The translations under genes and the position numbers were made by a program. Shown here one piece after another: positions 1-64,000 of a stretch of DNA of 64,000 nt (position 1 is its first letter; every line of letters starts with the position of its first letter). The stretch spans positions 62,001 through 126,000 of the forward strand of contig NZ_JAJAQC010000005.1 of assembly GCF_027604915.1 (NCBI RefSeq), read 5' to 3'. This DNA comes from Streptomonospora mangrovi. GTDB lineage: Bacteria; Actinomycetota; Actinomycetes; Streptosporangiales; Streptosporangiaceae. A model generated the notes under the pieces. It had not been told where the DNA came from. It searched no databases and was given only the letters and a program-made list of their open reading frames with translations.

Positions 1-241
1 GGCGGCACTCGGCGCGGGCGATGGCCAGCAGCCACTCGCGCAGCAGGTCGGGGTCGGCGAGCCGGTCGGCGTGGGCGGCGGCGACCACCAGCGTGTCGCG
101 CAGCGCCGCCTGGGCGGCCTCGGCGTCGCCGAGCAGCCGCAGGCACTCGGCGTGGACGTCGCGGCCGTAGGCGTCGAAGAGCCGTGCGCAGGCGCCGTCG
201 GCGCGCGCACGGAGTGCGGCCACCAGCTCCCGATCGGTCAT
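1..241 (-). CDS. Sigma-70-like (ECF-type) region 2 protein, 3' end cut by window
   Basis: The gene starts at ATG 241 (MTDRELVAALRARADGACAR) and runs off the left edge with no stop. The visible 80 residues read like region 2 of an extracytoplasmic-function sigma factor: an acidic helix, a LFDAYGRDVHAECLRLLGD stretch resembling the core-binding helix, then a segment ending in LLREWLLAIARAE that matches the usual end of region 2. Region 4, which would make the call certain, lies outside the window. Sigma-like proteins of this type are abundant in actinomycetes. The next gene on the same strand, a membrane protein, starts at 1037 and ends 202 bases upstream of this start, so an operon is possible but not shown. 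Confidence 0.6.
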   Translation of the reverse strand, partial: MTDRELVAALRARADGACARLFDAYGRDVHAECLRLLGDAEAAQAALRDTLVVAAAHADRLADPDLLREWLLAIARAECR

Positions 242-443
242 GTCCCCATGGTCGCGCGCCCGCCCCGCCGATGGCGGTGTTCCGCCGAAACACGTGTCCG
301 CGCGGCGGTCGGGGGAGCCGTCCGGCGGCCGGGCCGGGGTCGGGCGCCCGATAGCGGGATGGTCGGACGTCCTTCGCCCGGGGGCGGTGCGGGAACGCGG
401 GCCGGGCGGCGGGGCCGGCCCGGCGCCAGGGCCGGGTGCGGGG

Positions 444-1037
444 TCAGGAGCGGTGGCGCTCCACGAGTCTTCGGACGTCGGCGTCGTCCAGGGCCTCGGG
501 TCTGCCCAGGATGTGCCGCACGGCGTCGCGCGGGCGCGCCACCAGCACGCGGCCCAGCCGCACCACCGGCTCCGGCAGGCGGCCGGTGACCAGGACCACC
601 GGGACCACCTCGGTGCCCAGGACGCGCTCCTGGCGGGCGGCGTGGGCGGCGGCGCGTTCGGCGACCCGCTCGGCGGGGACTCCCCCGATGCGGCGGCTCG
701 GCGACACGGGGTCGAGCCGCGCGAAGACGAGGTAGACGCCGCCGGGGCCGACCGCCAGGTAGCGGTGGGGGCCGTCGCGCAGCAGGCGGTAGCCGGCGCC
801 GCGCAGCGACCGCAGGGAGCGGGCGCCGTCGGCGCGGGGGACGGTGTCCAGCAGCACATAGGTCAGCAGGGTCAAGCCCGCCACGAGCACGCCGGCCCGC
901 CAGTCGAGGAAGCCCGCCGCCATCACCCCCAAGGCGGCCGCGACGGCGCCCCGGACGGCGAACCGCACCACCCGGGCGCCGGGCGCGGCGGAGGATGCCC
1001 CGGTTGACCCGGGCCGGCTGTGGCCCCCGCCCCCCAA
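444..1037 (-). CDS. Membrane protein with degenerate NERD-like domain, TTG start
   Basis: Encodes 197 residues. The start is probably TTG at 1037: GGAGG (1048-1044) sits six bases before it, whereas the upstream ATG at 1062 is in another frame. Residues about 25-70 contain two hydrophobic segments separated by few residues, predicting a membrane hairpin. The C-terminal half has the pattern of a NERD-type nuclease-related fold: a conserved-looking YRLLRDGPHRYLAVGPGGVY segment (compare the family VGPxGVYVVD strand), then a strand with VVPVVLVTGRLP and a final ARPRDAVRHIL helix. The acidic and lysine residues expected of an active NERD nuclease are not evident, so it may be only a structural domain. 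No function can be assigned. Confidence 0.6.
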   Translation of the reverse strand: MGGGGHSRPGSTGASSAAPGARVVRFAVRGAVAAALGVMAAGFLDWRAGVLVAGLTLLTYVLLDTVPRADGARSLRSLRGAGYRLLRDGPHRYLAVGPGGVYLVFARLDPVSPSRRIGGVPAERVAERAAAHAARQERVLGTEVVPVVLVTGRLPEPVVRLGRVLVARPRDAVRHILGRPEALDDADVRRLVERHRS

Positions 1038-1719
1038 CGATCACCTCCGGCGCGATCCTCATCGGCAGACGCCCGCTCAGACCTGTGTTCAGCGCGCGGT
1101 TTTGGTCCCTGGCGGTTTCTTATGCCATCACCGAAACCCTCGGTATCGCAACGCGTTTGCCGAAATTTGGTCCGGACAGATCCCTGTATTCCGGGCACCG
1201 ACCGAGGCCCTCGACCTCCACTCCCACCCGGTGCCACGACGATCGGGTGGCAGCGCCGGACCGGTGCCTGCAACGGGCGGGTGGGTGAGGGCGGTCTCGG
1301 GCGGAGGGGTTGGCTTGACATGGGGCGGCGGGGCTGATCTGCTGTGACGCATGCATCCGCGCACCCTTTCGGTTCGATCCACCATGGCTCGCAGCGCCGT
1401 CGGCGCTCGCCGTGTGGTCGGTGCGCCGTGCCTGTGTTGCTGTCCGCGCTGCCGCGACTGCCGCTGATCCCAGCGGTGCGCTAGGCGCCGCGCCCTCGGG
1501 GCGTGGGCGCGTGCACCGCGTCCCGCTTCCTTTTTTCCGGGTCCCCGGCTTCCGCGCCGCCGCGTCGTCTGCCTCCGGCCGCCCCGCTTTGTGCGCTCTG
1601 CTTCACGGTGGCCGGTGCCGACGCGCTGATGCGCGGACCCGAGCCGGTCGGCCCTTCTCCGACTCCGCGCCGCCGGTTCCCGCGTGTCCGGCGCCGCCCA
1701 GCCTGAAGGACCTCGACTC
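1038..1719. other. Long non-coding stretch between divergent genes
   Basis: About 680 bases with no convincing gene on either strand. The part 1080-1200 is less GC-rich than its surroundings and should hold the promoter for the minus-strand membrane gene. On the plus strand TTGACA occurs at 1315-1320, but the region 17 bases further on has only a poor -10 match (TCTGCT), so a promoter for the downstream cupin-like gene is possible but weak. I looked for a riboswitch-like architecture in front of the 1720 start and did not recognise one. Confidence 0.5.
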
Positions 1720-2412
1720 ATGTCCTACGACGCCGCCACCGCGACCGCCGCCGCGAGCACCACGGCCACCTCCACCGCGACCGCCACCGCGACCGCCGCC
1801 GCGACGAGCACGCTCGGCCGCTCCTCACGCGCCCTCGACCGCACCGCTCTCACGGTCGTGGTGCCGATGGTGCCCAGCCTGCCCGTCACCGACCCCGCGC
1901 CGACCCCGGCGCCCGCGTCCCCGGCCGCGCGGCCCGCCCCCGCCGCGCCGTCGCCCGATGGCATCGGCGACATCGTCTCGGCCGGGGAGGCGTCGCCCTA
2001 CCCCCACCTGCGCACCCGCCCCGCGCCCACGGTCGGGCGCCTGGTCTCCGCCGCGCGAGCGGCGGCCGACGCGCTGGAGCGGCACGCGCTGTGGCCGCAG
2101 CGGCACGGGCGCTGGCAGCCGGGGCCGCGTCCGGCGCGGCGCGGGGCGACCGGGCCGATGCGGGTGACCTCGCTCGTCCTGGCGCCGGGGGCCGCCGCCG
2201 ACCTGCCCGCCCGGGGCGCGCGGCACGGGTCCGCCCTGCGGATCGCGCGCGGCCGGGTGCGCGTGGAGGCGCCGGGCGGCCGCGCGGCGGCATCGGCACC
2301 GGCCCGCGACCTGGAGTCCGGCCGCACCCGCGTGCTCGGCTCGACCGGCCGGTACCGGGTGGTCAACACCGGGAGCGAACCCGCGCTGCTCGTCCGCGTC
2401 AGCGGCCGCTGA
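1720..2412 (+). CDS. Ala/Thr-rich protein with C-terminal cupin-like fold
   Basis: Encodes 230 residues from ATG 1720, chosen because GAAGGA at 1705-1710 lies nine bases upstream. The first 45 residues are a near repeat of Ala and Thr (runs of TATA/AAAST), followed by a Pro/Ala-rich linker to about residue 100. The last 95 residues look like one small beta-barrel of the cysteine dioxygenase/cupin type: MRVTSLVLAPGAAADLPARG, then LRIARGRVRVE, and a terminal YRVVNTGSEPALLVRV strand. Histidine metal ligands are sparse, so enzyme activity is doubtful. The gene seems to be monocistronic. The low-complexity head is GC-drift-like codon repetition and may be variable between strains. Product unknown. 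Confidence 0.65.
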   Translation: MSYDAATATAAASTTATSTATATATAAATSTLGRSSRALDRTALTVVVPMVPSLPVTDPAPTPAPASPAARPAPAAPSPDGIGDIVSAGEASPYPHLRTRPAPTVGRLVSAARAAADALERHALWPQRHGRWQPGPRPARRGATGPMRVTSLVLAPGAAADLPARGARHGSALRIARGRVRVEAPGGRAAASAPARDLESGRTRVLGSTGRYRVVNTGSEPALLVRVSGR

Positions 2413-2504
2413 CACCCACGCGCCCTCGCCCGCGAACCCGCTTCGCCGCCGCGCCGACCGAGAGCCCGGGGAGCGACTGGGGACGATTCAGACCTTCGCC
2501 CCAT

Positions 2505-2518
2505 CGAACGTTTGTACT
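2505..2518 (+). promoter_or_regulatory. SOS-box-like site overlapping a promoter
   Basis: CGAACGTTTGTACT resembles the Gram-positive LexA/DinR box CGAAC-N4-GTTCG, matching the left half perfectly and the right half with one or two mismatches. It lies 11-24 bases upstream of the start at 2529, where a LexA-type repressor would block transcription. The similarity may be chance. Confidence 0.35.
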
Positions 2519-2528
2519 ACTGTCGGGT

Positions 2529-2918
2529 ATGCTGGATTGCATGCCTGACCAGCAGTTATCTCCGGATTGGCCGGAGAGCGTGCATCCGCCGGGCTCGGAG
2601 TCGTTCGAGCAGACCGCCACCGTGTGGCTGTTCGACCAGGTGCCCGCCGACTACCGGCTGCACGGCGTTCTGCGCCGACACCCGGTCGCGCTCTCGCGGC
2701 TGGCGCGGCAGCATGTGGCGTCCACTCTGGAGGGCGCCCGCCAGGGGTACCGCACCGCACGCGTGGACCTGCGCGACCACCTTCCGCCGCACGCCCTCGA
2801 CCAGGTGATGAACGCCTACCAGGCCGAGGGCAAGCGGATGGCGGCCGTCCTCCGGGCGATCGAGGCGGTCGACGACGCCCTGCGGGCGGCGGCGGGAGGC
2901 CCGGCGGCCTCGGCCTGA
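2529..2918 (+). CDS. Small conserved-looking actinobacterial protein, unknown role
   Basis: Encodes 129 residues from ATG 2529; an in-frame ATG at 2541 would give 125. Neither has a clear Shine-Dalgarno site. The protein is soluble and helical, with the phrases TATVWLFDQVPADYRLHGV, LRRHPVALSRLARQH, GARQGYRTARVDL and YQAEGKRMAAVLRAIEAVDDAL, a pattern I associate with a family of small hypothetical proteins in streptomycetes and relatives (from memory, not searched). No catalytic motif is visible. An SOS-box-like sequence overlaps the promoter region, so a DNA-damage link is possible. The gene stands alone, with 432 non-coding bases after it. Confidence 0.7.
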   Translation: MLDCMPDQQLSPDWPESVHPPGSESFEQTATVWLFDQVPADYRLHGVLRRHPVALSRLARQHVASTLEGARQGYRTARVDLRDHLPPHALDQVMNAYQAEGKRMAAVLRAIEAVDDALRAAAGGPAASA

Positions 2919-3350
2919 GCGGCTCCCCTCCGCCCGGTGCTGCTGGGCGGCGGCCGCCGACGGCACCCCGCCGACCACCACCTGGCAGCGCCGACGCCGC
3001 CACGCACGCGCGGGGCGCGCCCGCCCCTCTCGGCGCGGACACGCCCCGCGATGAACTCGCGACGACCCCCTTCGCAGACGGCCCGCCGCCAACGACCGCC
3101 GCAGGCGGCCCCTCGCGCGCGAACCGCCCCAGCGCGGCACCGGCGCGGACGGCCTCCCCGCCCGGGTGCGCCACCCTCGGGATACAGGGATACCGGGGTA
3201 CAGATGTCGGCGGCGGCGCCGCTCCGGCGCCGTCCGCCTCGGGCGGTCTCGGCGATCTCAACGGTCTCGGGCGGCCTCAGCTAGACCCGGCTGGTCCCGG
3301 GCGGTGGGGCGGTGCCCCGCGCCCGCCGTCCCGTTCCCCGCGTGCCGCCC
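2919..3350. other. Non-coding stretch with short GATAC repeats
   Basis: About 430 bases without a supportable gene. Between about 3178 and 3202 the motif GG-ATACAGG / GG-ATACCGG / GG-GTACAG recurs three times at eight- to nine-base spacing, too short and too few to call a real array. The rest is GC-rich with no terminator-like hairpin that I can recognise. Confidence 0.4.
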
Positions 3351-3608
3351 CTACTCGACCTGGCCCTCCGGTGAGGGCGCCTCGACCGGCCCCGGGGTGA
3401 CGTCGTCGGTGGCGACCGGGCTCTCCCCCTCCTGCCTGAGGCGCTCGACCTCGACGCGGATCGCGTACTCGGCGGCGTCCACCGCCGCGCGGGCGGTGAT
3501 GGCGTTGGTGTGCGCCCGTTCCAGCTCGCCCAGGGCGATGCAGTCGAACGACACGCGGGCGTCGTGGATGGCGGCCTCCAGTTGGCGTCCCGCTTCATCC
3601 AGGCTCAT
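3351..3608 (-). CDS. Small hypothetical helical protein
   Basis: Encodes 85 residues starting at ATG 3608, behind a good purine-rich ribosome site (GAAGGGGAGA six to ten bases upstream). The chain is predicted almost wholly helical up to residue 60 (MSLDEAGRQLEAAIHDARVS, then LGELERAHTNAITARAAVDAAEYAIRVEVERL, described in pieces), followed by an acidic, Pro-rich tail. It resembles small helical-bundle proteins without known function. Alternating Ala/Leu heptad spacing could allow a coiled coil. It stands alone, facing away from the exonuclease gene. Confidence 0.55.
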   Translation of the reverse strand: MSLDEAGRQLEAAIHDARVSFDCIALGELERAHTNAITARAAVDAAEYAIRVEVERLRQEGESPVATDDVTPGPVEAPSPEGQVE

Positions 3609-4004
3609 GGTCTCCCCTTCTCTGCGTTCGCGTCCGCTCGGCCGCGACGTTCGGGTTCCGGGTGCTCCATGCGCGAATCCACCGGGAGGAACCGCGCGTT
3701 ACGGGTGTCTACCCACGTGACGGGGGCTCATGTCGCCGTCCTCCGCCCCGCCCGCTCCGCCGAACCCCTGACCTGCGTTTTCACCCCTCACGCGCTCCCC
3801 ACACGCCCCCCGCACAGCGCGCACCGCCCCCGCGCCGCCGTCCCCGCCCCTTCCCCTTCCCCTCCCCCGCGCCTCCGCCTCTCCCGCGCCCGGCGCGGCG
3901 ACCCGCCGCCACCCCCTCCGGCGTGCGGGAATCCCCTGAGCTGCGCGGGATCGTCAGTGCCCGCCGCTAGCATGACCGGGACTCGTAGAAAGCAGGGGGA
4001 CACC
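3609..4004. other. Non-coding stretch with pyrimidine-rich tract
   Basis: Nearly 400 bases separating divergent genes. Positions 3780-3930 are strongly biased to C and T on the plus strand (long runs of CCCC and CTCC), a polypurine/polypyrimidine tract that could adopt unusual structure. No gene or clear promoter box was recognised. Confidence 0.4.
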
Positions 4005-4856
4005 ATGCGCAACCGCTACCCGGGCACCTGTACCAACTGCGGCGCCTCCGTCGAGGCCGAGGCCGGGGTCGTCCTCAAGCAGGACGGCCGGTGGCGCACC
4101 TACTGCGCCGAGCACGAGCCGCGCCCCACTCCCCCTCCGCGCGCCGACCACCTCGGCTGGCACACCGGCGCCCTCGCCGGCTTCGACTGCGAGACCTCCT
4201 CCCGCGACCCCCGCGAGGCGTTCCTCGTCTCGGCCGCCATGGTCGACTCCTCCGGCACCGCGCGCACCTGGCTGGTCGACCCCGGCGACCGCCGCATCCC
4301 CGACGACGCCATCGCCGTCCACGGCATCACCAACGAACGCGCCCGCGCCGAGGGCATGCCCGCCGTCAAAGCGCTGGAGGAGATCGCCGAGGCCGTCTGC
4401 ACCCACCTGCTCGCCCAGCGCGGGCTCGTCATCTTCAACGCCCCCTTCGACCTCCGGGTCCTGGCGGGCGAACTCCAGCGGCACGACCTCCCGCCGCTGA
4501 CCGAGCGGCTCAGCGGCGCCGCGCCGGCGCCGATCATCGACCCCCTGGTCATCGACCGCGGCGCCGACCCCTACCGCCGGGGGCCGCGCAACCTCTCGGC
4601 CATGTGCGAGTTCTACGGGGTCGACCTCCACGACGCCCACACCGCCCACGGCGACGCCTCGGCGTGCCTGGCCCTGGCGTGCGAGATCGGCGCCCGCCGC
4701 CCCGAGATCGCCGCGTTGGACCTGCCCGTGCTGCACCAGCGCCAGGTCGAGTGGGCCGCGGCCTACGCGCGCGACCGCCAGGAGTGGCTCGACAGACGCC
4801 GCCCCGGCCACGGCACGGTCGTGGACGGCACCTGGCCCTACTCCCACACCGACTGA
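4005..4856 (+). CDS. DEDDh 3'-5' exonuclease (DnaQ-like) with N-terminal Cys cluster
   Basis: Encodes 283 residues from ATG 4005, preceded by GGGGGA at 3995-4000. Family motifs of DnaQ/epsilon-type exonucleases are present: Exo I FDCETS with D61 and E63, Exo II FNAPFDLRVL with D149, and Exo III H212-x4-D217 (HTAHGD), the DEDDh arrangement that binds two metals and hydrolyses DNA or RNA from the 3' end. The first 40 residues add C9-x2-C12 and C34-x2-H37, a likely small zinc ribbon not present in plain epsilon subunits. A C-terminal extension of about 50 residues ends in YSHTD. The protein is free-standing, not fused to a polymerase. Substrate is unknown; repair or RNA processing are both plausible. 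Confidence 0.88.
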   Translation: MRNRYPGTCTNCGASVEAEAGVVLKQDGRWRTYCAEHEPRPTPPPRADHLGWHTGALAGFDCETSSRDPREAFLVSAAMVDSSGTARTWLVDPGDRRIPDDAIAVHGITNERARAEGMPAVKALEEIAEAVCTHLLAQRGLVIFNAPFDLRVLAGELQRHDLPPLTERLSGAAPAPIIDPLVIDRGADPYRRGPRNLSAMCEFYGVDLHDAHTAHGDASACLALACEIGARRPEIAALDLPVLHQRQVEWAAAYARDRQEWLDRRRPGHGTVVDGTWPYSHTD

Positions 4857-5025
4857 CCCGCCCACCGGCCCGCCGCCGCGCCCGCCCGGAACCCCCGCCG
4901 GGCGCGTGCCCCGGCGGCGACGCGGAAAGCCGCCAACGCCCAGGTGGCGGGCGTCTTCCGCATGCGCGGCGGGGCGCGGGGTAGCGGATGCGGGGTCCGT
5001 ACCCCGAGTGGTGAAGGAGTCCGCC

Positions 5026-5187
5026 GTGCTCCGCCTGGTCCTCATCCTGCTGGCGATCTGGCTCGTCCTGGCGATCCTGGGCGCGGTCGTCCGGGGCCTC
5101 ATCTGGCTGACCGTGCTGGCGGCCGTCCTCTTCGTCGTCACCGCCGCGTGGGGCTGGTGGCAGCGCCGCCGCGGCGCGGCCCGCTGA
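5026..5187 (+). CDS. Two-helix small membrane protein
   Basis: Encodes 53 residues from GTG 5026, chosen because AAGGAG lies six to seven bases upstream (5014-5019). Two hydrophobic helices (LVLILLAIWLVLAILGAVV and LIWLTVLAAVLFVVTAAWG) are joined by a short Arg-Gly turn, and the chain ends WWQRRRGAAR, giving a positive-inside C terminus. Many actinomycetes carry such two-helix hydrophobic proteins of unknown role. It follows the exonuclease gene on the same strand after 169 bases. Confidence 0.65.
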   Translation: MLRLVLILLAIWLVLAILGAVVRGLIWLTVLAAVLFVVTAAWGWWQRRRGAAR

Positions 5188-5244
5188 CTCCCGGCCGGGC
5201 ACCCGCCGGCGGCCGGCCGCGCGGGCAGCCGGCGGCGCCGGCGG

Positions 5245-6468
5245 CTAGTTGCGCAGGCCGATGGTGGCGCTGGCGCGGCGGCGGTCGGTGGGCAGCCACG
5301 GCAGCGGCACCAGGTCGGCCAGGAACCCGTAGTCGCGCGCCAGCCGCCGGTCGGCCTCGCCGCGACCGGCGTGGACGCTGCCCCACCAGGCGGCGATGTC
5401 GGCCCAGCCCGGCGCCGACAGCGAACCGCCGGTGTGCTGGAGCGACAGCGCCGCCGCCAGGTTGGCGAAGCGCAGCCGCCGTTCCAGCGGCCAGTTCGCC
5501 AGCGTGCCGACGATGAACGCCGCGCCGAACACGTCGCCGGCGCCGGTGGTGTCGATGGCCTCCAGCACCAGCCCCTCGACCTCGGCCGACTCCCCCGTGC
5601 ACTGGTCCACCGCGAGCGCGCCGCGCGGGCCGTCGGTGACCACCGCCACCGGCACGTACTCCGCCAGCGCCGACAGCGCCGAGGCGGGGCTGCCGGTGCG
5701 GGTGTAGGACATCGCCTCGATCGCGTTGGGCATGAACGCGTGGCAGTGCCGCAGTTGCTCCAGCACCGAACCGCTCCAGGCCCCGCTGTCGTCCCAGCCG
5801 ACGTCGGCGAAGATCCGCGCCCCGTGCTCGGCCTGCTCCCGCGCCCACGCCGGCACCCCGTGGTCCTCGTCCAGGCTGACGAAGGCCGCGCGCGCCCGGG
5901 GCAGCGCGCATGCCATCTCCTCCTGCGGCACCGGCGAGGGGTGCTCGTGGGTCACCATGCTGCGGTCGCCCCGGTAGGCCAGGGAGACGGTGAACGGCGA
6001 GTGCCAGTGCGGGATGCGCCGCGACGCCGACAGGTCCACCCGCTCCTGGGTCTCCAGGGTCTCCCACACGAAGTCGCCGTAGACGTCCTCGCCGAAGGCG
6101 GCGGCGACCGCCGTGCGCAGGCCCAGCCGCGAGGCCGCCACCGCGAGGTTGGCCACCCCGCCCGGGCAGGAGCCCATGCCCTCGGCGCCGACCTCGGTGC
6201 CCGAGGCGGGCGGCGCGGCCAGGCCGGTGAGCACGATGTCGAAGAAGACCGTGCCGCTGAGCGCGAGGTCGATCGCGGGGTCGTCGGCCTCGCGGTTGCC
6301 GGCGAGGACGTCGTGGGGCTTGCCCACCAGCGGCGTCGACTCCAGCTTGCCGCTGGCCTTCCCCGAGGGGTGCGGCTTGCCCGGCCGGTGCGCCGTGCCC
6401 GCCCGGCGGGCCCGGCCCGCCTCGCCGCCCGCCTGCCCGTCCACGGGTGTGTGCGCGTCCACCGCCAT
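5245..6468 (-). CDS. PfkB-family carbohydrate kinase
   Basis: Encodes 407 residues from ATG 6468 (another ATG lies two codons upstream at 6474). The first 70 residues are Gly/Arg/Pro-rich and probably disordered. The kinase domain carries the N-terminal signature GGVANLAVAASRLG and the C-terminal ATP/anion-hole signature DTTGAGDVFGAAF with the catalytic Asp of the DTxGAGD motif. Members phosphorylate sugars such as ribose, fructose or tagatose-phosphate. The gene is divergent from a GH4 6-phospho-glycosidase, with 148 bases between, so it may act on the sugar released or taken up in that pathway. The substrate cannot be read from sequence. The N-terminal tail is longer than typical for the family. 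Confidence 0.88.
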   Translation of the reverse strand: MAVDAHTPVDGQAGGEAGRARRAGTAHRPGKPHPSGKASGKLESTPLVGKPHDVLAGNREADDPAIDLALSGTVFFDIVLTGLAAPPASGTEVGAEGMGSCPGGVANLAVAASRLGLRTAVAAAFGEDVYGDFVWETLETQERVDLSASRRIPHWHSPFTVSLAYRGDRSMVTHEHPSPVPQEEMACALPRARAAFVSLDEDHGVPAWAREQAEHGARIFADVGWDDSGAWSGSVLEQLRHCHAFMPNAIEAMSYTRTGSPASALSALAEYVPVAVVTDGPRGALAVDQCTGESAEVEGLVLEAIDTTGAGDVFGAAFIVGTLANWPLERRLRFANLAAALSLQHTGGSLSAPGWADIAAWWGSVHAGRGEADRRLARDYGFLADLVPLPWLPTDRRRASATIGLRN

Positions 6469-6616
6469 GGTCATCCCCGCAATCGCCGGCCCCGGTACCT
6501 GTGTCCAGGTGTGCAGGTTACGCAAGTCGGACCCTCCTGGCACACCCGCGCCGCCCGCACCCGTGGGCACACTACGGTGATCATGACGGCGCCACCGGCG
6601 GAAAGGAGACACGAAG

Positions 6617-7996
6617 GTGCGGCTGGCGATTCTGGGCGGCGGCGGGTTCCGGGTGCCCCTGGTGCACCGCGCGCTGCTGGCCGACACCCTGCGGGGCGGC
6701 GCCGTGGTGACCGAGGTGGTGCTGCACGACACCGACGGGCACCGGCTGCGCGGTATCGGCGCGGTGCTGGAGCGCCAGCGCGACGCGCACCGCGCCGCGC
6801 ACGGCGAGCCGCCGCTGGCGGTGCGCGTCGAGACCGACCTGGGCCGGGCGGTCGAGGGCAGCGGGGTCGTCTTCTCGGCCGTGCGGGTGGGGGCGATGGC
6901 GGGCCGCGTCAGCGACGAGCGCGTGGCGCTGGCCGCCGGGGTGCTCGGGCAGGAGACGGTCGGGGCGGGCGGGATCAGCTACGGGCTGCGCACCGTGCCG
7001 GTGGCCGAGCGCATCGCCCGCACCGTCGCCGAGCGGGCGCCCGACGCGTGGGTCGTCAACTTCACCAACCCGGCCGGGCTGGTCACCGAGGCGATGTCGG
7101 CGGTGCTGGGCGACCGCGTCATCGGCATCTGCGACTCCCCGGTTGGCCTGGGCCGGCGGGCGGCCCGCGCGCTGGGGCTCGACCCCGCCCGGGTCGAACT
7201 GGACTACGCGGGCCTCAACCACCTGGGGTGGCTGCGCGGGCTGCGCAGCGGCGGGCGCGACCTGCTGCCCGACCTGCTGGCCGACACCGCCGCGCTGGAG
7301 TCGTTCGAGGAGGGGCGGCTGTTCGGCGCGGAGTGGCTGCGCGCGCTGGGCGCGCTGCCCAACGAGTACCTGCACTACTACTACTGGGCGCGCGAGGCGG
7401 CGGCGGAGGCGGCGGCCGGCGCGGAGCGCGGTCGCACGCGCGGCGAGGAGCTGGCAGAGCAGCAGCGCGGGTTCTACCGGGAGGCGGCCGAGCGGCCGGA
7501 GGCGGCGCTGGAGCTGTGGGAGCGGGCGCGGCTGGAGCGCGAGCGGGGCTACATGGCCGACAACCGGCGGACGGCGGGCGGCTTGCAGCGGGCCGAGGAG
7601 GACCTGGCGGGCGGCGGCTACGAGGAGGTCGCGCTGGCGGTGATGCGCGCGGTGGCGCTGGACGAAACCGCGCGGCTGGTGCTGGACGTGCGCAACCGGG
7701 GCGCGCTCGCCGGCCTGGACGACGACGCGGTGGTCGAGGTGCCCTGCGTGGTCGACGCCAACGGCGCGCGGCCGCTGACGGTGGCGCCGCTGAGCGGCCA
7801 CCAGCTCGGCCTGGTCCAGACGGTGAAGGGGGTGGAGCGCGACGTGCTGGCGGCGGTGCGCACGGGGTCGCGGGCGCGGGCGCTGCGGGCGTTCGCCACC
7901 CACCCGCTGGTGGGGTCGGTAGGGACCGCGCGCACCCTGCTGGAGGGCTACCTGGCGGCGTTCCCCGGGCTGCGAGAGGTGCTCCACCGCCCCTGA
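6617..7996 (+). CDS. GH4-family 6-phospho-beta-glucosidase
   Basis: Encodes 459 residues from GTG 6617, with AAAGGAGA about eight bases upstream. The family is a NAD- and Mn-dependent glycosidase that cleaves 6-phospho-sugars by an oxidation-elimination route. Visible features are the N-terminal Rossmann loop LGGGGFRVP, GQETVGAGG, FTNPAGLVTEA, the metal-binding CDSP motif, and the NHLGW motif. Length matches the family (about 440-460). It is divergent from the PfkB kinase gene, and the pair probably uses a phosphorylated disaccharide. No PTS genes are nearby, so the phosphate may come from the kinase rather than from import. Choice between beta-glucosidase and alpha-galacturonidase type is not possible with certainty. 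Confidence 0.88.
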   Translation: MRLAILGGGGFRVPLVHRALLADTLRGGAVVTEVVLHDTDGHRLRGIGAVLERQRDAHRAAHGEPPLAVRVETDLGRAVEGSGVVFSAVRVGAMAGRVSDERVALAAGVLGQETVGAGGISYGLRTVPVAERIARTVAERAPDAWVVNFTNPAGLVTEAMSAVLGDRVIGICDSPVGLGRRAARALGLDPARVELDYAGLNHLGWLRGLRSGGRDLLPDLLADTAALESFEEGRLFGAEWLRALGALPNEYLHYYYWAREAAAEAAAGAERGRTRGEELAEQQRGFYREAAERPEAALELWERARLERERGYMADNRRTAGGLQRAEEDLAGGGYEEVALAVMRAVALDETARLVLDVRNRGALAGLDDDAVVEVPCVVDANGARPLTVAPLSGHQLGLVQTVKGVERDVLAAVRTGSRARALRAFATHPLVGSVGTARTLLEGYLAAFPGLREVLHRP

Positions 7997-8012
7997 CCGG
8001 GAACGGCACAGG

Positions 8013-8047
8013 CGGCGGCCGCCCGGAGGGGGACCGGACGGCCGCCG
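8013..8047. terminator. Convergent hairpin terminator
   Basis: Inverted repeat CGGCGGCCGCCCGG (8013-8026) and CCGGACGGCCGCCG (8034-8047), one mismatch, seven-base loop. It lies between the end of the GH4 gene and the end of the small minus-strand gene and can serve both. Confidence 0.55.
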
Positions 8048-8062
8048 GAACTGGGTGAGCGG

Positions 8063-8257
8063 TCAGCGCTCGCTGCCGCGGCCGCCGCCGCGCGGGCGGT
8101 CGAGTCGGTCGATCGCCGCGCGCAGCGCGCCCAACTCGTCCTGGCGGCGGCGTTCGACCGCCACGGCGGAGTCGACGCGCATGCGGTGCAGGATGAGCAG
8201 GTAGGCCGCCGCCGGGGCGGCGGCGATCAGCACCTCGGTCATCGTCGTCATGCCCAT
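8063..8257 (-). CDS. Small single-span membrane protein coupled to excisionase-like gene
   Basis: Encodes 64 residues from ATG 8257, overlapping the stop codon of the upstream gene by one base (TGATG), so it is probably translated by re-initiation. One hydrophobic segment (TEVLIAAAPAAAYLLIL) is followed by a basic and helical tail with ERRRQDELGALRAAIDRLDR, which could form a short coiled coil. I know no function. The tight coupling to a DNA-binding protein resembles accessory genes of integrated elements, where small membrane proteins accompany excisionase-type regulators. Confidence 0.6.
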   Translation of the reverse strand: MGMTTMTEVLIAAAPAAAYLLILHRMRVDSAVAVERRRQDELGALRAAIDRLDRPRGGGRGSER

Positions 8258-8658
8258 CACGCCCGTTCGTCGGCCGGGTGGGCGGCGGCGGCCGCGCGCG
8301 CCTGGCGCTCGATGTAGGACTGGAGGGCGCGCCATTCGATGCGGCGGTTGCGCCGGATCTTCACCGAGGCGAGGTCGCCGTCGGCGATCAGCTCGCGCAC
8401 CGTGCGCACGGAGACGTTCAGCGCGCAGGCGGTGTCGGCGACGGTCAGCAGCCACTGCGGGTGCTCGCCGTCGCGGCAGACGTAGACGGGCGCGTTGGGG
8501 CCGGAGCCGAAGAAATGGTAGGAGCGGCCCCGCCCGGAATCCGCGGCGCCGGGGCCGTGACCAGCGCCGTCGGCGGGGTCGGCGGCATTCCGGTGCGCGG
8601 TTCGGGTTCCCTCGGACTGAGCGGGAATGTTATCCTGGTTGTCGAACGTGTTTGACAT
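8257..8658 (-). CDS. Excisionase-family (MerR-like HTH) DNA-binding protein
   Basis: Encodes 133 residues from ATG 8658, chosen because AAAAGGA precedes it by four to five bases; an ATG six codons upstream lacks such a site. The first 50 residues are polar and rich in Asp/Ala. The C-terminal half holds a winged-helix DNA-binding domain of the excisionase type: WLLTVADTACALNVSVRTVR then ELIADGDLASVKI and RRNRRIEWRALQSYIERQ, where the last segment gives the wing and second helix. Such proteins regulate or direct excision of integrated elements, or act as developmental regulators like BldC. No integrase gene is present in the window, so it may be an orphan regulator. A stable hairpin lies in its 5' region. 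Confidence 0.78.
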   Translation of the reverse strand: MSNTFDNQDNIPAQSEGTRTAHRNAADPADGAGHGPGAADSGRGRSYHFFGSGPNAPVYVCRDGEHPQWLLTVADTACALNVSVRTVRELIADGDLASVKIRRNRRIEWRALQSYIERQARAAAAAHPADERA

Positions 8659-8695
8659 GTATCCTTTTCCGGGCATTCGTGTTGAACGGTTCACT

Positions 8696-8735
8696 CCCCG
8701 GCTCTGGTGTGCCAGCACCAAGGCCGGGGTTTTTT
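8696..8735 (+). terminator. T-tailed hairpin directly upstream of the excisionase-like gene
   Basis: Arms 8696-8709 (CCCCGGCTCTGGTG) and 8716-8729 (CACCAAGGCCGGGG) pair over 14 positions with two mismatches around a six-base loop, and six T residues follow at 8730-8735. By form it is an intrinsic terminator for plus-strand transcription, although no plus-strand gene precedes it. Read on the minus strand it is a hairpin in the 5' untranslated region, about 38 bases before the start at 8658. Confidence 0.6.
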
Positions 8736-9204
8736 CGTTCTCGGGCAGAAGAGCGACGAAGGAACGTAGCTCATTCGTACTTGAGAAGGCGAAAACACCG
8801 GCGGGAAAATCCCGCGTTTCCTGAGGTGGGTCCGGGCGAGCGGGCGGGCGCCTGGGGCGCTGCGCGCGGCCGAGGAGTCGTGAATCGCGTGCTCCTCCAG
8901 CCCGGTACAGCGAGATTACAGGATGATCACCGGCGGAGCAATCCACCGTCTGCCGTACCCAGCAGGCATCTTGATCAACTCCGCTGAAACGCGCTTTCGT
9001 GCACGTCAGCGCACAATCCCGCCGTTTCAACGGCGCACCGACCCGGGGAAATTCCGGTTTGCGATGAAGATGCCCGAAGCTACTCCCACGTCACCACAAA
9101 AACGGACAGGGGAGGTGAAATTTTTTCGGTGAAATGAATTCAATTACCGCTGCGGACGGCGTGTCGCGGCGGTCGCGGTCGGCCCTCACCGTCGCGGGCG
9201 GCCC
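8736..9204. other. Relatively AT-rich intergenic region
   Basis: About 470 bases with no supportable gene. The composition is clearly less GC-rich than the surrounding genes, for example around 8740-8820 and 9050-9150 where AAATTTTTTCGG and GAATTCAATTACC occur. It probably holds the promoter of the minus-strand excisionase-like gene. Short open frames here lack actinomycete codon bias and were not called. Confidence 0.45.
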
Positions 9205-9555
9205 TCACGGGCGGCCGGTGGCACGGATCCGCCGCACGATCCGCTCGGCGCCCTCCTCGTCGGCGCCGGTGGCGTCGCGCACCGCGCCGACCGCCTCGTT
9301 GCCGCGCCCCTCGGCGAGCAGCGCGCGCACCCGCTCCAGCGCATCCGCCGACAGCGGCACCGCCGGCGCACCCGGCTCCTCCAGCAGGGTGTAGCCGCCC
9401 GGAGGCGGCACGGCCCCGGCCTCCACGGCCGGCGCGGCGGCCCCGCCCTCCTCGACCGCGGCGGCCGAGCCCCGCAGCCGAGCGGTCACCCAGGTCCCCA
9501 GCCCCAGCACGGCCACCGCGCCCAGCAGGGCCAGCAGCATCATCAGCAGGCTCAT
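9205..9555 (-). CDS. Membrane-anchored protein with ribosomal L7/L12-like C-terminal domain
   Basis: Encodes 116 residues from ATG 9555. An N-terminal hydrophobic helix (SLLMMLLALLGAVAVLGLG) anchors the protein, followed by a flexible Ala/Gly/Pro linker (about residues 28-65). The last 45 residues (LSADALERVRALLAEGRGNE then AVGAVRDATGADEEGAERIV) have the helix-turn-helix-strand spacing of the L7/L12 C-terminal domain, which contacts translation factors on the ribosome. Such membrane-linked L7/L12-like proteins are seen in actinomycetes, with unknown role. It is preceded on the same strand by tRNA-Thr and its terminator. Confidence 0.65.
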   Translation of the reverse strand: MSLLMMLLALLGAVAVLGLGTWVTARLRGSAAAVEEGGAAAPAVEAGAVPPPGGYTLLEEPGAPAVPLSADALERVRALLAEGRGNEAVGAVRDATGADEEGAERIVRRIRATGRP

Positions 9556-9666
9556 ACCGGGCCTGTACCCACGTCGGCCCACATCAGCCCCGCCGAGCCC
9601 GGCGGACACACCACGGGCCGGACCCGCCCCAAGGATCGTCGGCCACCGCATTGGCCCCCCATGCAA

Positions 9667-9694
9667 AACGCCGCCCCCGTCGGGGGCGGCGTTT
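9667..9694 (-). terminator. Terminator of tRNA-Thr
   Basis: A near-perfect inverted repeat, AACGCCGCCCCC / GGGGGCGGCGTTT with a three-base loop, starts seven bases after the tRNA and is followed on the minus strand by TTTTGCAT. It also works as a hairpin on the plus strand. Confidence 0.7.
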
Positions 9695-9700
9695 GCGCTG

Positions 9701-9773
9701 AGCCGCCTGTCGGAATCGAACCGACGACCTATTCATTACGAGTGAATCGCTCTACCGACTGAGCTAAGGCGGC
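9701..9773 (-). tRNA. tRNA-Thr (anticodon CGT)
   Basis: The 73-base minus-strand sequence folds as a cloverleaf: acceptor GCCGCCT paired with AGGCGGC, D-arm GCTC/GAGC with loop AGTCGGTA, anticodon stem ATTCA/TGAAT enclosing loop CTCGTAA (anticodon CGT, codon ACG), variable loop AGGTC, and T-arm GTCGG/CCGAC with loop TTCGATT. CCA is not encoded. Confidence 0.95.
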
Positions 9774-9866
9774 ACTGCCCCGACCAGCGGGGCGTGCCCA
9801 GTCTAACGTGTTCCGGCGGCGGGGCGGTACACGGATTCGTGGGCCGCAGGCCGGTGCGGGCACGGG

Positions 9867-11471
9867 TTATTCGGGGCAGACGGTGCCGTGCTCAGGCGGC
9901 TCGGCGTGGAGGAGGTAGGTGTCGACGGCGGAGTCGACGCAGGGGTTGCCTTGGAGGTAGGCGGTGTGGCCGTCGCCCTCGCGGGTGAGCAGGACGCCGG
10001 AGTCGAGGTCGTCGGCCAACGCCTCGGCCCAGGCGTGGGGGGTGGCGTTGTCGCGCGTGGTGCCCACCACCAGGATGGGCGCGGCCCCGGGGGCGTCCAG
10101 CGGCTCGGGGTCGGCCACGGCGTCGCGGGGCCAGTAGGCGCAGGTGAGGGCGCCCCAGGTGAGGCCGGCGCCGAAGACCGGCGCGGCGTCCTCGGCGGAG
10201 GCGGCGGCCTCGGTGTAGGCGTCGACGTCGCGCGGGGCGGGGCGGTCGGAGCAGTTCACCGCCACCAGCGCCGAGGTGTAGTTGGCGTAGTGGTCGGGGT
10301 CGTCGCGGTTGTAGAGGTCGCCGGCCAGCCGCAGGAGCGCGGTGCCGTCGCCGTCGAAGGCGTCGGCCAGGGCGGTGCTCAGCCGAGGCCAGTAGGACTC
10401 GCTGTAGAGCGCCGAGAGCACGCCCAGCTCCAGCCACGAGCGGCGGGCCTCCAGGCCGTCGCCGAGGTCGTTGCGCAGGGGGCTGCGCCCGGCGGTGGCG
10501 AGCAGGTCCTCGACGCGCTCGACGGCGTCGTCGACGGAGTCGCCGCGACCGCCCAGCGGGCAGTCGGGGAGGTCCAGGCAGTGGGCGGCGAACGCGCGCA
10601 GCGCGGTCTCGGAGCCCTCGGCCTGCTGCATGCCGAGGTCGACCACGTCCAGGGAGGGGTCCATGGCGCCGTCGAGGACCAGCGCCCGCACGCGGTCGGG
10701 GAACCGGTCGGCGTAGTGGGCGCCGAGGTAGGTGCCGTAGGACTTGCCGAGGTAGGTCAGGCGGTCGTCGCCCAGGGCGGAGCGCAGGACGTCCATGTCG
10801 CGGGCGACGGCGGCGGTGCCCATGTGGCCCATCAGGTCGCCGGCGCGGTCGCGGCAGCCGGCGACGAACCCGCGGTTGACGGCGACGAGTTCGGCCACCC
10901 CGGAGTCGGTGAGTTCGGCGGGGTCGGAGTCGCCGTCGCGGCTGAGGTAGTCGACGCCGAGGTAGTCGTCCATGCCCGAGGGGTCCAGGCAGGTGATCGG
11001 CGCGCTGCGGCCGACCCCGCGCGGGTCGAAGCCGACCACGTCGAAGCGGTCGCGGACCTCGGCGCTGATGGCGCGGGGCGCCGCGCCGGCGTAGTCGAAG
11101 CCCGAGCCGCCCGGCCCGCCCGGGTTCACGACCAGGGAGCCCTGGGGATCGCCCGAGGCGGCGGGCAGGCGGCGCACCGCGATGTCCAGCCGGGCGCCGC
11201 CGGGGTCGGAGTAGTCGAGCGGGACCTCGAAGGTGCCGCACTCGAAGCCGTCGCCGCAGTCGGACCAGGAGATCTCCTGGCCGTAGAAGGCGGACAGCCG
11301 GCCGCCGCCGGGGGTGTCCTCCGATGGGCCGGGGCGGTCGGGGCCGCCGCAGCCCGCCAGCGCCGTACCCAGCAGCACCGCCGACACCACCACCGCGGCG
11401 GCCGCACGCCGAACGCCCGCGCCGCGCGAGCCCCGCCGCGCCGCGGGTTTGACCGCCGTTCCCGTGTCCAC
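9867..11471 (-). CDS. Secreted lipoprotein tripeptidyl aminopeptidase (alpha/beta hydrolase)
   Basis: Encodes 534 residues from GTG 11471. An N-terminal signal with an Ala/Val-rich core ends at lipobox LAGC, predicting a lipid-anchored cell-surface protein. The alpha/beta hydrolase features are VVNPGGPGGSGFDYA (oxyanion loop), VVGFDPRGVGRSAP, the nucleophile elbow GKSYGTYLG with the catalytic Ser, and a C-terminal GDGHTAYLQ containing the catalytic His. The C-terminal part matches the TAP-like C-terminal domain, including the PILVVGTTRDNATP strand with the acid residue. This family removes tripeptides from the N terminus of proteins and peptides (Streptomyces Tap/Slp). It lies next to holB, an arrangement I recall from streptomycete genomes. 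Its role is probably extracellular peptide nutrition. Confidence 0.88.
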   Translation of the reverse strand: MDTGTAVKPAARRGSRGAGVRRAAAAVVVSAVLLGTALAGCGGPDRPGPSEDTPGGGRLSAFYGQEISWSDCGDGFECGTFEVPLDYSDPGGARLDIAVRRLPAASGDPQGSLVVNPGGPGGSGFDYAGAAPRAISAEVRDRFDVVGFDPRGVGRSAPITCLDPSGMDDYLGVDYLSRDGDSDPAELTDSGVAELVAVNRGFVAGCRDRAGDLMGHMGTAAVARDMDVLRSALGDDRLTYLGKSYGTYLGAHYADRFPDRVRALVLDGAMDPSLDVVDLGMQQAEGSETALRAFAAHCLDLPDCPLGGRGDSVDDAVERVEDLLATAGRSPLRNDLGDGLEARRSWLELGVLSALYSESYWPRLSTALADAFDGDGTALLRLAGDLYNRDDPDHYANYTSALVAVNCSDRPAPRDVDAYTEAAASAEDAAPVFGAGLTWGALTCAYWPRDAVADPEPLDAPGAAPILVVGTTRDNATPHAWAEALADDLDSGVLLTREGDGHTAYLQGNPCVDSAVDTYLLHAEPPEHGTVCPE

Positions 11472-11562
11472 GCCGCAACCCTAGCCGCGCCGCGCCGGCC
11501 CGTGCGCCGGTTGTCCACAGGCGGTGGAAACCGCCCGGCCCCGGCCGGGCGGGGGCCGGGGA

Positions 11563-12744
11563 TCAGCCCTGGTACAGGGCTGCGGTCATGGCCTCCATGG
11601 CGATCTGCGGGTGCACGTTGGCCGCGATGCGGGCGCGGCAGGCCATGACGGCGTCGATGCGGCGCAGCGTGGACTCCGGGGTGGAGGCGCTCGCCACCCG
11701 CTGGAGGTCGGCCCGGTGCGCGGCGGTGGACAGCTCCACCCGCGCCCCCACCTGCACGGCCAGCACGTCGCGGTAGAACGCCGCGAGGTCCATCAGCGCG
11801 AGGTCGTAGGTGTCGCGCTTGATGCGCGTGGCCCGCCGCTTCTGCTGCTCCTCCAGATCCTTGAGCGCGCCCGCCGCGCCCCGCACGGCCTTGGCCACGC
11901 CCTTGCCGGTGGAGCCCTCGCCGAAGGCGGCCTTGAGGTCGGAGCGCTCCTGGTCGTCGAGGCCGGCGGTGGTGGCCTTGGCCTCGGCCTCGGCGAGTTC
12001 GTAGAGCCGGGCGGCGGCGGCCACGCACGCGCCGGTGCCGTCCAGCCGCGCCGGGATGCCCAGCACCTCGGCCCGGCGCTCGCGCGCGGCGGGGTCGGTG
12101 GCCAACTGCCGGGCGCGCTCGACGTTGCCGGCGGCCGCCCGCGCGGCCTCGGCCGCCTGGCCGGGGTCGACCCCGTGGCGGTTGACCAGCAGGTCCACGA
12201 CCGCGCCGGTGGGCGGGGTGCGCAGGGTCACCAGGCGGCAGCGCGAGCGGATGGTGACCAGCAGGTCCTCGGCGGTGGGGGTGCACAGCAGCCACACCGT
12301 GCGCGGCGAGGGCTCCTCGACCGCCTTGAGCAGGGCGTTGGACGCGGCCTCGGTGGCGCGGTCGGCGTCCTCGAACAGCACGACGCGGAACCGGCCGCCG
12401 GTGGGCCGCGACGCGGCGCGCAGCACGAGTTCGCGGGTCTTGTCGACGCCGAAGCTCAGCCCGCTGGGCCGGACGTACAGGACGTCGGGGTGGGTGCCGG
12501 CCAGCACCTGGTGGCAGGAGCCGCACCGGCCGCAGCCGGTGTCGGGGGACTCGGGGCACTGGAGGGCGGCGGCGAAGGCGCGCGCGGCCTCGGCGCGGCC
12601 CGAGCCCGGCGGGCCGGTGAACAGCCAGGCGTGGGTCATGCCCTCGCCGGCGCCGCCGGCCAGCAGGTGGCCGGCGCCGCGCACGGCACCGCGGAGCTGG
12701 TCGACCACGGAGTCCTGGCCGACCAGGTCATCGAAGACGCTCAC
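11563..12744 (-). CDS. holB: DNA polymerase III subunit delta'
   Basis: Encodes 393 residues from GTG 12744, where the conserved start VSVFDDLVGQDSVV begins; an in-frame ATG at 12756 adds four residues. It is a clamp-loader subunit that helps open and load the sliding clamp at the replication fork. Visible features are the degenerate P-loop GPPGSGRAE (Lys replaced by Arg, as is usual for delta', which does not hydrolyse ATP), the zinc module C-x7-C-x2-C-x2-C (last part CGRCGSC), the VLFEDADRATEAASNALLK segment around the DExx-like position, and the SRC motif (IRSRCRLVTL). It is downstream of the MFS-Tmk gene on the same strand, with a hairpin between them. Confidence 0.92.
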   Translation of the reverse strand: MSVFDDLVGQDSVVDQLRGAVRGAGHLLAGGAGEGMTHAWLFTGPPGSGRAEAARAFAAALQCPESPDTGCGRCGSCHQVLAGTHPDVLYVRPSGLSFGVDKTRELVLRAASRPTGGRFRVVLFEDADRATEAASNALLKAVEEPSPRTVWLLCTPTAEDLLVTIRSRCRLVTLRTPPTGAVVDLLVNRHGVDPGQAAEAARAAAGNVERARQLATDPAARERRAEVLGIPARLDGTGACVAAAARLYELAEAEAKATTAGLDDQERSDLKAAFGEGSTGKGVAKAVRGAAGALKDLEEQQKRRATRIKRDTYDLALMDLAAFYRDVLAVQVGARVELSTAAHRADLQRVASASTPESTLRRIDAVMACRARIAANVHPQIAMEAMTAALYQG

Positions 12745-12893
12745 CCGACCCAGCATAGGCAGTGCCGCCGACACCCCCGCCCGGCGACACCGCGCACCCC
12801 CGCCGGCACCGCACGGGCCTCCCCGCTCTCCCCCGGCGCCCGCTCCGCGCCCGGCCCGGATCCGCCCGCCGTCAACGTTCCCGGAAAACGCGG

Positions 12894-12925
12894 CGGCCGC
12901 CGAGGGGCGCACCCCCCGGCGGCCG
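12894..12925 (-). terminator. Hairpin downstream of MFS-Tmk gene
   Basis: CGGCCGCCGAGGGG (12894-12907) pairs with CCCCCCGGCGGCCG (12912-12925), one mismatch and a four-base loop, starting 14 bases beyond the stop at 12939. No T-run follows, as is common in this GC range. Confidence 0.55.
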
Positions 12926-12938
12926 GTCGACCGCGGCG

Positions 12939-15359
12939 CTACTCCTTGATCGTGGGCAGCATCCCGGTGATCGCCTCGGCGTCCTTGGGCACCGGGTCGG
13001 GCAGGATCGGCCGCAGCCGCCGCTGGATCGCGCGGGTGATCTCCTCGGCCGGCTCGCGGGCGTCCAGCACCAGGTAGCGGGCGGGGTCGCGGTCGGCCAG
13101 GTCGCGGAAGCCCTTGCGCACCCGCGCGTGGAACTCCGCCGACTCCGCCTCGATGCGGTCGGTGCTGCCGCCCAGCCGGGCCAGCCCCTCATCCGGCGGG
13201 ATGTCCAGCAGCACGGTCAGGTCGGGCGCCAGCTCGCCGGTGGCCCACTCGTTGACCCGCTCCACCTCGGCGCGCACCAGGTCGCGCCCGGCGCCCTGGT
13301 AGGCCAGCGTGGAGTCGATGTAGCGGTCGCTGATGACGATCGCGCCGCGCCGCAGCGCCGGCAGGATGACCTTGGAGACGTGCTCGGCCCGGTCGGCGGC
13401 GTACAGCAGCGCCTCGGCCCGCGCCGACATGCCGGTGTGCTCGCGGTCCAGCAGCAGCGCGCGCAGCCGCATGCCCAGCTTGGTGGAGCCGGGCTCGCGG
13501 GTCGAGACGACCTCGAAGCCCTCCTCGCGCAGCCACACCGAGAGCTGCCCCACCTGCGTGGACTTCCCGGCGCCCTCACCGCCCTCCAGGACGATGAACG
13601 TGCCCGGCAGCCGCTTCTCCTCGGCGGCGTCGGCCGAGGGCAGCGGCACGCCGCGCAGCGCGGCGAACAGCTCGCGGCGCAGCGGGACCTCGCCGCCGGT
13701 GTCCACCCTCCGGGCGCCGAGGAACCCGGCGACCAGGACCGCCACGGCGGCGATCAGCAGCACCGCGCCGGTGCCCAGGAACTCGTAGGTGAGCTCGCCC
13801 AGCCGCAGCGAGTGGTCGCCGATGGCGGCGGCCAGCAGCGGCGCGGCCACCATGACCAGCAGCAACTGGGTGCGCGCCACGGCGCTGAGGTAGCCCAGCG
13901 TGCGGGTGCGGACGTCGTCCTCCAGCTCCTGGGCCATGAGGGTGAGCCCGGTGACCCAGGAGACGCCGGCCGCCACGCCCGAGGCGGCCACCAGCACCGC
14001 CGCCAGGGCCATGTTGGGGATGAGCCCGGTGACCAGCAGCGCGATACCGGAGGCGGCGATGGCCACGCCGAACAGCCGCGCCCGGCTGAGGTGGCGCAGG
14101 ATGCGCGGCCCGGCCATCATGCCCAGCGCCATGCCCGCGAACGCCGCGCCGAACAGCACGGCGAACCCGGCGTTGCCCGCGCCCAGGCCGTCGGCGTGCA
14201 CGCGGCCCACGCCCGCCACGGCGGCGACGGCCGGGAACACCCCGGCCATGCCGGTGAGCAGCCCGCGCACCAGCGGCGTGGTGGCGGCGAACCGGCCGCC
14301 CTGCCACAGCGTGCGCAGCAGGTTCTCGGGCTGGAAGCGCTCCTTGGCCGGGCGCCGCTCGCCGGGGCCGGGCGGCATTTCGGGGCCCGGCGGGATCTCG
14401 GCGCCGGCCGGTACCAGCGGCGCGGTGCGGTCGTCGCCGCCGGCGGCCGGCTGCCCGCCGGTGGTGGCCAGGGGCGCGGTGCGCTCGTTGCTGTCGGCGG
14501 CGTGCTCGCCCGTGGTGGCCAGCGGGGCGGTGCGCTCGTTGGCCGCCTGGTCGGTGGTGCGCAGCGGCGTGGTGCGCTCGTTGTCGGGCGGGGGCGCCAC
14601 CGGGACCTCCCGGGTGGGCGCCGACCCGCTCGGCTTGGGCGCGGCCGTGGGCGGGGTCTCCAGGCTCTCGCGGCGCGCGGCCGGCAGCAGCCACGCCGTC
14701 ACGGCGGCGGCGACGAACACCACCCCGGCGGCGTACAGCGCGGCGTCGGCCTGCGGGTTGAGGAAGGCGTCGGCGGCGGAATCGGCGGCATCGGTGCTGC
14801 CGCCCTGCACCGCCGCGCCGATGAGCCAGCTCACCGATGCCAGCAGCGCGAACAGCGCGGCGGCCACCGGGGCGGCGCCGTAGGCGGTGAGCAGGCCCAG
14901 GCGCGCGGCCTGCGGCAGCTTCTTCTTGGGGACCAGGTCGGTGAGGGCGGCGTCCTTGGCCGGGGACCACGCCAGGGCGGCGATCTCGGCGAGGAAGCCG
15001 GCGATCAGCAGCCAGTCCAGCCGCCCGGCGATGGGGATGGACAGGTAGAGGAGGCCGCGCAGGGCGTCGGTGGCGACCATGGTCAGGCGCCGGTCGAACC
15101 GGTCGGCGAGCAGCCCGCTGAGCGGGCTCAGCAGGACCGGCGGGCCGAGCTTGACGGCGGCGGCGCCCGCGACGGCGAAGGACCGCGTCAGCGGGTCGAG
15201 GTCGCGGGTGAGGACCGCGGCCAGCGCGACAAGGGCGAGCAGGCCGAGCCAGTCGCCGAGACTGGAGAGCGACAGCGAGATCCACAGACGGCGGAACGGC
15301 TTGATCGCGAGGACACCGCGCGCTTCGCCCGGCGCTCCAAAGGGGGCAGATCTGCTCAT
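12939..15359 (-). CDS. tmk: MFS transporter fused to thymidylate kinase
   Basis: Encodes 806 residues from ATG 15359 without interruption. Residues 1 to about 520 form an MFS-type membrane domain with a Ser/Thr-rich cytoplasmic loop in the middle that repeats the unit NERTAPL four times with variation (NERTTPL, NERTAPL, NERTAPL, DDRTAPL). From about residue 585 the chain is a complete dTMP kinase: P-loop LEGGEGAGKST, the DR(Y) motif ISDRYIDSTLAYQGAGRD, and the TREPG motif, which makes dTDP from dTMP and ATP. The same fusion is known in streptomycete tmk genes. The membrane half could localise the kinase or transport something related to thymidine; this is unproven. It lies in a replication cluster between topA and holB. 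Confidence 0.9.
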   Translation of the reverse strand: MSRSAPFGAPGEARGVLAIKPFRRLWISLSLSSLGDWLGLLALVALAAVLTRDLDPLTRSFAVAGAAAVKLGPPVLLSPLSGLLADRFDRRLTMVATDALRGLLYLSIPIAGRLDWLLIAGFLAEIAALAWSPAKDAALTDLVPKKKLPQAARLGLLTAYGAAPVAAALFALLASVSWLIGAAVQGGSTDAADSAADAFLNPQADAALYAAGVVFVAAAVTAWLLPAARRESLETPPTAAPKPSGSAPTREVPVAPPPDNERTTPLRTTDQAANERTAPLATTGEHAADSNERTAPLATTGGQPAAGGDDRTAPLVPAGAEIPPGPEMPPGPGERRPAKERFQPENLLRTLWQGGRFAATTPLVRGLLTGMAGVFPAVAAVAGVGRVHADGLGAGNAGFAVLFGAAFAGMALGMMAGPRILRHLSRARLFGVAIAASGIALLVTGLIPNMALAAVLVAASGVAAGVSWVTGLTLMAQELEDDVRTRTLGYLSAVARTQLLLVMVAAPLLAAAIGDHSLRLGELTYEFLGTGAVLLIAAVAVLVAGFLGARRVDTGGEVPLRRELFAALRGVPLPSADAAEEKRLPGTFIVLEGGEGAGKSTQVGQLSVWLREEGFEVVSTREPGSTKLGMRLRALLLDREHTGMSARAEALLYAADRAEHVSKVILPALRRGAIVISDRYIDSTLAYQGAGRDLVRAEVERVNEWATGELAPDLTVLLDIPPDEGLARLGGSTDRIEAESAEFHARVRKGFRDLADRDPARYLVLDAREPAEEITRAIQRRLRPILPDPVPKDAEAITGMLPTIKE

Positions 15360-15664
15360 AGCGGTGAGGGTATCGACTGTTCTGATACGGGGACGTGGGC
15401 TGTGCGACGGCCGAGGCCGGATGGTGCGGCGGCCCGACGGGGCCGGACGGTGCGGCGGCGCCGGGACTCCAGCGCCAGCCTAGTGCGAAACGTGAGGACG
15501 GCGGCAGCGCGCTCAGCACGGGCGCGCGGCGCTCGCGGGCGCGGCCGCCCGGATGCGGTACGGCGTTCGCGAACTGTACTGCCGGTGCGGTGCGGGCGCC
15601 ACCCCACGGCCCGCCGGGCGGACTACGGAGCAGCCCGGCGCGACCCCGCGCGGCACGGGACCTT

Positions 15665-15952
15665 CGCCCCTGGCGCACGGATCGCCGAAGCGTGACACGG
15701 CAGGCTCGGTCGGCCGCCGAGGGCGGGCGGCCGAGCCCGTCCACAGGTGTCCGCACCCTTGACCCGGCCACTCGGCTACCCGGTGCGCGCGACGCACGCC
15801 GGGCGCCGCGTGAGGCCGTTGGCCCTGGCAGACGGACCGCCGAGGCGTGACACGGCGGGGACGGCCGGCCGCAGGCGGCGGCCGGCCGGTCACGTGCACA
15901 GGTGACCGCACCCCCGACCCGGCCACCCGGCCACCCGGTGCGCGGCGCGCAC
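15665..15952. repeat. Imperfect 130-bp tandem duplication with internal hairpins
   Basis: Copy A (15665-15796) and copy B (15823-15952) are offset by about 158 bases and share long blocks, such as CGAAGCGTGACACGGC / CGAGGCGTGACACGGC and the TCCACAGGTGTCCGCACCC / GCACAGGTGACCGCACCC part. Each copy has a GC hairpin at the same place, but with different bases, so pairing is kept. The 617-base gap between topA and the MFS-Tmk gene has no supportable gene. Confidence 0.7.
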
Positions 15953-15977
15953 CCGGTGCGGCGGCGGGAGCCGGGCT

Positions 15978-18800
15978 CTAGGAGCCCGACCCGCCCTTGG
16001 GGGTGCCGTCCTTGGCGCCGGCGCCCGACCGGGCCTTGGCCGCCGGCTTCTTGGTGGTGGCGGCGGGCTTCTTGGCGGTGGTCCGCTTGGCGGGCGCCTT
16101 CTTGGCCGGGGCCTTGGCGCGGCGCTCGGCCAGCAGCTCGGCCGCGCGGGCGTCGGTGATCGACTCCACCTCGTCGCCCTTGCGCAGGGAGGCGTTGGTC
16201 TCGCCGTCGGTGACGTAGGGCCCGAACCGGCCGTCCTTGATCACCATCGGCTTGCCGGTCTCGGGGTCGTTGCCCAGCTCGCGCAGCGGAGCGGCGGCGG
16301 CCGCGCGCCGGCCGCGCTGCTTGGGCTTGGAGAACAGCTCCCGCGCCTCCTCGATGGTGACCGTGAACATCTGCTCCTCGGTCTCCAGCGAGCGGCTGTC
16401 GGCGCCCTTGCGCAGGTAGGGGCCGAAGCGGCCGTTCTGCGCGGTGACCTCATCGCCGTCGATCTCGCCGACCACGCGCGGCAGGGACAGCAGCCGCAGC
16501 GCGTCCTCCAGCGTGACCGTGTCCAGCGACATCGACTTCAGCAGCGAGGCGGTGCGCGGCTTGGCCTGCGCCTTGGCCTTGGACTTCGCCTTGGTGCCGC
16601 CGCCCGTGCCACCGGTGCCGCCCGCGCCGGCGGAGTCGTCGGGCTCCTCCAGCACCTCGGTGACGTAGGGGCCGAACCGCCCGTTGCGGGCGACCACCCG
16701 GCGCCCGGTGTCGGGGTCGGTGCCCAGCTCGCGGTCGCCGCTGGGCTGGGCGAACAGCTCCTCGGCCTTCTCGGGGGTCAGCTCGTCGGGCGCGATGTCC
16801 TCGGGGATGTTCACCCGCTGGCCGTCGGCCAGGCGCTCCATGTAGGGGCCGTAGCGGCCGACCCGGATGACGATGTCGGTGCCCGCCAGCGGGAAGGAGC
16901 TGACCTCCTTGGGGTCGATCTCGCTGAGCTGGTCGCCCACCAGCTCCTTGAGGCCGGTCTCCTCCTCGGCGCCGAAGTAGAAGCGGCGCAGCCAGGGCAC
17001 GCTCTCGGTCTCGCCGCGCGCGATGTCGTCGAGCATGTCCTCCATGCGCGCGGTGAAGTCGTAGTCGACCAGGTTGCCGAAGTGCCGCTCCAGAAGCTGC
17101 ACCACCGCGAATGCCAGGAAGGACGGCACCAGCGCCGAGCCCTTCTTGAACACGTAGCCGCGGTCGAGGATGGTGCCGATGATCGAGGCGTAGGTGGAGG
17201 GCCGGCCGATCTCGCGGTCCTCCAGCTCCTTGACCAGGCTGGCCTCGGTGTAGCGCGCCGGCGGGCGGGTGCTGTGGCCCTCGGCCTCCAGGCTCTCGGC
17301 CTTGAGGGGGTCGCCCTCCTCCACGGGGGGCAGGCGGCGCTCGCGGTCGTCCAGCTCGGCGTTGGGATCGTCGGACCCCTCCACGTACGCCTTGAGGAAC
17401 CCGTGGAAGCTGATGACCTTGCCGGTGGCGGTGAACTCCGCCACCTCGCCGGCGCTGGAGGTGCCCTCGACCTTCACCGTCACCGACTCGCCCACGGCGT
17501 CCTTCATCTGCGAGGCGACGGTGCGCTTCCAGATCAGCTCGTAGAGGCGGAACTCCGCGCCGCTCAGGCCGGTCTCGGCGGGCGTGCGGAAGGAGTCGCC
17601 GGCGGGGCGGATGGCCTCGTGAGCCTCCTGGGCGTTCTTCACCTTGCTGGCGTAGACGCGCGGCTGGGCGGGGACGTAGTCGGCGCCGTAGAGCCGGGTG
17701 GCCTGGTCGCGGGCCGCGGCCACCGCGCTGTCCGACAGCGTGGTGCTGTCGGTGCGCATGTAGGTGATGAACCCGTTCTCGTACAGCCGCTGGGCCACCT
17801 GCATGGTCTGCTTGGAGGACAGGTTGAGCTTGCGCGACGCCTCCTGCTGGAGGGTGGTGGTGCGGAACGGCGCGTAGGGCGAGCGCTTGTAGGGCTTGCT
17901 CTCGACCGTGCGGACCGCGAAGTCGCTGCCGTCCAGGCGCCGGACCAGGCCGCGCGCCGCGTCCTCGTCCAGGTGCAGCACGCCCGAGGCCGAGCGCAGC
18001 TCGCCGGCGCTGGTGAAGTCGCGGCCCACGGCGACGCGGGCGCCGTCGACCGACACCAGGTGGGCGGCGAAGGCGGCGGGGTCGTCGCCGCTGCCCCGGC
18101 CCGACACGGAGTCGAAGACGGCCTTCACGCCCCAGTAGTCGGCGGGGACGAACGCGATCCGCTCGCGCTCGCGCTCCACCACCAGGCGGGTGGCCACCGA
18201 CTGCACCCGGCCCGCCGACAGCTTGGGCATGACCTTCTTCCACAGGACCGGGGAGACCTCGTAGCCGTAGAGGCGGTCGAGGACGCGCCGGGTCTCCTGG
18301 GCGTTGACCAGCCGGAGGTTGAGGTCGCGGGTGTTCTCGGCGGCGCGGCGGATGGCGTCCTTGGTGATCTCGTTGAAGACCATGCGCCGCACGGGGACCT
18401 TGGGCTTCAGCTCCTCGCGCAGGTGCCAGGCGATGGCCTCGCCCTCGCGGTCCTCGTCCGTTGCGAGGAACAGCTCGTCGGCCTCGGCCAGAAGCTCCTT
18501 GAGGCGCTTGACCTGCGACTTCTTGTCGGAGTTGACGACGTAGAGGGGCTCGAAGTCGTGGTCCACGTCAACGCCGAGCCGCGCCCACGGCTCGCCTTTG
18601 TAGCGCGCCGGGATCTCGGCGGCCTTGGTGGGCAGGTCGCGGATGTGGCCGATGCTGGACTCCACGACGTATCCCCGGCCGAGGTAGCCGGCGATGGTCT
18701 TCGCCTTGGCGGGCGACTCCACGATGACGAGGCGGTTGCCGCCCCGCCGCTCTGTGTCGTTCGAGCCGTTCCCGCCGGCGCTGCCCTTCTTGGGTGGCAC
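15978..18800 (-). CDS. topA: DNA topoisomerase I
   Basis: Encodes 940 residues from GTG 18800, preceded by AGGGGA. Type IA topoisomerase relaxes negative supercoils by passing a strand through a covalent tyrosine break. Visible motifs are the Toprim start VIVESPAKAKTIAGYL, the acidic triad in TDEDREGEAIAWH, the strand-passage helix AGRVQSVATRLV, and the active-site ITYMRTDST with catalytic Tyr. The C terminus has several repeats of the actinobacterial type (each with NGRFGPY), no zinc-finger Cys clusters, and a long Lys/Ala-rich tail (AKKAPAKRTTAKKPAATTKK), as in streptomycete and mycobacterial enzymes, where the tail aids processivity. It is a core chromosomal gene of the tmk-holB block. Confidence 0.96.
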   Translation of the reverse strand: MPPKKGSAGGNGSNDTERRGGNRLVIVESPAKAKTIAGYLGRGYVVESSIGHIRDLPTKAAEIPARYKGEPWARLGVDVDHDFEPLYVVNSDKKSQVKRLKELLAEADELFLATDEDREGEAIAWHLREELKPKVPVRRMVFNEITKDAIRRAAENTRDLNLRLVNAQETRRVLDRLYGYEVSPVLWKKVMPKLSAGRVQSVATRLVVERERERIAFVPADYWGVKAVFDSVSGRGSGDDPAAFAAHLVSVDGARVAVGRDFTSAGELRSASGVLHLDEDAARGLVRRLDGSDFAVRTVESKPYKRSPYAPFRTTTLQQEASRKLNLSSKQTMQVAQRLYENGFITYMRTDSTTLSDSAVAAARDQATRLYGADYVPAQPRVYASKVKNAQEAHEAIRPAGDSFRTPAETGLSGAEFRLYELIWKRTVASQMKDAVGESVTVKVEGTSSAGEVAEFTATGKVISFHGFLKAYVEGSDDPNAELDDRERRLPPVEEGDPLKAESLEAEGHSTRPPARYTEASLVKELEDREIGRPSTYASIIGTILDRGYVFKKGSALVPSFLAFAVVQLLERHFGNLVDYDFTARMEDMLDDIARGETESVPWLRRFYFGAEEETGLKELVGDQLSEIDPKEVSSFPLAGTDIVIRVGRYGPYMERLADGQRVNIPEDIAPDELTPEKAEELFAQPSGDRELGTDPDTGRRVVARNGRFGPYVTEVLEEPDDSAGAGGTGGTGGGTKAKSKAKAQAKPRTASLLKSMSLDTVTLEDALRLLSLPRVVGEIDGDEVTAQNGRFGPYLRKGADSRSLETEEQMFTVTIEEARELFSKPKQRGRRAAAAAPLRELGNDPETGKPMVIKDGRFGPYVTDGETNASLRKGDEVESITDARAAELLAERRAKAPAKKAPAKRTTAKKPAATTKKPAAKARSGAGAKDGTPKGGSGS

Positions 18801-19030
18801 GCTTTTCCCCTACATCTCGCCTTGCGCTGTCTGTGTGCGACCGGTCAACGCGGATCGCCGGCCGATGGATTCCCAGCCACTGACGGTAACCGACGCCACC
18901 GCGCCGCGCCTCCCGCGTCGCCGCGGCCGGGCGCTCCCGCGCCGCGGCGGGCGGCGGCCGGCCGCGGCGTCGCGGCGCTCACGTGTACGAACGGTATGGC
19001 ACGAACGCGCGTGGCGGTCGCAGAATAAGA

Positions 19031-19219
19031 ATGATGCTTGAGTACGAATACCGGGAGATCCGCTTCCCGCGCGGCACGTCGCGTAACGCCACCCGACAGG
19101 CGCTGACCGACCAGGCCGAGTACGGGAAATGGGAACTTGCCCGGGTACGCCTGTTCCCCGACGGAAGCCGCAAGGTGACACTGCGCCGGAAGATCATCCG
19201 ACAACTCCGCTTGTTGTGA
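19031..19219 (+). CDS. DUF5703-like small protein
   Basis: Encodes 62 residues, starting MMLEYEYREIRFPRGTSR, from ATG 19031 or 19034 (two adjacent in-frame ATGs). The pattern YEYREIRFPRGTSRNATRQ, AEYGKWELARVRLFPDG and RRKIIRQ is that of a small family of unknown function found beside topA in actinomycetes (DUF5703, by memory). It is basic and probably beta-rich in the middle. No clear Shine-Dalgarno site precedes the start, and the sequence upstream (18990-19030) is relatively AT-rich. It faces away from topA and is followed by a strong hairpin. Confidence 0.75.
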   Translation: MMLEYEYREIRFPRGTSRNATRQALTDQAEYGKWELARVRLFPDGSRKVTLRRKIIRQLRLL

Positions 19220-19283
19220 TTTCCGACACACTCGTCTCGACGTGCGGGGGCGGTGGCCGGATCCGGTCCGCCGCCCCGCACAG

Positions 19284-19320
19284 CGGCGAGCCCCCTCGGA
19301 GTGTCCGAGGGGGCTCGCCG
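19284..19320. terminator. Perfect 16-bp convergent terminator
   Basis: CGGCGAGCCCCCTCGG (19284-19299), five-base loop, CCGAGGGGGCTCGCCG (19305-19320). It lies between the converging small plus-strand gene and the minus-strand chaplin gene and can stop both transcripts. Confidence 0.75.
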
Positions 19321-19350
19321 TCGTTGGCGTCGCGGTCCGCCGCCGCACCC

Positions 19351-19464
19351 GCCCGCCGGTCCACCACGACCGTTGCGGCAGGAGAGCGCGGCGCCGACCG
19401 GACGCCCTCGCACCGGTGATGACGCGGCCGATGTCCGTTGGCCGCCCGCCGGTCCACCACGACC
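19351..19464. repeat. Two identical 21-bp elements in the convergent gap
   Basis: Positions 19351-19371 and 19444-19464 are identical over 21 bases (core CCGGTCCACCACGACC), with related GCGG-rich bases continuing after each copy. They lie in the 340-base gap before the chaplin gene, where no gene is seen. Confidence 0.6.
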
Positions 19465-19559
19465 TTGTGCGGCGGGACGGCCGCGGCACCGGCCGCACAG
19501 CCGGTTCCTTCAATCTGGCGCGGCCGACCCGCCCGAGGGGCGGGGCACCGCGCGCCGGG

Positions 19560-21038
19560 CTACAGGCCCAGCGACTCGGTGGCCTGGCCGACCGCGTCGA
19601 GGCTCGGCGCCTCGCCGGCGGGGACCTCGGGCAGGCCCGACAGCTCGGGCGTCCGCGGCAGGTCCACGGGCACCTGCGACTCCACGGCCTGGCCGCCGGG
19701 GATCTCGGCGGGCACCTCGGCCTGGAGCGGCAGCACCTGGGTGGGGTCGGGCAGCTCGTTGCGCAGCGGCAGCGCGCCGGTGACCTGGCCGACGACGTCG
19801 CCGGGCGCGGGCAGGCCCGACTGCTCGGGGGCGGAGCGCTCGGCCGCGGGGGCCGCCTGCTCGTGGGAGGTGTGGTGCACCCCGCCGCCGGAGCCCTCGA
19901 CCACCGCGGCGCCGGTGTCCTCGGAGGCCGCGCCGGCCACGCCCAGCACCGCCGAGACGGCGTTGCCGGAGATGTTGACCGGGATGTCGCCGTCGACCAC
20001 GGCCTGGTTGCCGCCCAGGATCGACGCGTTGCCCGAGGTGGAGACGTCGTCGCCGCCCTTGTCCAGGACCGCCGCGCCGGTGTCGTGGGAGGCCGCGCCC
20101 GAGACGCCGCCGACGGCGCTCACCGCGTTGCCCGAGATGTTGACCGGGATGTCCAGGGGCACCACGAGCTGGTTGCCGCCCAGGATGGACCCGTTGCCCG
20201 AGGTGGAGACCTCGTCGCCGCCGTGGCCGGCGCGCTGGTGCACGACGTCGCCGCCGGCGGCGCGCTGGTGCAGGATCGGGCCGGCGTCGATGCTGCGCGA
20301 GCTGATGTGGATGGGCCGGCCGAGGTCGCTCAGGGAGTCCACCAGGAACCCGGCGCCGGGCGCGGGAGCGGTCTGGTGGGCGCGGTGGTAGCCGTCGGTG
20401 CGGGTGCCCTGCGCGCCGTGGCCGTGGTGGCCGTGGTGGCCGTGGCCGTTCTCCAGGATCAGCGCGCCGGTGTCCTCCGAGGCGGCGCCGGCCACGCCCG
20501 CGACGGCCGCGACGGCGTTGCCGGAGATGTTGACCGGGATGTCGCCGTCGATGACAGCCTGGTTGCCGCCCAGGATCGAGCCGTTCCCGCTGGTGGAGAC
20601 GTCGTCGCTCTGGTGGTGGCGGTGGCCGTGCTCCAGGACGGCCGCGCCGGTGTCGTCGGTGGCGGCGCCGGCGGTGCTCAGGACGGCCGCGACCGCGTTG
20701 CCGGAGACGTTGACCGGCACCTCGCCGTCGACGACGGCCTGGTTGCCGCCCAGGATCGACCCGTTGCCCGTGGTGCTGGGGCCCTCGGCGGCGTGGTCGT
20801 GGATGACCGCGCCGGTGTCGTCGGAGCGGGCGCCGGAGACGCCGCCGACCGCGCTCACCGCGTTGCCCGAGATGTTGACCGGCACGTCGAGGTTCCCGAC
20901 GAGCTGGTTGCCGCCGCCGATCGAGCCGTTGCCCGAGGTGGTCGCCTCGCTGTCGGCGAAGGAGACGCCGGTGCCGAAGGCGACGAACCCGGCCGCCAGC
21001 GCAGCGGCCGTGGCGGAGGTGCGAACCCACTTACGCAT
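19560..21038 (-). CDS. Five-repeat, cysteine-free, His-rich chaplin-like secreted protein
   Basis: Encodes 492 residues from ATG 21038, with GAAAGGA nine to fifteen bases upstream. A signal peptide (to about residue 29, ...GVSFADS) is followed by five chaplin-type repeats at about residues 34-77, 89-134, 148-195, 279-325 and 333-380, each with the pattern STSGNGSILGGNQ, then VPVNISGNAVSAV. Chaplins are amphipathic amyloid-forming proteins that coat aerial hyphae and spores. Unlike classical chaplins, the Cys residues are replaced by Ser (ISGNA) and I see no Cys in the protein. Linkers are His-rich (EHGHRHHQSDD; ENGHGHHGHHGHG), suggesting metal binding. The C-terminal 100 residues are Pro/Glu-rich with no sortase or membrane signal, so the protein is probably released or wall-associated. 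Confidence 0.85.
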   Translation of the reverse strand: MRKWVRTSATAAALAAGFVAFGTGVSFADSEATTSGNGSIGGGNQLVGNLDVPVNISGNAVSAVGGVSGARSDDTGAVIHDHAAEGPSTTGNGSILGGNQAVVDGEVPVNVSGNAVAAVLSTAGAATDDTGAAVLEHGHRHHQSDDVSTSGNGSILGGNQAVIDGDIPVNISGNAVAAVAGVAGAASEDTGALILENGHGHHGHHGHGAQGTRTDGYHRAHQTAPAPGAGFLVDSLSDLGRPIHISSRSIDAGPILHQRAAGGDVVHQRAGHGGDEVSTSGNGSILGGNQLVVPLDIPVNISGNAVSAVGGVSGAASHDTGAAVLDKGGDDVSTSGNASILGGNQAVVDGDIPVNISGNAVSAVLGVAGAASEDTGAAVVEGSGGGVHHTSHEQAAPAAERSAPEQSGLPAPGDVVGQVTGALPLRNELPDPTQVLPLQAEVPAEIPGGQAVESQVPVDLPRTPELSGLPEVPAGEAPSLDAVGQATESLGL

Positions 21039-21320
21039 GTGGGGGTTCCTTTCGAAACGTAGATGCAGCTAAGAGTGAGATGGATCGTGTACGGCGGCGG
21101 CCGGCGCGCTCCTGGCGGGAGCGGCGCGCACCGCGCCGAAGACGTCGTCCCGTGGCCGCGCACCTGGGGGGTACGTGCCGTGTGGAACGGAGGGCGGGCC
21201 GCGGGCCGCCGCGCTGGTTCGCGCGGAGGCCGGTGGCGCGCACCCGGGCAGCTCCCCTCCGGCTGAGGAGAGGCTGACGTGAGCCCCGCGGCGTGGCCGC
21301 GTCGCGGGACTCGCGTCAGC

Positions 21321-21342
21321 CCCCGGTCCGGGCGGACCGGGG
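21321..21342 (-). terminator. Terminator of LPXTG chaplin gene
   Basis: CCCCGGTCC (21321-21329), loop GGGC, GGACCGGGG (21334-21342), a perfect nine-base stem 12 bases beyond the stop at 21355. Confidence 0.55.
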
Positions 21343-21354
21343 AGCCGATGCGGG

Positions 21355-22170
21355 TCAGGCCGAGCCGCGGGCCCGGCGGCGGACCAGCAGGAGGATCCCG
21401 GCGCCGGCCGCCACGGCGGCCAGGGCGCCGGCCACCAGCGGCAGCACGCCGGCGCCGGTGAGCGGGAGCGCGTCGCCGCCGGCGGCCGGGCCGCTCGCGG
21501 CGGGCGCGGCACCGTCGTCGTCGGCGGCGGGGTCGACGCGGGCGGCGGCGGGCGAGGCGGGGTCGGGGGCGCCGGCCTCCCCCTTGGCCTCGGGCGGCGC
21601 GCCGGCCGGACCGGACGGGCTGGGCGAGGGCGAGGCGGGCGAGTCCTGCGGGACCGTGGGGTCCTCGGGGCCGGCCTGCTCCTGGGCCGGGGGCTGCGCC
21701 GCGCCCGCCGCGCCGTCGGAGCATGAGGCGCCGGCGGTGCCCAGCACGGCCACCGCGTTGCCGCAGACGTTGACGGGGACGTCGCCGTCGACGACGGCCT
21801 GGTTGCCGCCCAGGATCGACCCGTTTCCGCTGGTGGTGGTGTCGCCGTCGCCCTCGTGGACGTGGGCTCCGGAGCCGGAGCCGTGGCCGGCGCCGCCGCC
21901 GGTGCCGTGGCCGCCGTAGCCGTCGGGGTGGCCGGACTGGCCGGAGCCGGTGGAGGCCCCGCCGCCCTGGCACTGGGCGCCGGCGGCGCCGAGCACGGCC
22001 ACCGCGTTGCCGCAGATGTTCACCGGCACGTCGGCGTCGGCGCCGAGCTGGTTTCCCCCTCCGATGGAGCCGTTGCCGCTCGTGGTGGTGTCGGCGTGGC
22101 TGATGGGAGCCACGGAGAAGAGGCCGGCCGCGATGAGGGCGGCGAACATCGTCATGCTTTTCCGGGACAT
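21355..22170 (-). CDS. Two-repeat chaplin with LPLTG sortase-anchoring signal
   Basis: Encodes 271 residues from ATG 22170, preceded by AAGGAT. A signal peptide (residues 1-27, ...PISHADT) is followed by two chaplin domains (about 29-68 and 111-151), each with SGNGSIxGGNQ and VPVNxCGNAVAVLG, and paired Cys at 53/67 and 136/150, which would form the disulfides known from chaplins. A Gly/His-rich linker joins the two domains. A long Pro/Ala/Ser spacer ends in the sorting signal LPLTG, a hydrophobic helix (VLPLVAGALAAVAAGAGILLLV) and a basic RRRARGSA tail. This is the layout of the long, sortase-anchored chaplins (ChpA-C type). No sortase gene is in the window. Confidence 0.9.
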   Translation of the reverse strand: MSRKSMTMFAALIAAGLFSVAPISHADTTTSGNGSIGGGNQLGADADVPVNICGNAVAVLGAAGAQCQGGGASTGSGQSGHPDGYGGHGTGGGAGHGSGSGAHVHEGDGDTTTSGNGSILGGNQAVVDGDVPVNVCGNAVAVLGTAGASCSDGAAGAAQPPAQEQAGPEDPTVPQDSPASPSPSPSGPAGAPPEAKGEAGAPDPASPAAARVDPAADDDGAAPAASGPAAGGDALPLTGAGVLPLVAGALAAVAAGAGILLLVRRRARGSA

Positions 22171-22335
22171 GTGACGAATCCTTGAAATAGGTCCGATACG
22201 AGGAAGACAGCAGCGAATGCGCAGAGCGTCGGGCGGCGGGAGCCCGCGGCGGTGAGTGTGCGCGGTCCGAGTGCGGGCACGCCGAAGCGCGCCGCGAATC
22301 AGGCGTGCGCGGTCAGCACGCCGGTGCGGCGCGGA

Positions 22336-23502
22336 CTAGTCAGGCGAGAACGACGGGTCGTCCGCCGTGTAGCGGACGACCACGGACGGGTCGTCCGGCA
22401 GCGCGACACGCTGCGCGATGAGCCCCAGCGCGTGGGCGCGGGTCATCAGGAAGCCCGCGGGAGCCGCGGGGAACGGAGAGGACGACACCGCGCCGGTGGA
22501 GTCGGAGGTGTCGGGCCAGGCGGGGGTGTCAACCGGAGCCGCGCCGCCGGCGGAGTCGGCCGAGCGCGCGGCCGCGGCGGTGTCGGCCGAGCGCGCGGCC
22601 GCGGCGGTGTCGGCGACGTAGCCGAACCGGAGGTCGGCGGGGTCGACCGGTGCCGGGCGCGCGGAGGCGGGCCGGGCGTCGGGTTTGTCCGTGGCCTCGC
22701 GGGCCTCGGGGTGCGCGGGCCGCTCGGCGCCGAGGGCGGCGGGCGGATCGGCGGGCGGGAACAGGGTGGCGCCGACGGCGCCGAGGTCGACCCGGGGTGC
22801 GGTGCCGACCGCCTGGCCGAGCCGGTCGTTGAGCCGGGCCGTCTCGCCGGTGAGGCTCTGGTGGACGGGGCCGGTGAGCCGGGAGTCGCGCAGCGAGCGG
22901 TCGGCGAACCCGCCGACGCGGCTGCCCGCCTCGACGGTGCCGGTGAGGACCTCGCCGGTGCCGCGGGCGGCCCGCTGGACGACGTCGCGGGCGCCGGCGC
23001 CGGCGGCTTCGCCGGTGCGGGCCACGGTGTCGAGGACCGGGAGCCGGCCGCCGCGCTCGGAGCCGCCGGAGGCGTTCTCGGCCTCGCTGAGGGCGGCGCC
23101 GACGGCGGAGGGCAGCGGGCCGCCGAGCGGGCCGCTGCCGCCACCGCGCGCGGCGGTGCCGGCGCCCTCGGCCGCGCCGCCGCCGACCGGACCGCCTTCG
23201 GCGGAGGTCGCGGGGGCGGGCGCGGAACCGGAGGTCTGGGCCGCGGCCTCCGCCTGGGCGGACTCCGCGTGGTCGCGCGCGATGGCCGCGCCGACCTGCT
23301 GGACGGGGGCGGAGTCGGTGATCTCGGAGACCGATGCCAGGCCGGGGCCGGGGAGGTCGTCGGCCGCGGCGGCGACGCTGCCGAGCAGCCATCCCGCGGC
23401 CGCGATGCCGCTCAGCACCCCCAGGCGCAGAAGGGCGTCGCCCACGGGACGGCAGCCCGCGAGGACGGGACGGACCCGCCGCTTGCGCACTCCGAGCACC
23501 AT
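22336..23502 (-). CDS. Large secreted protein of unknown function beside chaplins
   Basis: Encodes 388 residues from ATG 23502. A basic N terminus (MVLGVRKRRVRP) and a hydrophobic stretch (LGVLSGIAAAGWLLGSVAAAADD) form a signal peptide or anchor. The rest is low complexity, rich in Ala, Gly, Ser and Pro, with a tandem ADTAAAARS duplication near residue 310 that reflects a 27-bp DNA repeat. Charge is mixed, and only four or so aromatic residues are seen. Because it is the first of three minus-strand genes leading into the chaplins, a role in the hyphal surface or spore coat is plausible but unproven. No domain was recognised. Confidence 0.65.
   Translation of the reverse strand: MVLGVRKRRVRPVLAGCRPVGDALLRLGVLSGIAAAGWLLGSVAAAADDLPGPGLASVSEITDSAPVQQVGAAIARDHAESAQAEAAAQTSGSAPAPATSAEGGPVGGGAAEGAGTAARGGGSGPLGGPLPSAVGAALSEAENASGGSERGGRLPVLDTVARTGEAAGAGARDVVQRAARGTGEVLTGTVEAGSRVGGFADRSLRDSRLTGPVHQSLTGETARLNDRLGQAVGTAPRVDLGAVGATLFPPADPPAALGAERPAHPEAREATDKPDARPASARPAPVDPADLRFGYVADTAAAARSADTAAAARSADSAGGAAPVDTPAWPDTSDSTGAVSSSPFPAAPAGFLMTRAHALGLIAQRVALPDDPSVVVRYTADDPSFSPD
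22561..22614 (-). repeat. 27-bp perfect tandem repeat inside secreted-protein gene
   Basis: Units 22561-22587 and 22588-22614 are identical and encode two copies of ADTAAAARS. Because 27 is a multiple of three the frame is kept; the copy number may vary between strains. Confidence 0.8.
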
Positions 23503-23606
23503 GGATGCCTCTTCCGCCGAACACGATGACGATCAGGTCCAGGAGCACCACTCCTGCCAACCGAACGTCACCGTAGCATCACCCAACGCGATGCCGCGCG
23601 AGAAAC

Positions 23607-23642
23607 GAAGGAACCCCGCGGAATTTCCCGCGAGGCTCCTTC
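23607..23642 (-). terminator. Strong intrinsic terminator of the M20 peptidase transcript
   Basis: On the minus strand a 15-bp stem (GAAGGAGCCTCGCGG paired with CCGCGGGGTTCCTTC, two G-T pairs) and a six-base loop are followed by GTTTCTC. It lies 300 bases beyond the peptidase gene and before the 23502 start. The region 23503-23942 has no gene. Confidence 0.65.
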
Positions 23643-23942
23643 GGTACCGCCGCAAAGGGGACGATCGCCAGGTCAGACGGCACATCACCGCGCATCGCCG
23701 CGCACCGGACACCCGACCGCAGACCCCCGCACACCGCGCACCCGCCGCGAACGGGTCGCGCGGGCCGGTCGCAGCGGGTGACCGCGCGGCCGACCTGCGG
23801 CCGGTCGGCGGCCCGCCGGTGGCCGGCCAGGGCCGGTCGGGGTCGGTCAGGGCCGGAGGAGGCCGAAAGGGGCGGGCGCGAACGGTGCCGGCCCGGTGCC
23901 TTACGGCCTCGGTTCCGGTCCGGCCCGCCCCTACCTCAAGCC

Positions 23943-25265
23943 TCAGCTCAGGTCGATGAAGCGGTCGAGCACCCGGACCCCGAACTGGAGGCCGTCCACC
24001 GGCACCCGCTCGTCCACCCCGTGGAACATGCCCGAGAAGTTCAGCTCCGGGGGCAGCCGCAGCGGGGCGAAGCCGTAGTTGCGGATGCCCAGGGTCTGGA
24101 AGCTCTTGGCGTCGGTGCCGCCCGAAAGGCAGTAGGGCACCGCCTTGGCGCCCTCGTCCTCGGCCATCAGCGCCTGCGACATCGCGCTGACGATCCCGCC
24201 GGCGAACTCGGTCTCCACGGCGGGCAGGTGGTGGATGAACTCGCGGGTCACCTTGGGGCCGAGCAGGCGGTCGACCTCGGCGAAGAACTCCTCCTCCAGG
24301 CCGGGCAGGAACCGGCCGTCGACCTCGGCGACGGCCGTGCCGGGGATGACGTTGGCCTTGTAGCCGCCGTTGAGCACCGTGGGGTTGACCGTGTGGCGCA
24401 GGGTGGCGCCGATCATGCTCGCGACCGTGCCCAGGCGGGCGACGGTGGACTCGACGTCGTCCTCGTCGAAGGGGATGCCGAACTCGGCGCAGATCTCCTC
24501 AAGGAAGGTGCGCACGGTCGTGGTGAGCTGGACGGGGAACCGGTGCCGGCCGAGGCGGGCGACGGCGTCGGCCAGCTCGGTCACGGCGTTGTCGTCGTTG
24601 ACCATGGACCCGTGGCCGGCGGTGCCGCGCGCCGTGAGGCGCATCCAGGCGATGCCCTTCTCGGCGGTCTCGATGAGGTAGAGGCGCCGGTTCTCGCCCA
24701 CGGTGACGCTGAAGCCGCCGACCTCGCTGATGGCCTCGCTGCAATCGGCGAACAGCTCGGGGTGCTGGTCCACGAGCCACTTGGCGCCCCACGTGCCGCC
24801 GGCCTCCTCGTCGGCGAGGAACGCCAGCACGATGTCGCGGGGCGGGGTGCGCTGCTCGCGCAGCCGCTGCCGCAGGACGGCCAGGACCATGGCGTCCATG
24901 TCCTTCATGTCCACGGCGCCCCGGCCCCAGACGCAGCCGTCGGCGAGTTCGCCGGAGAAGGGGTGGTGCGTCCAGTCGGCGGCGTCGGCCGGGACCACGT
25001 CCAGGTGCCCGTGGATCAGCAGCGGCGCCCGCCCGGGGTCGGCGCCGGGAATGCGCGCGACCACGCTGCTGCGCCCCGGGTGGGACTCGTAGACGGTCGG
25101 CTCGACGCCGACCTCGTCCAGCTTCTCGGCCACGTACTCGGCCGCCGCCCGCTCCCCGGGCCCGGAGTGGTCCCCGTAGTTGGACGTATCGATGGCGATC
25201 AGCTCCCGACACAGGTCGACGACCTCGTCCTCGGCCACAACCCCCCGGTCACGCACGTCCGCCAT
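23943..25265 (-). CDS. M20-family metallopeptidase / dipeptidase
   Basis: Encodes 440 residues from ATG 25265, with GAGGAGG 10 bases upstream; an alternative GTG two codons earlier (25271) is closer to that site. The M20 signatures are GHLDVVP (His and Asp metal ligands), GRGAVDMKD, DEEAGGTWGA (Glu catalytic base and second metal ligand), and the His of the C-terminal FHGVDERVPVD motif, indicating a di-zinc amidohydrolase with a dimerisation lid domain in the middle. Members hydrolyse dipeptides, acyl-amino acids or related amides; which one cannot be seen. The length of about 440 matches the family. It stands alone upstream of tRNA-Leu. Confidence 0.9.
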   Translation of the reverse strand: MADVRDRGVVAEDEVVDLCRELIAIDTSNYGDHSGPGERAAAEYVAEKLDEVGVEPTVYESHPGRSSVVARIPGADPGRAPLLIHGHLDVVPADAADWTHHPFSGELADGCVWGRGAVDMKDMDAMVLAVLRQRLREQRTPPRDIVLAFLADEEAGGTWGAKWLVDQHPELFADCSEAISEVGGFSVTVGENRRLYLIETAEKGIAWMRLTARGTAGHGSMVNDDNAVTELADAVARLGRHRFPVQLTTTVRTFLEEICAEFGIPFDEDDVESTVARLGTVASMIGATLRHTVNPTVLNGGYKANVIPGTAVAEVDGRFLPGLEEEFFAEVDRLLGPKVTREFIHHLPAVETEFAGGIVSAMSQALMAEDEGAKAVPYCLSGGTDAKSFQTLGIRNYGFAPLRLPPELNFSGMFHGVDERVPVDGLQFGVRVLDRFIDLS

Positions 25266-25403
25266 GCGCACCCCACCTCCTCTCGAACCGCACTGTCGAC
25301 ACCGACCCTGCCATCCTCCCGCACCGGGCGAAAACGATGTCCGAGCGCCCCCAGACCTTTGCTATGGTTAACCCAGCCCACGCACCACGCGCGGGGCTGC
25401 CAC

Positions 25404-25488
25404 GTCCGGGTGGCGGAATAGGTAGACGCGCTAGCTTGAGGTGCTAGTGCCCGTTAAGGGCATGGGGGTTCAAGTCCCCCCTCGGACA
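25404..25488 (+). tRNA. tRNA-Leu (anticodon GAG)
   Basis: The 85-base sequence forms a type II tRNA: acceptor GTCCGGG/CTCGGAC, D-arm, anticodon stem CTAGC/GCTAG with loop TTGAGGT (anticodon GAG, codons CUC/CUU), a long variable arm GTGCCCGTTAAGGGCAT, and T-arm GGGGG/CCCCC with loop TTCAAGT. Upstream TATGGT at about 25363 may be its -10. Confidence 0.95.
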
Positions 25489-25494
25489 CCGTCT

Positions 25495-25523
25495 GTGGAG
25501 GCCAGTTCACCACTGGCCTCCAC
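25495..25523 (+). terminator. Terminator of tRNA-Leu
   Basis: Perfect 12-bp stem GTGGAGGCCAGT / ACTGGCCTCCAC with a five-base loop, followed by TTCGCGTTTC, beginning seven bases after the tRNA. Confidence 0.75.
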
Positions 25524-25588
25524 TTCGCGTTTCAGGACGGCCGAGTGGCCCGGGCCCCCTCTTCCGGCCGAGGTCCACCCGCCGCGCA

Positions 25589-25615
25589 GCGGTCCGGCAG
25601 ATCACCGCCTCGGCG
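25589..25615. repeat. Left copy of 27-bp direct repeat flanking the ABC/sigma operon
   Basis: Matches 31214-31240 in the same orientation with a single mismatch (core GGTCCGGCAGATCACC). The two copies bracket a 5.6-kb segment holding the whole seven-gene operon; the left copy lies 100 bases beyond tRNA-Leu. Confidence 0.75.
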
Positions 25616-25644
25616 GTCCATCCCCCGCGTACGCGGGGCGTGGC
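25614..25644 (-). repeat. CRISPR-repeat-like palindrome (orphan)
   Basis: A perfect CCCCGCGTACGCGGGG palindrome (25623-25638) is flanked by CGGTCCAT on one side, together resembling a type I-E repeat (GTGxTCCCCGC-GCGGGGATGGACCG). No second unit or spacer follows at the expected 61-base period. Confidence 0.3.
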
Positions 25645-25728
25645 AGGCCGTCGCCGCGGGCGCCGACGCCATCGCCGGTTCACTCACGGGGCGCGCGGCC
25701 TTCCCCCTGTCCCCGCCGCGCGGGGGCA

Positions 25729-26595
25729 TCACGTCGGGTGGATGTCCCGCATCAGGGCGGCGTAGCCGTCCTCCAGGGTGGCGGCGACGGGGACCGCGCC
25801 CGGGGGCGGCTCGTCGGCGACCACCCGGTAGCGCATGCCCTCGGGGGTCGCGGCGGCGTTGGTGACCGCCGCTCCGGTGGGCTGGGGACCGTCGGTGTCG
25901 ACAAGGTAGGTCCGGTCTTGGGCGTAAGCGGTGAGCCCGGATGTGGCGCCTGTGTAGACCACGCGGCCCGCCGCCAGTACGGCGACCCGAGGACAGGTCT
26001 GCGCCACGTCGTCCAGGACGTGTGTCGACAGCACCACGGTGCACCGCTCCCCCAACCCGGCGAGCAGCGAGCGGAACCGCATGCGCTCCTCCGGGTCCAG
26101 TCCGGCGGTGGGCTCGTCCACGATCACCAGCCGGGGATCACCCAGCAGAGCCTGGGCGATCCCCACCCGGCGCCGCATACCGCCGGAGAAGCCGCCGAGA
26201 CGCAGATCGGCGCTGTCGGCCAGCCCGACCCGGTCGAGCAGGCGGGCCACGTCCGCGCGACGGGTCCGCGCGTCGTCGACGCCCTTGAGGAGGGCGATGT
26301 AGTCGAGGAACTCGCGGGCGCTGAGATCCGGGTACAGGTCGAGGTGCTGCGGGAGGTAGCCGAGGACCCGTCTGGTGAAAGCGCGTCCGGCGCGGGTGCG
26401 GAGATCGTGCCCGCCCACGACGAGGGCGCCCGACGACGGCCGCAGCACTCCCGCGAGCAGGCGCATGAGCGTGGTCTTGCCGGCCCCGTTCGGGCCGAGC
26501 AGGCCGGTCATGCCGGCGCCGAACTCCAGGTCCACCGCGTCCAGCACCGTGCGGCGGCCGAAGGTCTTGGTCAGACCGGTGATGGCGACGTCCAT
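25729..26595 (-). CDS. ABC transporter ATPase (last gene of the sigma/ABC operon)
   Basis: Encodes 288 residues from ATG 26595, with GAGGTGA overlapping the stop of the previous gene. Walker A GPNGAGKTT, Q-loop LGYLPQHLD, signature FSGGMRRRVGIAQ, Walker B LVIVDEPTAGLD and the switch His in VVLSTHVLD are intact, so it should hydrolyse ATP. The C-terminal 70 residues form an extra domain (DTDGPQPTGAAVTNAAATPE) of the bacitracin/multidrug exporter type. With the membrane proteins encoded just upstream it would make an exporter. Substrate unknown. It is the last of seven tightly packed genes, 6 bases after the permease. Confidence 0.9.
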   Translation of the reverse strand: MDVAITGLTKTFGRRTVLDAVDLEFGAGMTGLLGPNGAGKTTLMRLLAGVLRPSSGALVVGGHDLRTRAGRAFTRRVLGYLPQHLDLYPDLSAREFLDYIALLKGVDDARTRRADVARLLDRVGLADSADLRLGGFSGGMRRRVGIAQALLGDPRLVIVDEPTAGLDPEERMRFRSLLAGLGERCTVVLSTHVLDDVAQTCPRVAVLAAGRVVYTGATSGLTAYAQDRTYLVDTDGPQPTGAAVTNAAATPEGMRYRVVADEPPPGAVPVAATLEDGYAALMRDIHPT

Positions 26596-26601
26596 CCCGG
26601 G

Positions 26602-27387
26602 TCACCTCTTTCCCATCATGATCAGGCGCGCTCCGCCGATGAGCAGAGCGGTGGAAAGCAGTACACACGCGAGGTTCGCCAGCCCGGTCACCGTGCCGTC
26701 GGCGGCCGGGCTGAGCCAGCCGACCTGGCCGTTCCCCGCCCAGGACGGCGTGGTTCCGAACCACGCCTGGGCCGGGTACTCACCGGAGGGGACCAGGAGG
26801 GTGCCGACCGGCGTGGGCGCCCACAGCAGCCGGGGGTTCCACGCCACCGCCCAGAACCAGGCGGGCACCACGAAAGCCCGGGCCAGCGGTGCCGGGAGGA
26901 CGAGTGCCAGCACCCCGGCGAGGGCGGTGATCCACGCGCATGCCGGGAGGAGTACGACCAGGAAGGCGAGCGCCGTCCACGGCAGCGCCGCGGCATCGCC
27001 GGTGCGGACAGCGGCGGCCGCCCCGAGGACCGCGGTCACCGGCAGGACGGGGAGGAGCGCCACGGCGAGCCCGCCGGCGAGGACCGCGCCTATCCGCGCC
27101 GCGCCCCGCAGCGGCACGCTGTCGAGGAGGTCGCCCAGACCGGCCGCCGTCCCGCGGCGCAGGCGGTCGGCCAGCACCACGCCCACCCCGACCGGGACGA
27201 CGAGGGTCAACGCCTCGGCCACCGCTCCGGCGTTGAGCCGGGCGGACTCCGCGCCGTCCAGGCGCCCCATGCCGACGAGCAGGGCCAGCGCGGCCATAGG
27301 GACCATGCCGATCCACACGCCCCGGCCGCGCGCCGCCATACGGGCCTCGTAGCACGCGACCGCCAGCAGCGCCGCCACGCCCTTCAC
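26602..27387 (-). CDS. ABC-2 type permease
   Basis: Encodes 261 residues from GTG 27387, which overlaps the preceding stop by four bases (GTGA), with GAGGAGGGG just before. About six hydrophobic segments are seen (including VWIGMVPMAALALLVG, LVVPVGVGVVLAD, VLAGGLAVALLPVLPVT, FLVVLLPACAWITALAG, NLACVLLSTALLIGGA). The first cytoplasmic loop contains YEARMAARGRGVW, typical of ABC-2 permeases. It would pair with the ATPase encoded just downstream. The neighbours suggest an exporter complex of several different membrane chains. Substrate unknown. Confidence 0.78.
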   Translation of the reverse strand: MKGVAALLAVACYEARMAARGRGVWIGMVPMAALALLVGMGRLDGAESARLNAGAVAEALTLVVPVGVGVVLADRLRRGTAAGLGDLLDSVPLRGAARIGAVLAGGLAVALLPVLPVTAVLGAAAAVRTGDAAALPWTALAFLVVLLPACAWITALAGVLALVLPAPLARAFVVPAWFWAVAWNPRLLWAPTPVGTLLVPSGEYPAQAWFGTTPSWAGNGQVGWLSPAADGTVTGLANLACVLLSTALLIGGARLIMMGKR

Positions 27388-27980
27388 CGCCCCTCCTCGA
27401 CAACGCGCTCGGGTACCGCCCGCGGACCCAGCGCCGTCGCGATCAGCACCACCCCGAGCGCGGCGGCCGCCGGCCGGGCGACGGCGGGGGGCACGTGGAC
27501 CGCCCAGAACAGGGCGTAGCCGAGCCACACCGCGACCGCCGCCCCCGACGCCGCCGCGGGCGAGTGCCGGCGGGCCCACACCCGCAGCGCGACCCCGCTC
27601 AGCAGCGCGGCAGGACACAGCGCGGCGGCCGCGGAGGCCGCGGCCTCAGGCGATCCCGCGCCGAGGGCGAGCGCCGCACCCACGAGCGCGGCCGCGACCA
27701 CGGCCAGCCGGCGCGCCAGCAGCACCGGGAAGGGCACCGGGAGGGACAGGTGGAGTTCGAGCGCGCGGGTCCGCGCGAGTACGGCGATGACCGCCAGGGA
27801 CGCGAGCCCCGCCAGCCCCGTCGCCGCGGCGGCGGCCAGGGCCGGCTGCGCCGCCGGTGGCGAGCCGGCGGTCACCGCGCCCCCGGCGAGCCCGGCGGCG
27901 AGCAGGGCCGGGGCGGCCATGCCGCAGTGGCGCGCCTCGTACCGCAGCAGCGCCGGCGGGACCAAGGTGCGCGCGCTCAT
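27384..27980 (-). CDS. Six-helix membrane protein of the ABC operon
   Basis: Encodes 198 residues from ATG 27980, overlapping the stop of the anti-sigma/permease gene by four bases (ATGA), so translation is coupled. It has about six hydrophobic segments in a short chain (ALLAAGLAGGAVTA, ATGLAGLASLAVIAVLA, LAVVAAALVGAALALGAG, ASAAAALCPAALLSGVAL, AVAVWLGYALFWAVHV, AALGVVLIATALG). After the first segment, the loop carries the RTRALELHLSLPVP motif, which recalls the cytoplasmic loop of ABC-2 permeases. It is smaller than standard permeases and may be a half-unit that pairs with the products on either side. Confidence 0.7.
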   Translation of the reverse strand: MSARTLVPPALLRYEARHCGMAAPALLAAGLAGGAVTAGSPPAAQPALAAAAATGLAGLASLAVIAVLARTRALELHLSLPVPFPVLLARRLAVVAAALVGAALALGAGSPEAAASAAAALCPAALLSGVALRVWARRHSPAAASGAAVAVWLGYALFWAVHVPPAVARPAAAALGVVLIATALGPRAVPERVVEEGR

Positions 27981-28876
27981 ACACCGCCCCGGAGGACGCG
28001 CGCCGGATACCCGGTCAGCAGCGCGGCGCACCCGATCAGCAGGAGGGACGCCGCCAGCGTTCCGGCGTTCGTCGTCCACACCGCGGCGAGCACGGCGGTG
28101 AACCGCCCCGGGACGGGCAGGACGCCCCCGACGGCCACCACCGCCCCGATGACCCACCCGCATCCTCCCAGCACCGCCCCCGCCGCCGGGGACTGCCACA
28201 CCGCGCCGAACGCGGCGAGTGCGGCCGTGAGCAGGGCCGGCCCCAGCCACGACGCGACAAGTTGGGGGGCGTCCGCAGCGCCCTCCGCCACCCGGCCGAC
28301 GGCGGCCGTGAGCACCAGGGCGGCGGCCAGGTCGACGGCCACGACGAGCGCCAGCCGGCACAGCCACACCGCGACGGGCGGCACCGGCAGGGAGTGGAGC
28401 AGTTCGCTGCGGGGATCGCGGCGCGGTTCGCACACGGCGAGGACCCCGGCCGTCAGGAGCAGGGTGACGCCGGGCCCCAGCAGCGGCTCCGCGATCGGCT
28501 CCGCGCGCCAGGCCGCCGCCAGCAGCAGGACGAAGCCCAAGGCGGTCAGCGGCCACAGCGAGCGGGGCACCAGACGCGCCTGCCGCCACACCAGCGCGGC
28601 GGTCAGCCGCCAGGACGCCGAAGCGCTCCACGCCGCGACGGGAGCCGGATCGGCGGCGGGGCGGTGCAGCTCGGGCAGGACGAGGGCGTCGAAGGAGGGG
28701 ACCGCCGCGGGGGCGTTCTCCGCGTCGAGTGCGGCCGCCGCACCGCGCAGCGCCGACGCCGCCGCCACCCGCCTCCGGCACCGCGCGCACCGCACGAGGT
28801 GCCGCGCCGCACGGGCGTCCGGGGGTGCGCCGGGGCGTCCGACCGCCATGATCCGCTCGTCATCGAGGTGTCCCAT
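27977..28876 (-). CDS. Zinc anti-sigma (ZAS) domain fused to a six-span ABC-2-like membrane protein
   Basis: Encodes 299 residues from ATG 28876, which overlaps the sigma gene's end by 17 bases. Residues 1-50 carry the ZAS pattern H-x3-C-x2-C (HLVRCARC) with an upstream helix (DDERIMAVG), the class that binds and silences ECF sigma factors through a zinc site. After about residue 90 there are six hydrophobic segments, with a DPRSELLHSLPVPP loop like that in its operon neighbours, so this is an ABC-2-type membrane domain rather than the usual single anchor. The gene order sigma then anti-sigma and the overlap fit a partner pair. Such a fusion could couple transport state to release of sigma. 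Inference only. Confidence 0.75.
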   Translation of the reverse strand: MGHLDDERIMAVGRPGAPPDARAARHLVRCARCRRRVAAASALRGAAAALDAENAPAAVPSFDALVLPELHRPAADPAPVAAWSASASWRLTAALVWRQARLVPRSLWPLTALGFVLLLAAAWRAEPIAEPLLGPGVTLLLTAGVLAVCEPRRDPRSELLHSLPVPPVAVWLCRLALVVAVDLAAALVLTAAVGRVAEGAADAPQLVASWLGPALLTAALAAFGAVWQSPAAGAVLGGCGWVIGAVVAVGGVLPVPGRFTAVLAAVWTTNAGTLAASLLLIGCAALLTGYPARVLRGGV

Positions 28877-29486
28877 GCCCCTCCTCCTCTTCCTCCGTCA
28901 GCAGCCTGATCAGGCGGGCACGGGCGTGCGCCATCCTGCTCTTGACGGTGCCGACCGGCACACCGAGCACATCGGCGATGTCGCGGTAGGGCAGTTCGTC
29001 GACGAGCGCGAGCCCGAGCACCTCGCGCGAGCGCGCCGGTAGCCGGCGAACGGCGGCCAGGATCGCATCGTGCCCGATCGTCGCGAGGACCTGCTCCTCG
29101 ACGTCGACGCCGCCGTCCACGGGCTCCGGCGCGTCGTCGAGGTCGACGGTCGGGCGGGCGACGCGGCGCAGCCGGTCGTGGGCACGACGCCGGGTGATTC
29201 CCAGCAGCCAGACCCGCACGGCGGACTCCCCCCGGTAGCCGGCCGCCGACCGCCAGGCCGCCAGCCACGCCTCCTGGAGGATCTCCTCGGCCGTGCCGGT
29301 GTCGGAGGTGAGCCGGCGCAGGAGCCGCAGCATGGCCGCGGCGTGGCGCCCGTACAGGACGCGCAGGGCGTGCTCGTCCCCGTCGGCGACACGGGCGAGC
29401 AGCACCCGGTCGTCGGCTTCCACCGCGGACTCCTCCCTTCGACGGTGCCGTGTCAGCGTGCCGCGTGCGGTGGTGTGGGCGGTCAT
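28860..29486 (-). CDS. ECF sigma factor
   Basis: Encodes 208 residues from ATG 29486; a later in-frame GTG (VEADDRVLLARV) could also start it. Region 2 is ALRVLYGRHAAAMLRLLRRL then TAEEILQEAWLAAWR, the core-binding and -10-recognition helices. Region 4 is ILAAVRRLPARSREVLGLAL then YRDIADVLGVPVGTVKSRMA, the helix-turn-helix that reads the -35. The linker is acidic and lacks extra domains, so it belongs to a small ECF type. It lies 14 bases after the upstream ATPase and overlaps the gene for its probable anti-sigma factor, all in one operon. It is expected to control its own operon in answer to a membrane or transport signal. Confidence 0.9.
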   Translation of the reverse strand: MTAHTTARGTLTRHRRREESAVEADDRVLLARVADGDEHALRVLYGRHAAAMLRLLRRLTSDTGTAEEILQEAWLAAWRSAAGYRGESAVRVWLLGITRRRAHDRLRRVARPTVDLDDAPEPVDGGVDVEEQVLATIGHDAILAAVRRLPARSREVLGLALVDELPYRDIADVLGVPVGTVKSRMAHARARLIRLLTEEEEEGHGTPR

Positions 29487-29500
29487 CGGTGTCCGCCTGT

Positions 29501-30199
29501 TCAGCCGCGGTCCAGCAGCGCGAAGAACCCCTTCTCCAGGTCACCGTCCCAAGCGAGACCGTCCAGGGGGCCGGCGAAGCGCACGGTGCCTCCGACGAGG
29601 ACGGTGACCTCGTCGCAGGTCTGCGCGATCTGGTCGAGGTGGTGGCTGGAGACCAGCACCGCCACCCCGTCGGCGGCGAGCCGGCGCAGCAGCGCCCTCA
29701 TGTCGCGCATGCCCACCGGGTCGAGGCCGTTGGTGGGCTCGTCCAGGACGAGCAGCCGGGGCCGCGCCAGCAGGGTGATGGCGATCCCCAGGCGCCACCG
29801 CATTCCCAGCGAGTATGCCGACACCCGGCGGTCGGCGTGGTCGGCCATGCCGACGTCCGCCAGCAGGCGGGGGATCAGGGCCGGGTCGGCACCGCGCAGG
29901 CGGGCGTGCAGGCGCAGGTGTTCGACGGCGGTGTAGCGGGACCACAGCCCGGGTTGGGTGACCAGCGCTCCGACGTCGCGCAGGACGCCGCGGGTGAAGG
30001 GGGCTCCGAACAGCTCCAGGGAGCCCGAGTCGGGGCGCGACAGCCCGGTGATGGTCTTGAGCAGCGTGGTCTTACCGGCCCCGTTGGGCCCGAGGAGGCC
30101 GTGGACGCGGCCCGTCTCCACCCGCAGATCCACTCCGGCCAGGGCCTGGGTGCGACCCAGCCGCTTGGTGAGGCCGCTGACGCGTACGGCGGTGCCCAT
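29501..30199 (-). CDS. ABC transporter ATPase (lantibiotic-immunity-like)
   Basis: Encodes 232 residues from ATG 30199, abutting the permease stop without a gap. Walker A GPNGAGKTT, Walker B LLVLDEPTNGLDP and switch His VLVSSHHLD are present. The signature is YSLGMRWRLGIA instead of LSGGQ, the form found in lantibiotic self-protection exporters (MutF/SpaF/EpiF type). With the upstream permease it is expected to export or shield against a peptide or hydrophobic compound. No lantibiotic precursor or modification gene is nearby, so the substrate remains open. Confidence 0.88.
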   Translation of the reverse strand: MGTAVRVSGLTKRLGRTQALAGVDLRVETGRVHGLLGPNGAGKTTLLKTITGLSRPDSGSLELFGAPFTRGVLRDVGALVTQPGLWSRYTAVEHLRLHARLRGADPALIPRLLADVGMADHADRRVSAYSLGMRWRLGIAITLLARPRLLVLDEPTNGLDPVGMRDMRALLRRLAADGVAVLVSSHHLDQIAQTCDEVTVLVGGTVRFAGPLDGLAWDGDLEKGFFALLDRG

Positions 30200-31003
30200 T
30201 CACAGCTCCTTGCGGTTGACGTGGCGGGCGCCGATGGCCAGCAGTACCGCGGTCGACGCCAGGGAGAGAGCGACGGCGAGGGGGATCACCCCGGTGTCGG
30301 CCAGCGGGTCGCCGGGGGGCAGGGGGACCCCGTTGGCGCGGATCCCGGCGAGGGGCACGACCACCGTCATGGGCCAGCCCATCGGCACCGCCCACCAGAC
30401 GCTCTTGTCGGCGAGCAGGGCACCGAACATCATCCCGGCGACGCCGACGCACACCGCCGGGGCGAAGCCCCACACCTCGGCGACGAGCACGCACAGCGCC
30501 ACCGACGCCGATGCGGAGGCCCAGGGGACCAGGACCGCCAGCGCGGTCGGCCCGACGGTGTGCGGCCCCTCCAGAGCCACCCCGATCGGGGCGAGCAGCG
30601 CCAGCAGCAGGACTGCCTGGGCGAGGCCGAGTACGGTCAGGGCGGCGAACCTGCCGACCAGGTAGCGGTGCCGGGGCACCGCGTATCCGTAGAGGACGGC
30701 CCGCGCGCTCTCGTCCTGGCGCACCGCCATCGACGCGTACAGCGCGGCCGCCATGGGCAAAAGGACGCCCCAGAACATCACGACGACCCGGAACCAGGTG
30801 CTCCACACCTGCCCCGCCTGCCCCTCAGGCGAGGCGACCGCGATCACGCCGAGCGGGAGCACCAGGGCGAACGGGAGCCCCACGGTGAACCAGGCCGGGA
30901 AGCCGCGTCGCAACCGGGCGAGTTCGGTTGCGGCGACCGCGGCAAGCGACGGATCGTCGCGACGCGGGCGCCGCGCCCGAGCGGAGGGTGGAACGGCCGT
31001 CAT
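30200..31003 (-). CDS. ABC-2 permease (lantibiotic-immunity MutE/EpiE-like), first gene of operon
   Basis: Encodes 267 residues from ATG 31003, with GAGGAGAG seven bases upstream. A basic N terminus is followed by RRGFPAWFTVGLPFALVLPLG, then about six hydrophobic segments, including VVVMFWGVLLPMAAALYA and the MAVRQDESARAVLYGYAVPR cytoplasmic loop. The EELxxR-like loop and spacing resemble the immunity permeases MutE/EpiE. It is the first of seven genes that run to 25729 with overlaps or gaps under 15 bases, and pairs most directly with the ATPase gene that follows. Upstream 31004-31117 holds a possible ECF-type promoter. Confidence 0.82.
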   Translation of the reverse strand: MTAVPPSARARRPRRDDPSLAAVAATELARLRRGFPAWFTVGLPFALVLPLGVIAVASPEGQAGQVWSTWFRVVVMFWGVLLPMAAALYASMAVRQDESARAVLYGYAVPRHRYLVGRFAALTVLGLAQAVLLLALLAPIGVALEGPHTVGPTALAVLVPWASASASVALCVLVAEVWGFAPAVCVGVAGMMFGALLADKSVWWAVPMGWPMTVVVPLAGIRANGVPLPPGDPLADTGVIPLAVALSLASTAVLLAIGARHVNRKEL

Positions 31004-31041
31004 GAACTCTCCTCGGACCGGTGGGATCGGATGCCGAGGAG

Positions 31042-31071
31042 TACGTAGCGGTCGAGAGCCCGCCCGGTTCA
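31042..31071 (-). promoter_or_regulatory. Possible ECF-sigma-type promoter of the seven-gene operon
   Basis: On the minus strand TGAACC (31071-31066) is followed after 17 bases by CTACGT (31048-31043). This resembles the GAAC / CGT pattern of ECF promoters and would fit autoregulation by the operon's sigma factor. The match is short and unproven. Confidence 0.3.
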
Positions 31072-31117
31072 CTCCGCGGTCACGAATCCAGGGGTCCGCT
31101 CCGCCGGACGCGCCCTC

Positions 31118-31210
31118 GTCCGGTCGGCCGGCCGGGGCCGCCGCATCGTGTGCGGCAGGTGCCGGCCGGGTGGGGGTTGCTGGGGGGCGGGGGTCAGCCG
31201 TTGTAGGGGG
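31118..31210. repeat. 93-bp duplicate of the 3' flank of the VOC gene (copy B)
   Basis: Matches 34844-34936 at about 94% (six differences in 93). In the other copy the segment spans the last 17 bases of a VOC protein gene and its downstream region; here only that tail remains, without a gene. The gap 31004-31357 otherwise holds no gene. Confidence 0.8.
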
Positions 31211-31213
31211 GCC

Positions 31214-31240
31214 GCGGTCCGGCAGATCACCACCTCGGCG
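31214..31240. repeat. Right copy of 27-bp direct repeat flanking the ABC/sigma operon
   Basis: Pairs with 25589-25615 (one mismatch, same orientation). It begins four bases after the 93-bp duplicated segment and 211 bases upstream of the first operon gene. Confidence 0.75.
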
Positions 31241-31357
31241 ACCTGGACGCGGTCCCGGCGGACCGGAACCCGACCGCACGAGACCTCCGTCATCCGACAG
31301 GGGTCCGTCGGCCGCGCCGCAACCGCCGGCTGAGCCGCAGGCAGGCACGGCCGCACG

Positions 31358-32842
31358 TCACGGCCGGATGCGGGCGCGCGCGGCGGCCACGGCCGCGGCG
31401 ACTCGTACCGCGCCCAGGACGGCGCAGGCGGCCGCGATTCCGAGGAGCAGGCACCCCACGTCGGGCGTCCACAGCAGCAGGTCCCCCAGATCGACCCCGG
31501 CGGCGGCGGGCAGCCCCACCACCGCCGCGCCGCCCACCACCGCGCATCCCGCCAGCCACAGCGCCGTCTCAGCGGCCGCGCGGGCGGGCCGGGCCGGGAC
31601 CGGGCGGCGGGTGAGGATCCGCACGGCGGTTCTGAGGCTGAGTACCGCGACCGTGATGATCACCGCGCACAGGCCGGCCAGCAGAGCGGGGTAGCCCAGA
31701 CCGTTCCCGGCCGGTGCGGGCTCCCCGCCGGCGAGGACACGGGCCGCGCCCAGCCCGGTGGCGAGCAAAGCGCCGTCCTGGAAGTATCCGTGGGCGTTCT
31801 GCACCAGCACCAGTCCGCGCTCGCGCTCGGGCAGCAGCACCACCATGGCTTGGTATCCGCTGACCGCGCCGCCGTGCCACACGGTGGTGGTGCCGAGGTC
31901 GGCGTTGCGCTCGTCGACCCGCCATCCCAGCCCGTAGGAGTAGGTCGGGCTCAGCCGCGCCTGCGCGGTGTGCATGCGCGCCAGGGTCTCCCGCTCCAGC
32001 GGCGCGGCACCGTCGCCGGCCCGGCCGTTGAGATGCAGGGCGGCGAAGCGCGCCAAGTCGGTGACCGGGCCGCCGATGTAGCCGTAGCTGGGGCCGGCGG
32101 GGTCGTAGGGGGCGTCGGTGAAGGCCGTGGGTTGGCCGAACACGTAGCGGTTGCCGGGTGGGACGGCGGCCGCCTGGGCGGGGGTGGTCACGGCGTCGGC
32201 CATGCCCAGGGGGCCGAGCACGCGCTCGTTCAGGACGTCGGTGAAGGTGCGGCCGGTGGCGGCCTCCACCACCGCGCCCAGCAGCAGGTAGTTGGCGCTG
32301 CTGTAGTGGTGGCGGGCGCCGGGGGGATCGATGGGGTGGACCTGGTCGAGGTCGGCCACCGCCTGGGTGTAGGCGTCGGCGGGCGGCGCGGTGCGGTCGG
32401 TGATGCCGGTGTCCTCGGGCAGGCCGCTGGTCTGGGCGAGCAGGTGGCGCAGGGTGATGCCGCCTCCGGAGCCGTCGGCCAGTTCGAAGTCGGGCAGGTG
32501 GCTGCGCACGGGCTCGTCCAGGTCCAGGACGCCCTCCTCGGCCAGGTCCATGACGAGGGTGGCGGTGATCGGTTTGGCCACCGAGCCCCACAGCAGCGGG
32601 GTGGCGGTCTCCATCGGAGCGCCGTCGCCGTCGCGGCCCAGGGCCGCCGTGTGCTCGGTGCCCTCCGGGCCGATCACGGCGTAGGCCAGACCGGGGACGC
32701 CGGTGTCGGCCATGCGTTGGCGCAGGTAGTCGGCGACCTCCTGATCGGGGGCGGCGGGCGGGGCGGCGGCGGCCGCGCCGGGCGCGGCGAGGACCACCGC
32801 GACGGCGGTGGCGGCGCGGAGCAGAAGGGGAAGCGGACGCAC
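31358..32842 (-). CDS. Secreted/membrane serine hydrolase of beta-lactamase (class C/EstB-like) fold
   Basis: Encodes 494 residues from ATG 32842. A signal peptide (residues 1-27) precedes a penicillin-binding-protein-like catalytic domain with S87-x-x-K90 (GSVAKP) and the tyrosine motif HHY180SSANYLLLG, where the usual YxN Asn is Ser. The third box is HGGAVSGYQ, corresponding to the HxG/KTG triad. After about residue 380 three hydrophobic segments follow, which anchor the protein in the membrane. Such proteins are esterases or D-amino-acid peptidases, and true beta-lactamase activity is not implied. It is divergent from a TetR regulator, with a perfect palindrome in the shared promoter region, so that regulator most likely controls it. 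Confidence 0.87.
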   Translation of the reverse strand: MRPLPLLLRAATAVAVVLAAPGAAAAAPPAAPDQEVADYLRQRMADTGVPGLAYAVIGPEGTEHTAALGRDGDGAPMETATPLLWGSVAKPITATLVMDLAEEGVLDLDEPVRSHLPDFELADGSGGGITLRHLLAQTSGLPEDTGITDRTAPPADAYTQAVADLDQVHPIDPPGARHHYSSANYLLLGAVVEAATGRTFTDVLNERVLGPLGMADAVTTPAQAAAVPPGNRYVFGQPTAFTDAPYDPAGPSYGYIGGPVTDLARFAALHLNGRAGDGAAPLERETLARMHTAQARLSPTYSYGLGWRVDERNADLGTTTVWHGGAVSGYQAMVVLLPERERGLVLVQNAHGYFQDGALLATGLGAARVLAGGEPAPAGNGLGYPALLAGLCAVIITVAVLSLRTAVRILTRRPVPARPARAAAETALWLAGCAVVGGAAVVGLPAAAGVDLGDLLLWTPDVGCLLLGIAAACAVLGAVRVAAAVAAARARIRP

Positions 32843-32864
32843 AGCGGTCTCCTCGGGAGCAGAG

Positions 32865-32917
32865 ATAACCGTATGGACATACGGTTATGGCCGCTAACCA
32901 TACATTGATACGGTTAT
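32865..32917. promoter_or_regulatory. Double palindromic operator for the divergent TetR
   Basis: ATAACCGTATG-GA-CATACGGTTAT (32865-32888) is a perfect 24-bp palindrome. A second, imperfect one with the same 11-2-11 geometry (32894-32917) shares the right arm GATACGGTTAT. They lie between the hydrolase start (32842) and the regulator start (32921), so one repressor dimer pair can control both promoters. Confidence 0.85.
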
Positions 32918-32920
32918 GGG

Positions 32921-33565
32921 GTGCCACGGACCGCCGACCACGACGCCCGCCGCCGCCAGATCGCCGAGGGGGTGCGCACGATCGTCTCCGAGGCGGGCCT
33001 GGACGCCGCGACGGTGGCACGGGTGGCCCGCGCCAGCGGGATGTCGGTGGGGCTGGTCCAGCACTACTTCCCCAGCAAGGACGCCCTGCTGCTGTTCGCT
33101 TACCGGCACGTCATGGACCGCATCGGCACCCGGGTGGCCCAGCGGGTCGCCGAAGGCGAGGCGGCGCGGGGCACCATCGCCGCCTCCCTGCGGGCGGCCC
33201 TGCGCGAGATGCTGCCGCTGGACCACGAGCGCCGCTCGGAGTACCGGGTCGCCCAGGCGTTCGCCGGCCGCTCCCTGGACAGCGCCGAACTCGCCGAGGT
33301 CGGCGCGCAGACCTCTCGGCGCCTGCGGGACCAGATCGCGGTGGCGGTGGGCAACGGCAAGGAATGCGGCGAGGTGGAGCCGGAGGTGGACACCGGTCTC
33401 GCGGCGGCGCGCGTCCTGGCGGTGACGGAAGGGCTGGCCGTGCAACTGCACCGCGAACCCCACGGCCGGGCGGGCACGCACCCCCTCGCCGAAGCCGCCG
33501 ACGCGGTTCTCCTGCCGACCCTGGAGTCGGTCTTCACCGGCACGTGCCGCCAGTACTCCCGGTGA
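32921..33565 (+). CDS. TetR-family regulator
   Basis: Encodes 214 residues from GTG 32921; the reading frame does not fit the ATG at 32916. The N-terminal helix-turn-helix is IAEGVRTIVSEAGLDAATVA and RASGMSVGLVQHYFPSKDAL, the standard TetR layout, with a helical ligand domain behind it (LPLDHERRSEYRV, EVDTGLAAARVLAVTEGLAV). No Shine-Dalgarno site is seen and the operator is only 3 bases away, which suggests a leaderless transcript and autoregulation. Divergent from the serine hydrolase gene. Ligand unknown. Confidence 0.9.
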   Translation: MPRTADHDARRRQIAEGVRTIVSEAGLDAATVARVARASGMSVGLVQHYFPSKDALLLFAYRHVMDRIGTRVAQRVAEGEAARGTIAASLRAALREMLPLDHERRSEYRVAQAFAGRSLDSAELAEVGAQTSRRLRDQIAVAVGNGKECGEVEPEVDTGLAAARVLAVTEGLAVQLHREPHGRAGTHPLAEAADAVLLPTLESVFTGTCRQYSR

Positions 33566-33793
33566 GGAGCGGCTTCCCGCCCGTGCCTCCACGCGAGTCA
33601 CGGCACATCGCCGAACCGGTGTCGGACGCCGGCATGGTCCCCCTACCCCCGACCTGGTGGCGAGCGCGGGAATGGCCTGCCCGGTCCGCTCTATGGCGAG
33701 CACGGCGGCTGTCGTCGGCCGCCGACGGCCGAGGCGATGCCGCGGGCCGGTGAGGCAGCTTCTCAGGCAGGGGTCCTCACCGGCACGCGCGGG

Positions 33794-34825
33794 TCAGGCC
33801 GCGGCGCGGGAATCCGGTGGGCGGCGGCGCGAGGACGGGGTGGTGAGGGAGGGGGGCGTGTAGGAGATGTCCAGGGGGCCGAGGTCGGTGCCCGGGGGGA
33901 CGATGGCGTCGATGCGGTCGAGGATCTCGTCGTCGAGGGTGCGGGGGGCGCCCGCCAGCAGGTCGGCCAACTGCTCCTCGGTGCGCGGGCCGATGATCAC
34001 CGACGTGACGTCCGGGTGGGTGGCGGCGAACGCCATGGCCAGGTGGGTGAGGGACATACCGGCCTCCTCGGCGACCGGGAGGAGGCGTTCCACGGCGTCC
34101 AGCTTGCCCTCGTCGGTGAGGTGCCGGGGGACCCACCGCATGCGGGCGTTGTCCGGCGGCGCGGTGCCCTTGCGGTAGCGGCCGGTGAGCAGCCCCATCG
34201 ACAGCGGACCCCACACCAGCACGCCCATGCCGTAGCGGCGGCAGACCGGCAGAACCTCCCGCTCGATGCCGCGGTTGAGGATGGAGTAGGTGGGCTGCTC
34301 GGTGCGCAGCCGGTGCAGGCCGCGCTGCTGGGACACCCACTGGGCCTCGACGATCTGCGGGGCCGGCAGGTTGGAGGAGCCGATGGCGCGGACCTTGCCG
34401 TCGCGGACGAGGTCGGTGAGCGCGGACAGCGTCTCCTCGATGTCGGTGTCCGGGTCGGGGTGGTGGATCTGGTACAGGTCGAGGTGGTCGGTCCCCAGCC
34501 GCCGCAGCGAGCCCTCCACCGCCCGCATGATCCAGCGGCGGGAGCTTCCCCGGCGGTTGGGGCCCTCGCCCATCGGGCCGTTGAACTTGGAGGCCAGCAC
34601 GACATCGTCGCGCCGGCCCTTGAGGGCCTTGCCGACGATCTCCTCGGTCTCGCTGTAGCCGTACACGTCGGCGGTGTCCACGAAGTTGACGCCCGCGTCC
34701 AGGGCGCGGTGCACCATGCGCACACACGCGTCGTGGTCCCGGTTGCCGTTGGCGCCGAACATCATGGTGCCCAGGCAGTAGGCGCTGACCTCGATGCCGG
34801 TGGCGCCCAGTTGTCGCGTTCGCAC
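33794..34825 (-). CDS. Aldo/keto reductase
   Basis: Encodes 343 residues from GTG 34825. The (alpha/beta)8 family signatures are GVNFVDTADVYGYSETEEIVG (shown in part: D and Y of the catalytic tetrad), LASKFNG with the Lys, and LDLYQIHHPDPDTD with the His. The C-terminal NADPH-binding part ends with a proper SVIIGPRTEEQLADLL. Such enzymes reduce aldehydes and ketones with NADPH. The N-terminal LGATGIEVSAYCLGTMMFG is typical of the AKR11/12-like group. It lies 94 bases from the VOC gene and on the same strand, but the repeat in the gap makes an operon less likely. The last 30 residues are a Ser/Arg/Pro-rich tail. Confidence 0.92.
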   Translation of the reverse strand: MRTRQLGATGIEVSAYCLGTMMFGANGNRDHDACVRMVHRALDAGVNFVDTADVYGYSETEEIVGKALKGRRDDVVLASKFNGPMGEGPNRRGSSRRWIMRAVEGSLRRLGTDHLDLYQIHHPDPDTDIEETLSALTDLVRDGKVRAIGSSNLPAPQIVEAQWVSQQRGLHRLRTEQPTYSILNRGIEREVLPVCRRYGMGVLVWGPLSMGLLTGRYRKGTAPPDNARMRWVPRHLTDEGKLDAVERLLPVAEEAGMSLTHLAMAFAATHPDVTSVIIGPRTEEQLADLLAGAPRTLDDEILDRIDAIVPPGTDLGPLDISYTPPSLTTPSSRRRPPDSRAAA

Positions 34826-34843
34826 GGTGGTGCGTCTCCCTGT

Positions 34844-34936
34844 GTCCGGTCGGCCGGCCGGGACCGCCGCATCTTGTGCGGCAGGCCCCGGCCGGGTGGG
34901 GGTTGCTGGGCGGTGGGGGTCAGCCGTTGTAGGGGG
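34844..34936. repeat. 93-bp segment duplicated at 31118-31210 (copy A)
   Basis: This copy includes the last 17 bases of the VOC gene (through the PYNG codons and stop) and the region downstream of it, with an inverted GC-rich pair CCGGCCGGG-type hairpin. About 94% identical to copy B. Confidence 0.8.
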
Positions 34937-35342
34937 CGGCCACGTCGAGGACCCAGGTGATGCCGAACCGGTCGGTGAGCATGCCGTACAGCGGGGCCCA
35001 CTGGGACGGCTCCAGGGGCTGGATGACGGTCGAGCCCTTCGCCAGCTTCTCCCACAGGGCGCTGATCTCGTCGGTGTCGTCGCCGCGCACGGAGACGAAG
35101 AACGGGTTGCGGCCCTGGTCCCAGGGCTGCTGGGAGGGGACGTCGTAGGCCATGACGTGGAAGCCGTTGTCGGCGGCGACCTCGCCCCAGACCACCCAGT
35201 CCGACTCGGCCTCGTCGGGCGCGCCGCCCATGTCCTTGTAGGTGATGACGGTGACGCGCCCGCCGAAAACAGACTGGTAGTGCTCCAGCGCCGCCCGAGC
35301 GTCGCCGCGGAAGTTCAGGTGCGTGGTGGTGGTGACGGACAT
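34920..35342 (-). CDS. VOC/PhnB-like protein (glyoxalase fold)
   Basis: Encodes 140 residues from ATG 35342, with GCAAGGAGA five to nine bases upstream. The pattern HLNFRGDARAALEHYQSVFGG, YKDMGGAPDEAE, VMAYDVPSQQPW, VSVRGDDTDEISALWEKLAKG and a final RFGITWVLDVAAPYNG is that of PhnB-type small VOC proteins, which form dimers around a metal or substrate site and often act on hydrophobic substrates (family name 3-demethylubiquinone methyltransferase-like). No partner gene is obvious. The last bases of the gene lie in a duplicated segment. Substrate unknown. Confidence 0.88.
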   Translation of the reverse strand: MSVTTTTHLNFRGDARAALEHYQSVFGGRVTVITYKDMGGAPDEAESDWVVWGEVAADNGFHVMAYDVPSQQPWDQGRNPFFVSVRGDDTDEISALWEKLAKGSTVIQPLEPSQWAPLYGMLTDRFGITWVLDVAAPYNG

Positions 35343-35537
35343 GGCGTTCTCCTTGCTCGAAAAAGTCGGTCGGGGGCGCGCCGCAGCGGAAATGGAACCC
35401 CGCGGGCGGCAACCCCGCAGCCAGGGGCAAGGGCCTCTCTGGCGGCTTGTGGTGCCCACCATTCCAGGCATAGTGGCCAGGATGTGTCCTGTACTCCGGG
35501 GGCGAGGGGATCTTTCGCCACCGGTCGAGCGAGGCAT

Positions 35538-35565
35538 CAGCCATCCCCGCGTGGGCGGGGAGCAC
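35538..35565 (-). repeat. Solitary CRISPR type I-E repeat-like hairpin
   Basis: The minus strand reads GTGCTCCCCGCCCACGCGGGGATGGCTG: 5-base arms CCCCGC/GCGGGG around a 4-base loop with a GTGCT head and GATGG tail, the layout of type I-E repeats in actinomycetes. I find no neighbouring copy within 61 bases and no cas genes, so it is at best an orphan remnant. Confidence 0.45.
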
Positions 35566-35680
35566 CACCCTCCATCCCGCAAACCCGCCGGCCACGGCCG
35601 CGAGGGGAAGAGAGCCGGGGCGCCACCGTCCGGGGGCTCGGAAGCAGTTGGGGGCGCGGGCCGTTGTCGGTGGGCGGGCC

Positions 35681-35693
35681 TAGCATCTCGGGG
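35681..35693 (+). promoter_or_regulatory. -10-like hexamer placed for a leaderless transcript
   Basis: TAGCAT (35681-35686) ends seven bases before GTG 35694. Transcription would start at or next to the start codon; no ribosome site is present. The -35 is not evident. Confidence 0.5.
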
Positions 35694-36095
35694 GTGACGC
35701 GACTTATATGTGCGGATGAGACGACCTCGGGCGGGCGCGAGGCTGCGCTGGTGCTCGACCTGGCCGGGGAGCGCGTGAGTGTGCGCGAGGTGATCCGGCG
35801 GAGGGTGTTCCAGGAGGCCGCGGAGTACAACGCGCGCGCGTCCTCGGGGCCGTTTCGGGGGCTGGTGCGGCCCACCGAGGCCGAGGCGGTGCTGAACGGG
35901 CCGCGTGGGCCGGTGCATCCGCCGGTGCGGGTGGATCCCGAGGAGCAGTTCGCGGCCGCGGTGGCGGCGTTCTCCCGCAACGGGTTCCTCGTCCTGACCG
36001 GGGAGCGCCAGCTCACCGACCTGGACGAGGAGATCGAGCTGACCCCCGGCCTGGAGGTCACCTTCCTCAAGCTCGTCCCCCTGGTGGGTGGCTGA
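35694..36095 (+). CDS. Conserved-looking hypothetical protein coupled to DUF4132 gene
   Basis: Encodes 133 residues from GTG 35694 (MTRLICADETTSGGREAALV). The start choice rests on the -10 hexamer seven bases upstream and on overlap with the downstream ATG (stop-start TGATG). The chain has a REVIRRRVFQEAAEYN helix and a beta-rich C terminus ending DEEIELTPGLEVTFLKLVPLVGG. It seems soluble and cytoplasmic. No motif is known to me. The tight coupling to a large DUF4132 protein suggests that the two products act together. Confidence 0.7.
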   Translation: MTRLICADETTSGGREAALVLDLAGERVSVREVIRRRVFQEAAEYNARASSGPFRGLVRPTEAEAVLNGPRGPVHPPVRVDPEEQFAAAVAAFSRNGFLVLTGERQLTDLDEEIELTPGLEVTFLKLVPLVGG

Positions 36096-39000
36096 TGCCC
36101 GACTTCGACGCGTTCCACGACTTCGAGACCGCGCTGCTGGCCGCCGCCGAGGGCGGCGACCTCGACGCGGCCTGCGAGACGGTGGTGGCCGCCGACGACT
36201 TCCCGGGGGCGGTCCGGCGCATGCCCATGCTGCCCCTCGACCTGCGCCGGCGCATGGCCGGCGCCTGCGTGGAGCTGTACCGGGCGGCCGACGACCCCGG
36301 GCGGCGCGACCGGCTCCGCACCGTGCACGCCGCGCTGCTGGCCCGCCAGACCGACCTGCTGGACTCCGACGGGTTCGAGGCCGCCGTCCTGGCCGCCATG
36401 CACATCGGCCGCACCGCCGACGACGAGAAGCGGGCCGCGCTGGAGACCGCTTTGGCCTCCGGCGACGTCCCCCGCATGGCCGACCGCCTGCGCGCGTTCG
36501 AGCCCGAGTTCCGGCGCCGGCTAGCCGAGCACGTCCTGGTCCGGATGTGGGACACGGAGACGGATCCGGCCCGCCGCGAGGGCATCCTGTGGCTGCACAC
36601 CGTGCTGGCGCCCCGGCAGGGCCGCGTGGCGGGCGACTCCGCGAAGGCGCTGCTGGGCGAACTCGCCGCCCTCGGGTTCCCCGACGAGGCGATCGCGGCC
36701 CTCGGCACCGACTCCTCCCTTGAGGTGGCGGCCCGGCCCCTGGCCGAGCTGCCCCGCGACCTCCGGCGCCGCGTCGACCGGCGCTGCGCCGACCTGTACG
36801 CGGCGGCCCCCTCACCGGAGCGGCGCGAGGCGCTGGTGTGGCTGCGCGCGCTGGTGTCGGCGCGCCCGCTGGAGCAGTTGGACTACACCGACCTGGAGCC
36901 CATGCTGCGGGCCGCCGTCGAACGCGGTGACGCCGCCGCCGCGTGCGCCATGGTGCTCGGCGACCACGCCTATTCCAGCACGTCGGACAAGGTCGCCCGG
37001 CTGCCCCGCGAGACCGTGCTCCCGATCGTGGAGGAGTGCGCCGCCCGGTTCGCCGGCACCCCCGCCGCCCAGCGCCTGAAGGTGCTGCGGCTGCACGCGC
37101 GGCTGTCGCTGGCGCTGGACCGCCCCGACGACCTGCTGGCCGCCCCGCGCCAGGAGGCCCTGGCCGGCGCCGACCCCGGCGACCTGGTGCAGATCCTGAC
37201 CTACCTGGAGATCGCCTGGCTGGAGCTGGCCTCCGGCCGCGACATCCCGCTCGGGTTCGGCGCCCGCGTCCGGCACGAGAGCCACGGCAACCACCCCTTC
37301 GAGGCCGAGACCTCCCGCAAGATCACCCGGCTGCTCGCGGAGCGCCACCCCCCGCTCAACGCGGGCGAGCCCTGGACCGACCTCGCCCTCGCCGAACTCG
37401 CCGACCTGCCCTCCGCCTGGACCGGACTCGTCCGCCACGCCGCCACGGCCGTCAAGGCCAAACCCGACGCCGCCTGGCGGAAGAAGGCCGGGCCGCTGCT
37501 GGCCGGGGTCGACGAGTCCGAGTTCCGCGAACGCGTCCTGGGCTGGTTGGCGCTGGTGGGCGGCGGCCGCATGCCCCACCAGTTGGACAACTACAACTAC
37601 GACGCCGCCCGCGGCCTGGTGTGGCTGCTGTCCCTGCTGCCCGAGCACCCCCGGACCGTGCGCGGCCTGGGCGCCCTGCTGGAGCGGGCGCTGCGCCGGA
37701 TGCCGGGTGTGGGGCCGGGCATGCCCAAGCTCGCCGGCGCCTGCGCCAACGCGCTGAGCGCGATGGAGGGCGAGGCCGCCCTGGCGGAGCTGGCCCGGCT
37801 CACCACCCGGGTGACCTACAAGTCCACCCTCAAGCTGCTGGAGGCCGGGCTGGCCGCCCGCGCCCAGGCGCTCGGGCTGGGCCGCGACGAGATCGAGGAG
37901 CTGGCCGTGCCCGCCTACGGCCTCACCGAGGTCGGCCGGCGGGTCGAGGACTTCGGCGCGGCGCGGGCAGAACTCCTGGTCGACGGCCGCCGGGCCGAGC
38001 TGCGTTGGTACAGCGCCGCCGGCGCCGAGGTGAAGTCGGTGCCGGCCGCCGTGCGGCGCGACCACCCCGAGGCGCTGAAGGAGCTGAAGGCCCAGGCCAA
38101 GGACGCCGCCGCGATGCTGACGGCGGTCGCCAGGCGCCTGGACCGCGGTTTCCTCACCGACCGCTCGTGGCCGGCGGCGGCCTGGCGCGAGCGCTACCTC
38201 GACCACCCCCTCGTCGGCACGCTGGCCCGCCGCCTCATCTGGACGGTCGACGGCACCTCCTTCGCCTGCCTCGACGGCGCGCCGCGCGACCTGGCGGGCG
38301 ATCCCGTGGAGGTGCGGGGCGAGGTCCGGCTGTGGCACCCGGCGGGCCGCCCGGTCGAGGAGGTGCTGGCCTGGCGCGAGCGGCTGGAGGAGCACCGGAT
38401 CACCCAGCCGGTCAAGCAGGCCCACCGCGAGGTCTACCTGCTCACCGACGCCGAGCGGCGCACCCGCACCTACTCCAACCGGTTCGCCGGGCACATCCTG
38501 CGCCAGTACCCGTTCCGCTCGCTGGCCGCCGAGCGCGGCTGGCGCGACCCCCGGCTGCGCATCTGCCACCACGACCACGCCTACCCGCCCGCCATGCGCG
38601 ACCTGCCCGAGTGGGGCATCCGCGCGGAGTACTGGGTGCGCGGCGACGGCGCGCTCGACACCGCCCTGACCACCGACTCCGGCGCCTACGCGCTGCTGGC
38701 CGCCGACCAGGTGCGGTTCTACCCCGCCGACGCGCCGGAGCACGAGTTCAGCACCATGGGCGGCGGCGGGTTCGCCGCGCCCTCGGGCGAGCCGGGTCCG
38801 CTGCCGCTGGAGGAGGTCCCGCCCCGGGTGTTCAGCGAGGTCATGCGCGACGTCGACCTGTTCGTCGGCGTGACCAGCGTGGGCAACGACCCCACCTGGC
38901 AGGACGGCGGCCCCGGCGGGCGCCACCGGGAGTACTGGTCGGCCTACAGCTTCGGCGAGCTGAGCGAGACCGCCCGCACCCGCCACGACCTGCTGGTGCG

Positions 39001-39286
39001 GCTGCTGCCCCGCCTGGCCGTGGGCGCCCGCTGCCGGGTCGAGGGCCGGTTCCTGCACGTCGCGGGCGACCTGCACACCTACCGGATCCACCTGGGCTCC
39101 GGCAACATCTTGATGGACCCCGGCGACCGCTACCTGTGCGTCGTCCCCGACAGCACGCCCGCCGCGCCCGACACCTACCTGCCGTTCGACGGCGACCGGA
39201 TGCTGTCGCTCATCCTCAGCAAGGCGCTGCTGCTGGCCGACGACACCAAGATCACCGATCCCGCGATCCTCAGCCAACTCAAGTAG
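36095..39286 (+). CDS. Large DUF4132-type protein
   Basis: Encodes 1063 residues from ATG 36095, overlapping the stop of the gene before it by one base. Most of residues 1-640 form repeating helical pairs rich in Leu, Ala and Arg (ELAALGFPDEAIAAL, LPRDLRRRVDRRCADLY, LPAEx segments), resembling HEAT-like scaffolds. The C-terminal part holds the DUF4132 signature: RRLIWTVDG, AWRERLEEHRITQPVKQAHREVYL, YSNRFAGHILRQYPFRSLA, GDRYLCVVP. Members of this family have been linked only loosely to regulation and have no known activity. A long hairpin ends the transcript. Confidence 0.85.
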   Translation: MPDFDAFHDFETALLAAAEGGDLDAACETVVAADDFPGAVRRMPMLPLDLRRRMAGACVELYRAADDPGRRDRLRTVHAALLARQTDLLDSDGFEAAVLAAMHIGRTADDEKRAALETALASGDVPRMADRLRAFEPEFRRRLAEHVLVRMWDTETDPARREGILWLHTVLAPRQGRVAGDSAKALLGELAALGFPDEAIAALGTDSSLEVAARPLAELPRDLRRRVDRRCADLYAAAPSPERREALVWLRALVSARPLEQLDYTDLEPMLRAAVERGDAAAACAMVLGDHAYSSTSDKVARLPRETVLPIVEECAARFAGTPAAQRLKVLRLHARLSLALDRPDDLLAAPRQEALAGADPGDLVQILTYLEIAWLELASGRDIPLGFGARVRHESHGNHPFEAETSRKITRLLAERHPPLNAGEPWTDLALAELADLPSAWTGLVRHAATAVKAKPDAAWRKKAGPLLAGVDESEFRERVLGWLALVGGGRMPHQLDNYNYDAARGLVWLLSLLPEHPRTVRGLGALLERALRRMPGVGPGMPKLAGACANALSAMEGEAALAELARLTTRVTYKSTLKLLEAGLAARAQALGLGRDEIEELAVPAYGLTEVGRRVEDFGAARAELLVDGRRAELRWYSAAGAEVKSVPAAVRRDHPEALKELKAQAKDAAAMLTAVARRLDRGFLTDRSWPAAAWRERYLDHPLVGTLARRLIWTVDGTSFACLDGAPRDLAGDPVEVRGEVRLWHPAGRPVEEVLAWRERLEEHRITQPVKQAHREVYLLTDAERRTRTYSNRFAGHILRQYPFRSLAAERGWRDPRLRICHHDHAYPPAMRDLPEWGIRAEYWVRGDGALDTALTTDSGAYALLAADQVRFYPADAPEHEFSTMGGGGFAAPSGEPGPLPLEEVPPRVFSEVMRDVDLFVGVTSVGNDPTWQDGGPGGRHREYWSAYSFGELSETARTRHDLLVRLLPRLAVGARCRVEGRFLHVAGDLHTYRIHLGSGNILMDPGDRYLCVVPDSTPAAPDTYLPFDGDRMLSLILSKALLLADDTKITDPAILSQLK

Positions 39287-39304
39287 CCCCCCGCCTGGAC
39301 CCCG

Positions 39305-39342
39305 CCCTGGCCGGCGCCGACCCGCGTCGGCGCCGGCCAGGG
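39305..39342. terminator. Perfect 17-bp convergent terminator
   Basis: CCCTGGCCGGCGCCGAC (39305-39321), loop CCGC, GTCGGCGCCGGCCAGGG (39326-39342). It separates the DUF4132 gene from the converging response regulator gene. Confidence 0.8.
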
Positions 39343-39352
39343 GCGCGGCGGG

Positions 39353-40012
39353 CTACGGCGCGGGGTCCATCAGCCGGTGCTCCCACGCCCACACGGCGAC
39401 CTCGGTGCGGTTGCGCAGGCCGAGCTTGGCCTGGATGCCCGACAGGTGGCTCTTGACGGTGCTCAGCGAGATGAACAGCTCGGCGGCGATCTCCTGGTTG
39501 GTGCGGCCCCGCGCGATCGCCCGCACCACCTCGGTCTCCCGCTCCGACAGCGGCCGGGCGGGCTTTGGCTCGGGCGGCGCCCCGGCCGCGGCGAAGCGGC
39601 GCAGCAGCCGCATGGTGACCGACGGCGAGATCAGGGCGTCGCCGGCGCTCGCGGCGCGCACCGACTCCACGAGCAGCGCGGGGCCGGCGTCCTTGAGCAG
39701 GAACCCGACCGCGCCGCTGCGCAGCGCGCCGTAGACGTACTCGTCCAGGTCGAAGGAGGTCAGCACCACCACCCGCGGCGGTTCGGCCGCGCCGGGGCCG
39801 GCCAGCGCCCGGGTGACCGCGATGCCGTCGAGGCGGGGCATGCGGATGTCGACCAGGCAGACGTCGGGCCGCAGCCGCCGGGCCGCCTCGACCGCCGCGG
39901 CGCCGTCGGCGGCCTCGGCGACCACGCTGATGTCGGGCTGGTCCTCCAGGATGATCCGCAGGCTGGCGCGGATCAGCGCCTGGTCGTCGGCCAGCAGGAC
40001 GCGGATCGTCAT
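39353..40012 (-). CDS. NarL/LuxR-type response regulator
   Basis: Encodes 219 residues from ATG 40012, overlapping the kinase gene's stop by four bases (ATGA). The receiver domain has the phosphoacceptor D55 (CLVDIRMP), acidic pocket ADD at residues 8-10, and conserved Lys in LLKDAG. The C-terminal LuxR-type DNA-binding domain is LSERETEVVRAIARGRTNQE then ISLSTVKSHLSGIQAKLGL. It is the partner of the histidine kinase encoded upstream. The regulon is unknown; it is convergent with the DUF4132 gene and could serve the neighbouring DUF418 gene. Confidence 0.95.
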   Translation of the reverse strand: MTIRVLLADDQALIRASLRIILEDQPDISVVAEAADGAAAVEAARRLRPDVCLVDIRMPRLDGIAVTRALAGPGAAEPPRVVVLTSFDLDEYVYGALRSGAVGFLLKDAGPALLVESVRAASAGDALISPSVTMRLLRRFAAAGAPPEPKPARPLSERETEVVRAIARGRTNQEIAAELFISLSTVKSHLSGIQAKLGLRNRTEVAVWAWEHRLMDPAP

Positions 40013-41160
40013 CGGCGGCCCCGCGCGGTCAGGGGCAGCGCGGCGCGCACCGCCCAGCCGCCGCCGGGGCGCGGCCCGGCGTGCACCTCGCCGCCCAGCG
40101 CCGCCACGCGTTCGCGCATGCCCGCCAGGCCGTACCCGGCGCGGCGGGGACGGCCGCCGGAGCGGGCGGGCGGGGCGTCGTCGATGACCTCGACGGTGAC
40201 GGCCGATTCGTCCTGCTCGACGCCGACGTGGACGGTGGCGGCGTGCGGGGCGTGGCGGGCGATGTTGGTCAGCGCCTCCTGCACGACGCGGTAGACGGTG
40301 CTGGTGACCTCGGGCGCCCACGCGGCCTGCCCGCCGGGCAGCCGCAGGTGCACCCGCGGCCCCCGCACGCCGAAGCGTTCGACCAGGTCGGTGAGGCTTT
40401 CGGTGCCGCGGGTGAAGGGCTGGGCGTCGTCGGTGTCGCGCAGCAGCCCCACGACGCGGCGCGTGGCGTCGAGCGCCTCGGCGCCCACGGCCTCGATCTC
40501 GGCGAAGGAGCCGGCGGCGGTGGCGGGGTCGCGGCGCGCGGCGATCGGGCCGGCCTGGGCCAGCAGCACGATCCCGGCGATGTGGTGGGCGACCACGTCG
40601 TGCAGCTCCCGCGCCAGCTCCATGCGCACGTCGCGGCGCGCCTGCTCGGCGGCGGCCGCGTTGGCGGCGTCGAGCAGCCGCAGCCACAGCCCGGCCGCGA
40701 GGGCGGCGAGGTAGGCCGCGCCGTTGACCTGGGCCACGACCCCGGTGGAGTCCGACAGCAGCGCGGCCGCCAGCCCGCCGGCGGCCACGGCGAACCCGGC
40801 CGCGCCGACGGCCGCGGCCGGCCCGACCGGCAGCGTCCGCACCGCCGAGGCGACGAGGACGGCCAGGCCCAGGGCCGTGGCGGGGCTGGGCTCGGCGGGC
40901 AGGTCGGCCGCCCATGCGGCCACCACGGCGGCCGCCGCCACGGCCAGGCCGGCCAGCGCCGCCCGCGCCCGGCCGGGCCGGCGGACCAGGGCCAGCCCGC
41001 CGACCACGGCGCCGGCCGCCAGGCCGAGCCACCAGGAGCCGCCGCCCCAGGTCGCGGCGAGCGCCGCCGCCTGGAACGCGAGCGCCGCGGCGAGGAGGGC
41101 GCCGAGCCCGGCCTCGCGGGCGAGCGCGAGGCGCCCGGCCGTCCTTCCCGCACCGTCCAT
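40009..41160 (-). CDS. Sensor histidine kinase of the NarX/DesK-like (HisKA_3) class
   Basis: Encodes 383 residues from ATG 41160. The first 160 residues hold about five to six hydrophobic spans (ALLAAALAFQAAALAATWGGG, LGLAAGAVVGGLALV, AALAGLAVAAAAVVAAWAAD, TALGLAVLVASAV, AAAVGAAGFAVAAGG) with no long extracellular loop, so the signal may be felt within the membrane. The dimerisation box is RELHDVVAHHI with the phosphorylated His, and the ATPase domain has NIARHAPHA (N-box) and GYGLAGMRERV (G-box). It phosphorylates the regulator encoded in the overlapping gene. Confidence 0.94.
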   Translation of the reverse strand: MDGAGRTAGRLALAREAGLGALLAAALAFQAAALAATWGGGSWWLGLAAGAVVGGLALVRRPGRARAALAGLAVAAAAVVAAWAADLPAEPSPATALGLAVLVASAVRTLPVGPAAAVGAAGFAVAAGGLAAALLSDSTGVVAQVNGAAYLAALAAGLWLRLLDAANAAAAEQARRDVRMELARELHDVVAHHIAGIVLLAQAGPIAARRDPATAAGSFAEIEAVGAEALDATRRVVGLLRDTDDAQPFTRGTESLTDLVERFGVRGPRVHLRLPGGQAAWAPEVTSTVYRVVQEALTNIARHAPHAATVHVGVEQDESAVTVEVIDDAPPARSGGRPRRAGYGLAGMRERVAALGGEVHAGPRPGGGWAVRAALPLTARGRR

Positions 41161-41280
41161 GCCGCTCAGGCTAGCGACGCCCGCCGTCGTTCCGGATCAG
41201 CCGAAAGTACGGTCGCGGCGGGGGTTAACCGGCTTTTCGGCCGATGCCGCCGCCGGGCGGGGTGCCCAGGATGGGCTCCC

Positions 41281-42351
41281 ATGCGAAACGACACCTCACC
41301 GCCGCCGCCACCGCCGCCTCCGGGGCCGGTCGGCGGCACGCCCTCCGCTGCCCTCCCCCGGCCCGCCCGCCCCCGGATCGGGGCCCTCGACGTCCTGCGC
41401 GGGGTCGCGCTGTGCGCGATCCTCGTGGCCAACGTCCAGTTGATCGCCGGCGGTGGCACCGCCGTCGCGACGCCGACCCTGGGCAGCGCGCAGGGCTGGA
41501 TCGGGCTGCCCGTGTTCTCCCTGCTGTTCGGCATCGGGTTCGCGCTGCTGCTGGAGTCGGCGACCGAAACGGCGCGGCGCCCCCGGCTGGTGCTGCTGCG
41601 CCGGCTGCTGGCGCTGCTGGCGTTCGGCCTCCTGCACCGGCTGCTGTGGCCGGGCGACATCCTCACCGTCTACGCGGCCGTGGGCCTGGTGGTGCTGCTG
41701 CCGTCGTCGTGGCTGCCGCGGTGGGCCGTGGCCGGCGGCGCCGCAGTGCTGGTCCCGGCCGCGCTGGTCTTCGGCGTGGGCGGCCCGCTGCTGATCGCCG
41801 GGCTGTTCCTGCTGGGCTCGGCCCTGGTCCGCTACGGCGTGGTCGCCGGGATCGAGCGGTCCACCTGGTGGCCGGCCGCGCTGGGACTGGCCTTCGCGGC
41901 GGCGTCGGCCGGCACCGTGTGGACGGCCGGGCAGGTGGGGATCACCGGGGAGGGGCCGTCGCCGGTGCTGGCAGCGGCCGACCTGCTGCGCACGGCGGCC
42001 TGCGTGTGCGGGCTGCTGGTGCTGCTGCGGACGCCGCTGCGGCCGGTGCTGGCGGCGGTCTTCGCGCCGCTGGGGCGGATGGCGCTGACCGTCTACCTGT
42101 CGGCGACGCTGCTGGTGCTGGGCGCCGCGCGCGTCCTGGGCCTGCCGATCGCCCAGGACGTGCGGACGGCGCTGCTGGTGACGGGGGCGGTCCTGCTGGT
42201 GCAGTGGCTGTTCTGCGCGCTGTGGCTGCGCCGCTGCCGCCAGGGCCCGCTGGAGTGGGTGTGGCGCTGGGCGACCTGGGCGCGGCGCCCGCCGCTGCGG
42301 GTGCGCGAGCCGGCGGCCGGTGCGGCGGCGGGTCAGGCGGCCGGGCGGTAG
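41281..42351 (+). CDS. DUF418-family membrane protein
   Basis: Encodes 356 residues from ATG 41281; the ribosome site is weak (GGATGGGC). After a Pro-rich tail (PPPPPPPP) the family start GALDVLRGVALCAILVANV is followed by eight or more hydrophobic segments, including LGLPIAQDVRTALLV, and the typical C terminus GPLEWVWRWATW. Such membrane proteins have unknown function and are found in many bacteria, sometimes linked to acyl transfer or cell surface. It is divergent from the two-component system and overlaps the convergent FAD monooxygenase gene by 19 bases. Confidence 0.85.
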   Translation: MRNDTSPPPPPPPPGPVGGTPSAALPRPARPRIGALDVLRGVALCAILVANVQLIAGGGTAVATPTLGSAQGWIGLPVFSLLFGIGFALLLESATETARRPRLVLLRRLLALLAFGLLHRLLWPGDILTVYAAVGLVVLLPSSWLPRWAVAGGAAVLVPAALVFGVGGPLLIAGLFLLGSALVRYGVVAGIERSTWWPAALGLAFAAASAGTVWTAGQVGITGEGPSPVLAAADLLRTAACVCGLLVLLRTPLRPVLAAVFAPLGRMALTVYLSATLLVLGAARVLGLPIAQDVRTALLVTGAVLLVQWLFCALWLRRCRQGPLEWVWRWATWARRPPLRVREPAAGAAAGQAAGR

Positions 42352-43562
42352 TCCTCCAGGCTGAGGGAGCCGCCGTAGTCCCAGGCTGCGGGCAGGGACA
42401 GGTTCATCCGCCGGGCGCGGTGGGCCACGGCGAAGAAGGCGCGGAGCTGCTGCTCGCGCGCCCACACCCCCCACCTGCCCGTGCGGGGCGCGGCGAACGC
42501 GGTGCTGAAGTCGGCCACCCCCTGGCTGAACGCGACGAACCGGCGCATCGCGGCGTCGTAGGCGGGCAGGGCCCGGGTGTGGTCGCCCTCGGCGGCCTTG
42601 AGTTCGGCGGCGAGGATGTAGGCGCCGACCAGCGCGAGGGTGGAGCCCTGGCCGGACATGGGGTCGGGGCAGTAGCCGGAGTCGCCGACCAGGGCCACCC
42701 GGCCGCGGGTCCAGGAGTCCATGCGGATCTGCGTGGAGGGCGTGAAGACGAAGTCGCGGGAGTCGCGCATCGCCCGCAGCAGCCCGGGGACCTCCCAGCC
42801 GGCGTCGGCGTAGATCTTGTCGACCAGGCGCATGCGCTGGTCCACGGTGAGGTCGCGGACGTTGAGCGGGGTGGTGCTGCGGAAGAGGAACAGCCCCTCG
42901 AGTTCGGTGTTGCCGGGGAACGTGGTGATGGCGCAGCCCCGGTAGGGCCACATGTGCCAGGACATGGAGTCGCGGTGGCCGAGGTAGTTGTCGACGGTGA
43001 AGATGACCAGGTTGGTGCCGAGGAACCGGGTGAAGCGGTCGGCCGGGCCGAACACCTGGGAGCGGACGTTGGAGTACAGGCCGTCGGCGCCCACGACGAG
43101 GTCCACGCGGCGGGGCGGGGAGTTCTCGAAGGAGACGTCGACGCCGTCGTCGGACTGGCGGATCTCGGTGATGGAGTCGTCGAACACGTACTCCACGCCG
43201 TCCCGGGCGTTCTCGTAGAGGACCGTGCCCAGGACGCCGCGCTTGACGGCGAAGGGGGCGCGCTCGTACCGGGTCTCCGAGGGCGGACTCCAGGACGGCA
43301 TGTCGACGCGGCGGTCCGCGCGCCCCAGGTAGAAGACGCCCTCGGGCGGCTGCCCGGACTGGGCGCGGATCCGCTCCAGCAGCCCCATGCGGTGCAGGGC
43401 CTCGGCGCCCACGCCCGACATCTCGATGCGCTGGCCGCCGGTGCGAATCTGCGGCGCGCGCTCCACCACGACGGGGGTGAATCCGTAGGCGCGCAGCCAG
43501 TAGGCCAGCGCGGGGCCCGCGATACCGCCCCCGGAGATGAGAATGGTCTTGGTCGGCCGCAC
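42333..43562 (-). CDS. FAD-dependent monooxygenase (PHBH/aromatic hydroxylase-like)
   Basis: Encodes 409 residues from GTG 43562 behind GGGAGA; longer upstream starts lack such a site. The FAD-binding loop is ISGGGIAGPALAYWL, the middle motif VVGADGLYSNVRSQV is the DG-type NADPH/FAD signature, and GDSGYCPDPMSGQGSTLA is the GD motif that binds the FAD ribityl chain. A single domain of about 400 residues fits the para-hydroxybenzoate hydroxylase fold. The substrate could be an aromatic metabolite or antibiotic. Its 3' end overlaps the DUF418 gene on the other strand. Confidence 0.9.
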   Translation of the reverse strand: MRPTKTILISGGGIAGPALAYWLRAYGFTPVVVERAPQIRTGGQRIEMSGVGAEALHRMGLLERIRAQSGQPPEGVFYLGRADRRVDMPSWSPPSETRYERAPFAVKRGVLGTVLYENARDGVEYVFDDSITEIRQSDDGVDVSFENSPPRRVDLVVGADGLYSNVRSQVFGPADRFTRFLGTNLVIFTVDNYLGHRDSMSWHMWPYRGCAITTFPGNTELEGLFLFRSTTPLNVRDLTVDQRMRLVDKIYADAGWEVPGLLRAMRDSRDFVFTPSTQIRMDSWTRGRVALVGDSGYCPDPMSGQGSTLALVGAYILAAELKAAEGDHTRALPAYDAAMRRFVAFSQGVADFSTAFAAPRTGRWGVWAREQQLRAFFAVAHRARRMNLSLPAAWDYGGSLSLEDYRPAA

Positions 43563-43847
43563 GCTGTCTCCCGTCCCGCGAATCCGTCGCCGTCGCCACA
43601 ATCTAACGACGGCGGCCGCGGGGGTCAGGGGGTTTTCCGGGGGTTGGGGGGACAACCGGGGTGCGGGGTAAGGGGGCGCTCAGGGGGCCGGTGAGGGAGT
43701 GGTGCGGGGGCCGGCCGCCCGGACCGACCGCGACCTGCGGCGGGCCGTGGCCGGGCGGCCGGGCGCGGGACCGGGGGGAGGGGAGGTCCCGGTTTGTTCC
43801 GCCCTGTTCCGTCCGGTACCGGTCAGCGGGGCGGGGGCTGGAAAGCG

Positions 43848-44906
43848 TTATCGGGACCGGAGGGCATCCCGCAGGCGGTCGTAGGTGGGGGCCAGGGCGC
43901 GCAGGGCGGTGGCGGCCGTCCCGAAGTCGCCGGTGGCCAGCGGGTGCTGGAGGGAGCCCACCAGGCGGGCCTGCCCGGTCATCACGGCCGCCGCTTCGGG
44001 CCGGCCGGCGGCGCGCAGGCAGGCGGCCGCGTCCGCCAGGCGGCGGGCGCCGACGCGGACGGCGAAGTGGACGAGGTGGTCGCGGAGGCCGTCCGCGCCG
44101 CCGGCCTCCAGCAGGTCGGCGAGCGCGAGGGCCGCATCACCGTTGCCGAGGGTCCCCGGCGGCACGGGAGGGGCGGGGTCGGGGTCCACGGCGCCGGGCG
44201 CGGGAGCGGGGTCGCCAGGGGCAGGGTCACCGGGGACGGGGGCGGGGACGGCGGGCGCGGGGTTGCCGCTCAGGCGGTCGACGGCGCCGGGGATGGCGGC
44301 GGCCACGGCTTCCTCGGCGCGGACGTGCGCGGTCCGGCGGAAGTTCGCGCGCACGGTGAACGGCGCGCCGTAGTCTACGGTGCGGGCGCTCCACGCACTG
44401 GTGAAATCGGCGAGCGGCAGCCGGGCGTAGGGGTATCCCTGGGGGTCGTGCAGGACGACGTGGTCGTCGGCCGTTCCCCACGCCATTTCCAGGACGACGG
44501 CGTAGTGGTCCGCGCCGATCGGTCCGGCCATTCCCGGCTGGTGGCTGAAATAGCCCATCTCCACGGGGCCGACCATGACCGGGCCGTGCTTGAGCAGGGC
44601 GGCGAGCCGGTCCAGCGCCGCGCCCGCGTCGCCCCCGCTGAACGTGTCGGCGGCCCACCCGAAGGCGGCCAGCGCACTGTCCACGCCGATCTCGGGGTTC
44701 CAGCCGAACGCGTCGAAGAACGGCAGCGTGCCGCCGACCAACTGCATGCCGAAGGCGCTTCCGGTGGCGGTCTCGACGATCCCGATCGGCGGCGCGTCGG
44801 CGCCCATCATCATGGCCAGGCAACTGGAATAGCAGTACGGCCCGGACCCGTGGTAGGGGAATTCGATCACCGCGCCATGGTGCCGTTTTTCCGGGGAATT
44901 CGCCAC
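43848..44906 (-). CDS. BtrH-like (C39-type cysteine fold) protein
   Basis: Encodes 352 residues from GTG 44906; the ribosome site is weak and a later GTG (VIEFPYHG) is possible. The first 170 residues look like the BtrH N-terminal or C39 fold, which transfers acyl groups or cuts peptides: YHGSGPYCYSSCLAMMMG (candidate Cys nucleophile), FGMQLVGGTLPFF, GADHYAVVLEM (His) and HDPQGYPYARLPL (Asp). A Pro/Ala/Asp-rich linker (residues 215-250) is followed by a helical C-terminal domain of about 100 residues. In butirosin biosynthesis such a protein loads an amino acid side chain. No carrier protein or biosynthetic gene lies near it, so it seems solitary. Confidence 0.55.
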   Translation of the reverse strand: MANSPEKRHHGAVIEFPYHGSGPYCYSSCLAMMMGADAPPIGIVETATGSAFGMQLVGGTLPFFDAFGWNPEIGVDSALAAFGWAADTFSGGDAGAALDRLAALLKHGPVMVGPVEMGYFSHQPGMAGPIGADHYAVVLEMAWGTADDHVVLHDPQGYPYARLPLADFTSAWSARTVDYGAPFTVRANFRRTAHVRAEEAVAAAIPGAVDRLSGNPAPAVPAPVPGDPAPGDPAPAPGAVDPDPAPPVPPGTLGNGDAALALADLLEAGGADGLRDHLVHFAVRVGARRLADAAACLRAAGRPEAAAVMTGQARLVGSLQHPLATGDFGTAATALRALAPTYDRLRDALRSR

Positions 44907-44955
44907 AAGATCAGCCGCGGTGCGGGGCCGGCCTTTTCCTGACGGCCGGGTGCCG

Positions 44956-45561
44956 TCAGGCGTCGCGGATGTGGATCTCCTCCCCCTGCGGGCTGAAGAG
45001 GATGAGGATTTCGGCGGGGCGGGTGGATCCGCTGGCGATGCCGTGGGGCCGGCGGGTGTCGAACTCCGCCGCCTCGCCGTCCTCCAGGACGGTCAACTCC
45101 GCGCCGAGCTTGAGGTGGAGCGGGCCGGTGAGCACGTACAGCCACTCGTAGCCGCCGTGGACGCTCTGCCGGATCGGCGCCTGCGGGTCGCGGCCGGGCA
45201 GGATCAGCTTGAACGCCTGCACCGGGGCGCCGCGTCCGGTCGTCAGGGGGATGTAGATCATCCCGTCGCGGCGCACGGGCTTGGGGTGGATGCGCGGATC
45301 GCCGGTGGCGGGCGCGCCGACCAGTTCGTCCAGCGGCACGCGGTAGAGCTGGGCGAGCGGGATCAGTACGTCGAGGGAGGGGCGCCGCAGGCCCGACTCC
45401 AGACGCGAGAGCGTGCTCACCGACAGGCCCGTGCGCTCGGCCACGTCGGCGAGTTTGAGCTGCCGCCGGGTGCGGACCTCGCGCAGGCGCGGACCCACCG
45501 TTTCGAGGAGGGCGTCGACGCCGTCGCCCGGTACGCCGCCCGGGTCCGTGTTCGTTTGCAT
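44956..45561 (-). CDS. XRE-family regulator with C-terminal cupin
   Basis: Encodes 201 residues from ATG 45561. The N-terminal helix-turn-helix (VRTRRQLKLADVAERTGLSV then STLSRLESGLRRPSLDVLIP) is followed by a cupin barrel (GGYEWLYVLTGPLHLKLGAE, AEFDTRRPHGIASG). The cupin may bind a metal or small ligand. The -10-like TACACT is eight bases before the ATG and lies inside an inverted repeat, so it should be autoregulated and have a leaderless transcript. It is divergent from a methyltransferase gene with 110 bases between. Confidence 0.9.
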   Translation of the reverse strand: MQTNTDPGGVPGDGVDALLETVGPRLREVRTRRQLKLADVAERTGLSVSTLSRLESGLRRPSLDVLIPLAQLYRVPLDELVGAPATGDPRIHPKPVRRDGMIYIPLTTGRGAPVQAFKLILPGRDPQAPIRQSVHGGYEWLYVLTGPLHLKLGAELTVLEDGEAAEFDTRRPHGIASGSTRPAEILILFSPQGEEIHIRDA

Positions 45562-45562
45562 G

Positions 45563-45584
45563 TTCCGCAAGTGTATTTGCGGAA
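45563..45584. promoter_or_regulatory. Palindromic operator of the XRE-cupin regulator
   Basis: TTCCGCAA (45563-45570), six-base centre, TTGCGGAA (45577-45584), perfect. It overlaps the -10-like element of the regulator and the probable promoter of the methyltransferase. Confidence 0.75.
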
Positions 45585-45671
45585 TCGCGGGGGCGTGCGG
45601 AGAGTGGAAGCCGTCTCCGCACTCCATCCCCTCTCCTCTCCATCCCCCCTCACCGCAGAAGGAGCAGCACC

Positions 45672-46301
45672 ATGACCACACCCAGCGAGGACTTCTGGGA
45701 GCGGCACTACCTCGGCTCCGACCCCGGGTGGGGCACCCGGCCCAACGCCGTCCTGGCCGACACCGTGCCCGCCCTGTGCCCGGTCCCGGGAACTGCGCTG
45801 GACCTGGGGTGCGGGCACGGCGGCGACGCCCGCTGGCTTGCGTCCCTCGGCTGGCGCGTCACGGCGGTCGACGTGTCGGCCACCGCGCTGGCCCGACTCG
45901 CCGAGGCGGCCGCCGCCGACGGCACGGCCGACCGCATCACGACCGAGCGGCACGACCTGGAGCACACCTTCCCCGAGGGCGCCTTCGACCTCGTGACCGC
46001 GAGCTACTTCCACACGCCCCTGGACTTCCCGCGCGAGCGGGTGCTGCGCCGCGCCGCCGCCGCGACCGCGCCCGGCGGGCTGCTCCTCATCGTCGACCAC
46101 GCCTCGGTGGCCCCGTGGAGCTGGAACGCCGACAAGCACCACGTCTTCCCCACCCCGCAGGAGACCGCCGATTCCCTGTCCCTCGGCCCCGCCTGGCACC
46201 CCGAACGCCTGGAGGCCCCGCAACGCACCGCCACCGGCCCCAACGGCCGGCAGGCCGTGGTGACGGACAACGTGATCGCCCTCCGCCACACCGCCCCCTG
46301 A
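45672..46301 (+). CDS. Class I SAM-dependent methyltransferase
   Basis: Encodes 209 residues from ATG 45672, with AGAAGGAGCAG before it. The SAM-binding motif is ALDLGCGHGGDARWLA, and motifs II and III follow as VTAVDVSATALARL and ITTERHDLEH. The start FWERHYLGSDPGWGTRPNAV is like the TehB/thiopurine methyltransferase group, which modify toxic metalloids or small thiols. Divergent from the XRE-cupin regulator, suggesting that this regulator controls it. Substrate unknown. Confidence 0.9.
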   Translation: MTTPSEDFWERHYLGSDPGWGTRPNAVLADTVPALCPVPGTALDLGCGHGGDARWLASLGWRVTAVDVSATALARLAEAAAADGTADRITTERHDLEHTFPEGAFDLVTASYFHTPLDFPRERVLRRAAAATAPGGLLLIVDHASVAPWSWNADKHHVFPTPQETADSLSLGPAWHPERLEAPQRTATGPNGRQAVVTDNVIALRHTAP

Positions 46302-46409
46302 CCCTCCCCACGCCGAACCACCGCTCTCTGCCCCCGCGCCGGTCGTGGGTCGTCGGATGGGGGGTGGGTGGGTAGAGGGGGTGTGGGGTTGGTGTTCGGG
46401 AGGTGGGCT

Positions 46410-47786
46410 GTGGGGGTTGTGCGGTTCAGTGGTGTGGTGGACGCGCCGATCGGTGAGGTGTTCGCGTGGTACGGGCGGCCGGGGGCGATACGGCGGTTGA
46501 CGCCGCCCTGGCAGCCGGTGCGGGTGCGGTCCGAGGCGCGCTCGCTGCGGGACGGGCGGGCGGTGCTGGTGCTGCCCGGCGGCCTGCGGTGGGTCGCCGC
46601 GCATCAGGCATCCGGGTACCGGCCGCCGCACCGGTTCGTGGACGAACTCGTGTCGCGCCCGCTGGCCTCGGCGCTGACCTGGCGGCACACGCACGCGTTC
46701 GCGCCTGAGGGCGAGGACGCCACCCGGGTGATCGACGCCGTCGAGACCAACGCCCCCGCGCGGCTGCTGCGCGCGATGTTCACCTACCGCTACGCCCAGC
46801 TCGCCGACGACCTCGCCGCCCACGCCCGCGCCCGCGCGTGGGGCGACGCGCCGCTGACGGTGGCCGTCACCGGCGCCTCGGGCCTGGTGGGCGGAGCCGT
46901 CACCGCGCTGCTGTCCACCGGCGGCCACCGCGTGGTCCGGCTGGTGCGGCGCGCGCCCCGCACGCCCGACGAGCGCCGGTGGGTGCCCGACGCCCCCGCG
47001 CGCAACCTGCTGGCCGGGGTGGACGCCGTGGTCCACCTGGCCGGCGCCTCGATCGCCGGGCGCTTCACCGAGGCGCACAAGGCGCGGGTCCGCGACAGCC
47101 GCATCGGCCCCACGCGGCGGCTGGCCGAGGTCGCGGCGGCCGCGCCCGACGGGCCGCGCGTCTTCGTCGCCGCCTCCGCCATCGGCTACTACGGCCCCGA
47201 CCGGGGCGAGGAGGTGCTGACCGAGGCCAGCCCGCGCGGGGAGGGCGTGCTCGCCGACCTCGTGGCCGACTGGGAGGGCGCGGCCGCCCCTGCGCGGGAG
47301 GCGGGCCTGCGCACGGTCCACGTGCGCACCGGGATCGTCCAGACGCCGCGCGGCGGGACGCTGCGGCTGCTGTACCCGCTGTTCGCCGCCGGGCTGGGCG
47401 GAGAGATCGGCGGCGGGCGGCCGTGGCTGTCGTGGATCGGGATCGACGACCTGGCCGACGTCTACCTGCGGGCCGTGCTCGACGCGGACCTGGCCGGCCC
47501 CGTCAACGCCGTGGCGCCCGAGCCGCAGCGCAACAGCGACTACACCCGCGTCCTGGCGCGGGTGCTGCACCGCCCCGCGCTGCTGCCCGTGCCCGACCTG
47601 GGCCCGCGCGTCCTCCTCGGCCGCGAGGGCACTCGCGAACTCGCCCTGGCCAACCAGCACGTCGTGCCCGCGCGGCTGCGCGAGGCCGGGCACCACTTCC
47701 GCCACCCGAGGCTGGAGCCCGCCCTGCGGCACGTGCTCGGCCGCGCGGGTACGGGCGGCACCGTCCCCGACGAGGCAGGGATGTAG
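46410..47786 (+). CDS. TIGR01777-type protein: SRPBCC domain plus NAD-epimerase
   Basis: Encodes 458 residues from GTG 46410, behind GGGAGG (46398-46403, six bases away). The N-terminal 140 residues have the pattern of a SRPBCC/START ligand-binding domain (VVRFSGVVDAPIGEVFAWYG, LPGGLRWVAAHQ). From about residue 150 the short-chain dehydrogenase fold begins: AVTGASGLVGGAV (NAD loop), VVHLAGASIAGRF, SAIGYYGPD with the active Tyr, and the C-terminal DUF1731 with RPALLPVPDLGPRV and GREGTRELALANQHV. This is the sugar epimerase-like family TIGR01777, here with an added START domain. The reaction is unknown. Confidence 0.88.
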   Translation: MGVVRFSGVVDAPIGEVFAWYGRPGAIRRLTPPWQPVRVRSEARSLRDGRAVLVLPGGLRWVAAHQASGYRPPHRFVDELVSRPLASALTWRHTHAFAPEGEDATRVIDAVETNAPARLLRAMFTYRYAQLADDLAAHARARAWGDAPLTVAVTGASGLVGGAVTALLSTGGHRVVRLVRRAPRTPDERRWVPDAPARNLLAGVDAVVHLAGASIAGRFTEAHKARVRDSRIGPTRRLAEVAAAAPDGPRVFVAASAIGYYGPDRGEEVLTEASPRGEGVLADLVADWEGAAAPAREAGLRTVHVRTGIVQTPRGGTLRLLYPLFAAGLGGEIGGGRPWLSWIGIDDLADVYLRAVLDADLAGPVNAVAPEPQRNSDYTRVLARVLHRPALLPVPDLGPRVLLGREGTRELALANQHVVPARLREAGHHFRHPRLEPALRHVLGRAGTGGTVPDEAGM

Positions 47787-47929
47787 GCCGGAGGGCCGTC
47801 TGAGACCGGATGTGGGAGGGGCGGCGCCCGGCGCCGCAGGTTGGGCGGGCCGGCGGCCCGACCCCCGAGCGGAGGAGAACCGGCGGCACAACCCCGGAGC
47901 ACAGGCGGGGCGGCGCCGGCACCGATGTC

Positions 47930-48086
47930 TAGGGGTCGCGACGGCCCCATGCCCGCCCTGGGCGAGTCGGCGGCCCCGCGCTCCCCCGCTCAGGAGGGTC
48001 GACGCCCGGCGTCGGCGTGTAGGCGTCGCGACGGCCCCACGCCCGCCCTGGGCGAGTCGGCGACCCCGCGCTCCCCAGCTCAGGAG
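47930..48086. repeat. Two 67-bp direct repeats (94% identical)
   Basis: Copy 1 47930-47996 and copy 2 48020-48086, period 90, four mismatches. Core TCGCGACGGCCCC and GGGCGAGTCGGCG, ending GCTCAGGAG. They occupy the gap before the TetR gene; the gap 47787-48133 holds no gene. Confidence 0.8.
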
Positions 48087-48120
48087 TGAAGGAATCCTCA
48101 GTCCTGGGGTGCGGGTCGAC

Positions 48121-48126
48121 TATTCT
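48121..48126 (+). promoter_or_regulatory. -10-like hexamer seven bases before a start codon
   Basis: TATTCT (48121-48126) then seven bases and ATG 48134. No ribosome site is visible, which fits a leaderless transcript. A -35 is not evident. Confidence 0.5.
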
Positions 48127-48133
48127 CGAACCC

Positions 48134-48823
48134 ATGGCGAGCGCGCAGTCGGCTGACGGGCACGGCGGCTCCCCGCAGGGGGCGGGTGCCGCGGTGCCGC
48201 GCACCGCGCGGCGCAAGGCGCGTACGCGGCAGGCGCTGATTAACGCCGGCCGGGCGCTCATCGCCCGCAAGGGCGACACCGGGTTCAGCGTGCAGGAGAT
48301 CACCGACGAAGCCGACGTCGGGCTCGGGTCCTTCTACAACCACTTCGCCGACAAGCACGACCTGGTGCGGGCCGCCATCGAGGACGTGCTGGAGGAGCAC
48401 GGCCGCCTGCTCGACTCCCTCACCGAGGGCAGTGAGGACCCCGCCGCCGCGTTCGCGCTGGCCGTGCGCGCCACCGCCCGGCTCGGCGCCACCCACCCCG
48501 AACTCGCCCGCATCCTGGTGCGCAACGGCATGGCCTACCTGTCGGCCGACCACGGCCTGGCGCCGCGCGCGCTGGCCGACATCCGGCGCGGGATCGAGGC
48601 CGGCCGGTTCACCCTGACCAACCCCGACCTGGGGCTGGCGATGGTCGGCGGCTCGCTGATCGCCCTCATCCACCTGCAACTGGAGGAGCCCGGGCGGCTG
48701 GCCGAGGACGCCTCGGACGATCTGGCCGAACACGTCCTGACCATGTTCGGCGTGCCCGCCGACCAGGCCCGGGACCTCGCGCACGCGCCGCTGCCCGCCC
48801 CGGCCGCCACCCCGGCGGGCTAG
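48134..48823 (+). CDS. TetR-family regulator
   Basis: Encodes 229 residues from ATG 48134 (MASAQSADGHGG). The helix-turn-helix is ARTRQALINAGRALIARKGD-like (KARTRQALINAGRALIARKG), then FSVQEITDEADVGLGSFYNHF and ADKHDLVRAAIEDV, the usual TetR spacing. The ligand-binding part is Ala/Leu-rich helices. It is followed after 308 bases by a large MMPL-type exporter on the same strand; a pairing of regulator and pump is common and likely here. An inverted repeat lies in front of the exporter gene. Confidence 0.9.
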   Translation: MASAQSADGHGGSPQGAGAAVPRTARRKARTRQALINAGRALIARKGDTGFSVQEITDEADVGLGSFYNHFADKHDLVRAAIEDVLEEHGRLLDSLTEGSEDPAAAFALAVRATARLGATHPELARILVRNGMAYLSADHGLAPRALADIRRGIEAGRFTLTNPDLGLAMVGGSLIALIHLQLEEPGRLAEDASDDLAEHVLTMFGVPADQARDLAHAPLPAPAATPAG

Positions 48824-49038
48824 CCGACCTCCGCTCCTCCTTTTCCCTCTCCCTCCTCGGTTCCCTGCGCCGGGGCGGCTCCTGCGCGCGCCCTCGTCCC
48901 GCGTGCGGGCTTTTCCGCCGTGCTTTCCCCCACGCTTCCCGGTGGCCACCCGAAGGCGCCGCCCTCTCCGTCACGGACGGTGACGGCAAGTGGGGGACGC
49001 CACATACGCGCAGGTGAACGGCTCTTTGCCGGCCGACT

Positions 49039-49080
49039 TATAGTCTGTTTTGACAGTTACATCAGAAATGAAGACTTCAT
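49039..49080 (+). promoter_or_regulatory. Promoter and candidate operator of the MMPL exporter
   Basis: TATAGT (49039-49044) fits a -10, TTGACA occurs at 49050-49055, and ATGAAG-A-CTTCAT (49068-49080) is a perfect 13-bp palindrome. It lies 52-93 bases before the start at 49132, on relatively AT-rich DNA. A good candidate for repression by the neighbouring TetR. Confidence 0.55.
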
Positions 49081-49131
49081 CAGTCTTGCACGATGCCCCT
49101 CACGGCACCGCCAACCTTCGGGGAAGCAACC

Positions 49132-51699
49132 ATGGCAACGCTCCTGTACCGCCTGGGCAAGTTCGCCTACCGCCACCGCTGGCCGGTCATCGGCGCCTGG
49201 GTCCTCCTGCTCGTGGCGCTCATCGCGGCCGCCGCCGTGTTCCGCGTGCCCGTCAACGACTCCTTCTCCATCCCGGGCACGGAGTCCCAGGACACCGTGG
49301 ACATGCTCCAGGAGCGCTTCCCCGAGCGCAGCGGCGGACGGGCCACCGTCGTGCTGGAGGCGCCGCACGGCCGCGACGTGACCGGTGACCGCTACCGCCC
49401 GGCCGTGGACGCCACCGCCGAGCGCATCGAGGGCATCGACGGCGTCGAGTCGGTCACCAACCCCTTCGACCTCTACGACGAGGGCTACGACCGCGCGCTG
49501 CACAGCGACGAGGTCCGCCAGACCCTGGTGGACGAGGGGATGAAGCAGGCGCGCGCCGACTACGAGTCGCAGGTCGCCGACGCCGAGGACGAGGCCCTCG
49601 ACCAGGCCCGCCGTCAGGTCGACCGGCAGTACCCCGAGGGCACGCGCGGCCGCGAGCAGGCGCTGGCGCAGGCCGAGGACCAGGCGCGCGACCAGGTCCG
49701 CGCCCAGACCCCGCCCTTCGACGAGGATGCCGCCCGCGCCCAGGTCGAGCAGCGGGTGGACCGCGCCATCGCCGACGGCGACCTCCCCGACGAAGCGGTC
49801 GACCGGATCGACCAGCAGGTGAAGGACCAGATCCCGCTGTTCTCCGAGGACGGCACCACCGCCCTGCTCCAGGTGCAGTTCGCCGACCCCGACGGCAGCG
49901 TGCCCGCCGCGACGGTGGACGACCTCCTCGGCAGCGGCGGCCAGGCCGAGGACGCCGGCCTGACCGTGGAGTACAGCGGCCAGTCGATCTCCATCGCCGA
50001 GGTCTCGGGCCTCCAGGGCGGCGAGGGCGTCGGCCTGCTCGTCGCGCTGGCCATCCTGGTGCTCAACTTCGGCGCGCTCGTCGCCGCCGGCATCCCGATC
50101 CTCGCCGCGCTGGCGGGCACCGGCGCCGGCATGGCGCTCATCTACGCGCTGTCGGAGGTGCTGGACCTCACCAGCACCGCTCCCCTGCTGGCCATGATGC
50201 TGGGCCTGGCCGTCGGCATCGACTACAGCCTGTTCGTGCTCTCCCGGCACCGGCAGCAACTCTTCGCGGGCATGGACCCCCGGGAGTCGGCGGGCCGCGC
50301 GATCGGCACCGCCGGCAGCGCGGTCGTGTTCGCCGGCACCACCGTGGTCATCGCCCTGCTCGGCCTGGGCCTGGTGCGCATCCCCTTCCTCACCGTGATG
50401 GGCATCGCCGCCGCCATCACCGTCGTGTTCTCGGTGCTGGTGGCCGTCACCCTGCTGCCGGCGCTGCTGGGCCTGCTCGGCCGGCGCGTCGGCGCCGGCC
50501 GGCTCCCCGGGCTGGGCGCCCGCGCCGAGCGGGCGCTGACCTCCACCGCCACCCTGGGCGCGCGGTGGGCGCGGCTGGTCACCCGGCGGCCGTGGCTGCC
50601 CACCGTCGCGGTACTGGCCGTGCTCGCCGCCGCCCTGCTGCCGCTGCCCGCCATGCGGCTGGGCCTGCCCACCGACGCCTCCAGCGCCCCCGACAGCACC
50701 CAGCACCGGGCCTACGACATCGTGACGGAGAAGTTCGGCGCGGGGTTCAACGCGTCGCTGCTGGTCACCGTGGAGTCCGAGGACACCGGCGACGCCGAGG
50801 AGGTGCGCGCCGACCTCGCCGACTTCGACGAGGTGGACAGCGTGCAGGCGCCGGTCTACAACGACGCCGAGGACACCGCCATGGTCGTGGTCGTGCCCGA
50901 GCACGGCCCCTCAGCCGAGGAGACCGAGGGCCTGCTGCACGCCATCCGCGGCGCCCGCGTCGGCTGGGAGGCCGACACCGGCGCCGAGATCTCGGTGACG
51001 GGGGCGACCGCCAGCAGCATCGACACCTCCGAGCGCATCGCCGACGCCATGCCGCTGTTCCTCGCGGTGGTCGTGGGCCTGGCCCTGGTGCTGCTGATGG
51101 TGGTGTTCCGGTCGATCGTGGTGCCGGTCAAGGCGGCGCTGGGATTCGTGCTGAGCATGGGCGCCGCGCTGGGCGCCACGGTCGCGGTGTTCCAGTGGGG
51201 GTGGGGCGCCGGCCTGCTCGGCGTGACCCCCACCGAGACGCTGCTGTCGTTCCTGCCGATCGTGCTGATCGGCACCCTGTTCGGCCTGGCCATGGACTAC
51301 GAGGTGTTCCTGGTCAGCCGGATGCGGGAGGACTTCGTGCACGGCGACGGCGCCCGCGAGGCGGTCGTCACCGGCTACCGCGCCAGCGCCCGCGTGGTCG
51401 TGTGCGCCGCCGCGATCATGATCGCGGTGTTCACCTCCTTCGTGTTCAACGACAACACCACCATCCAGCCGGTCGCCTTCGCGCTGGCGGTGGGGGTGCT
51501 GGTCGACGCGTTCCTGGTGCGGCTGACCCTGGTCCCGGCCGTGATGGCGCTGTTCGGCCGCGCCGCCTGGTGGTTCCCCCGGTGGCTGGACCGCGTCCTC
51601 CCCGACGTCGACATCGAGGGCGCCGGCCTGCGCGGGGGCGGCGACCTCGGGGGCGAGGAGCCCGGCGGCCGGACCGGCGGATCGCACCGGCGGGCGTGA
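49132..51699 (+). CDS. MMPL/RND-type exporter
   Basis: Encodes 855 residues from ATG 49132; GGGGAAG is seven bases before it. Two halves of six spans each surround extracytoplasmic domains, the first about residues 40-300, with the Arg/Glu/Gln-rich insert typical of MMPL proteins. The characteristic motifs GIDYSLFVLSR and its second-half counterpart MDYEVFLVSRM are in the membrane helices used for proton coupling. MMPL proteins export lipids, siderophores or drugs. The final tail is rich in Gly and Arg. It follows the TetR gene and probably answers to it. Confidence 0.93.
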   Translation: MATLLYRLGKFAYRHRWPVIGAWVLLLVALIAAAAVFRVPVNDSFSIPGTESQDTVDMLQERFPERSGGRATVVLEAPHGRDVTGDRYRPAVDATAERIEGIDGVESVTNPFDLYDEGYDRALHSDEVRQTLVDEGMKQARADYESQVADAEDEALDQARRQVDRQYPEGTRGREQALAQAEDQARDQVRAQTPPFDEDAARAQVEQRVDRAIADGDLPDEAVDRIDQQVKDQIPLFSEDGTTALLQVQFADPDGSVPAATVDDLLGSGGQAEDAGLTVEYSGQSISIAEVSGLQGGEGVGLLVALAILVLNFGALVAAGIPILAALAGTGAGMALIYALSEVLDLTSTAPLLAMMLGLAVGIDYSLFVLSRHRQQLFAGMDPRESAGRAIGTAGSAVVFAGTTVVIALLGLGLVRIPFLTVMGIAAAITVVFSVLVAVTLLPALLGLLGRRVGAGRLPGLGARAERALTSTATLGARWARLVTRRPWLPTVAVLAVLAAALLPLPAMRLGLPTDASSAPDSTQHRAYDIVTEKFGAGFNASLLVTVESEDTGDAEEVRADLADFDEVDSVQAPVYNDAEDTAMVVVVPEHGPSAEETEGLLHAIRGARVGWEADTGAEISVTGATASSIDTSERIADAMPLFLAVVVGLALVLLMVVFRSIVVPVKAALGFVLSMGAALGATVAVFQWGWGAGLLGVTPTETLLSFLPIVLIGTLFGLAMDYEVFLVSRMREDFVHGDGAREAVVTGYRASARVVVCAAAIMIAVFTSFVFNDNTTIQPVAFALAVGVLVDAFLVRLTLVPAVMALFGRAAWWFPRWLDRVLPDVDIEGAGLRGGGDLGGEEPGGRTGGSHRRA

Positions 51700-51731
51700 G
51701 GCGCCCCCGGGACGGCGAGACTGCGGGACGG

Positions 51732-51773
51732 CCGGGGGCCGCCGCGCGCCGAGGGCGCGGGGCGGCCCCGGGG
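51732..51773 (+). terminator. Hairpin after the MMPL gene
   Basis: CCGGGGGCCGCCGCGCGCC (51732-51750) can pair with GGCGCG-GGGCGGCCCCGGGG (51754-51773) with bulges, 33 bases beyond the stop. Confidence 0.4.
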
Positions 51774-51945
51774 TGTGTCGGCGGTGCGGGCGCCGGAATC
51801 CTCACGTGGGGGTAGGGTCGGGGCGGAGGTGCCTCGATGGGGTGCGGAGCACCTGCGGATCGCCGAGGCGGCCGGGGCACCGGGCCGCCGCGCGGCGTCC
51901 GCCACCGCACAGCCATCAGCGACAGGTGAGGAACGGGCGGCAACG

Positions 51946-53574
51946 GTGAGCACGACGGCCGAAGAGACCAACGACAAGTCCACCCGCGAGGTCGTGGCGG
52001 AGGCGGGCAGGCGGCGCACCTTCGCGGTGATCTCCCACCCCGACGCCGGAAAGTCCACGCTGACCGAGGCGCTGGCCCTGCACGCCGCCGCGATCACCTC
52101 GGCCGGCGCGGTCCACGGCAAGGGCGAGCGGCGCGGGGTCACCTCCGACTGGATGGAGATGGAGCAGGCGCGCGGCATCTCCATCACCTCGGCGGCCCTG
52201 CGCATCGACTACGCCGACCGGGTGCTCAACCTGCTGGACACCCCCGGCCACGCCGACTTCTCCGAGGACACCTACCGGGTGCTCTCGGCCGTGGACTGCG
52301 CCGTGATGCTGCTGGACTCCGCCAAGGGCCTGGAGGCCCAGACCCTGAAGCTGTTCGATGTCTGCCGGGCGCGGCGCATGCCCGTCATCACGTTCGTCAA
52401 CAAGTGGGACCGCCCCGGCCGCGAACCCCTGGAGCTGCTGGACGAGGTCGAGCAGCGCATCGGGCTGCGCCCCACCCCGCTGAACTGGCCGGTGGGCATC
52501 GCCGGCGACTTCCGCGGCCTGCTGGAGCGCGACGGCACCACCTACACCCGCTTCACCCGCACCCCCGGCGGCGCCACCCGCGCCATCGAGGAGACCCTGA
52601 CCCCGGAGGAGGCCGCCGGGGCCGAGGGGGACGCCTGGACCCAGGCCGTGGAGGAACTGGAGCTGCTCGGCGAGATCGGCGCCGACTTCGACCCCGCCTC
52701 GTTCATGGCCGGGGAGTCCTCGCCGGTGCTGTTCGGCGCCGCGCTGCCCAACTTCGGGGTCTCCCAGCTTCTGCGGGCGCTGGTGGACCTCGCGCCCGCG
52801 CCGACCGGCCCCGTGGACGCACGGGGGGCCGAGCGCCCCATCGGCGCGCCGTTCTCGGGCCAGGTGTTCAAGATGCAGGCCAACATGGACAAGGCGCACC
52901 GCGACCGCATGGCGTTCGTGCGGGTGTCCACCGGCCGGTTCGAGCGCGGCATGGTCCTGACCCACGCCGCCACCGGCCGCCCCTTCGCCACCAAGTACAC
53001 CCAGGCGGTGTTCGGCAGCGAGCGCACCACCATCGAGACCGCCTACCCCGGTGACGTGATCGCGCTGGTCAACGCCGCCGCGCTGAAGGTCGGCGACACC
53101 CTGTACGCCGGTCCGAAGGTGGAGTTCCCGCCGATCCCCAGCTTCGCCCCCGAGCACTTCGCGGTGGCCCGCGCCCTGGACGCCGGGCGCTACAAGCAGT
53201 TCCAGCGCGGGATCGCCCAGCTCGACGCCGAGGGCGTGGTGCAGGTGCTGACCTCCGACGTGCGCGGCGAGCAGGCGCCCGTGCTGGCGGCGGTGGGTCC
53301 GCTCCAGTTCGACGTGGTGTCGCACCGCATGGCCGAGGAGTTCCGCGCCCCCATCGAGCTGGCGCACCTGGACTACACCCTGGCCCGCCGCACCGACGCC
53401 GCCTCGGCGCCCACCGCCCACAGCCTGTCGGGCGCGGAGGTGCTGACCCGCCGCTCCGACGGCGAGCTGCTGGTCCTGGTCCACAACAAGTGGCGCCTGC
53501 GGGTGATCCAGCGCGACCACCCGGAACTGGTGTTGGAGCCGCTGCTGGCCGGCGGGGTCGAGCAGGAGGAGTAG
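51946..53574 (+). CDS. prfC: Peptide chain release factor 3
   Basis: Encodes 542 residues from GTG 51946 (MSTTAEETNDKS); the reading frame upstream is open to 51775 but shows no family similarity. RF3 is a GTPase that removes RF1/RF2 from the ribosome after stop-codon reading. Motifs are G1 HPDAGKST (31-38), G2 near RGISITSAAL, G3 DTPGH (98-102) and G4 NKWD (152-155). Domain II and III follow with FKMQANMDKAHRDRMAFVRV and GPLQFDVVSHRMAEEF, which match RF3. Length is close to the E. coli factor. It stands alone with no neighbour on the same operon. Confidence 0.95.
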   Translation: MSTTAEETNDKSTREVVAEAGRRRTFAVISHPDAGKSTLTEALALHAAAITSAGAVHGKGERRGVTSDWMEMEQARGISITSAALRIDYADRVLNLLDTPGHADFSEDTYRVLSAVDCAVMLLDSAKGLEAQTLKLFDVCRARRMPVITFVNKWDRPGREPLELLDEVEQRIGLRPTPLNWPVGIAGDFRGLLERDGTTYTRFTRTPGGATRAIEETLTPEEAAGAEGDAWTQAVEELELLGEIGADFDPASFMAGESSPVLFGAALPNFGVSQLLRALVDLAPAPTGPVDARGAERPIGAPFSGQVFKMQANMDKAHRDRMAFVRVSTGRFERGMVLTHAATGRPFATKYTQAVFGSERTTIETAYPGDVIALVNAAALKVGDTLYAGPKVEFPPIPSFAPEHFAVARALDAGRYKQFQRGIAQLDAEGVVQVLTSDVRGEQAPVLAAVGPLQFDVVSHRMAEEFRAPIELAHLDYTLARRTDAASAPTAHSLSGAEVLTRRSDGELLVLVHNKWRLRVIQRDHPELVLEPLLAGGVEQEE

Positions 53575-53719
53575 CTTCCAGCCCGGGGCGCATCAGCCAC
53601 CGGGGTGCGGCCCGTTGACCGCCCACCCCGGCCGCCCCCGGCCGTCGCCGGCCGTCGCCGCCGTCATCGCAGCACCGACCAGCCGTCCCGCGAACCGATC
53701 ACGCCCGCCGCGTCTCCCC

Positions 53720-54394
53720 CTATTCCGCTTCCCCTCCCGCCACCTCAGCGGGGGTGACCTCGGCATGCCAGATGGCGGTGATCGCGTCGATCAGACCCGT
53801 GGCGGTGCCGTGCCAGTCGGGCTTGGCGGTGGGGGCGCCGCGTGCCAGGGCGCGTTCGCGTTCGGCGCACATGTGGACGAGGAGTTGGCCCGCCATCTCG
53901 GCGCGTTCGGCGTGGACCTCCAAGGGGAGGTCGGGCAGCCGCCGGTTGAGGCGGTCGACGACCTCCCGCAGCGACGGCGTGGTCAGCGCCTGGTCGGTGA
54001 GGATGCCGCGCAGCGCGGGGTCGGTGGCCAACTGGGCACCGAACCTGGCGTACCAGGAGGGCACTCCCAGGCTGCCGAGGTGCTCGGTGACCGGGCGCAC
54101 CAGGCAGGCCACCCACTCGCGGACTCCGGCCGCCGGGTCGGTGCGGGCCAGCAGCAGCTTGCGGCGGCGTTCGATGTCATCGGCGTGCCTGCGGGCGATG
54201 GCCCGGACGAGGTCGGCCTTGGTGCCGAAGTGGTACCCCACGGCGGCGGTGTTGCCCTGCCCGGCGGCCTCGCTGATCTGGCGGTTGGACACCGCGACCA
54301 CGCCGCGCTCGGCGAACAGCCGCTCGGCGGTGTCGAGGATGTGCTCGCGGGTGGCGGCGGCCCGGCGCAGGCGCCCGTCGACCGTGCTCACCAC
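53720..54394 (-). CDS. TetR-family regulator of the MFS pair
   Basis: Encodes 224 residues from GTG 54394 or the following GTG at 54391. The helix-turn-helix is ATREHILDTAERLFAERGVVA, VSNRQISEAAGQGNTAAVGYHFGTKADLV (in pieces), typical of the family. The start overlaps the stop of a small upstream reading frame at 54388. It is divergent from an MFS transporter gene with an inverted repeat in the gap, so it most likely represses that gene and itself. Confidence 0.9.
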   Translation of the reverse strand: MVSTVDGRLRRAAATREHILDTAERLFAERGVVAVSNRQISEAAGQGNTAAVGYHFGTKADLVRAIARRHADDIERRRKLLLARTDPAAGVREWVACLVRPVTEHLGSLGVPSWYARFGAQLATDPALRGILTDQALTTPSLREVVDRLNRRLPDLPLEVHAERAEMAGQLLVHMCAERERALARGAPTAKPDWHGTATGLIDAITAIWHAEVTPAEVAGGEAE

Positions 54395-54648
54395 CGGACC
54401 GGGACCTCGCGCCGGCCGCCGACCGCCGGGTCCACGGCCGGCCCCACCGCCGGTCCCGCCCGGCGGGCGCCGACGCGGCCGGCACCGGCCCGGCGAGCGA
54501 CCAGGCCACCCGCCGGGGCGTCGCCGAGCGGGGTGATGTACGCCACCGGGCGCCGCTCCCCCCGGCCGCCCCGCCCGGCGGGCGGAGTCGGCGGGACAGG
54601 CGCTGACGTGGGGCGACTCAGCGGGAAACCGGTTCTCCGCCGCTCCAT
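54388..54648 (-). CDS. Small Arg/Pro/Gly-rich reading frame ahead of the TetR gene
   Basis: Encodes 86 residues from ATG 54648, preceded by a near-ideal GAGGAGG six bases away, and ends overlapping the TetR start (stop TGA within GTGGTGAGC). The product (MERRRTGFPLSRPTSAPVPP...) is low complexity and not recognised as a family. A strong ribosome site and coupling to the regulator suggest it is at least translated, either as a leader that delivers ribosomes to the TetR start or as a small protein. It may be a chance open frame in high-GC DNA. Confidence 0.35.
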   Translation of the reverse strand: MERRRTGFPLSRPTSAPVPPTPPAGRGGRGERRPVAYITPLGDAPAGGLVARRAGAGRVGARRAGPAVGPAVDPAVGGRREVPVRW

Positions 54649-54704
54649 GGCGACCTCCTCGGGTCAGGGGGACTGGACCGCACAGTCAACCCGCGTCGGC
54701 CGTT

Positions 54705-54726
54705 TTAAGTCAATCGACTGATTTAA
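54705..54726. promoter_or_regulatory. Inverted-repeat operator between TetR and MFS
   Basis: TTAAGTCA (54705-54712), six bases, TGATTTAA (54719-54726), one mismatch. The AT-rich inverted repeat resembles known TetR sites (AATCGATTGATT-like), and lies in the shared promoter region. Confidence 0.65.
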
Positions 54727-54777
54727 TGGGTGGCGTCTTCCCCCTTCCTCCCCCTTCCGCTCTCCCGGAGGTTCGCC

Positions 54778-56250
54778 GTGTCAAACGCCGCCGCCGCGCC
54801 GCCCTCAACCCCATCCTCGGTCCCGAACGCGCGGGCGCCGCGGACCGCCACCGTGGTGGGGGTGCTCGCCTTCGCGGGGATCGTGGTGTCGCTGATGCAG
54901 ACGGTGGTCATCCCGCTGGTGCCCCGGCTTCCCGGGCTGCTGGGGGCGACGCCGGCCGACACGAACTGGGCGATCACCGCGACGCTGCTGGCCAGCGCCG
55001 TGGCCACGCCGGTGGTGGGCCGGTTGGGCGACATGTACGGCAAGCGCCGGATGCTGCTGGTCAGCCTGGCGCTGCTGGTGCTGGGGTCGGTGGTGTGCGC
55101 GCTCAGCGGCTCCCTGGCGCCCCTGGTCCTGGGCCGCGTGCTCCAGGGCCTGGCCGCCGGGGTCATTCCGCTGGGCATCAGCATCATGCGCGACGAACTG
55201 CCCGCCGACCGCCTGGGCTCGGCCATCGCGCTGATGAGCGCCTCCCTCGGCGTCGGCGGCGCCCTCGGCCTGCCCGCCGCGTCCTTCCTGGCCGAGCGCG
55301 CCGACTGGCACGTGCTGTTCTGGACCGCCGCCGCCTTCGGCGTGGCGGCGCTGGCGCTGGTCGCCGCGCTGGTGCCGGAGTCGTCGGTGCGCAGCGGCGG
55401 CCGGTTCGACCTGCTCGGCGCGGTCGGGCTCTCGGCCGTGCTGGTGTGCCTGCTGCTGGCGATCTCCAACGGCGCCGGCTGGGGCTGGGGCAGCGCCCTC
55501 ACCGTGGGGCTGTTCGCCGGCGCCGCCGCCGCGCTGGCGCTGTGGGTGCTGTGGGAGCTGCGCGCCGCCCGCCCGCTGGTGGACCTGCGCACCACGGTGC
55601 GCCGGCAGGTGCTGCTGACCAACAGCGCCTCCGTCGTCTTCGGCTTCGCGATGTTCGCGATGTCGCTGGTGTTCCCGCAGCTCATCCAGCTTCCCGAGGC
55701 CACCGGCTACGGACTGGGGGCGTCCATGCTCACCGTCGGGCTGGTGATGGGGCCGTCGGGCCTGGTGATGGTGGCCATGGCGCCGGTGTCCTCGCGGATC
55801 TCCGCCGCGCGCGGCCCCCGGACCACGCTGATGCTGGGCGCGGTCGTGGTCGCGGCCGGCTACGGCCTGGGCATCGTGCTGATGTCGAGCGTGTGGCACC
55901 TGGTGGCGGTGTCCACCGTGATCGGCGCCGGGATCGGCCTGGCCTACGGCGCCATGCCCGCGCTGATCATGGCGGCGGTGCCGGTGTCGGAGACCGCCGC
56001 CGCCAACAGCCTCAACACGCTGATGCGCGCCATCGGCACCTCGGTGTCCAGCGCGGTGTCGGGCGCCGTGCTGACGCAGTTGACCATCGTGGTCGGCGGC
56101 GTGGACGTGCCCTCCCAGACCGGTTTCCGCGTGGTCATGGCCATCGGCGCCGCCGCCGCGCTCACCGCGCTGCTGGTGGCCGCGTTCCTGCCGCGCACCG
56201 GGCGGTCCGGGCGCGCCGGCGCGCCCGCCGCCGGCGGCCACGGCCGCTGA
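54778..56250 (+). CDS. MFS drug/proton antiporter (14-span type)
   Basis: Encodes 490 residues from GTG 54778, behind GGAGG seven bases upstream. Family motifs are the loop 2-3 GRLGDMYGKRRMLL, motif B LGRVLQGLAAGVIPLGISIMRDE in helix 4, and motif C LGVGGALGLPAASFL in helix 5, which are diagnostic for drug:H+ antiporters. The total length and helix count fit the EmrB/QacA type with 14 spans. The N-terminal 45 residues are Ala/Pro-rich. It is divergent from its likely TetR repressor. The natural substrate is unknown. Confidence 0.93.
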   Translation: MSNAAAAPPSTPSSVPNARAPRTATVVGVLAFAGIVVSLMQTVVIPLVPRLPGLLGATPADTNWAITATLLASAVATPVVGRLGDMYGKRRMLLVSLALLVLGSVVCALSGSLAPLVLGRVLQGLAAGVIPLGISIMRDELPADRLGSAIALMSASLGVGGALGLPAASFLAERADWHVLFWTAAAFGVAALALVAALVPESSVRSGGRFDLLGAVGLSAVLVCLLLAISNGAGWGWGSALTVGLFAGAAAALALWVLWELRAARPLVDLRTTVRRQVLLTNSASVVFGFAMFAMSLVFPQLIQLPEATGYGLGASMLTVGLVMGPSGLVMVAMAPVSSRISAARGPRTTLMLGAVVVAAGYGLGIVLMSSVWHLVAVSTVIGAGIGLAYGAMPALIMAAVPVSETAAANSLNTLMRAIGTSVSSAVSGAVLTQLTIVVGGVDVPSQTGFRVVMAIGAAAALTALLVAAFLPRTGRSGRAGAPAAGGHGR

Positions 56251-56268
56251 TGCGGGGGCGCGCGGCCC

Positions 56269-57477
56269 TCACCAGGGGAGGCGCGCCACGAACGCCGGGC
56301 GCAGCGCGCCGGGCACGGGGTCGTAGTAGCGGTGGAACACGGCGGTGGCCGAGCCCGAGATCGGCGGCACCAGCCAGCTCCAGTCGGCCGGGACCGGGCG
56401 CCCCGCCCGGTCCTCGCGCTCGATGTGGGCGAGGAACCGGCGCGCCTCGGTGTGGTGGTCGGCCATGGTGACCCCGGCGCGGCGGAAGGAGTGCAGCACC
56501 GCGAGGTTCAGCTCGACCAGCGCTCGGTCGCGCCAGAGGCTGTCCTCGGCGGCGGTGTCGAGGCCCAGGCGGCGGGCGACCTCGGGCAGCAGGTCGTAGC
56601 GGCCGGTGTCGCCGAGGTTGCGGGCGCCGATCTCGGTGACCATGTACCAGCCGTTCTGCGGCGCCGAGGGGTAGCAGACGCCGCCGACCTCCAGCGCCAG
56701 GTGCGACACCGCCGGGACCGCGTGCCAGCGCAGCCCCAGCTCGGCGAACCACGGCAGGTGGGGGTGGGTGATGGCGACCTCGTGCACGGTGTCCTCGGGC
56801 AGCCGGAACCAGCGCGGCGCCCGGTCGGGGCGCTCCTGCACCACCAGCGGCAGCACGGTGAACTCGCCGACGGGGTCGCGCCAGCCCAGCCGCCGCGCCA
56901 GGGCGGTGGTGTCGGCGTTTTTGGGGTCGCCGACGCGGCCACCGGTGCCGCGCAACCCGGCGTAGGACACGAGCTGGCCGTTGCGCACGCGCGGCCCGGG
57001 GCACCCGGGCCGGTCGGGCGCGAAGACCGACACCACCGGGCGGATCCGCCCGCCGTTGTGGCCCTGGCGCAGGTGCTCGAAGCAGGCCGCCGCGATCCCC
57101 TCGGCCGAGGACACGTGCCGCAGGTCGCGCACGGTGAGGCTCTGCCAGTACAGCCGGCCCAGGCAGCGCCCGGCGTTGCGCCAGGCGACCTTGGCGCCGA
57201 AGACGAGTTCGGCGCGGGTGTGGGTGTAGGTGCCGGTGGCGGCGATCTCGGCGAGCGCCTGGCGCAGGCGCGGCTCCACCGGTCCGGCCTCGGGCCGCTC
57301 GCGGTGGTACTGGCGCAGGAACGCCTCGGCCTCGCGGGGGTCGGCCCGGCCGTCGCGGACCCGCTGCACGGGCTCCTCGCCGGGCGCCAGGACGGCCCGT
57401 TCCGGGGCGACCGGGTCAGGTGCGGCTGTGTGGTGGGGGCAGCCGGGGTGGGCGCCGGTCAGGGGGTGAGCTGTCAT
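56269..57477 (-). CDS. nos: Bacterial nitric oxide synthase oxygenase
   Basis: Encodes 402 residues from ATG 57477. The heme-thiolate motif is WRNAGRCLGRLYW with C105 as the heme ligand; arginine-site and pterin-site residues are seen in NGWYMVTEIGARNLGDT, SAPQNGWYM and DWSWLVPPISGS. The enzyme makes nitric oxide from L-arginine with the help of an external reductase. Length fits bacterial oxygenase domains, plus about 40 extra N-terminal residues (GCPHH is seen here). No reductase, and no thaxtomin gene, is nearby. NO may act in signalling or stress protection. It is convergent with the MFS gene. Confidence 0.95.
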   Translation of the reverse strand: MTAHPLTGAHPGCPHHTAAPDPVAPERAVLAPGEEPVQRVRDGRADPREAEAFLRQYHRERPEAGPVEPRLRQALAEIAATGTYTHTRAELVFGAKVAWRNAGRCLGRLYWQSLTVRDLRHVSSAEGIAAACFEHLRQGHNGGRIRPVVSVFAPDRPGCPGPRVRNGQLVSYAGLRGTGGRVGDPKNADTTALARRLGWRDPVGEFTVLPLVVQERPDRAPRWFRLPEDTVHEVAITHPHLPWFAELGLRWHAVPAVSHLALEVGGVCYPSAPQNGWYMVTEIGARNLGDTGRYDLLPEVARRLGLDTAAEDSLWRDRALVELNLAVLHSFRRAGVTMADHHTEARRFLAHIEREDRAGRPVPADWSWLVPPISGSATAVFHRYYDPVPGALRPAFVARLPW

Positions 57478-57570
57478 GGGGAGCGCCGTTCGTCGCGAGC
57501 GAGCCCACGGTGCCGTGGCGAGGCCGGGGGGAGCCTCCGGAAAGCAGAGTAAGACATCAACGGGAATTGT

Positions 57571-57576
57571 TCTATA
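57571..57576 (-). promoter_or_regulatory. -10-like TATAGA upstream of nos
   Basis: TATAGA on the minus strand lies 94 bases before the nos start in the most AT-rich part of this region; on the plus strand TATAAT (57573-57578) overlaps it. No clear -35 was found, so the direction is uncertain. The 271-base gap 57478-57748 holds no gene. Confidence 0.35.
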
Positions 57577-57748
57577 ATCCAGAGGGGTAATCGGTTCTGG
57601 AGTTTCCCGTGTGGTTTCCGGTCGGTAATAACACGATCCAGTCGGATATTCCGCACCCGTTTCCGCCTACCGGACCACCGTCGATTCGACTGCCGGTTCC
57701 CCCTGTGTACTGGGCGTTCCCCGCATCGATCGGCCTGCGCGCGGACAC

Positions 57749-58345
57749 CTAGACCAGCGCGTGGCCGTATTTATCGATAAACGGCGTGAGATCCGGTTCG
57801 CCGAACCGCTCGCGCATTGCGGCGAACTTCGAGACCTTGTCCTTGCCGAACCTGCGCAGCGTCGCGGCATAGGCGGCCGGGGTCAGGAAGACCGGCGGGT
57901 CGGTCTTGCTGTGGAACTTGTCGGCGTACATCACCAGCGCCTCCTCCTCCGACTCCGCGAGGTAGTCCCCCACCGGGATCGGCAGGTGCTGGCGCAGCAC
58001 GTCCCGGCTGGTCAGGCCCATCCCGGTGTGGCAGGAGCAGAACCGGCACAGCGCCTGCGGCAGCCCGTCCTCCTCCAGCAGGGCGTGGCCGAGCACGCCG
58101 TGGGCCACGTAGCGGGAGTGGTCCAGCCGGCCCTCGGCGTCGTAGAGCCGGTAGACGCCGATGTCGTGCAGCAGGCTTCCGGCGCGCACCAGGTCGCGGT
58201 CGAGGCCGAACCCGCCGGTGTCGAGCAGTTGCTCGGCGATCCCGCACACGATCTCGCAGTGGGTGTAGACCAGTTCCAGCGCCTCGGGCGTGGGCGCGTG
58301 GCGCACGTGCAGGGCGCGGATCTCCTCGTCGGTGGGCAGGCGCAT
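57749..58345 (-). CDS. HD-domain hydrolase
   Basis: Encodes 198 residues from ATG 58345. The HD metal-binding signature is present as THCEIV (His) and LLHDIGVYRLY (His-Asp), followed by SRYVAHGVLGHALL with a further His and the terminal VMYADKFHSKTDPP (Asp). HD proteins are phosphohydrolases acting on nucleotides or signalling molecules. Here the MRLPTDEEIRALHVRHAPTP start and the Asp/His spacing match a family of single-domain HD hydrolases. The substrate cannot be told. It lies 271 bases upstream of the nos promoter region, same strand. Confidence 0.9.
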   Translation of the reverse strand: MRLPTDEEIRALHVRHAPTPEALELVYTHCEIVCGIAEQLLDTGGFGLDRDLVRAGSLLHDIGVYRLYDAEGRLDHSRYVAHGVLGHALLEEDGLPQALCRFCSCHTGMGLTSRDVLRQHLPIPVGDYLAESEEEALVMYADKFHSKTDPPVFLTPAAYAATLRRFGKDKVSKFAAMRERFGEPDLTPFIDKYGHALV

Positions 58346-58525
58346 GGGCCGGACCCTACCGCCCGGCGCGCCCGGCCGCAGTGCGTGCCGCGCGCCCCGC
58401 CCACGACCATGCCGCCGGCCGCGCGCACCCCCGCCCGCGTCCGCGCCGCCGTAGGCTGGTGCCCGGCGCGGCGGCGCGCCGCCGGGCCGTAGCACCGCAC
58501 CACCGTCGGCGGAAAGGGGCCGGTC

Positions 58526-59149
58526 ATGGCGATGGCGTACTGGGAGGGGCCGGGCGCCGGCAAGACCTTCACCCACCCGGTGCCGCTGGACCTGATCGCG
58601 CGCCACGTCGACACCGGCGCCCGCATCCTGGACTTCGGCTGCGGCTACGGCCGGGTGCTGCGCGCCCTGGCCGACGCCGGGTACCGCAACACCGTGGGCA
58701 CCGACCCCTCGGCCGCGCTGATCGCGCGCGGCCGCCGGGAGTCCCCCGACCTCGACCTGCGCCACGCCCCCGCGCTGCCGCTGGCCGAGCCCGACGGCGC
58801 CTTCGACGCGGTCCTGCTCGTCTCGGTCCTCACCGTGATCCCCGACGAGCGCGACCAGCGCGCCGTGACCGAGGAGGTGGAGCGCTTGTGCGCCCCCGGC
58901 GGGGCGGTGGTGCTGTGCGACTTCCCGCTCCAGGACTCCGCCCACTACCGCGCCACCTACGCCGCCTCCCCCCACCCGGTGCACGGCGTGTTCACCCGCC
59001 CCGACGGCGGGGTGTTCCGCCACCACGACCCCGCCCACCTGGAAGCGCTGTTCCCCCGGTGCGCCCTGGAGCACGCCGAGCCGGCCGACATGACCAGCCT
59101 CAACGGCCACGCCATGCGCGGCCTCCAGTGGGTGCTGCGCCGCCGCTGA
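58526..59149 (+). CDS. SAM-dependent methyltransferase
   Basis: Encodes 207 residues from ATG 58526 with GGCGGAAAGGGG nearby. The glycine-rich motif is ILDFGCGYGRVLRAL, with acidic ribose contact VGTDPSAALI, and the later VVLCDFPLQDSAHYRATY. It fits a small-molecule methyltransferase of the ubiE/Methyltransf_11 type. It is divergent from the HD gene and convergent with the sugar importer. Substrate unknown. Confidence 0.88.
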   Translation: MAMAYWEGPGAGKTFTHPVPLDLIARHVDTGARILDFGCGYGRVLRALADAGYRNTVGTDPSAALIARGRRESPDLDLRHAPALPLAEPDGAFDAVLLVSVLTVIPDERDQRAVTEEVERLCAPGGAVVLCDFPLQDSAHYRATYAASPHPVHGVFTRPDGGVFRHHDPAHLEALFPRCALEHAEPADMTSLNGHAMRGLQWVLRRR

Positions 59150-59209
59150 CGCGCCGGCACCGTGCCCGGAGCCGGCTCCGGCCCCACCCCCGGAGCCGAC
59201 CCCGGCGCC

Positions 59210-60049
59210 TCACCGCACCGCCCCCGCCGACAGCCCCGACACGAGGTGCCGCTGGACCAGCAGGAACGCCACCAGCACCGGCAGCGAGACCGTCAGCGAG
59301 GCGGCCAGCAACTCGTTCCACCGGGTGTCCACCTGGCTGGTGTAGAGCTTGAGCCCGATGGACAGCGTGCGCGTCCGGTCGTCGGTGAGCACCGAGGCGA
59401 ACAGCACCTCGCCCCAGGCCGTGACGAACGCGAACACCCCCACCGCCACGATCCCGGGCCGGGCCACCGGCAGCACCACCCGCACCAGGGCGCCCAGGCG
59501 GCCGGTGCCGTCGATCATCGCGGCCTCCTCCAGCCCCTCGGGGATCGCGCTGAAGTGGCTGGCCAGCATCCAGATCGAGAACGGCAGCGCGAACGTCAGG
59601 TAGGTGAGGATCAGCCCGTGGTAGGTGCCGGTCAACTCCACCCCCAGCAGGTCCTCGGTGCGCACGTAGAGCAGGAACAGCGGCAGCAGGAACAGGATGC
59701 CGGGGAACATCTGGGTGGACAGCACGGTCATGGCGAACACCCGCTCGCCGCGGAACCGCAGCCGCGCCAGCGGGTAGGCCGCCAGGATCGCCACCGCCAG
59801 CGCCAGCGCCGTGGCCGACACGGTCACCACCAGGCTGTTGGCCAGGAAGCGGGCGAGCGGGATGGTCGACCACATGTCCACGTAGGGCGCCAGCGTGACG
59901 CGCTCGGGCACCCAGGTGAACAGGCCCCGCACGTCCTCCAGCGGCTTGACCGAGGTGGTCACCAGCACGTACAGCGGCAGCAGGGTGAAGGCCGCCAGGA
60001 ACCCCAGCGTCAGCCGGCGGAACCAGCGGAACCCGGTCGTCTCGGTCAT
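59210..60049 (-). CDS. Carbohydrate ABC permease 2 (MalG-like)
   Basis: Encodes 279 residues from ATG 60049, overlapping the first permease's stop by four bases (ATGA). The six-span layout has the cytoplasmic EAA loop EEAAMIDGTGRLGALVRVVLPVARP, which contacts the ATPase. The YxLARLRFRGER loop and QMFPGILFLLPLF are typical of sugar importers. With permease 1 and the binding protein it forms a CUT1-class importer. No ATPase gene follows, so a shared ATPase such as MsiK is expected. Confidence 0.93.
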   Translation of the reverse strand: MTETTGFRWFRRLTLGFLAAFTLLPLYVLVTTSVKPLEDVRGLFTWVPERVTLAPYVDMWSTIPLARFLANSLVVTVSATALALAVAILAAYPLARLRFRGERVFAMTVLSTQMFPGILFLLPLFLLYVRTEDLLGVELTGTYHGLILTYLTFALPFSIWMLASHFSAIPEGLEEAAMIDGTGRLGALVRVVLPVARPGIVAVGVFAFVTAWGEVLFASVLTDDRTRTLSIGLKLYTSQVDTRWNELLAASLTVSLPVLVAFLLVQRHLVSGLSAGAVR

Positions 60050-61068
60050 GCGCGCCTCCGGGGCAGCACCGCGCGGATGTAGAGGGCCGAGGCCGCCACC
60101 AGCGCCACCAGCAGCAGCGCGCTCATGGCGGCGCCCAGCCCGAAGTTCCAGTTGACGAAGGAGTGCTCGTAGACGAGCGGGGACACCAGCCGCGCGCTCT
60201 CCGGCGAGGTCTCGCCGAACAGCAGGTAGGGCAGGTCGAACTCGTTGAACGTCCACAGCCCCATCACCAGCAGCACCACCCCGTTGGCGGGGCGCACCAC
60301 GGGCAGGGTGACGGCGGTGAACCGCTTCCAGTTGGAGGCGCCGTCGATCGCGGCGGCCTCGTACACCTCGTCGGGCACGCTTTGCAGCGCCGCCAGCAGC
60401 ATCAGGAACGCGAACGGCCACAGCCGCCACACCGACACCACCACCAGCACCCAGAACGCGTTCTCGCCGATGAGCCAGAACGGCCGCTCCTCCAGCAGGC
60501 CCAGGTCCGCCACCAGCAGCCGGTTCACCACGCCGTCGCGCTGGTTGACCATGAACGTCCACACGATGGCGGTCACATACACCGGCAGGGCGTAGGGCAC
60601 CAGGAACAGCGTGCGCAGCAGGCCCCGGCCGCGGAACCGGGAGTTCAGCGCCACGGCGGCGGCCATGCCCAGCGCCCACGACAGCCCCACCACGCACACC
60701 GTGTAGACGACGGTGCGCCACAGGCTCTGGTAGAGCGCGGCGCCCAGCGCGCCGCCGGGGTCCAGTCCTTCGGCGAAGTTCTCCCAGCCCACGAACGGCG
60801 CGGTGGTCCAGCGCCGGATGGTGAGCTGGGTCAGCGAGGTGAAGGCGATGTAGATCCCCAGGGCCATGGGGATGATGTGGATGAGCAGTTCCAGCAGGGC
60901 CGCGGGCGCGACCATGCCGTAGGGCAGCAGCGAGCGGCGGCGGCGCTCGGCGCCCCGGCGCGCCGCCGGGGGCCGGGCCGGGGGCGGCGGTGCGGCGCCC
61001 GGCCCGGGGGGCGGTGCGGCGCCCGCCGGGCGGGCGGGCCGGGCGGGCCGGTCGGGGCCGGTGGACAT
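60046..61068 (-). CDS. Carbohydrate ABC permease 1 (MalF-like)
   Basis: Encodes 340 residues from ATG 61068, with GGAGG seven bases before it. A 48-residue Pro/Ala/Arg tail is followed by six hydrophobic segments and the EAA loop VYEAAAIDGASNWKRFTAVTLPVVRP. The large first loop (IYIAFTSLTQLTIRRW) and NxFRGRGLLRTLFLVPYALP fit sugar permeases. It lies 90 bases after the binding-protein gene; the set is an operon. Substrate is not known. Confidence 0.93.
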   Translation of the reverse strand: MSTGPDRPARPARPAGAAPPPGPGAAPPPPARPPAARRGAERRRRSLLPYGMVAPAALLELLIHIIPMALGIYIAFTSLTQLTIRRWTTAPFVGWENFAEGLDPGGALGAALYQSLWRTVVYTVCVVGLSWALGMAAAVALNSRFRGRGLLRTLFLVPYALPVYVTAIVWTFMVNQRDGVVNRLLVADLGLLEERPFWLIGENAFWVLVVVSVWRLWPFAFLMLLAALQSVPDEVYEAAAIDGASNWKRFTAVTLPVVRPANGVVLLVMGLWTFNEFDLPYLLFGETSPESARLVSPLVYEHSFVNWNFGLGAAMSALLLVALVAASALYIRAVLPRRRA

Positions 61069-61158
61069 GGCGGCGCCTCCAGGGGGATCGCCGCCCCCGC
61101 CCGGCAAAGAGGGCGGGGGCGGGGGGCGTGGCTGGACGTTGGTGGCCGGCGCGCGCCG

Positions 61159-62475
61159 CTAGTCGGCGGCGTTCATCTGGGTCTCGGCGTCCTCCAGCGC
61201 GGCGCGCACCGCGTCCTCGCTGACATCGCCGCCGGTGGCGGCCTCGGCGAACAGGCCCGCCACGGCCTCGCCGAGCACGGTCTCCATCTGGCCCTCCTCG
61301 GGGATCTGCGGCATCGGCTCGGCGTGCTCGGCCAGGATGGTGCGGAAGGTCTCCATGTGCTCGTCGGCACCCAGCGCCTCGTCGTCGTAGGCGGCCCGGG
61401 CCACGGGCAGGGTCTGGAACTCCTGGCTGAGGTAGACCTGCTCCTCGGGGCTGGTCAGGTGCTCCACCAGGGCCAGCGCGCCCTCGCGGTCGCCGGTGTC
61501 GGTGAAGACGCTGATGTTGATGCCGGCGGCGATGCTCTGCACCGGCTCGCCGGGCAGCGGGTCGAGCACGGGCACCTCGGCGATCTCGTAGTCGCTGAAC
61601 CCGCGCTCGGCCATGCTGGTGCGGGTGCTGCCCTGCACGATGACCATGGCGGCGCGGCCGTCCACGAAGTCGCCCACGGCCTGGGTGCCGTCGCTGAACT
61701 CGGCGTTGCCCGGGTCGACCACCCCGTGCTCGGCCATGAGGTCGACCCACATCTTCACCGCGTCGACCTGCTCGGGCGAGGCGAAGGTGGGGCCGTCGTC
61801 CCACAGTCGCCCGCCGTGCTGGCGGCCGAGGACGAACGCCATGTGGGAGTTCTGCCGCTCGCTGCCGCCCTCCAGGGCGAACCCGTACTGGTCGGTCTCG
61901 CCGTCGCCGTCGGTGTCGCGGGTCAGCTCCTCGGCGGTGGCGACGAACTCCTCCCAGGTGGCGGGCGGCTCCTCGATCCCGGCCTCCTCGAACATCGCGG
62001 GGTTGTAGAACAGCGCGTAGGACAGGCCGTAGAGCGGCACCGAGGTCGGCGGCTCGCCGGGCGCGCCGCCGGTGGCGTAGCTGGTCTCCACGAACCGGTC
62101 CTGACCGCCCACCGCGTCGAGGTCGGCGCCCTCGAACGGCACGAACGCCCCGGTCTCCTGGAGGCTCGCCGCCCAGGTGTTGCCGATGTTGAGGACGTCG
62201 GGGGCGTCGCCGCTGCTCACGGCGGTGAGGATGCGGTTGTACAGCTCGCTCCAGGGGATCACCTCCAGTTCGACCTCGATACCGGTCTCCTCGGTGAAGC
62301 GGTCCAGCGCGGGCCGCAGGACCTCCTCGTCCTCGGCCACGCTGGCGCCCTGGTTGCTGGCCCAGTAGGTGAGGGTGCGGTTGTCGCCGGAGCCGTCGCC
62401 GCCGCACGCGGTCAGGGCCGCGGCGAGGGCGAGGGCGGTGCAGGCGCCGGCCGCCGGCTTGAGGGGGACGTGCAC
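61159..62475 (-). CDS. Extracellular sugar-binding lipoprotein
   Basis: Encodes 438 residues from GTG 62475, preceded by GGAGAAGG. A short signal peptide ends in lipobox LTAC (about residue 24). The mature part has the family pattern ITYWASNQG-like TLTYWASNQGASVAEDEE, then SGDAPDVLNIGNTWAASLQ and YNPAMFEEAGIEEPPATWEEFV, matching solute-binding proteins of CUT1 sugar importers. The conserved final DEEVL...LEDAETQMNAAD tail is typical of such proteins. It is first of three genes and probably carries an oligosaccharide. An AACCGGTT palindrome lies in the upstream region. Confidence 0.92.
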   Translation of the reverse strand: MHVPLKPAAGACTALALAAALTACGGDGSGDNRTLTYWASNQGASVAEDEEVLRPALDRFTEETGIEVELEVIPWSELYNRILTAVSSGDAPDVLNIGNTWAASLQETGAFVPFEGADLDAVGGQDRFVETSYATGGAPGEPPTSVPLYGLSYALFYNPAMFEEAGIEEPPATWEEFVATAEELTRDTDGDGETDQYGFALEGGSERQNSHMAFVLGRQHGGRLWDDGPTFASPEQVDAVKMWVDLMAEHGVVDPGNAEFSDGTQAVGDFVDGRAAMVIVQGSTRTSMAERGFSDYEIAEVPVLDPLPGEPVQSIAAGINISVFTDTGDREGALALVEHLTSPEEQVYLSQEFQTLPVARAAYDDEALGADEHMETFRTILAEHAEPMPQIPEEGQMETVLGEAVAGLFAEAATGGDVSEDAVRAALEDAETQMNAAD

Positions 62476-62677
62476 GACCTTCTCCGATCTGGTTGAGGTC
62501 AGGGGTGCCGGCGCCGGCCGCCGGACGCGGCGGGCGAACGGCCGAGGGGGAGGGCGCCTGCCCGGTGGCGCGCGGGGGCACGGGGCGCACAGGCGGCGCG
62601 GGGGCACGAGGAGGGGGATGCGGACGCGGGTCGAAGGGGCGCGCCGGGCGGTGGCCGGGCGCGCGCGGTAGGTCGAC

Positions 62678-62689
62678 TGAACCGGTTTG
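62678..62689. promoter_or_regulatory. Palindrome upstream of the sugar importer
   Basis: TGAACCGGTTTG, with the eight-base core AACCGGTT (62680-62687), lies 205 bases before the binding-protein start. LacI-type regulators often use CG-centred sites like this, but no LacI gene is present in the window. A second palindrome, CCGACCGCGCGGTCGG (62760-62775), lies between it and the catalase gene. The gap 62476-62924 otherwise holds nothing I can name. Confidence 0.4.
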
Positions 62690-62924
62690 CCGCGCGTGAG
62701 TGTAACCCCGGCCGGCCCTCGAAGGCCACCATCGGTGATCAGGCCCGTGCCGTCGGAGACCGACCGCGCGGTCGGCGCGGCCCGGGGCGGCGGCGGAAAA
62801 CCGGGCGTGCGGGGGAGTCGGACCGTGCGCGGCGGGTAGCGGCGCCCTCACGCTGCCCCCGCGTTCCCCAGCGGCTCAGGTGGAGCCCTGCGCGGCGCCC
62901 GGCAGCCCACGGCAAGGAGAGCAG

Positions 62925-63818
62925 ATGTTCCGCCACACCAAGCACTTGCAGTTCGAGGCCAAGCCGGAGAAGCCCGACGCGCTCTACGCCATGAAGCTCC
63001 AGGAGCTGATCGGCGGCGCGTTCGGCGAGATGACCGTGACCATGCAGTACCTCTTCCAGGGCTGGAACTGCCGCATGGAGGGGAAGTACAAGGACATGAT
63101 CATGGACGTCGCCACCGAGGAGATCGGGCACGTGGAGATGCTGGCCACGATGGTCGCCCGCCTCCTGGAGGGCGCCCCCGACGACGTCACCGCCGAGGCC
63201 GTGAAGGACCCGGCCGTGGCGGCCGTGGTGGGCGGGATGAACCCGCAGCACGCCATCGTGGGCGGCGGGGGCGCGCTGCCCGCCGACTCCGCCGGCACCC
63301 CGTGGAACGGCAAGTACATCGTCGCCAGCGGCAACCTGATGGCCGACTTCCGGGCCAACGTGGCCGCCGAGGCGCAGGGCCGGCTCCAGACCGCGCGGCT
63401 CTACCACATGACCGACGACCCCGGCGTCAAGGCCATGCTCAAGTTCAACCTGGCCCGCGACACCTACCACCAGAACCTGTGGCTGGCGGCGATCCAGCAG
63501 CTTCAGGAGGACGGCGTGGAGGGGCCCGTGGTGCCCTCCGACCTGTTCGACGAGGAGAACCAGGAGCACGCGGGAACGTTGTGGCACCTGTCCGACGGCA
63601 CGGAGTCCGACCAGGGCGCGTGGGCGTCGGGGCCGGCACCTGACGGCCGCCACACGTTCGAGTACCTGGCCGACCCGGCCGCGCTGGGCGGCCCGGCGTC
63701 GGGGCCGGCGCCCAAGCCGACCCAGTACGTGACCTCGCACGTCGACTCCTCGGGCAAGCCCAAGCAGCCGCCGCAGGCCAAGGGGCCGGGCGAGCGGATC
63801 AAGGACGCGTTCCAGTAG
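62925..63818 (+). CDS. Manganese catalase
   Basis: Encodes 297 residues from ATG 62925, behind AAGGAG five bases upstream. The ferritin-like di-manganese ligands are in place: E35, E66 and H69 (ATEEIGHVEML), E149 (NVAAEAQG) and H182 (DTYHQN), with spacing equal to known Mn catalases (E35, E66, H69, E148, H181). It disproportionates hydrogen peroxide. The C-terminal 50 residues are Pro/Gly/Lys-rich. It is divergent from the sugar importer and has a strong terminator. Confidence 0.95.
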   Translation: MFRHTKHLQFEAKPEKPDALYAMKLQELIGGAFGEMTVTMQYLFQGWNCRMEGKYKDMIMDVATEEIGHVEMLATMVARLLEGAPDDVTAEAVKDPAVAAVVGGMNPQHAIVGGGGALPADSAGTPWNGKYIVASGNLMADFRANVAAEAQGRLQTARLYHMTDDPGVKAMLKFNLARDTYHQNLWLAAIQQLQEDGVEGPVVPSDLFDEENQEHAGTLWHLSDGTESDQGAWASGPAPDGRHTFEYLADPAALGGPASGPAPKPTQYVTSHVDSSGKPKQPPQAKGPGERIKDAFQ

Positions 63819-63840
63819 CCGGACGGACGCCGCGGGTTTC

Positions 63841-63874
63841 CGGCGCCCGCGCCCCCACGGGGGTGCGGGCGCCG
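63841..63874 (+). terminator. Strong terminator of the catalase gene
   Basis: CGGCGCCCGCGCCCCC (63841-63856), loop AC, GGGGGTGCGGGCGCCG (63859-63874), 16 pairs including one G-T, 22 bases beyond the stop. Confidence 0.75.
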
Positions 63875-63948
63875 CGCTTGTGCGGGGGGCCGGGTCCGCG
63901 CCGCCGTCCCGCGCGGACCCGGAGCCGGGAGGGACCCCGGGACGGGGC

Positions 63949-64000
63949 TCACCGGCGGAGCGCGGCCCACAGCCGCGCGGTGGCGGCGCGGGAGACACGG
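63949..64000 (-). CDS. C-terminal end of an unidentified gene
   Basis: The minus strand reads RVSRAATARLWAALRR then TGA (63951-63949). The frame is open to the edge, and the codons are typical for this genome. Too short to classify. Confidence 0.35.
   Translation of the reverse strand, partial: RVSRAATARLWAALRR

Follow-up and report, generated by a model that had tools for sequence, protein, structure and literature searches.

Seven co-oriented genes of Streptomonospora mangrovi probably form a self-regulated, stand-alone lantibiotic response and immunity operon of the MibX/MibW-MibEF type, without biosynthetic genes. This reading is based on a near-consensus promoter that precedes the operon and on relatives that lie beside a lantibiotic precursor, LanB and LanC. 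The operon lies within a 64,000-nucleotide stretch of contig NZ_JAJAQC010000005.1, hereafter the window.

The operon and its MibX-type promoter

A sequence-only reading of this DNA had listed seven minus-strand genes at 25729..31003, in the order permease, ATPase, ECF sigma factor, zinc anti-sigma (ZAS) domain fused to six membrane spans, two membrane proteins and a second ATPase. All seven were found as a single set, their coordinates and strand were confirmed, and all of their reading frames are open in the window. The features, in order of transcription, are:

31045..31070, minus strand: MibX-type promoter GAACC-N16-GCTAC, exact match, 41 nt upstream of the first start codon
30200..31003, minus strand: ABC permease, MutE/EpiE lantibiotic-immunity-like (MibE-like), 267 aa, TIGR03732, six hydrophobic peaks
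29501..30199, minus strand: ABC ATPase, lantibiotic-protection-like (MibF-like), 232 aa, TIGR03740 and ABC_tran
28860..29423, minus strand: ECF sigma factor, MibX-like, 187 aa from GTG 29423 (the open reading frame reaches ATG 29486), Sigma70_r2 and r4_2
27977..28876, minus strand: anti-sigma/ABC-2 fusion, 299 aa, with ZAS domain 1-53, fourth helix 62-71 and ABC-2 domain 82-295
27384..27980, minus strand: TM5, small membrane protein without known family, 198 aa, seven hydrophobic peaks
26602..27387, minus strand: TM6, membrane protein without Pfam or NCBIfam family, 261 aa, GTG start
25729..26595, minus strand: AtpB, second ABC ATPase, 288 aa, ABC_tran 3e-30

The permease stop directly abuts the first ATPase start, the sigma factor and fusion genes overlap by 17 bases (28860-28876), the fusion overlaps TM5 by ATGA (27977-27980) and TM5 overlaps TM6 by GTGA (27384-27387), and 6 bases separate TM6 from AtpB. 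These overlaps had been described correctly, but the accompanying statement that all gaps are below 15 bases probably fails between the first ATPase and the sigma factor. The sigma factor probably starts at GTG 29423, not at ATG 29486, because a GGAGG-type ribosome site and the GTG start are conserved in the window and in its near relatives (loci L034 and L035), and this start widens the gap from 14 to 77 bases. The identical seven genes occur in identical order in L034 and L036.

The permease and first ATPase, which are the first genes behind the promoter, are lantibiotic-immunity-like as had been proposed, both with scores below curated cut-offs: the permease matches TIGR03732 (E 3e-27, 95.5 bits, under 145.2) and the ATPase matches TIGR03740 (E 2e-61, 207.4 bits, under 309.75) as well as ABC_tran (1e-27). 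No sequence of solved structure matched the permease at E <= 0.01. TM5 has no Pfam or NCBIfam family at a useful E-value and is conserved at the equivalent position in L034 and L035. Neither database yielded a family for TM6; its alignment of 12 sequences has a mean column identity of 60%. An AtpB relative adjoins the TM6 relative in most loci where TM6 was found, and TM6 is the probable partner permease of AtpB, which carries Walker A and B motifs, an FSGGM signature and an H-loop. The sigma protein exceeds the Pfam cut-offs for Sigma70_r2 and r4_2 and falls, in the sigma tree, within a 24-row clade (100/99) with the sigma factors of two lantibiotic clusters (L053 and L054).

That the sigma factor may induce its own operon is supported by the MibX-type promoter preceding it. 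The published MibX consensus is GAACC-N15-GCTAC (PMC4973701); the window promoter has a spacing of 16, and both 15 and 16 are seen in relatives. Its -10 and following bases are conserved in L034 and L036. The pattern with either spacing occurs 7 times in the 6.36-Mb genome, this site included, compared with 57 times for a reversed control pattern. Across 621 kb from 41 loci we counted 61 sites with these spacings. By comparison, 300 permuted half-site pairs averaged 2.81; the highest count was 39, from a pair that is the motif shifted by one base, and the next was 16. When spacings from 8 to 24 were scanned, four sites were found at 14 and between zero and two at each spacing other than 14, 15 or 16. 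In 34 of the 41 loci, window included, a site stands where the sigma or permease gene starts; of 19 genes for the inner ATPase AtpE, none has a site at its start. Five further loci were kept outside rule-setting, and four of them have a site before sigma (L117 has none). Among the seven loci outside the 34, L053 and L054 lack a site at sigma and have sites elsewhere in their clusters, L065 has a site and a sigma gene too partial to score, and no N15/16 site occurs in L035 (where the contig ends), L048, L070 or L071.

The link to peptide antibiotics that the sequence-only reading had thought possible is strengthened by the MutE/EpiE-like permease and by relatives inside a microbisporicin-type cluster. 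In L053 and L054, the sigma factor and fusion-type protein adjoin a microbisporicin-like lantibiotic precursor (CTPGCTSPGGGS), LanB and LanC, together with a small regulator-like frame that the motif precedes; the region also holds AtpB/TM6 relatives with a site 0.7-0.8 kb upstream. L042 adjoins LanC and a LanB fragment. Among 30 genomes examined, three (G146, G273 and G284) have linked lanthipeptide biosynthetic genes at a distance of 10 kb or less. No LanB or LanC was found anywhere on the window's 256-kb contig; the case for a lantibiotic trigger is therefore indirect, and the trigger is more likely to be a peptide of foreign origin, or one whose gene lies elsewhere in the genome, than something made by this locus. 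The region that holds the window operon, behind a tRNA gene, is variable, and no duplicate of the tRNA-Leu end, a mark of integrated elements, was found in the window.

The anti-sigma/ABC-2 fusion protein

The fusion protein had been described as an H-x3-C-x2-C protein with six membrane spans, and both parts are borne out: the motif is HLVRCARC at residues 26-33, hydropathy gives six spans, and an AlphaFold2 model places six long helices within residues 107-288. The ChrR-like zinc ligands H3, H26, C30 and C33 are invariant in 18/18 aligned sequences, a set selected for carrying the motif, which 19 of the 41 loci lack. When a ZAS profile was compared with 177,635 PDB sequences, the top three matches were ChrR (2q1z, E 0.0014; 2z2s, E 0.0016) and RsiW (5wuq, E 0.041). 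Pfam at E up to 1 gave a mixed picture, as neither zf-HC2 nor ABC-2 matched in the window protein, but zf-HC2 matched in 5 and ABC2_membrane_3 in 3 (best E 1.3e-4) of the 18 aligned sequences; no ABC-2 model of Pfam or NCBIfam rose above its cut-off for the window protein. On sequence grounds a zinc anti-sigma domain at the N-terminus is well supported, and the modelled membrane part has an ABC-2 fold. Together, the invariant ligands, the ChrR and RsiW profile matches and the modelled fold uphold the proposed fusion of a ZAS domain to an ABC-2-type membrane domain.

The N-terminal histidine, the H-x3-C-x2-C motif and the ZAS helices are shared with the class I zinc anti-sigmas ChrR, RsrA and RsiW. 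The window protein has an ABC-2 transporter domain where ChrR has a cupin, and RsiW, unlike the fusion, has a single span as its membrane part. The transmembrane domains of NosY, PmtD and the ABCG family have a connecting helix, six membrane helices and a short-helix loop, as in the fusion model, which differs from them by the N-terminal anti-sigma domain and had no Foldseek match at E <= 0.001. The invariant residues R153, P155, P167 and R174 of the aligned fusions lie in the membrane part and TM2-TM3 loop; in this loop a short helix is modelled at residues 155-159, as seen in the coupling helices of ABC-2 domains.

Of 17 loci examined, 10 have an ATPase gene that starts no more than 45 nt downstream of the fusion gene. 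In seven of these ten, the next permease starts 783-1034 nt past the fusion gene, after its own promoter site, which leaves little room for another permease gene. TM5 and TM6 lie between fusion and ATPase in the window, L034, L035 and L036, TM6 lies there in L050, and L046 shows no such ATPase gene. When profiles were compared, hhalign probabilities of 0.2 for TM6 and 6.4 for TM5 gave no support for homology with the fusion membrane part, so we make no claim that it was copied from its neighbour.

Relatives and apparent loss of the zinc core

Among 345 genomes of the order, at least 50, counting the window's own, contain fusion matches at E <= 0.001, with the best 5-6 first-look candidates per genome scored; many of these matches are weak and cover the membrane part only. 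Searched against genome contigs, the window fusion protein alone retrieved no relative and the 18-row fusion alignment retrieved nine loci, six of them Nocardiopsis. A sigma relative is present at the place in 40/40 relatives' loci; judged by gene neighbourhood, the pairing of sigma factor and fusion is beyond chance.

Loss of the zinc ligands in homologues had been put forward as evidence against the anti-sigma idea. The ligands are absent in 19/41 loci (L062, L069 and L065 among them have uncertain N-termini). We nevertheless kept the idea, because the sigma or permease promoter is retained in 16 of these 19 loci and because zinc-less class I anti-sigma domains are described as common (PMC7406223). 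The zinc core has apparently been lost twice while the sigma factor, and mostly its promoter, remains; this count is a by-eye reading of the sigma tree with a midpoint root, after relabelling of L056, L063 and L071, which have H-x3-C-x2-C and had been labelled 'other'. Weak rows in this comparison are L050 (fusion gene in two frames), L065 (partial sigma factor on a long branch) and L062 and L069 (uncertain N-termini).

Proposed regulation by a transporter-like anti-sigma

MibW has been described as an anti-sigma that crosses the membrane several times. For microbisporicin, MibX and MibW are described as an ECF sigma factor and its membrane anti-sigma, a pair that the lantibiotic or the resulting stress releases, with direct binding of the lantibiotic to MibW and lipid II stress both offered as the cause, and MibEF is the immunity transporter (PMC4973701). 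The planosporicin sigma factor PspX is likewise described as released by the lantibiotic itself (PMC6001450). The general idea is thus already in print for microbisporicin, and the sequence-only reading's view that this layout has no described counterpart is not supported. Like the window, the Mib system of Microbispora corallina has an ECF sigma factor, a co-transcribed membrane anti-sigma and a GAACC-N15-GCTAC promoter, with MibEF under sigma control and a further transporter pair (MibYZ/J) implicated in immunity (PMC4973701). The window differs in having no LanB or LanC on its contig and apparently one operon with one promoter of spacing 16, in contrast to separate mibE, mibX and mibJ units. 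PspX (with PspW) of Planomonospora, compared by description only, is alike in being an ECF sigma factor and differs as the Mib system does. Orthology to MibX/MibW rests on the promoter, the gene content and the L053/L054 cluster, MibX and MibW also being compared by description only. A search of titles and the opening lines of abstracts, with three founding microbisporicin and planosporicin papers outside it, returned no anti-sigma/ABC transporter fusion or stand-alone Mib-type module. As far as searched, four features are new: the module standing alone, an anti-sigma with an ABC-2 fold, the fusion with one ATPase as a possible minimal transporter and the two apparent zinc-core losses.

At rest, the ZAS domain and the following helix would retain the sigma factor at the membrane. 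A lantibiotic, or its lipid II stress, may then reach the ABC-2 part and change its conformation, and the released sigma factor would transcribe its own operon and so provide more of the MibEF-like immunity transporter. It would also raise a second transporter in which AtpB works with TM5/TM6, and in which the anti-sigma chain itself perhaps takes part. In BceAB-BceRS type modules, a transporter subunit helps to sense a peptide antibiotic and thereby governs its own expression; the window differs in that the output would be an ECF sigma factor held by the transporter-like chain itself, with no histidine kinase.

The SigY operon of B. subtilis also combines an ECF sigma factor, an anti-sigma and a co-transcribed ABC exporter, an overall plan shared with the window, so the operon might answer membrane damage in general rather than lantibiotics specifically. 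The SigY NCBIfam model does match the sigma protein (E 7e-21), though at 74.8 bits against a cut-off of 194 and as one among many ECF models, and the promoter, the MutE-like permease and the L053/L054 cluster indicate the MibX group; we consider such an envelope-stress operon unlikely. More improbable still is a decayed remnant of a biosynthesis cluster that has lost its biosynthetic genes and has little function now. The LanC and LanB fragment beside L042 and the variable region behind the tRNA gene would fit decay, but the seven open frames, the intact zinc ligands and AtpB motifs, the exact promoter and the gene order unchanged in L034 and L036 argue against it.

For the membrane part, the furthest-reaching proposal is that the anti-sigma is a working transmembrane subunit of an ABC exporter, with the sigma factor released by the transporter's conformational cycle (flux or substrate sensing). 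The Nocardiopsis-type arrangement of sigma factor, fusion and ATPase would then make up a complete transporter and at the same time act as a switch for transcription, and the two zinc-core losses would leave a short sigma-tethering helix. We put this forward tentatively, as a possibility short of an even chance. Slightly more doubtful is a membrane part that serves as a mere anchor, its ABC-2 fold a relic without sensing or transport role. Such an anchor would suit the highly variable zinc core and N-terminus among relatives, the missing Pfam ABC-2 match in the window protein, the absence of a profile relation to TM5 or TM6 and the variant LSxG signature of the ATPases that adjoin the fusion gene elsewhere, at other loci; it sits less well with the four invariant residues, the modelled coupling-type helix and the ATPase genes that closely follow the fusion with little room for a permease.

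Should the anti-sigma prove to be an ABC-2 transporter domain, MibX release would become testable as transporter biochemistry, and mutants of the coupling helix and Walker motifs would be expected to uncouple sensing. Because it is compact and rare, the promoter can be used to mine genomes for modules of lantibiotic sensing and immunity, whether or not biosynthesis genes accompany them.

The operon and its relatives

All seven genes described in the sequence-only reading are present in the window of this high-G+C actinomycete, but the start of the ECF sigma gene was moved to the GTG at 29423, because this codon and the ribosome site are conserved in L034 and L035, two related loci from other genomes. 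The same reading had assigned a zinc anti-sigma (ZAS) domain to the fusion protein (27977..28876, minus strand). Pfam did not find zf-HC2 in the window protein, but a profile of 18 fusion sequences, searched against 177,635 PDB sequences, had as its top three hits two ChrR entries (E 0.0014 and 0.0016) and RsiW (E 0.041), and the motif pairs in the profile-ChrR alignment. H3, H26, C30 and C33 are invariant in the 18-row alignment, whose sequences were taken in because they have the motif. The profile matches at least 37 of 394 genomes of the class. The weaker matches extend over no more than its first 140 positions, in line with an anti-sigma domain that also occurs with other membrane parts.

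Nocardiopsis appears in the title of six of nine named fusion-protein relatives. Of 345 genomes of the order, at least 50, counting the own genome, have a match to the fusion protein (E <= 0.001). Loci were taken from 40 of the 49 other matching genomes and compared for all seven proteins. A sigma relative was found in 40/40 fetched loci, and the complete window order is retained in L034 and L036 (with ~1 kb between the fusion gene and TM5 in L036), while L035 keeps it up to the contig end. The fusion protein was too diverged for the seven-protein comparison in L056, L061, L063, L071 and L072, where the frame after sigma encodes the same kind of protein. In L050:8076-9029 (minus strand; genome G026), the fusion gene is split across two frames, a frameshift or sequencing error.

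Many Nocardiopsis-type loci have an AtpB-like ATPase directly after sigma and fusion. Among 17 loci of intact ZAS type, the ATPase starts within 45 nt of the fusion gene in 10; exceptions are L038 (169 nt) and L045 (670 nt), and no ATPase was found after the fusion gene in L046. The next permease in seven of those 10 begins 783-1034 nt past the fusion, behind its own promoter site. The ATPases inspected in these loci retain both Walker motifs, A and B, and their signature is an LSxG variant; the H-loop was not found by pattern in the L039 protein.

Promoter sites and regulon

The consensus of MibX, the microbisporicin sigma factor, is published as GAACC-N15-GCTAC (PMC4973701). Across 41 loci, counting 14 kb of the window with the 40 that were fetched, GAACC-N15/16-GCTAC has 61 occurrences, whereas 300 permuted controls average 2.81. 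The highest control count is 39, reached by a pattern that is the real motif shifted by one base; the next is 16. Spacing preference is sharp, with 33 occurrences at 15, 28 at 16, 4 at 14 and 0-2 at every other spacing from 8 to 24.

Within a span reaching from 350 nt before the estimated gene start to 60 nt past it, sigma has a site in 27 of 40 scored loci, the permease in 18 of 24 scored genes and the inner ATPase, AtpE, in none of 19. Sigma or permease is preceded by a site in 34/41 loci; in the window, L034 and L036, sigma is internal to a permease-headed operon and the permease carries the site. Among five loci added later, four, all of another family (f19), have a site ahead of sigma and another behind the fusion gene; the fifth, L117, has none. 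The own genome has 7 sites, none on contigs with LanB/LanC, and the sigma regulon may thus be the window operon and little else.

Lantibiotic clusters and zinc loss

Of the 50 genomes, 30 were searched with LanB and LanC models, and each model has matches in 24 of them. In just three genomes, G146, G273 and G284, the matches are 10 kb or less from the module, a count limited by short contigs in G145, G123 and G015; in G005 the distance is ~23-25 kb. A precursor gene adjoins the module in G273 and G284 (L053:5797-5988, minus strand; L054 homologue within 10115-10336, plus strand), its product ending in the core ...CTPGCTSPGGGSFCSWCCC, which we take to be the ring pattern of microbisporicin and planosporicin. 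LanB and LanC come after this gene; on its other side, sigma and a fusion-type protein precede a small frame with the promoter in front. By eye, this frame reads as a MibR-like regulator with an HTH end; Pfam named no family in it. Relatives of AtpB and TM6 are found further out, a promoter site lying 0.7-0.8 kb upstream. Both clusters' sigma genes are without a promoter site, and these sigmas belong to one supported clade with the window sigma (100/99). The two microbisporicin-like precursors, beside LanB/LanC and a MibX-type sigma, possibly belong to undescribed lantibiotics. In L042, the module adjoins a class I lanthipeptide cluster that is apparently in decay:

L042:11452-15343, apparent lanthipeptide remnant: LanC and a fragment of LanB, plus what by eye reads as a LanD-like flavoprotein frame and the remains of an ABC transporter

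The sequence-only reading had named loss of the zinc ligands in homologues as a result that would refute its proposal. H-x3-C-x2-C is kept in 22 of 41 fusion proteins and absent in 19, which fall in two sigma clades: six loci (96/79), including L053/L054, and thirteen (99/94). Ten of the thirteen show a WPEL-like N-terminus, e.g. MNEWPELSGIRDGIPPPPGP. Four loci of the six-locus clade have a resolved N-terminus, and all four retain a VPSY-type stretch that corresponds to the conserved VPSFDAL of helix 62-71. According to a coevolution study (PMC7406223), helix 4 of such domains pairs with sigma region 2, and members without zinc are common. Zinc loss is therefore no argument against anti-sigma function, although it makes zinc unlikely as the sensor.

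Genomic setting and proposed function

The operon sits directly behind tRNA-Leu(GAG) (25404-25490). DNA similarity to the window breaks off at 25489, one base short of the tRNA 3' end, in all five same-genus genomes fetched; four of them show no further similarity in the 5-12 kb taken. The fifth, G003, regains long collinear similarity at 33781, with other genes and only short matches between (one at 31119-31210). The stretch from the tRNA to 33781 is therefore a variable region or integration hotspot. A search of the window found no duplicated tRNA end. The operon lies between the two copies of a 30-base direct repeat (25586-25615 and 31211-31240, 93% identical). The 24-base core of this repeat (one Y position) has two exact genome copies, both flanking the operon, and two further copies with 3 mismatches each. 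In the fetched loci it has only 5-mismatch matches, in L051 (L022 being the same place) and L066. The tRNA-adjacent break and flanking repeat fit, but do not prove, horizontal arrival.

Elsewhere in the window are two chaplin (ChpA-C) domain genes (19560-21038 and 21355-22170; Pfam 1e-13 and 1e-6), an ARAGORN tRNA-Cys (anticodon aca, 19528-19623) that overlaps a chaplin-domain gene end on the opposite strand and is probably a false call, and a 1063 aa protein with DUF4132 and DUF7737 domains (36095-39286).

Given the observed domains, promoter and linkage, the operon is best read as a putative lantibiotic-triggered, self-amplifying immunity unit, its presumed steps being sigma sequestration, a trigger and resistance. 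In the published model of the anti-sigma factor MibW (PMC4973701), the trigger is either binding of the peptide or lipid II stress; the ABC-2 fold of the fusion would add a third, transporter state. Because MibX/MibW is already known, the operon is ordinary in principle. What appears to be new is a stand-alone variant of that system, valuable because its fused ABC-2 anti-sigma turns sensing into a testable question.

What the first reader, a model, noticed from the sequence alone, without database searches (positions are those of the whole stretch)
25729..31003. Seven-gene operon in which an ECF sigma factor's zinc anti-sigma domain is fused to an ABC-2 membrane protein
Seen: seven minus-strand genes with overlaps (ATGA, GTGA, 17-base overlap) or gaps under 15 bases: lantibiotic-immunity-like permease and ATPase, ECF sigma, an H-x3-C-x2-C protein with six membrane spans, two more small membrane proteins, and a second ATPase. 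Established: HxxxCxxC ZAS domains silence ECF sigma factors. Inference: because the anti-sigma is itself a transporter-like chain, it could sense transport state or bound substrate and release sigma to induce the operon, possibly in response to a peptide antibiotic. I do not recall a described system with this exact layout.
Basis: partly seen in the sequence, partly recalled or inferred. Interest (0 to 1): 0.7.

Follow-up and report, generated by a model that had tools for sequence, protein, structure and literature searches.

The report
Anti-sigma domain fused to transporter
This soil-type bacterium has a gene switch whose off-handle appears to be built into the membrane part of a transporter, and which probably turns on pumps resembling those that protect bacteria from lantibiotic peptides; it looks like a stand-alone relative of a switch already known from lantibiotic producers.

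The parts
31042..31071 (-). Predicted sigma-dependent promoter TGAACC-N16-GCTACGTA; only match in the window, and the only strict site (GAACC-N15-17-GCTACGTAC) in the genome
   Evidence: motif found de novo in relatives
30200..31003 (-). perm1: LanE/MutE-like ABC permease, 267 aa
   Evidence: TIGR03732 E 3e-27, below curated cut-off
29501..30199 (-). atp1: LanF-like ATPase, 232 aa; Walker A, Walker B, signature and H-loop present
   Evidence: TIGR03740 E 2e-61, below cut-off; motifs
28860..29423 (-). ECF sigma factor, 187 aa (alternative start 29486)
   Evidence: Sigma70_r2 and Sigma70_r4_2 above cut-off
27977..28876 (-). ZAS-ABC2 fusion, 299 aa: residues 1-72 anti-sigma-like head (Hx3Cx2C at 26-33, helix 4 at 62-71), residues 81-291 ABC-2 membrane domain
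27384..27980 (-). mem5: small membrane protein, 198 aa, probably an ABC-2 paralogue of the ZAS membrane domain
   Evidence: hhalign to the ZAS profile E 8e-5, probability 61%
26602..27387 (-). mem6: ABC-2 membrane protein, 261 aa, NosY-like fold
25729..26595 (-). atp2: second ATPase, 288 aa; the ATPase found near the sigma-ZAS pair in most relatives; motifs present

Best explanation
A self-inducing stress and immunity module. The ECF sigma factor is held at the membrane by the N-terminal anti-sigma head of a protein whose remainder is an ABC-2 transporter half, which works with atp2 and, in this genome, probably with mem5 and mem6. When that transporter meets its substrate or stress, probably a lantibiotic-like or other envelope-active peptide, its conformational change releases the sigma factor. 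The sigma factor then reads the TGAACC-N16-GCTACGTA promoter and raises the whole operon, including the LanE/LanF-like pump (perm1-atp1). Shown by computation: the anatomy, the fusion, the predicted fold of the membrane half, and a conserved promoter motif ahead of the sigma and transporter units of most relatives. From the literature: the same promoter consensus is read by MibX, which is held by MibW. Inferred: that the head binds this sigma factor, that this sigma factor reads the motif, the identity of the signal, and that transporter state gates release.
Against: No test of sigma binding was possible. 14 of 41 loci lack Hx3Cx2C. One same-genus locus (L088, G005) has sigma, ZAS and the promoter but no perm1 or atp1 and no atp2 within 4 kb (only a 37% match 4.8 kb off), and in two loci (L092, L093) atp2 and mem6 are on the other strand. 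8 of 41 loci have no motif site at these places. Of 58 strict sites in 297 genomes, 10 that I examined have no module gene near and 11 were not examined. Foldseek gave no E below 0.001 (best 0.2). Pfam zf-HC2 matched only 3 of 17 members, best E 0.051. In the PDB profile search ribosomal eS26 outranked both anti-sigma hits, RslA E 0.44 and RsiW E 1.5. The MibW sequence could not be obtained, so orthology is untested. No lantibiotic dehydratase match lies on the operon's contig.
Confidence: 0.6

Rival explanations
1. The ABC-2 half is only a membrane anchor. Sigma is released by regulated proteolysis of the anti-sigma head, as for RsiW, and the ABC transporter is merely co-regulated cargo.
For: [quoted passage not shown] L088 has sigma-ZAS without an atp2 within 4 kb.
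Against: A full six-helix ABC-2 fold with a conserved coupling region (D154, P155, R156 and E158 invariant in 18 proteins) and an ATPase within 4 kb in 34 of 41 loci is more than an anchor needs.
Confidence: 0.22
2. The zinc head is a redox or zinc sensor of the RsrA type and the membrane half is an independent transport function.
For: The Hx3Cx2C motif is strict in the near family, and zinc heads can sense redox (general knowledge; PMC7406223 passages).
Against: About 48% of membrane-bound class I anti-sigma factors carry the zinc motif, from which its authors suggest a non-sensing role (PMC7406223). Of the 14 loci without the zinc motif, all have the sigma match and 12 have the promoter motif ahead of sigma or perm1 (L092, L093, L097, L099-L103, L107-L110; my count).
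Confidence: 0.08
3. The operon exports an endogenous molecule such as a peptide or lipid, and sigma adjusts pump levels to load; there is no antibiotic link.
For: In the own genome the lantibiotic dehydratase family PF04738 matches only contigs C6 and C9, not the operon's C56. mem6 is nearest in fold to NosY.
Against: perm1-atp1 are nearest to lantibiotic immunity transporters, and the promoter fits the MibX consensus.
Confidence: 0.18

Closest known systems
MibX/MibW (microbisporicin) and PspX/PspW (planosporicin) ECF sigma and anti-sigma pairs
   Same: ECF sigma co-transcribed with a membrane anti-sigma; promoter GAACC-N15-GCTAC against GAACC-N16-GCTAC here; the MibX regulon includes mibX and the immunity transporter mibEF (PMC4973701, passages and section 5 read).
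   Different: Not inside a lantibiotic cluster here; the sigma operon itself carries ABC-2 proteins and a second ATPase; whether MibW also has an ABC-2 domain was not checked, as its sequence and the 2010 and 2011 papers were not held.
LanEF/LanFEG lantibiotic immunity transporters (MutE/EpiE and gallidermin ATPase families)
   Same: perm1 and atp1 match these NCBIfam profiles best.
   Different: Below curated cut-offs; no lantibiotic dehydratase match on the operon's contig.
Zinc-type class I anti-sigma factors (RsrA, RslA, RsiW; names recalled, RslA and RsiW also weak hits)
   Same: Hx3Cx2C, a three-helix bundle plus helix 4, encoded downstream of an ECF sigma gene.
   Different: The C-terminal part is an ABC-2 domain.
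BceAB-BceRS flux-sensing modules (search listing seen only)
   Same: Alike in the proposed logic: a transporter as sensor that induces peptide resistance.
   Different: No histidine kinase or response regulator among the seven genes; the proposed output is an ECF sigma factor.
Bacillus subtilis SigY-Yxl operon (recalled; only a search listing seen)
   Same: ECF sigma in one operon with an ABC transporter and small membrane regulators (recalled).
   Different: The proposed regulators are separate small proteins, not a fusion (recalled).

Membership tests
Zinc-type class I anti-sigma factor | Hx3Cx2C motif in the cytoplasmic head | tested here: met
   18 of 18 proteins, window included
Zinc-type class I anti-sigma factor | Encoded beside an ECF sigma gene | tested here: met
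   17-base overlap in the window; sigma match in 41 of 41 loci
Zinc-type class I anti-sigma factor | Match to the zf-HC2 profile | tested here: inconclusive
   3 of 17 members, best E 0.051; window protein none
Zinc-type class I anti-sigma factor | Binds and inhibits its sigma factor | not testable with these tools
   No complex prediction or experiment available
ABC-2 transporter membrane domain | Elbow helix plus six-helix ABC-2 fold | tested here: met
ABC-2 transporter membrane domain | Pfam ABC2_membrane match | tested here: inconclusive
   PF12698 in 10 of 17 members, best E 5.2e-06; none for the window protein
MibX/MibW-type module | Promoter GAACC-N15-GCTAC | tested here: met
   GAACC-N16-GCTAC at 31070-31045, one base longer; N15 and N16 both occur in relatives
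MibX/MibW-type module | Same promoter motif ahead of the sigma gene and a LanEF-like transporter | tested here: met
   One site ahead of the operon here; separate sites ahead of sigma and perm1 in relatives such as L078, L080 and L085
MibX/MibW-type module | Lies in a lantibiotic biosynthetic cluster | tested here: not met
   PF04738 in the own genome matches only contigs C6 and C9, not C56; other lantibiotic genes were not searched one by one
MibX/MibW-type module | Sequence orthology to MibX and MibW | not tested
LanEF immunity transporter | NCBIfam score above curated cut-off | tested here: not met
   95.5 of 145.2 bits and 207.4 of 309.75 bits
Bce-type module | Histidine kinase and response regulator with the transporter | tested here: not met
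   None among the seven genes

The most novel reading that the evidence does not exclude
One polypeptide is both an ABC transporter half and the anti-sigma factor, so the transporter's substrate-bound or ATP state directly gates a sigma factor: a kinase-free, transporter-sensing transcription switch spread through Actinobacteria, with MibW and PspW possibly the best-studied but unrecognised members.
Probability: 0.4. Interest if true: 0.8.

Novelty: new variant of a known kind. Interest (0 to 1): 0.62.

Why it matters
How MibW senses a lantibiotic is left open in the paper I read in part (PMC4973701 offers two options: binding the peptide, or sensing envelope stress). If the sensor is an ABC transporter half carrying the anti-sigma head, that becomes directly testable with ATPase and head mutants. 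The promoter motif also gives a way to look for the regulon, and so for likely peptide-resistance pumps, in unannotated actinobacterial genomes.

Tried and rejected
Frameshift or mis-annotation as the source of the fusion: rejected, since 17 other proteins are fused alike. Generic ECF promoter: in the own genome the loose pattern TGAACC-N15-18-GCTAC has 4 sites against 12 for the backward control, so only the window site stands out. A second loose pattern, GAACC-N15-17-CTACGT, has 5 sites against 0 for its control; the 4 outside the window (L111-L114) have none of the seven genes within about 1.5 kb, and I did not look at what else lies there. mem6 as a close sequence paralogue of the ZAS membrane domain: hhalign found nothing (E 0.52). 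S. venezuelae RS15955, a 254-aa protein beside an ECF gene, was considered as a headless relative but not followed; it is followed by a two-component system (PMC11256431, passages).

Looking for a lantibiotic cluster beside relatives: PF04738 was searched in 38 genomes and in 24 more at E 1e-20. I compared the listed places with the loci by eye; one lies near, in G215 about 6 kb away, and one in G005 about 25 kb away. PF02052 gave 0 of 341 genomes, and its control rang nowhere, so it is inconclusive. Papers not held. That I found no paper describing the fusion rests only, of open-licence papers.

Counting caveats: the 41 loci are L018-L022 and L075-L110; L010-L017 were dropped as the same contigs as eight of these, and L095 and L110 come from one genome. 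The window is not among the 41. The script misplaced the sigma stop in six loci, so I counted L080, L081, L084 and L087, L088, and L089. Distant zinc-less loci such as L097, L103, L104, L106 and L108 were not checked by eye for their true gene starts. In one search the control counts its two patterns separately, while the 73 are merged; some of the 73 lie inside genes. For sites counted ahead of mem5/mem6, the listed distance to the mem6 match is up to 936 bp, and I did not check in each that mem5 lies between.

Full report
Observation. The seven genes are present as described. Gene order on the minus strand is perm1 31003-30200, atp1 30199-29501, sigma 29423-28860, ZAS-ABC2 28876-27977, mem5 27980-27384, mem6 27387-26602 and atp2 26595-25729. 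The sigma gene probably starts at GTG 29423, which has a ribosome site and gives the usual ECF N-terminus. The window lies in a 6.36-Mb genome (G000); the nearest named relatives of its ZAS protein come from Nocardiopsis, Streptomonospora and kin.

Neighbourhood survey. A profile of 17 rows matched 90 of 297 family genomes and 47 of 394 class genomes, many of these being short matches to the head only. I examined 41 loci (L018-L022, L075-L110). A sigma match is present in 41 of 41. An atp2-like ATPase lies on the sigma strand within 4 kb in 34 of 41, and an atp1 match lies in 22 of 41. Hx3Cx2C follows the sigma gene in 27 of 41 and was not found in 14. The 8 zinc-less proteins that I aligned keep the proline of helix 4 and the acidic residues D154 and E158. 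So the zinc bundle seems dispensable in the wider family, as PMC7406223 (section 6, first part) reports mixed zinc and non-zinc groups elsewhere. In several Nocardiopsis-type loci (L012-L015, for example) the order is sigma-ZAS-atp2 with no mem5 or mem6 match between, which suggests atp2 as the ATPase of the ZAS domain.

The promoter. A de novo search for gapped words in 88 upstream regions gave GAACC-N16-CTAC in 20 loci, against a maximum of 8 in three reshuffles. The loose pattern gives 73 matches in 640,753 bp against 13 backward-control matches. From that listing I count sites within 150 bp ahead of sigma in 22 loci, ahead of perm1 in 20, and ahead of the mem5/mem6 unit in 15; 33 of 41 loci have at least one such site and 8 have none. 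In the window there is one site, 31071-31042, with 0.00 expected. The strict form occurs once in the own genome. In 297 family genomes it has 58 sites against 5 for the backward control. Comparing, I place 36 of the 58 ahead of a sigma, perm1 or mem5/mem6 homologue and one ahead of a small open frame beside the module (G066); 10 examined sites had no module gene near and 11 were not examined. The strict form occurs in 20 of 20 genomes with a strong family hit (E 1e-50 or better) and in 21 of 277 others (Fisher p 4e-20). This is partly circular, since the motif came from these loci, and it is not corrected for kinship. More independent are two sites away from the sigma operon that precede perm1 homologues: L132, about 33 kb away, and L138, on another contig. 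A third, L133, is at a contig end and may be the same operon cut by the assembly.

Comparison with the known. [quoted passage not shown] The meeting report PMC4187693 (passage) says that MibX and MibW interact in two-hybrid. The window operon shares promoter motif, gene logic and a LanEF-like pump with that system, but no lantibiotic dehydratase match lies on its contig, and its anti-sigma factor is an ABC-2 protein. Whether MibW is built the same way could not be tested.

Mechanism. Most likely the head holds the sigma factor at the transporter. Substrate or envelope stress changes the transporter's state, sigma is freed, and the single promoter raises the operon, including the immunity-type pump. 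Anatomy and the predicted regulon are computed, the sigma-promoter pairing rests on the conserved association and the MibX precedent, and binding, signal and gating are inferred. Confidence is about 0.85 for a self-inducing sigma and anti-sigma transporter operon, 0.6 for the full statement and 0.4 for direct transporter gating.

Noticed in passing
window 21355-22170 (-): Protein with a chaplin (ChpA-C) domain and, by eye, two chaplin-like segments.
   Followed up: no
window 25404-25490 (+): tRNA-Leu (gag) convergent with and about 240 bp from the end of the operon.
   Followed up: no
window 31358-32842 (-): Beta-lactamase-family (PF00144) protein upstream of the operon on the same strand; the predicted sigma promoter lies between them.
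   Followed up: no
L091 8665-9529 (G026): The ZAS homologue matches there as two overlapping pieces, a possible frameshift, while sigma, mem6, atp2, perm1 and atp1 are present.
   Followed up: no
L088 (G005, same genus): Sigma and ZAS genes with the promoter but without perm1, atp1 or an atp2 within 4 kb.
   Followed up: partly
G215 contig C21:31230-32288, near L083: A lantibiotic dehydratase-domain match about 6 kb from a ZAS-family locus.
   Followed up: partly
L020 1018-2103: Streptomyces homologue with a low-complexity Gly-Ala-His/Pro stretch between the first His and Hx3Cx2C.
   Followed up: no
L092, L093, L097, L099-L103, L107-L110: 12 loci without the zinc motif that still carry the promoter motif ahead of sigma or perm1, in some with GCTACTCAC or GCTACACAC in place of GCTACGTAC: a possible class of minimal or zinc-free heads.
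   Followed up: partly
L092 9313-9711 (-) and L094 12017-12409 (+): Small open frames of 132 and 130 aa with a lipoprotein-like or signal-like start beside the module; the first has a strict promoter site ahead of it. Possibly an immunity lipoprotein; not tested.
   Followed up: no
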